Positions 1 to 10,777 of a stretch of 10,777 bases of DNA are shown here, piece by piece. This stretch comes from Candidatus Margulisiibacteriota bacterium. GTDB taxonomy: Bacteria; Margulisbacteria; Termititenacia; Termititenacales; Termititenacaceae. The translations under genes were made by a program, and so were the position numbers. Where the stretch lies: contig JAITIE010000093.1 in the NCBI GenBank assembly GCA_031279615.1, forward strand, positions 1-10,777. The letters run 5' to 3'. Each line of letters starts with the position of its first letter. Positions within the stretch are counted from its first letter, which is position 1. A model generated the notes under the pieces. The model was not told the origin of the DNA. It saw only the letters and a program-made list of their open reading frames with translations, and ran no database searches.

Positions 1-1
1 T

Positions 2-280
2 AGGCCTACTAAAGAACAGTTGCGGAGGATCCGTGAAGCGGCGAAACATCCGATCGTTTTTGACGAGGACTGTCCGGAGCTGACCGATGAGGAATTGGCG
101 GAGTTTGCCGAGCTGGCCAGAGAACGGGATGCGCGCCGCAAAAAATCCATGCTGTCTTTGCGCGTGTCCCCGGAAACCCTGCGGATCGGTCAAACGCTGG
201 GCAAAGGCTGGACCGGCATTTTGGGGCGGCTGTTAGACCTGGCCGTAAAAGACAGCCGTCTCCTGAAAAGAGCGCTTTAG
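2..280 (+). CDS. BrnA-like antitoxin, 5' partial
   Basis: This is the C-terminal 92 residues of a small acidic protein that resembles the BrnA/DUF4415 antitoxins of type II toxin-antitoxin systems. What is seen: the reading frame is open to the left edge. It begins with an RPTKEQLRRIREA segment, then an acidic block (VFDEDCPELTDEELAEF), a basic linker (RDARRKK) and a ribbon-helix-helix-like tail (SMLSLRVSPETL followed by LGKGWTGILGRLLDLAV). BrnA proteins usually start a few residues before this point, so only a short N-terminus is probably missing. A TTG at 20 could in principle be a start, but the sequence before it already fits the family. In this family the N-terminus binds the BrnT toxin and the tail binds the operator. 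The cognate toxin gene would lie just left of the window. The stop codon overlaps the stop of the convergent methyltransferase by four bases (TTAG). Confidence 0.72.
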   Translation, partial: RPTKEQLRRIREAAKHPIVFDEDCPELTDEELAEFAELARERDARRKKSMLSLRVSPETLRIGQTLGKGWTGILGRLLDLAVKDSRLLKRAL

Positions 281-990
281 CGTTTTTTGGCGACGATGAA
301 TAAATAATTGATTTGATCCAAATCCTGGCGTTGGTAAAAAAAACGCATTTCTTTGTTGAGCGATTCGCGGACATTTTTGTCGGAAAAGAAACCTTTGCGG
401 TTTTTTAAATTTTGCTTGATATTTTCGTAATACATTTCCCAGTACTGCCGCGCGACATAAGAGCAGAAAACGATTTCAAAGCCGTTGACTTTGAGCAGGG
501 TGCGGTAACTTTCTTCCGTTTCGAGGTCGAGGTCATGGAGACCGTTCAAAAAAATATCCTGGACTTCGCGGCTCAAGCGTTTGCCGCGCAGGACGAGGTC
601 GGAAATTTCAATATAGCCGTTCTTTTTGAGCAGGCGGCGCGCGCGTTTCAGTCCGGAGTCGCGGCCAATGTAGGAGAGCGCGCCGCCTTCCGCGATAATC
701 ATGTCAAAAGAATTAACGGCAAACTCTTGCTGGTTAAAGTCGCCGACGATAAATTTTATCCGGCTGTTTATTTTTTCGCGCACCGCGGCGGCCTGACCGG
801 CTTTGATGAAGCTTTCCTCTATATCCACGGCGGTGGCCTGACAGCCGAATTTCTTGACGAGATTGAGCGAAGCCGCGCCGTGGCCGCAGGCGATGTCCAA
901 AATTTTGGCGTTTTTATTTAGACCGGCTAATTGTCCGGCCGTCAGCGTGTACTCTTTGCCGCCGGGCGCCAGATAATTTTCGCTGCTCAT
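277..990 (-). CDS. class I SAM-dependent methyltransferase
   Basis: This encodes a 237-residue Rossmann-fold methyltransferase that would transfer a methyl group from S-adenosylmethionine to an unknown acceptor. What is seen: motif I (ILDIACGHGAASLNL, about residues 30-44), the acidic end of strand 2 (AVDIE, 54-58), an acidic VGDFN (82-86) and a motif IV-like segment (FDMIIAEGGALSYIG, 95-109). The C-terminal third, rich in aromatic and basic residues (RQYWEMYYENIKQ), probably contacts the substrate but shows no family signature I recognise. The start is placed at the ATG whose product begins MSSENYLAPGG. A longer reading of the frame runs into xseA and adds sequence unlike the family. There is no Shine-Dalgarno sequence, and a TAAAAT lies seven bases upstream, so the mRNA may be leaderless. 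The gene is divergent from xseA with a 30-base gap. There is no membrane segment, so it is probably cytoplasmic. The fold is secure and the substrate is not. Confidence 0.85.
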   Translation of the reverse strand: MSSENYLAPGGKEYTLTAGQLAGLNKNAKILDIACGHGAASLNLVKKFGCQATAVDIEESFIKAGQAAAVREKINSRIKFIVGDFNQQEFAVNSFDMIIAEGGALSYIGRDSGLKRARRLLKKNGYIEISDLVLRGKRLSREVQDIFLNGLHDLDLETEESYRTLLKVNGFEIVFCSYVARQYWEMYYENIKQNLKNRKGFFSDKNVRESLNKEMRFFYQRQDLDQINYLFIVAKKR

Positions 991-997
991 GGCTAAG

Positions 998-1026
998 ATT
1001 TTAGATGTTATAATTTTGGTATGCAA
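998..1026 (-). promoter_or_regulatory. putative promoter of the methyltransferase gene
   Basis: Read on the minus strand, TTGCAT (complement of 1021-1026) is followed after 17 bases by TAAAAT (998-1003), and seven bases later by the ATG. The -35 matches the consensus only in TTG. If used, transcription would begin at or within one base of the start codon. It overlaps the xseA promoter on the opposite strand. Confidence 0.4.
1006..1014 (+). promoter_or_regulatory. extended -10 promoter of xseA (leaderless)
   Basis: TGTTATAAT is a perfect extended -10 (TGn plus TATAAT). It is followed by six bases (TTTGGT) and the xseA ATG. The usual spacing puts the transcription start on the A of the ATG. 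No Shine-Dalgarno sequence lies between. No recognisable -35 is found at 16-18 bases, as is usual for extended -10 promoters. The same motif with the same spacing precedes xseB. Confidence 0.65.
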
Positions 1027-2169
1027 GCCTTGACCGTTTCCGCGCTGAACGATTATCTCAAAGATTTGGTTGACACAGATATTGTGCTCAACAATCTGAT
1101 CGTCGAGGGCGAGATTTCCAATTTCAAAAAAAGCACAACTGGCGGCCACTGGTATTTCACGCTGAAAGACGCGGCGGCGCAGGTGTCCTGCGTGGTTTTT
1201 GCCAATTTTACGGCGCGGCTCAAATACTCGCCGCGGGACGGCGACAGCGTGCAGGCGCGCGGCAAGCTGGCGGTTTTTAACAAACGCGGCACGTACAGCC
1301 TGCAGATTTATTTTTTGGAATTGGCGGGGCTGGGTGATCTGGCGCGCGCTTTTGCCGAGCTAAAAGATAAGCTGGATATAGAAGGCCTCTTTGCGCCGGA
1401 GCGCAAAAAACCGCTTCCGCCGTATCCGCGGAAAATCGCGGTGCTGGCCGCTCCCGAAGGCGCGGCGATACACGATATTATCACGGTCGCTAAACGCCGC
1501 GATCCAAACATAGAAATTCATCTATACCCGACCTTGGTGCAGGGCGGCGCGGCCACGCAAAACATTATGGAAAATCTTGATTTTGTGCAGGAAGTCGGCG
1601 GTTATGATGTTGTCGTGCTGGCGCGCGGCGGCGGGTCGCTGGAGGATTTGCAGGCTTTTAACACTGAGGCAGTGGCGCGGGCGGTGGCGGCTTGTCAGCT
1701 GCCGACAGTCAGCGCGGTCGGGCACGAAGTGGATTTTTCGATCACAGATTTTGCCGCGGATTTGCGCGCGGCCACGCCGTCGGTGGCGGCGGAATTGATC
1801 GTGCCGGATAAAATGGAGTTGCGGCAGAAAATCGACGCTATGGCGGATTTTTTGCAAAGCGGCTTGGAGCGCTTGCTGACCGACCAATATCAAGACTTGG
1901 CTTATGCCGGGCAGAGGCTGGATGAATTGCTGAAACGGGTTTTAGAGAAGGCTAAGGAAAATTGCCGCTATCTGGCTGACCGGCTGGAAGACCTCAACCC
2001 GTTGCAGATTTTAAAGCGCGGTTTCGCGCTGGTGGAAAAAGACGATCAACCGGCGGCGTTCTCGGAAATAAAAAAAGACGACTTGCTCAATATCCATTTG
2101 ACGGGTGGCCGGGTAGAGGCCAGGGCGCTGAATGTTTACACCGCGGCCAGCGCCCAAATTGACAATTAG
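1021..2169 (+). CDS. xseA: exodeoxyribonuclease VII large subunit
   Basis: This is the catalytic subunit of exonuclease VII, which with XseB degrades single-stranded DNA from both ends into oligonucleotides during repair. What is seen, in 382 residues: an N-terminal OB-fold that binds DNA (about 5-100, with EGEISNFKKSTTGGHWYFTLKD), the catalytic domain (about 125-265) with KKPLPPYPRKIAVLAAPEGAAI, YPTLVQG, ARGGGSLEDLQAFN (201-214) and SAVGHEVDFSITDFAADLRAATP, then a coiled region, and the C-terminal LNPLQILKRGFALV segment. It is shorter than the E. coli protein (456 residues), mainly because the coiled coil between the catalytic domain and the C-terminus is short. The usual LWAFN is LQAFN here. 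The ATG has no ribosome-binding site and sits six bases after a TATAAT. Its last codons contain the -35 of the toxin promoter. XseB is encoded about 600 bases downstream, not next to it. Confidence 0.95.
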   Translation: MQALTVSALNDYLKDLVDTDIVLNNLIVEGEISNFKKSTTGGHWYFTLKDAAAQVSCVVFANFTARLKYSPRDGDSVQARGKLAVFNKRGTYSLQIYFLELAGLGDLARAFAELKDKLDIEGLFAPERKKPLPPYPRKIAVLAAPEGAAIHDIITVAKRRDPNIEIHLYPTLVQGGAATQNIMENLDFVQEVGGYDVVVLARGGGSLEDLQAFNTEAVARAVAACQLPTVSAVGHEVDFSITDFAADLRAATPSVAAELIVPDKMELRQKIDAMADFLQSGLERLLTDQYQDLAYAGQRLDELLKRVLEKAKENCRYLADRLEDLNPLQILKRGFALVEKDDQPAAFSEIKKDDLLNIHLTGGRVEARALNVYTAASAQIDN

Positions 2170-2187
2170 TATACAATGTAGTATACT
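2159..2187 (+). promoter_or_regulatory. consensus sigma-70 promoter of the toxin-antitoxin operon
   Basis: A perfect TTGACA (2159-2164) lies inside the last codons of xseA. It is followed by a 17-base spacer and TATACT (2182-2187), then six bases and the GTG start of the toxin. This is the best complete promoter in the window. Transcription is predicted to begin on the G of the start codon. The spacer and the -10 carry a perfect inverted repeat that a repressor could cover. Confidence 0.75.
2168..2187 (+). promoter_or_regulatory. inverted repeat, likely operator of the toxin-antitoxin operon
   Basis: AGTATAC (2168-2174), six bases, then GTATACT (2181-2187) form a perfect inverted repeat. Because GTATAC is itself palindromic, the site also reads as two direct copies of TAGTATAC starting 12 bases apart (2167 and 2179). 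The right arm is the -10 hexamer, so bound protein would block RNA polymerase. Autorepression by a ribbon-helix-helix antitoxin at such a site is usual for type II systems. That the downstream antitoxin binds here is inference. Confidence 0.6.
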
Positions 2188-2193
2188 CCAGTA

Positions 2194-2475
2194 GTGCAGA
2201 TTATTTGGGATACGGAGAAAAACAAAAAACTGATTGCGGAACGCGGCATTGCTTTTGAGGAATTGGCCGCAATTATTTTGGAGCGTAAATATTGGGCTAT
2301 TCTAAAAAATCCGGCGCGGAAAAGGCAGAAAATAATTGTGCTCCCTTATCATGGTTACACGCATGTTGTGCCGTTTATCCTTGATACGGAGCGCAATATT
2401 GTTTTGAAGACAGCGTTCCCGAGCCGGAAGTATCATAAAATTTACGGAGGAAAAAATGCGCAAAATAAAACTTGA
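2194..2475 (+). CDS. BrnT-family (DUF497) toxin
   Basis: This 93-residue basic protein resembles the BrnT/DUF497 toxins, small RelE-fold ribonucleases that inhibit translation when released from their antitoxin. What is seen: the N-terminal IIWDTEKNKKLIAERGIAFEELAAII, where a WD-x-x-K-N start and a G-I-x-F-E helix are typical of the family. A central strand follows (KIIVLPYHGYTHVVPFIL), and the C-terminal strand LKTAFPSRKYHKIYGG carries the conserved S-R and Y positions. The start is GTG. An in-frame TAG at 2179 rules out a longer product. There is no Shine-Dalgarno sequence, so a leaderless mRNA is likely. Its 3' end overlaps the antitoxin gene by 20 bases, which suggests translational coupling. 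The toxin-first order is usual for brnT-type loci. The toxin-antitoxin stretch is AT-richer than its surroundings: four sampled lines counted by hand give about 39% GC, against about 60% in one sampled line of ispA. This supports acquisition. Confidence 0.8.
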   Translation: MQIIWDTEKNKKLIAERGIAFEELAAIILERKYWAILKNPARKRQKIIVLPYHGYTHVVPFILDTERNIVLKTAFPSRKYHKIYGGKNAQNKT

Positions 2476-2752
2476 CGCTTTTGAGCAGGCTATTGAGGAT
2501 AACGCGGCGGCGTTCGTGCCTGTGTCGTCCAGGGAGCAAGCGAAAATAGAAACTATTATTGCTTCGGCGAACAAGACTAAAAATATTAACATTCGGATTT
2601 CGGAAAACGATTTAACCAGGGTAAAGCAAAAATCGGCAGAGGAAGGTTTGCCGTATCAAACGCTTATTTCCAGTATTATTCATAAATACATCAGCGGCAG
2701 GCTTGTTGAGGAAAATTCTGTGCTAAAGTCTCTGCAATTATTGCGGCAATAA
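2456..2752 (+). CDS. ribbon-helix-helix (CopG-type) antitoxin
   Basis: This 98-residue protein is the probable antitoxin for the upstream BrnT-like toxin. It would neutralise the toxin through its N-terminal half and bind operator DNA through its C-terminal half. What is seen: an acidic and flexible N-terminus (KLDAFEQAIEDNAAAFVPVSS), then a ribbon-helix-helix core with a strand (KNINIRISE, about 42-50), helix 1 (NDLTRVKQKSAEEG) and helix 2 (PYQTLISSIIHKYISGRL). The GLPYQTLISSIIHKY segment matches the CopG-type antitoxins usually found beside DUF497 toxins. The ATG is preceded by GGAGG with a five-base spacer, unlike the leaderless toxin start. It may therefore be translated more strongly than the toxin from the shared mRNA, which would suit an antitoxin. 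Its last codons and stop form a 15-base palindrome in front of the xseB promoter. Confidence 0.85.
   Translation: MRKIKLDAFEQAIEDNAAAFVPVSSREQAKIETIIASANKTKNINIRISENDLTRVKQKSAEEGLPYQTLISSIIHKYISGRLVEENSVLKSLQLLRQ
2738..2752 (+). repeat. 15-base palindrome upstream of the xseB promoter
   Basis: TTATTGC, one G, then GCAATAA form a perfect palindrome ending exactly with the antitoxin stop codon. It overlaps a second palindrome, GCAATTATTGC (2734-2744), so GCAAT, ATTGC and GCAAT alternate with direct copies 12 bases apart. The site lies two bases before the TGTTATAAT of xseB, where a bound protein could act on that promoter. A one-base loop makes an RNA terminator unlikely. Its function is unknown. 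Confidence 0.45.
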
Positions 2753-2754
2753 AA

Positions 2755-2763
2755 TGTTATAAT
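2755..2763 (+). promoter_or_regulatory. extended -10 promoter of xseB (leaderless)
   Basis: TGTTATAAT is followed by CCCGGT and the xseB ATG, the same motif and six-base spacing as at xseA. The predicted transcription start is the A of the ATG. No -35 is evident. It gives xseB and the genes after it transcription independent of the toxin-antitoxin module. Confidence 0.65.
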
Positions 2764-2769
2764 CCCGGT

Positions 2770-2979
2770 ATGACTTTTGAGACCGATTTGAAAAAATTAG
2801 AAAAAATTGTGGAGGACTTGTCCTCCGGCGAAAAAACGCTGGACGCGGCGGTGGAATTGTATAAATCCGGCTTGACGCTGACCAAAAAATGCCACGCTTA
2901 TCTAAAAGTTGTGGAGAAAGAAGTCAAAGCGATTACCAAAAAGAACGGCCAGGTCGAGGAGTCCGATTTTGCCGCCTAA
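2770..2979 (+). CDS. xseB: exodeoxyribonuclease VII small subunit
   Basis: This is the 69-residue helical subunit of exonuclease VII. Several copies bind the coiled-coil region of XseA to form the active single-strand nuclease. What is seen: the family signature from the start (TFETDLKKLEKIVEDLSSGEKTLDAAVELYKSGLTLTKKCHAYL), with the L-E-x-I-V-x-x-L and L-x-x-S/A-V-x-L-Y-x-x-G positions, and a charged C-terminus. The length is normal for the family. The ATG lacks a Shine-Dalgarno sequence and lies six bases after an extended -10. The last 11 bases overlap the proposed TTG start of ispA, as in many bacteria where xseB and ispA are coupled. Its partner gene xseA is separated from it by the toxin-antitoxin pair. 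Confidence 0.93.
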   Translation: MTFETDLKKLEKIVEDLSSGEKTLDAAVELYKSGLTLTKKCHAYLKVVEKEVKAITKKNGQVEESDFAA

Positions 2980-3841
2980 ACTGGCCGCTTATCTGGCGCA
3001 AAAAACAGCCGTCATCGAAAAGGCTTTAGATAACTATCTGGCTTTTCCGCCGGATGTTCCGCAAAAATTAGCCGAAGCCATGCGTTACATTGTCCTCAAC
3101 GGCGGCAAGAGAATACGTCCGGCGCTGATGCTGGCGGCGGCGGAGCTGCTGGGTGTAGATGAGCCGAAAATTTTACCGGCGGCCTGCGCGCTGGAAATGG
3201 TGCATTCTTATTCGCTGGCGCATGACGATTTGCCGTGCATGGACAATGACGATTTGCGGCGCGGCCAGCCGTCCGGCCACAAAAAATTTGGCGAGGCGAT
3301 CGCGCTGCTGGCCGGCGACACTTTGCAGGCGCGCGCTTACGAAATCATCGCCAGAGACTGCCCGCCGGAAAGCGCGCTGGCGCTGATCAAAGCTCTGGGC
3401 GCGGCTTCCGGTATCTGCGGCCTGGCCGGCGGTCAGGCGCTGGATTTGTCCGGCGCGGTAAAGACTTTGCCGGAACTGCAAAAAATGCATGTTTTGAAAA
3501 CCGGCGCGCTGCTCAAGTACGCGGTTACCGCGCCTTTGTGCCTGGCGCAGGCTGACGCGGCGACACGGCAGGCCTTGCGGGATTATGCGGATGCCGTCGG
3601 GCTGGCTTTTCAGATCAAGGACGATATTCTGGACGCGGTCGGCACGGCGGAGACTCTGGGCAAGACCCCCGGCAAAGACGCCGGTGGCGGCAAAGTAACT
3701 TACGTGACTTTGCTGGGGCTGGGACAGGCCGAGGCGCTGCTGGCGGAGGAAACCAACAAAGCCTATGTATCTGCTAAAATATTTGGTGGCGAAAATCTGC
3801 TGCTGGCTATGGCGCGGTACTTGCTGGAAAGGAAAAATTAA
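2969..3841 (+). CDS. ispA: (2E,6E)-farnesyl diphosphate synthase (prenyl transferase)
   Basis: This 290-residue prenyl transferase condenses isopentenyl diphosphate with allylic diphosphates, giving farnesyl (possibly geranylgeranyl) diphosphate for quinones, undecaprenyl phosphate and carotenoids. What is seen: GGKRIRP (45-51), the first Asp-rich motif DDLPCMDNDDLRRG (from 86) with the two-residue insertion of bacterial type II enzymes, GGQALDL (154-160), the second Asp-rich motif KDDILD (217-222) and KTPGKDAGGGKVTYVTLLGL. Tyr at position -5 from the first motif matches E. coli and Bacillus IspA, which favours a C15 product. The start is TTG, chosen because GAGGAG lies seven bases before it and the product then has the family's length. 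It overlaps xseB by 11 bases. The longer frame from 2909 would extend far into xseB. The next gene starts immediately after the stop. Confidence 0.92.
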   Translation: MPPKLAAYLAQKTAVIEKALDNYLAFPPDVPQKLAEAMRYIVLNGGKRIRPALMLAAAELLGVDEPKILPAACALEMVHSYSLAHDDLPCMDNDDLRRGQPSGHKKFGEAIALLAGDTLQARAYEIIARDCPPESALALIKALGAASGICGLAGGQALDLSGAVKTLPELQKMHVLKTGALLKYAVTAPLCLAQADAATRQALRDYADAVGLAFQIKDDILDAVGTAETLGKTPGKDAGGGKVTYVTLLGLGQAEALLAEETNKAYVSAKIFGGENLLLAMARYLLERKN

Positions 3842-4327
3842 ATGCTGGCCAGAATTTGGACAGAATTGGTAAATATGTTTTTCGGTTTGACGCTCAATGA
3901 GCACGTGCGGATCGCCGTGCTGGCGATGCTGACCGCGCAGATTTTAAAAATACTTTTTTACTATCTGCGCAACCGCCGGTTTAGTTTTAAAGTTTTTGTG
4001 CAGCCGGGTGGCATGCCTAGCTCGCATACGGCGATGGTGCTGTCGCTGGCGGCCTCAATTGGCTTTTCCGACGGCTGGGGTTCCAAAACTTTTGCCATCG
4101 CGCTGATTTTTAGCATGGTCGTGATGTACGACGCCGCGGGTGTGCGTCGCGCTGCCGGCAAGCAGGCGGCAATCCTGAATATGCTCATGCAAGACCTTTT
4201 CACCAAAAAGAAAATCAACGAGCTGCGCCTGAAAGAACTGCTCGGGCACACGCCGCTGGAGGTTTTTTTCGGCGGCCTGCTTGGCATTGTTTTAGCGTTT
4301 GCCTATCATTTGATTTATAATATTTGA
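3842..4327 (+). CDS. divergent PAP2 family membrane protein (DUF212/YuiD-like)
   Basis: This 161-residue integral membrane protein belongs to the divergent branch of the PAP2 acid phosphatases. What is seen: a hydrophobic segment at about 23-42, PGGMPSSHTA (55-64, the PSGH-like motif), two hydrophobic segments at about 65-100, a polar DAAGVRRAAGKQA (97-109), LGHTPLEVFFGG (134-145, with the second conserved His), and a last hydrophobic segment to the C-terminus. The length is normal for the family. The ATG follows the ispA stop directly and has AAAGGA eight bases upstream. dxs begins two bases after its stop codon. The substrate of this branch is not established. The place between ispA and dxs suggests a prenyl diphosphate or undecaprenyl carrier, but this is inference. 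The end of the gene also contains the TATAAT of the putative dxs promoter. Confidence 0.85.
   Translation: MLARIWTELVNMFFGLTLNEHVRIAVLAMLTAQILKILFYYLRNRRFSFKVFVQPGGMPSSHTAMVLSLAASIGFSDGWGSKTFAIALIFSMVVMYDAAGVRRAAGKQAAILNMLMQDLFTKKKINELRLKELLGHTPLEVFFGGLLGIVLAFAYHLIYNI
4316..4321 (+). promoter_or_regulatory. putative -10 element of dxs
   Basis: TATAAT lies in the last codons of the PAP2 gene, seven bases before the dxs ATG. dxs has no Shine-Dalgarno sequence. No -35 match is seen. The ATG is also only two bases past the previous stop, so translational reinitiation is an alternative to leaderless expression. Confidence 0.45.
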
Positions 4328-4328
4328 C

Positions 4329-6188
4329 ATGTTAGAGCGTTATTCTGACCCGCGCGATTTGAAAAAATATTCGCTGCAGGAGTTAAAACAACTGGCCGAG
4401 GATATCCGGCGGAAAATCCTGCAAATCGTTTCCGTCAACGGCGGGCATCCCGCGTCCAGTCTGGGCGCGGTGGAGTTAACGCTCGCTCTGCACGCCGCGC
4501 TGGACACCCCGCAGGACAAGCTCATTTGGGACGTCGGCCATCAGGCTTACGCGCATAAAATCTTGACCGGACGTCTGGCTAAAATAGACACTTTGCGGCG
4601 GCACAACGGCATTTCCGGTTTTCCGAAACGCGAGGAATCCATTTACGACACGCTGACGGTCGGCCACGCTTCGACTTCGGTATCCGCGGCTGTCGGCATT
4701 GCCAGAGCGCGCGATATTCAAAAAGAAAATTTTGCCGTGGTGTCGGTGGTTGGCGACGGGTCATTTTCCGGCGGTTTGATTTTTGAAGCGCTGAATAACG
4801 CGCAAGGACTGCGGAATTTTGTGATCGTTTTAAACGACAACGGCATGTCCATCGGCAAGCCGGTCGGCACGCTGGCTAAAATGATCACCAAACTGCGGCT
4901 GTCCAATATTTACCGCGGCTTAAAAAAACACACCGAGTTTATGCTGGGGCTTTTGCCGGCGATTGGCCGGCCGTTGCGTCTGGCCGTGGATAAGCTGATC
5001 AACCGCACCGGCGGCATTATTATCCGCGAGCTGGCCAAGCGGCAAAAAGCCGGTTTTTTTCAGGATCTGGGCTTTACTTATTTTGGCCCGCTGGACGGGC
5101 ACAATATCTCACTGCTGACCGTCGCTTTGAAGTACGCCAAAGATTTTGACCGGCCGGTGCTGCTGCATGTGCTGACCAAGAAAGGCAAAGGCTACGCGCC
5201 GGCGGAAAAAGAGCCGTCGCGTTTTCACGGCGTGTCCGGTTTTGTTTTGGAAACGGGGGATTTGGGGCGGGCGGAGCGTTCTTACACGAAAGTTTTTGGC
5301 GAGGAATTATTAAAACAGGCCGCCGCGGATCAAAAAATCTGCGCGGTCACGGCGGCTATGACGGACGGCGCCGGTTTGAGCGCTTTTGCGGAAAAATATC
5401 CTGAGCGGTTTTTTGACGTGGGCATTGCCGAGGAGCACGCCGTGACTTTTGCCGCCGGGCTGGCCGCGGACGGACTGAAACCGGTCGTGGCTATTTACTC
5501 CACATTTTTGCAGCGCGCCTATGATCAGATCATTCACGACGCGGCTTTGCAAAAATTGCCGTTGTTTTTAGCGGTCGACCGCGCCGGTCTGGTCGGGCCG
5601 GACGGACCGACGCATCACGGCGTTTTTGATCTGGCTTTTTTGCGTACCGTGCCGGGTTTGGTCCTGGCCGCGCCCAAAGACGCCAATGAACTGAAAGATT
5701 TAATCAAGCTGGGTTTGTCCTGTAATAAATTGTTCGCGCTGCGCTATCCGCGCGGCAAGGCGTTGTTTGGGGACGCGGAGCGGGACGCGCGGAACGTGGA
5801 ATTGGGCAAAGGTGAAATTGTTTACGGCCGGCCGGATGCGGAAATAACGGTTTGGGCAATCGGTTCTATGGTCGCTCCGTCCGTCAAGGCCGCTAAGCAG
5901 ACCGGCAAAAGTATTTGCGTGGTCAACGCGCGTTTTGCCGCGCCGCTGGACAAAGAGTTGCTGCGGGAGACGGTTAAAAAGGCTAAAAAATTATTTACGG
6001 TGGAAGAAAATTCGATACGCGGCGGTTTCGGCGCGGCGGTGGCGGAAGCCCTGACCGAGTTAAAAATTTCTCTGCCGCAAATTATTTGCGGCGTGCCGGA
6101 TAATTTTGTCGGACAAGGCTCTATTGAGGAACTTTATCAAGACTGCGGCCTCGGCGCCGAGGATTTGGCCAGGCTTTTCGATGCTTAA
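4329..6188 (+). CDS. dxs: 1-deoxy-D-xylulose-5-phosphate synthase
   Basis: This 619-residue thiamine diphosphate enzyme condenses pyruvate with glyceraldehyde 3-phosphate to 1-deoxy-D-xylulose 5-phosphate. That is the first step of the MEP isoprenoid pathway and also feeds thiamine and pyridoxal synthesis. What is seen, in order: NGGHPASSLGAVELT (37-51), WDVGHQAYAHKILTGR (67-82), GFPKREESIYDTLTVGHASTS, the thiamine diphosphate motif GDGSFSGG to LNDNGMS (142 to about 174), FGPLDGHN, the transketolase-like acid GIAEEHAVTFAAG with the catalytic Glu near 369, AVDRAGLVGPDGPTHHG (416-431) and a C-terminal VGQGSIEEL. The length equals E. coli Dxs (620). The usual FGAGHSSTS is LTVGHASTS here, a mild variant. 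The start has no ribosome-binding site. The last eight bases overlap folC. It sits with ispA, so entry and elongation steps of the isoprenoid route are linked. Confidence 0.95.
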   Translation: MLERYSDPRDLKKYSLQELKQLAEDIRRKILQIVSVNGGHPASSLGAVELTLALHAALDTPQDKLIWDVGHQAYAHKILTGRLAKIDTLRRHNGISGFPKREESIYDTLTVGHASTSVSAAVGIARARDIQKENFAVVSVVGDGSFSGGLIFEALNNAQGLRNFVIVLNDNGMSIGKPVGTLAKMITKLRLSNIYRGLKKHTEFMLGLLPAIGRPLRLAVDKLINRTGGIIIRELAKRQKAGFFQDLGFTYFGPLDGHNISLLTVALKYAKDFDRPVLLHVLTKKGKGYAPAEKEPSRFHGVSGFVLETGDLGRAERSYTKVFGEELLKQAAADQKICAVTAAMTDGAGLSAFAEKYPERFFDVGIAEEHAVTFAAGLAADGLKPVVAIYSTFLQRAYDQIIHDAALQKLPLFLAVDRAGLVGPDGPTHHGVFDLAFLRTVPGLVLAAPKDANELKDLIKLGLSCNKLFALRYPRGKALFGDAERDARNVELGKGEIVYGRPDAEITVWAIGSMVAPSVKAAKQTGKSICVVNARFAAPLDKELLRETVKKAKKLFTVEENSIRGGFGAAVAEALTELKISLPQIICGVPDNFVGQGSIEELYQDCGLGAEDLARLFDA

Positions 6189-7359
6189 ATATTTTTGGGC
6201 TGTCCGGAAACTGGAGCGCTATGCGCGTTTGGCCGGCGTCAAACCCGGGCTGGCGCGGATCACGAAATTATTGGACTTGCTGGGCAGACCACAGCGCAAT
6301 ATCAAGGCTGTGCATATCGCTGGCACGAACGGCAAAGGCTCCACGGCGTTGCTGGCCGCCAATGCCCTGCGTGAGTGCGGTTACAAAGCGGGAACCTACC
6401 TTTCGCCGCATTTGGTCGAGTATACAGAACGCTTTTTAATTAACGGACAGGAAATTTCCCGCCGTGATTTTGCCAGGATATTTTGGCGGGTCGCTCAAGC
6501 GGCGCGCCGGGTCAAAGGCATTACGGAATTTGAGATTTTAACGGCGATGGCTTTTGTTTTTTTTCAGGAGCAAAAAGTTGATCTGGCAGTTTTGGAAACC
6601 GGCTTAGGCGGCAAATATGACGCGACCAATGTCTGCCGGTCGATTTTGACGATTATCACGCCGGTCGATTACGACCATGAAGCTGTGCTGGGAACGAGCC
6701 TGAAAAAAATCGCCGCGGAAAAAGCCGGCATTATTAAAAAAGGTGTGCCGCTGGCCACTGTCCGGCAAAAACCGGAAGTCATGGCGGTAATAAAAAAACG
6801 CGCGGCTCAATGCGGCTGCCAGGTAAAGACATTGCAAGCGGCGTCTTTATCCAGCGCAGACAATAAACAACTTGTTCTGACGGCTTTGCGTTTTTTGAAA
6901 TTACCGCCGGAGTTAATCAAGCAGGGCCTGCAAAAAACTATCTTTCCCGGACGCCAGCAAAAATGGCTGAACGCTCCGCCATTTTATCTCGATGTGGCGC
7001 ACAATCCGCAGGCCTTTGCCAGTTTACTGCGGACTGTCCGGCCAAAAATTTTGGTTTTTGGTCTGATGCGCCGCAAGAATTTGAAAAAAATTTTAGCGGT
7101 TTTGCAGGCGCGAATCGTTTTATTGATTGCCGTTACTTTACCCTCGTCACGCCGTGAAGAAGCTTTCACGGCCGCCGAGTTAGCCGCGGCCGCGCGCGCC
7201 TGCGGTATTCCAGCGGTGATTAGCCCCGACGTTCCGTCCGCCTGCCGTCTGGCCGCGCGCGAGGCCTTGCGGCGGCGGGTTACCGCCGCGGCCGCCGGCT
7301 CCTTTCATCTGGTGGGCGCGATTTTTAAGAGATACAAACTGCCGCGCGCTATTTGCTGA
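6181..7359 (+). CDS. folC: folylpolyglutamate/dihydrofolate synthase, shortened
   Basis: This 392-residue Mur-ligase-like enzyme joins glutamate to dihydropteroate or folates using ATP, making and retaining cytoplasmic folate. What is seen: LLGRPQ, the P-loop AGTNGKGST (47-55), the folate-contacting TYLSPHLVEYTERFLINGQEIS, FEILTAMAF, LETGLGGKYDATN (138-150), ITPVDYDH, KIAAEKAGIIKKGVPL, FPGRQQKW (255-262), LDVAHNPQAF and the C-terminal GSFHLVGAIF. It is shorter than E. coli FolC (422). The gap falls between residues 210 and 230, where the usual L-P-L-x-G-x-x-Q-x-x-N strand and loop are replaced by a short SLSSADNKQ. The ATG overlaps the end of dxs by eight bases and has only a weak AGG upstream, so translational coupling is likely. 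Its 3' end overlaps the convergent lipoprotein gene by 11 bases. Some folC homologues act only on one of the two substrates, and this cannot be decided here. Confidence 0.9.
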   Translation: MLKYFWAVRKLERYARLAGVKPGLARITKLLDLLGRPQRNIKAVHIAGTNGKGSTALLAANALRECGYKAGTYLSPHLVEYTERFLINGQEISRRDFARIFWRVAQAARRVKGITEFEILTAMAFVFFQEQKVDLAVLETGLGGKYDATNVCRSILTIITPVDYDHEAVLGTSLKKIAAEKAGIIKKGVPLATVRQKPEVMAVIKKRAAQCGCQVKTLQAASLSSADNKQLVLTALRFLKLPPELIKQGLQKTIFPGRQQKWLNAPPFYLDVAHNPQAFASLLRTVRPKILVFGLMRRKNLKKILAVLQARIVLLIAVTLPSSRREEAFTAAELAAAARACGIPAVISPDVPSACRLAAREALRRRVTAAAAGSFHLVGAIFKRYKLPRAIC

Positions 7360-7924
7360 GGATCTGTCCGGTTTCCGCGTCGAGCACCACGGCGTGTTTT
7401 TTGTTGCTGCCGTGAAAAACCACCTGCCATTTTGACGTTTTTTGCCGCGTGTCGTGAGGCGGCCCGATCAGCGAGATTACCCGGGTGGTGGCGCCGGATT
7501 CCGCGATAAAAGCGCGGGCGGCTTCCGTGGCTTTGTACAGCGCGGTCGGCGTGTCGATTTTTAGATTGACCACCGGATTGAGCGGCGGGAGCACAGTTTC
7601 TTTTTGCGCGATGTAGCCGGAGTCGTAAGTGTAGATGATTGATTTGCCGGAGCCCGGCGCATAAAAAAGATAGGCCCATTTATTGCTGTTGCCGCCGCCG
7701 TCGATTTCGACTTCGGAGATAGCGAAAAGATAGGCGTCACGCCGCCAGGCTTTGGCGCGCTGGTCTATGTCCGGCAAATATTGCAGCGCGGACACGCCGT
7801 AGTTAAATTCTGTCACTTCACCGAAACGCAAAGCCCCGCGAATAGCGGTCAAGGCCTTGCAGCCGCTCAAAAACAGTACACAGCTTAAAACGAGCGCCGC
7901 GCCCCAAATTGATTTTTTCAGCAT
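7349..7924 (-). CDS. putative lipoprotein with tandem PepSY-like halves
   Basis: This encodes a 191-residue predicted lipoprotein of unknown function. What is seen: a signal peptide with a KK start, a hydrophobic core (about 6-20) and the lipobox LSGC, with Cys22 as the acylation site. The mature part looks like two related halves. Each has an Ala-rich helix, then a K-W-x-Y/V-F strand pair and a hairpin with GSxK: NKWAYLFYAPGSGKS (81-95) and SKWQVVFHGSNKKH (165-178). The ending VVLDAETGQILSK is PepSY-like. PepSY-type domains are often thought to modulate proteases, but no target is visible. The gene lies 34 bases downstream of ileS on the same strand and could be read from it or from its own start: TAACAT six bases and TATAGT eleven bases before the ATG are -10 candidates. 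There is no Shine-Dalgarno sequence. Export and lipidation are likely. The domain call is tentative. Confidence 0.7.
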   Translation of the reverse strand: MLKKSIWGAALVLSCVLFLSGCKALTAIRGALRFGEVTEFNYGVSALQYLPDIDQRAKAWRRDAYLFAISEVEIDGGGNSNKWAYLFYAPGSGKSIIYTYDSGYIAQKETVLPPLNPVVNLKIDTPTALYKATEAARAFIAESGATTRVISLIGPPHDTRQKTSKWQVVFHGSNKKHAVVLDAETGQILSK

Positions 7925-7930
7925 GAAATA

Positions 7931-7941
7931 ATGTTACTATA
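7931..7941 (-). promoter_or_regulatory. possible -10 elements of the lipoprotein gene
   Basis: On the minus strand, TATAGT (complement of 7936-7941) ends 11 bases before the ATG and TAACAT (complement of 7931-7936) ends six bases before it. Either could be a -10; the second matches the six-base spacing of other starts here. No -35 is apparent, so cotranscription with ileS remains equally likely. Confidence 0.25.
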
Positions 7942-7958
7942 TTTTGCGCGGCTTGTAA

Positions 7959-10727
7959 TTACCTCGCGGCGTCCACCACCGCGGCACAGCGCGGACAAAT
8001 TTGTTCGGCGTTCAGATTTTCAAAAAACCGCCAGCAGCGCTCGCATTTTTCACCGGCGGCTTTGCGAACTTCCGCTTTCAATTCACCGGTTTCGATAGTC
8101 ACTTTGGAAACTATCAAAAAATTTTCCAGCTCCACGGCTGTAATATCTTTGACCAAATCGGCCGGCGCGCTCAGAACCACCGCCGCTTCAGTTGACGAGG
8201 TTATAATTTTTTCCGCGCGCTTGGCCTCAAGGGCTTTGTATACTTCGTTTTTGATTTTTAAAACGCGCTCGTATTTTTCTTCCAGAGTTTTATTGATGAG
8301 TTCCGGCTGGACCTGCGGCAGATCAGTCAGGGCCGCGAATTCCGCCTTTTCCTCCGGCACGACTTGCTTAATGTATTTGTAAATGTCCTCGCAAGTGTAG
8401 GCCAAAATCGGTGTTAATAGTTTGACCAGCGTGACCAAAATTATTTTCAACGCTTCCTGACAGCTGCGGCGCTCCGGCGCGTCCGGCGCGCTGCAGTAAA
8501 GATTGTCTTTTTGCAGATCGAGGTACACAGCCGACAGATCGTTGGCGCAAAACTCATGCGCGCGGTGGCAGATCCGGTGAAAATCAAAATTTTGATAAGC
8601 GGTGTTGATCTCGCCGACCAGGCCCTGCAGCCGCGAGATTATCCATTGGTCGACCGGCAGCAGCGCGGCGCCGGGTTGATAGTCGTATAAATTGGACAAT
8701 AAAAACCGCCAGGTGTTGCGGATCTTGCTGTAATATTCCTGCACTTGTTTCAGGATCGAATCCGAAACCGCCAGATCGTTTTTGAAATCCACCGACGCCG
8801 TCCAAAACCGCACGACATCCGCGCCAAAAGTATTGATGGTTTTTTGAATGTCGATGGTGTTGCCCAGCGATTTGGATAATTTGCGGCCTTTATCATCGAC
8901 GGTGAAGCCGTGGGTCAGCACGGCCTTGTACGGCGGCTCGCCGGCGCAGCCGATCGCCAGTAGCAGCGAAGAATGAAACCAGCCGCGGTGCTGGTCAGAG
9001 CCTTCGAGATACAGGTCCGCCGGCCAGCGCAGCTCCGGCCGCTGGCGCAGTACCGCCGCCTGCGAGGCGCCGGACTCGAACCAAACGTCGAGGATGTCCG
9101 TTTCCTGGCAGAATTTTTGGCCGCCGCACTGACAGCGCAGTCCGTCCGGCAAAATCTCCGCCGCGTTTTTAGTAAACCAGACATTCGAGCCGTCTTTTTG
9201 CACCCGCTGAATCACCGCGTCAAAAAATTCCGGCGCAAACTGCGCCGCGCCGCAATCCGCGCAGTAAAAAATCGGGAGCGGTATGCCCCAGGAGCGCTGG
9301 CGGGAAATGCACCAGTCCGGCCGCTTCTCGATCATGGTGTAAATGCGGTTTTGTCCCCAATCCGGCAGCCACTGGACTTTGTTTTTGATCGCGGCGAGAG
9401 CCTGAGCGCGGATCGCGCCGTGTTTGCCGGTTTTGTCCATAGCCACAAACCACTGCGGTGTGGCGCGGAAAATGACCGGATTTTTGCAACGCCAGCAATG
9501 CGGATAAGAATGTGTGATATTTTTTACCTTGAGCAATGTGCCGAGTTCACGCAGATGCTCGATGATTTTAGCGTTGGCCTCGGTTACTTTCAGCCCCGCA
9601 AATTGTCCGGCCTCTCGGGTCAAAACGCCTTTTTCATCGACCGGCATCAAGACTGGCAAACCGTATTTCAGACCGATGGCGTGGTCTTCCTGTCCGTGTC
9701 CGGGCGCGATATGCACACAGCCGGTGCCGTCCTCGGCCGTGACGTAATCCGCGCAGACCAGCGGCGCTTCGCGGTCTAGATACGGGTGTTTGCTGACCGA
9801 GCCAGTCAGCTCTTTGCCGGTCAGCGTGGCGATGATTTTGTATTCCAGCCCCAGCTCTTGAAAAACTCTGGCGGCCAGCGGCTCGCCCACCACATAGCGG
9901 TCACTGAGCGGAGTCGAAGTGACCGTAGAAGCGCCTGACGAAACCGCCGCGCAGACCACGTAATTCATTTCCGGATTGACCGCCACGGCGACATTGGCCG
10001 GCAGGGTCCACGGCGTGGTTGTCCAGACTATCAAGCTGGCGTCTTTTATTTTCTCGTCCGAGACTTTGAGCAACGGGAATTTCATGTAAATAGACGGCGA
10101 TTTGTGGTCGGCGTACTCGATCTCCGCCTCGGCCAGCGCGGTCTGACATTCAGGACACCAGTGTATCGGTTTATTGCCTTTGTAAATGTAACCGTTGACA
10201 GCCAGCTCTTTGAAGGCGCGCAAAACCTCGGCCTCGTATTCCGGCTGCAGGGTCAGATAAGGATTTGCCCAGTCGGCCAGCACGCCCAGCCGCTGAAACT
10301 GCCCGCGCTGTTTTTCCACGTAACCCAGCGCGTACTCCTGACAGCCCGCGCGAAACTCCGCTTTGGCAGGGAGCGGATGCTTGGCTTTTTTCAAATCTTT
10401 CAATAATTGAGTTTCGATCGGCAGGCCGTGGCAGTCCCAGCCCGGGATGTACGGCGCGGCGCGGCCAGTCATGGCCATATAGCGATTGACAATGTCTTTG
10501 AGCGTTTTATTCAGCGCGTGCCCTAGATGAATATCGCCGTTGGGATAAGGCGGCCCGTCGTGCAGGACATATTTTTCCCGCGTATTTTTTTTTAATAACT
10601 TGGCGTAAAGATTTTGTTCGGTCATTTCCCGCAAAATTTCTGGCTCGCGCGTGGCCAAACCGGCGCGGATCGGAAAATCAGTTTTGGGCAGATTCAGCGT
10701 ATTTTTGAATTTTTTCGCTTCGGGCAT
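7959..10727 (-). CDS. ileS: isoleucyl-tRNA synthetase
   Basis: This 922-residue class I synthetase attaches isoleucine to tRNA-Ile and edits mischarged valine. What is seen: GPPYPNGDIHLGHAL (58-72, HIGH motif as HLGH), GWDCHGLPIE (97-106), the CP1 editing domain with WTTTPWTLPAN (235-245) and APGHGQEDHAIGLKYGLP (341-358), Cys pairs WCPEC, HCWRC, YCADC and RCQCGG, IEKRPDWCISRQRSWGIPLP, LYLEGSDQHRGWFHSS, the KMSKS loop as KLSKS (616-620), an anticodon-binding helical domain and a C-terminal zinc finger CERC-CPRC (895-914). This is the bacterial zinc-tailed type. The start chosen is the ATG (MPEAKKFKN) six bases after an extended -10. A TTG nine codons upstream would add residues MCLVCLNTA and lies before that promoter. 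About 14 residues near 262-275 of CP1 look inserted and coincide with a palindromic DNA repeat. An A9 run near codons 46-48 is a possible slippage site. Confidence 0.96.
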   Translation of the reverse strand: MPEAKKFKNTLNLPKTDFPIRAGLATREPEILREMTEQNLYAKLLKKNTREKYVLHDGPPYPNGDIHLGHALNKTLKDIVNRYMAMTGRAAPYIPGWDCHGLPIETQLLKDLKKAKHPLPAKAEFRAGCQEYALGYVEKQRGQFQRLGVLADWANPYLTLQPEYEAEVLRAFKELAVNGYIYKGNKPIHWCPECQTALAEAEIEYADHKSPSIYMKFPLLKVSDEKIKDASLIVWTTTPWTLPANVAVAVNPEMNYVVCAAVSSGASTVTSTPLSDRYVVGEPLAARVFQELGLEYKIIATLTGKELTGSVSKHPYLDREAPLVCADYVTAEDGTGCVHIAPGHGQEDHAIGLKYGLPVLMPVDEKGVLTREAGQFAGLKVTEANAKIIEHLRELGTLLKVKNITHSYPHCWRCKNPVIFRATPQWFVAMDKTGKHGAIRAQALAAIKNKVQWLPDWGQNRIYTMIEKRPDWCISRQRSWGIPLPIFYCADCGAAQFAPEFFDAVIQRVQKDGSNVWFTKNAAEILPDGLRCQCGGQKFCQETDILDVWFESGASQAAVLRQRPELRWPADLYLEGSDQHRGWFHSSLLLAIGCAGEPPYKAVLTHGFTVDDKGRKLSKSLGNTIDIQKTINTFGADVVRFWTASVDFKNDLAVSDSILKQVQEYYSKIRNTWRFLLSNLYDYQPGAALLPVDQWIISRLQGLVGEINTAYQNFDFHRICHRAHEFCANDLSAVYLDLQKDNLYCSAPDAPERRSCQEALKIILVTLVKLLTPILAYTCEDIYKYIKQVVPEEKAEFAALTDLPQVQPELINKTLEEKYERVLKIKNEVYKALEAKRAEKIITSSTEAAVVLSAPADLVKDITAVELENFLIVSKVTIETGELKAEVRKAAGEKCERCWRFFENLNAEQICPRCAAVVDAAR
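9898..9925. repeat. palindromic repeat inside ileS
   Basis: CGGTCACT (9898-9905) and AGTGACCG (9918-9925) form a perfect eight-base inverted repeat around a 12-base centre, GAGCGGAGTCGA. From memory, CACTTCGACnnnGCTCAGTG-type palindromes recur as dispersed repeats in many bacterial genomes, and this matches that pattern. It lies in frame in the CP1 domain and encodes TVTSTPLSDR, low-complexity residues absent from the matching part of E. coli IleS. No second copy was noticed in this window. Confidence 0.6.
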
Positions 10728-10733
10728 GGCCGT

Positions 10734-10742
10734 ATTTAAACA
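10734..10742 (-). promoter_or_regulatory. extended -10 promoter of ileS (leaderless)
   Basis: On the minus strand TGTTTAAAT (TGn plus TTAAAT) is followed by ACGGCC and the ileS ATG, the same six-base spacing as xseA and xseB. The predicted transcription start is the A of the ATG. That would leave no 5' leader and so no room for a T-box riboswitch, which controls ileS in many Gram-positive bacteria. Confidence 0.5.
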
Positions 10743-10777
10743 TACTAAACACAAAATATCGATACATGATAGCCTAA

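Follow-up and report, generated by a model that had tools for sequence, protein, structure and literature searches.

In the draft genome analysed here (G000; 1.02 Mb in 165 contigs, 80% complete), the genes that carry a -10-like box close to the start codon are very probably leaderless, with a sigma-70-type promoter abutting the start codon; we infer both the transcription start and the mode of translation from the sequence. Such a promoter would consist of a weak -35 element, often a TG at -15/-14, and TATAAT at -12 to -7 relative to the start codon. RNA polymerase would begin the RNA at the A of the ATG or at the base preceding it, and the mRNA would have no 5' leader, so that ribosomes would have to bind directly to an AUG at the very 5' end, unaided by Shine-Dalgarno pairing. 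For operon-internal genes, initiation would instead depend on Shine-Dalgarno sites or on coupling. The lineage probably mixes both modes of initiation, the detectably leaderless genes making up roughly a fifth of the lead genes as judged from their upstream DNA.

The window (the whole stretch of 10,777 nucleotides) is contig 68 of this draft, and its features are summarized in Table 1, where d is the number of bases separating the hexamer from the start codon. The genes were named by Pfam; the lipoprotein had no family match. All seven boxes of the original prediction were present at the spacing claimed for them, and AGGA, GGAG or GAGG at -20 to -4, which we scored as the Shine-Dalgarno motif throughout, was absent from all seven boxed genes. 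The same motif was found before the antitoxin, ispA and PAP2 genes, consistent with the claim that these internal genes have Shine-Dalgarno sites, and folC had neither this motif nor TANNNT upstream. The ileS box was correctly placed at d = 6, but its hexamer is TTAAAT and does not match the TANNNT pattern. The toxin gene has a full promoter, TTGACA-17-TATACT-6-GTG. Among 11 window starts set by hand, TANNNT occurred four times at d = 6 and twice at d = 7, and also four times at d = 14, so that the window by itself is weak proof.

Table 1. Genes, putative promoter elements and Shine-Dalgarno sites in the window
Feature	Position	Strand	Basis
Class I methyltransferase gene (start codon 988-990)	277..990	-	Pfam Methyltransf_25, 1.3e-17
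Methyltransferase -10 hexamer TAAAAT, d = 7 from ATG	998..1003	-	Sequence; recurs in relatives
xseA extended -10 TGTTATAAT, d = 6 from ATG	1006..1014	+	Sequence; recurs in relatives
xseA, exonuclease VII large subunit	1021..2169	+	Pfam Exonuc_VII_L, 5.4e-79
Toxin promoter -35 TTGACA	2159..2164	+	Sequence
Toxin -10 TATACT, d = 6 from GTG	2182..2187	+	Sequence; TAAACT at equal spacing in G005
BrnT-like toxin	2194..2475	+	Pfam BrnT_toxin, 1.1e-4, 22.9 bits (under the curated cut-off of 34.5)
Antitoxin Shine-Dalgarno GGAGG	2446..2450	+	Sequence
CopG-like antitoxin	2456..2752	+	Pfam CopG_antitoxin, 4.6e-6, 27.7 bits (slightly under the curated cut-off of 28)
xseB extended -10 TGTTATAAT, d = 6 from ATG	2755..2763	+	Sequence
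xseB, exonuclease VII small subunit	2770..2979	+	Pfam Exonuc_VII_S, 2.4e-14
ispA Shine-Dalgarno GAGGAG (TTG start at 2969)	2956..2961	+	Sequence
PAP2-family gene Shine-Dalgarno AAAGGA (start at 3842)	3828..3833	+	Sequence
TATAAT, d = 7 from dxs ATG; doubtful promoter	4316..4321	+	PAP2 C-terminal codons
Lipoprotein -10 TAACAT, d = 6 from ATG (start 7922-7924)	7931..7936	-	Sequence
ileS box TGTTTAAAT, hexamer TTAAAT, d = 6 from ATG (start 10725-10727)	10734..10742	-	Sequence

Some further features of the window should be noted. A perfect inverted repeat, AGTATAC-N6-GTATACT, spans the toxin -10 (2168..2187, forward strand) and is partly kept in G005 and G004; it is probably an operator for autoregulation by the antitoxin. 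The TTG start of ispA and its GAGGAG lie inside the end of xseB (2956-2971), and the copies seen in G005, G004 and G001 retain both. Positions 1-119 recur unchanged at one end of a second contig (C134:1-119), which probably reflects an overlap in the assembly graph at a repeat; they include a fragment of a BrnA-like antitoxin gene.

For the genome-wide counts, we used the window and 80 further contigs of G000 (538,191 bases; 81 of the 165 contigs). Gene starts came from a home-made gene finder with a 3-periodic Markov model, adopted because an earlier codon-usage finder had called a false gene over the methyltransferase; the simple finder overlooked the toxin and antitoxin genes of the window. 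The finder gave 437 starts preceded by at least 60 bases of sequence. We classed 182 of them as 'lead' (either divergent or separated by more than 40 bp from the preceding same-strand gene) and 190 as 'internal' (at most 20 bp from it), and the remaining 65 were left out of the test. TANNNT was present at d = 6 before 31 of the 182 lead genes; the background, taken as the mean over d = 14-43, was 5.77 (maximum 10; binomial P = 3e-14). Of the 190 internal genes, 4 had it at d = 6 (mean 2.33, P = 0.2). The sharp peak that the original prediction had anticipated was thus found, the number of lead genes being only 4 one base nearer the start codon (d = 5) and 12 one base further away (d = 7). When TATAAT with at most one mismatch was counted at d = 6, there were 26 lead genes (mean 3.13). 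In an earlier 394-kb sample, where 42 lead genes had unambiguous starts, the box stood at d = 6 before 13 of them. The 31 boxed lead genes start with ATG in 29 cases and GTG in two. A TG at -15/-14, which was no criterion of selection, occurred in 15 of these 31 genes versus 4 of the 151 other lead genes, and positions -35 to -30 of the boxed genes lean to T, T, G, C, A and A, a weak -35. The peak at d = 6 in lead genes, together with the unselected TG, suggests that the boxes belong to sigma-70-type promoters whose +1 falls on the start codon.

The GC content of G000 is 50%, and the DNA upstream of starts is AT-rich (A 0.33, T 0.29). Such DNA could yield TANNNT frequently, by chance or through errors of gene finding, and within the window the pattern does occur at several distances. 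The peak is, however, specific to its position, with the neighbouring distances as a control. Counts made without a gene model over the whole draft gave 33 TATAATN6ATG versus 13 TATAATN11ATG, and 16 genomes outside the phylum, when summed, showed no enrichment (314 versus 361), so that the chance of such an origin is close to negligible. When first ATGs were taken without a gene model, the peak was weak, with 6.2% of 292 at d = 6. As 21 of the 31 boxes begin with TAT, in-frame stops are not a likely source of the TAN at -12.

A PWM made of the TG, one base and the hexamer, and trained on boxed genes of the same set, gave an excess at d = 5-8 of 33.5-35.6 of the 182 lead genes at thresholds 2-6, 27.9 at threshold 7 and 20.3 at threshold 8, that is, about 34 genes (19%). 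The box at d = 6 or 7 was counted in 43 lead genes and the Shine-Dalgarno motif in 56 (31%; 10 in a control stretch further upstream), while 83 had neither; among internal genes, 98 of 190 had the motif (28 in the control stretch). No lead gene had both, although this exclusion is partly forced because the same bases serve both. The expectation of a genome-wide rule is not supported by these figures, the excess being about 19% of lead genes.

The hexamer occupies the place of a Shine-Dalgarno site, and boxed lead genes lack the Shine-Dalgarno motif, as would be expected if it were a signal for translation (an AT-rich ribosome site or an unstructured stretch) and no promoter at all. Among genes without a Shine-Dalgarno motif, however, the box at d = 6 or 7 was found in 43 of 126 lead genes versus 8 of 92 internal ones (Fisher P = 8.5e-6), which favours a promoter and does not fit a non-canonical AT-rich ribosome site. 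The accompanying TG of an extended -10, and the lack of the hexamer before xseB where that gene directly follows xseA (see below), also speak against a translation signal, which we consider very improbable.

We also compared the boxes with those of orthologues in related genomes. The xseA box, TGNTATAAT at d = 6, was present in 7 of 7 copies (G000, G005, two of G004, G001, G006 and G007), and its spacing is constant in G005, G004 and G006 despite unrelated DNA further upstream and altered first codons. TAAAAT or TAGAAT stands at d = 7 in all six methyltransferase copies compared. Five of the seven ileS copies have TTAAAT at d = 6, the exceptions being G006 and G007. The lipoprotein, proposed as a possible seventh case, keeps its box at d = 6 in 4 of 6 copies, with other spacing in the same two genomes; both boxes drift in the sister genus. 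Of the six genes for which one arrangement had been claimed, the methyltransferase, xseA, toxin, xseB and ileS boxes recur before the orthologues of relatives, and dxs is doubtful. The PAP2 gene has AAAGGA, AAAGGG or AGAGGA in the seven copies compared. In an automatic test of eight boxed lead genes, a box at d = 6 or 7 was kept in 16 of 19 gene-genome pairs, and the three misses were all xseB. Of these 19 pairs, 14 are of window genes; the other five were all kept, one of them only 50% identical and perhaps not orthologous, and two of the 19 sit in one spacer identical between both genomes. For unboxed lead genes, such a box was found in 0 of 10 pairs, the mean identity being 83% for boxed and unboxed genes.

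The three xseB misses reflect a change of start signal. TGNTATAAT stands at d = 6 in the three xseB copies with the antitoxin gene just upstream (G000, G005 and one G004 copy), and in four copies overlapping the end of xseA a GGGAG or AGGAG site replaces the box. In G000 and G005 the BrnT/CopG-like cassette (2170-2752 in the window) separates xseA from xseB; one G004 copy has a cassette in this place in which the toxin match is shortened and extra DNA is present. No cassette was found between the two genes in G001, G006, G007 or the other G004 copy. The G004 draft has two xseA copies (L172 and L173; 84% and 81% identity to the window), by reason of either a mixed bin or a duplication.

The constant d = 7 before the methyltransferase and the drift of the ileS and lipoprotein boxes would also suit ordinary -10 boxes whose transcription starts are slightly off, giving leaders of 1-5 bases translated like leaderless mRNA. 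A secondary excess of TANNNT in G000 lead genes, 14 of 182 at d = 9 and 14 of 182 at d = 11, points the same way, and may reflect leaders of 3-5 bases or misplaced starts. Against this, the sharpness of the peak at d = 6 relative to d = 5 and d = 7 makes very short leaders an unlikely explanation, and we favour a start on the codon itself.

We do not accept dxs as a leaderless example. The gene lies 1 bp after PAP2, and hence is no lead gene; the TATAAT encodes the C terminus of PAP2, and its spacing shifts from 7 in G000 and G005 to 8 in G004, G001 and G003. No TATAAT precedes dxs in G006 or G007, and dxs is probably a false example.

The short divergent spacers are the least ordinary part of the finding. 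A spacer of 30 bp parts the back-to-back start codons of the methyltransferase and xseA, which are 31 positions apart, and the two hexamers (998-1003 and 1009-1014) are separated by 5 bp without overlap. With both -10 boxes inside this spacer, transcription from them leaves no room for an ordinary leader on either gene. In G005 and both G004 copies, the starts of the two genes are about 0.6-1.2 kb apart and each gene retains its box; the 30-bp spacing recurs in G007. Start codons 0-70 bp apart were found in 14 of 47 divergent pairs in G000, 4 of 21 in G005, 8 of 20 in G011, 9 of 19 in G035, 4 of 17 in G017, 0 of 18 in G020 and 1 of 33 in gammaproteobacterial loci. With a grouping chosen after seeing the data and leaving out G017, this gives 35 of 107 (G000, G005, G011 and G035) versus 1 of 51 (G020 and the gammaproteobacteria; Fisher P = 3.3e-6). 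In G000 and G005 together, the ends of short spacers had a box at d = 6 or 7 in 22 of 36 cases and the Shine-Dalgarno motif in 5 of 36, versus 16 and 33 of 96 for the ends of longer spacers (Fisher P = 1.9e-6 for the box). As spacer length is independent of the motif, the short spacers provide a second line of support. One 29-bp divergent spacer, identical in G000 (L122:3593-3621) and G005 (L179:7280-7308), has a box at d = 6 in each direction.

We tentatively suggest that leaderless starts in this phylum might serve as a packing device. By dispensing with leaders, a divergent gene pair could fit two mutually exclusive promoters, placed back to back, into a single spacer of about 20-65 bp. This compact bidirectional arrangement would be distinct from shared -10 promoters, and the mode of initiation would be set by the position of the gene and could flip, as it seems to do at xseB depending on whether the toxin-antitoxin cassette stands between it and xseA. 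In the passages of Warman and Grainger on bidirectional promoters cited here (PMC12825309), two polymerases should likewise not fit together, a point that for the window we infer. Their promoters share one -10 and have start sites most often 18 (also 10 and 23) bp apart; the window, unlike these, has two separate back-to-back boxes, and the methyltransferase/xseA pair, with its non-overlapping hexamers and its start codons 31 positions apart, is no shared -10 of that kind.

Exact patterns were also counted across the phylum. TATAATN6ATG outnumbered TATAATN11ATG 376 to 150 in eight genomes of the same family and 3478 to 1916 in the 74 phylum genomes listed. By family, the N6/N11 ratio was 2.5 in f1 (8 genomes) and 3.2 in f5 (9); nine of 30 families reached 2 or more, and four (f4, f24, f22 and f10) had 1.1 or less. 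The enrichment had binomial P < 0.05, uncorrected for multiple tests, in 19 of the 30. Among the 16 outside genomes, which were reached via named loci of other groups, the one from a Treponema locus had 53 versus 33. When xseA loci of the phylum were compared as DNA with the 80 named loci, identity in the 20 longest matches was only about 65-73%. In 200-kb samples, lead genes with the box at d = 6 numbered 8 of 84 in G011 (mean 2.20), 7 of 69 in G035 (1.47), 5 of 58 in G017 (2.13) and 5 of 82 in G020 (4.13), and the gammaproteobacterial control of 15 named loci (305 kb) gave 7 of 174 (3.57, P = 0.07). In G005 the box preceded 10 of 79 lead genes overall and 2 of 25 with unambiguous starts (P = 0.26). 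The box is confined to lead genes in G000; besides the slight one in the gammaproteobacterial lead genes, an unexpected small excess at d = 6 was seen in internal genes of G005 (3 of 50, P = 0.02), G017 (4 of 46, P = 0.008) and G035 (4 of 115, P = 0.01).

Leaderless starts are a known but minority mode among bacterial genes, and leaderless genes are known in Deinococcus, Actinobacteria and other groups. In G000 the features that mark such genes were found together: a -10 at 6-7 bases above background, no Shine-Dalgarno motif, and conservation in relatives. As far as the cited passages go, Deinococcus-Thermus has TANNNT 6-7 bp before the ORF, in nearly one-third of D. radiodurans genes, with a second class of genes that has GGAG-type sites and with conservation across species, as here (PMC12340547). 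The present case differs in its share, about a fifth of lead genes, and in its consensus, TATAAT, often with TG. Zheng et al. (2011) reported leaderless genes in 207 of 953 bacterial genomes from many groups (PMC3160421); in the portion cited, their TA-led genes likewise have a TA-like signal about 10 bp before the start, with TAtaaT in mid-GC groups, comparable to the 50% GC here, and, in several low-GC genomes, a TG preceding the box. GeneMarkS-2, as quoted in PMC9581028, predicts leaderless transcription in 21.6% of bacterial species, with leaderless and Shine-Dalgarno starts mixed in one genome as in G000. The kind is therefore already known. Within the leaderless literature on candidate phyla, Margulisbacteria, metagenome-assembled genomes and divergent genes, we found none tied to this lineage, which is weak evidence of absence.

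The present results add an uncultured lineage and, as far as pattern counts indicate, many families of the same phylum to the groups with predicted leaderless starts. In such genomes, a gene caller that is tuned to Shine-Dalgarno sites may put starts in the wrong place. The spread among families, clear in f1 and f5 and absent in f10, together with the switch at xseB, would make the gain and loss of leaderless initiation testable within one phylum.
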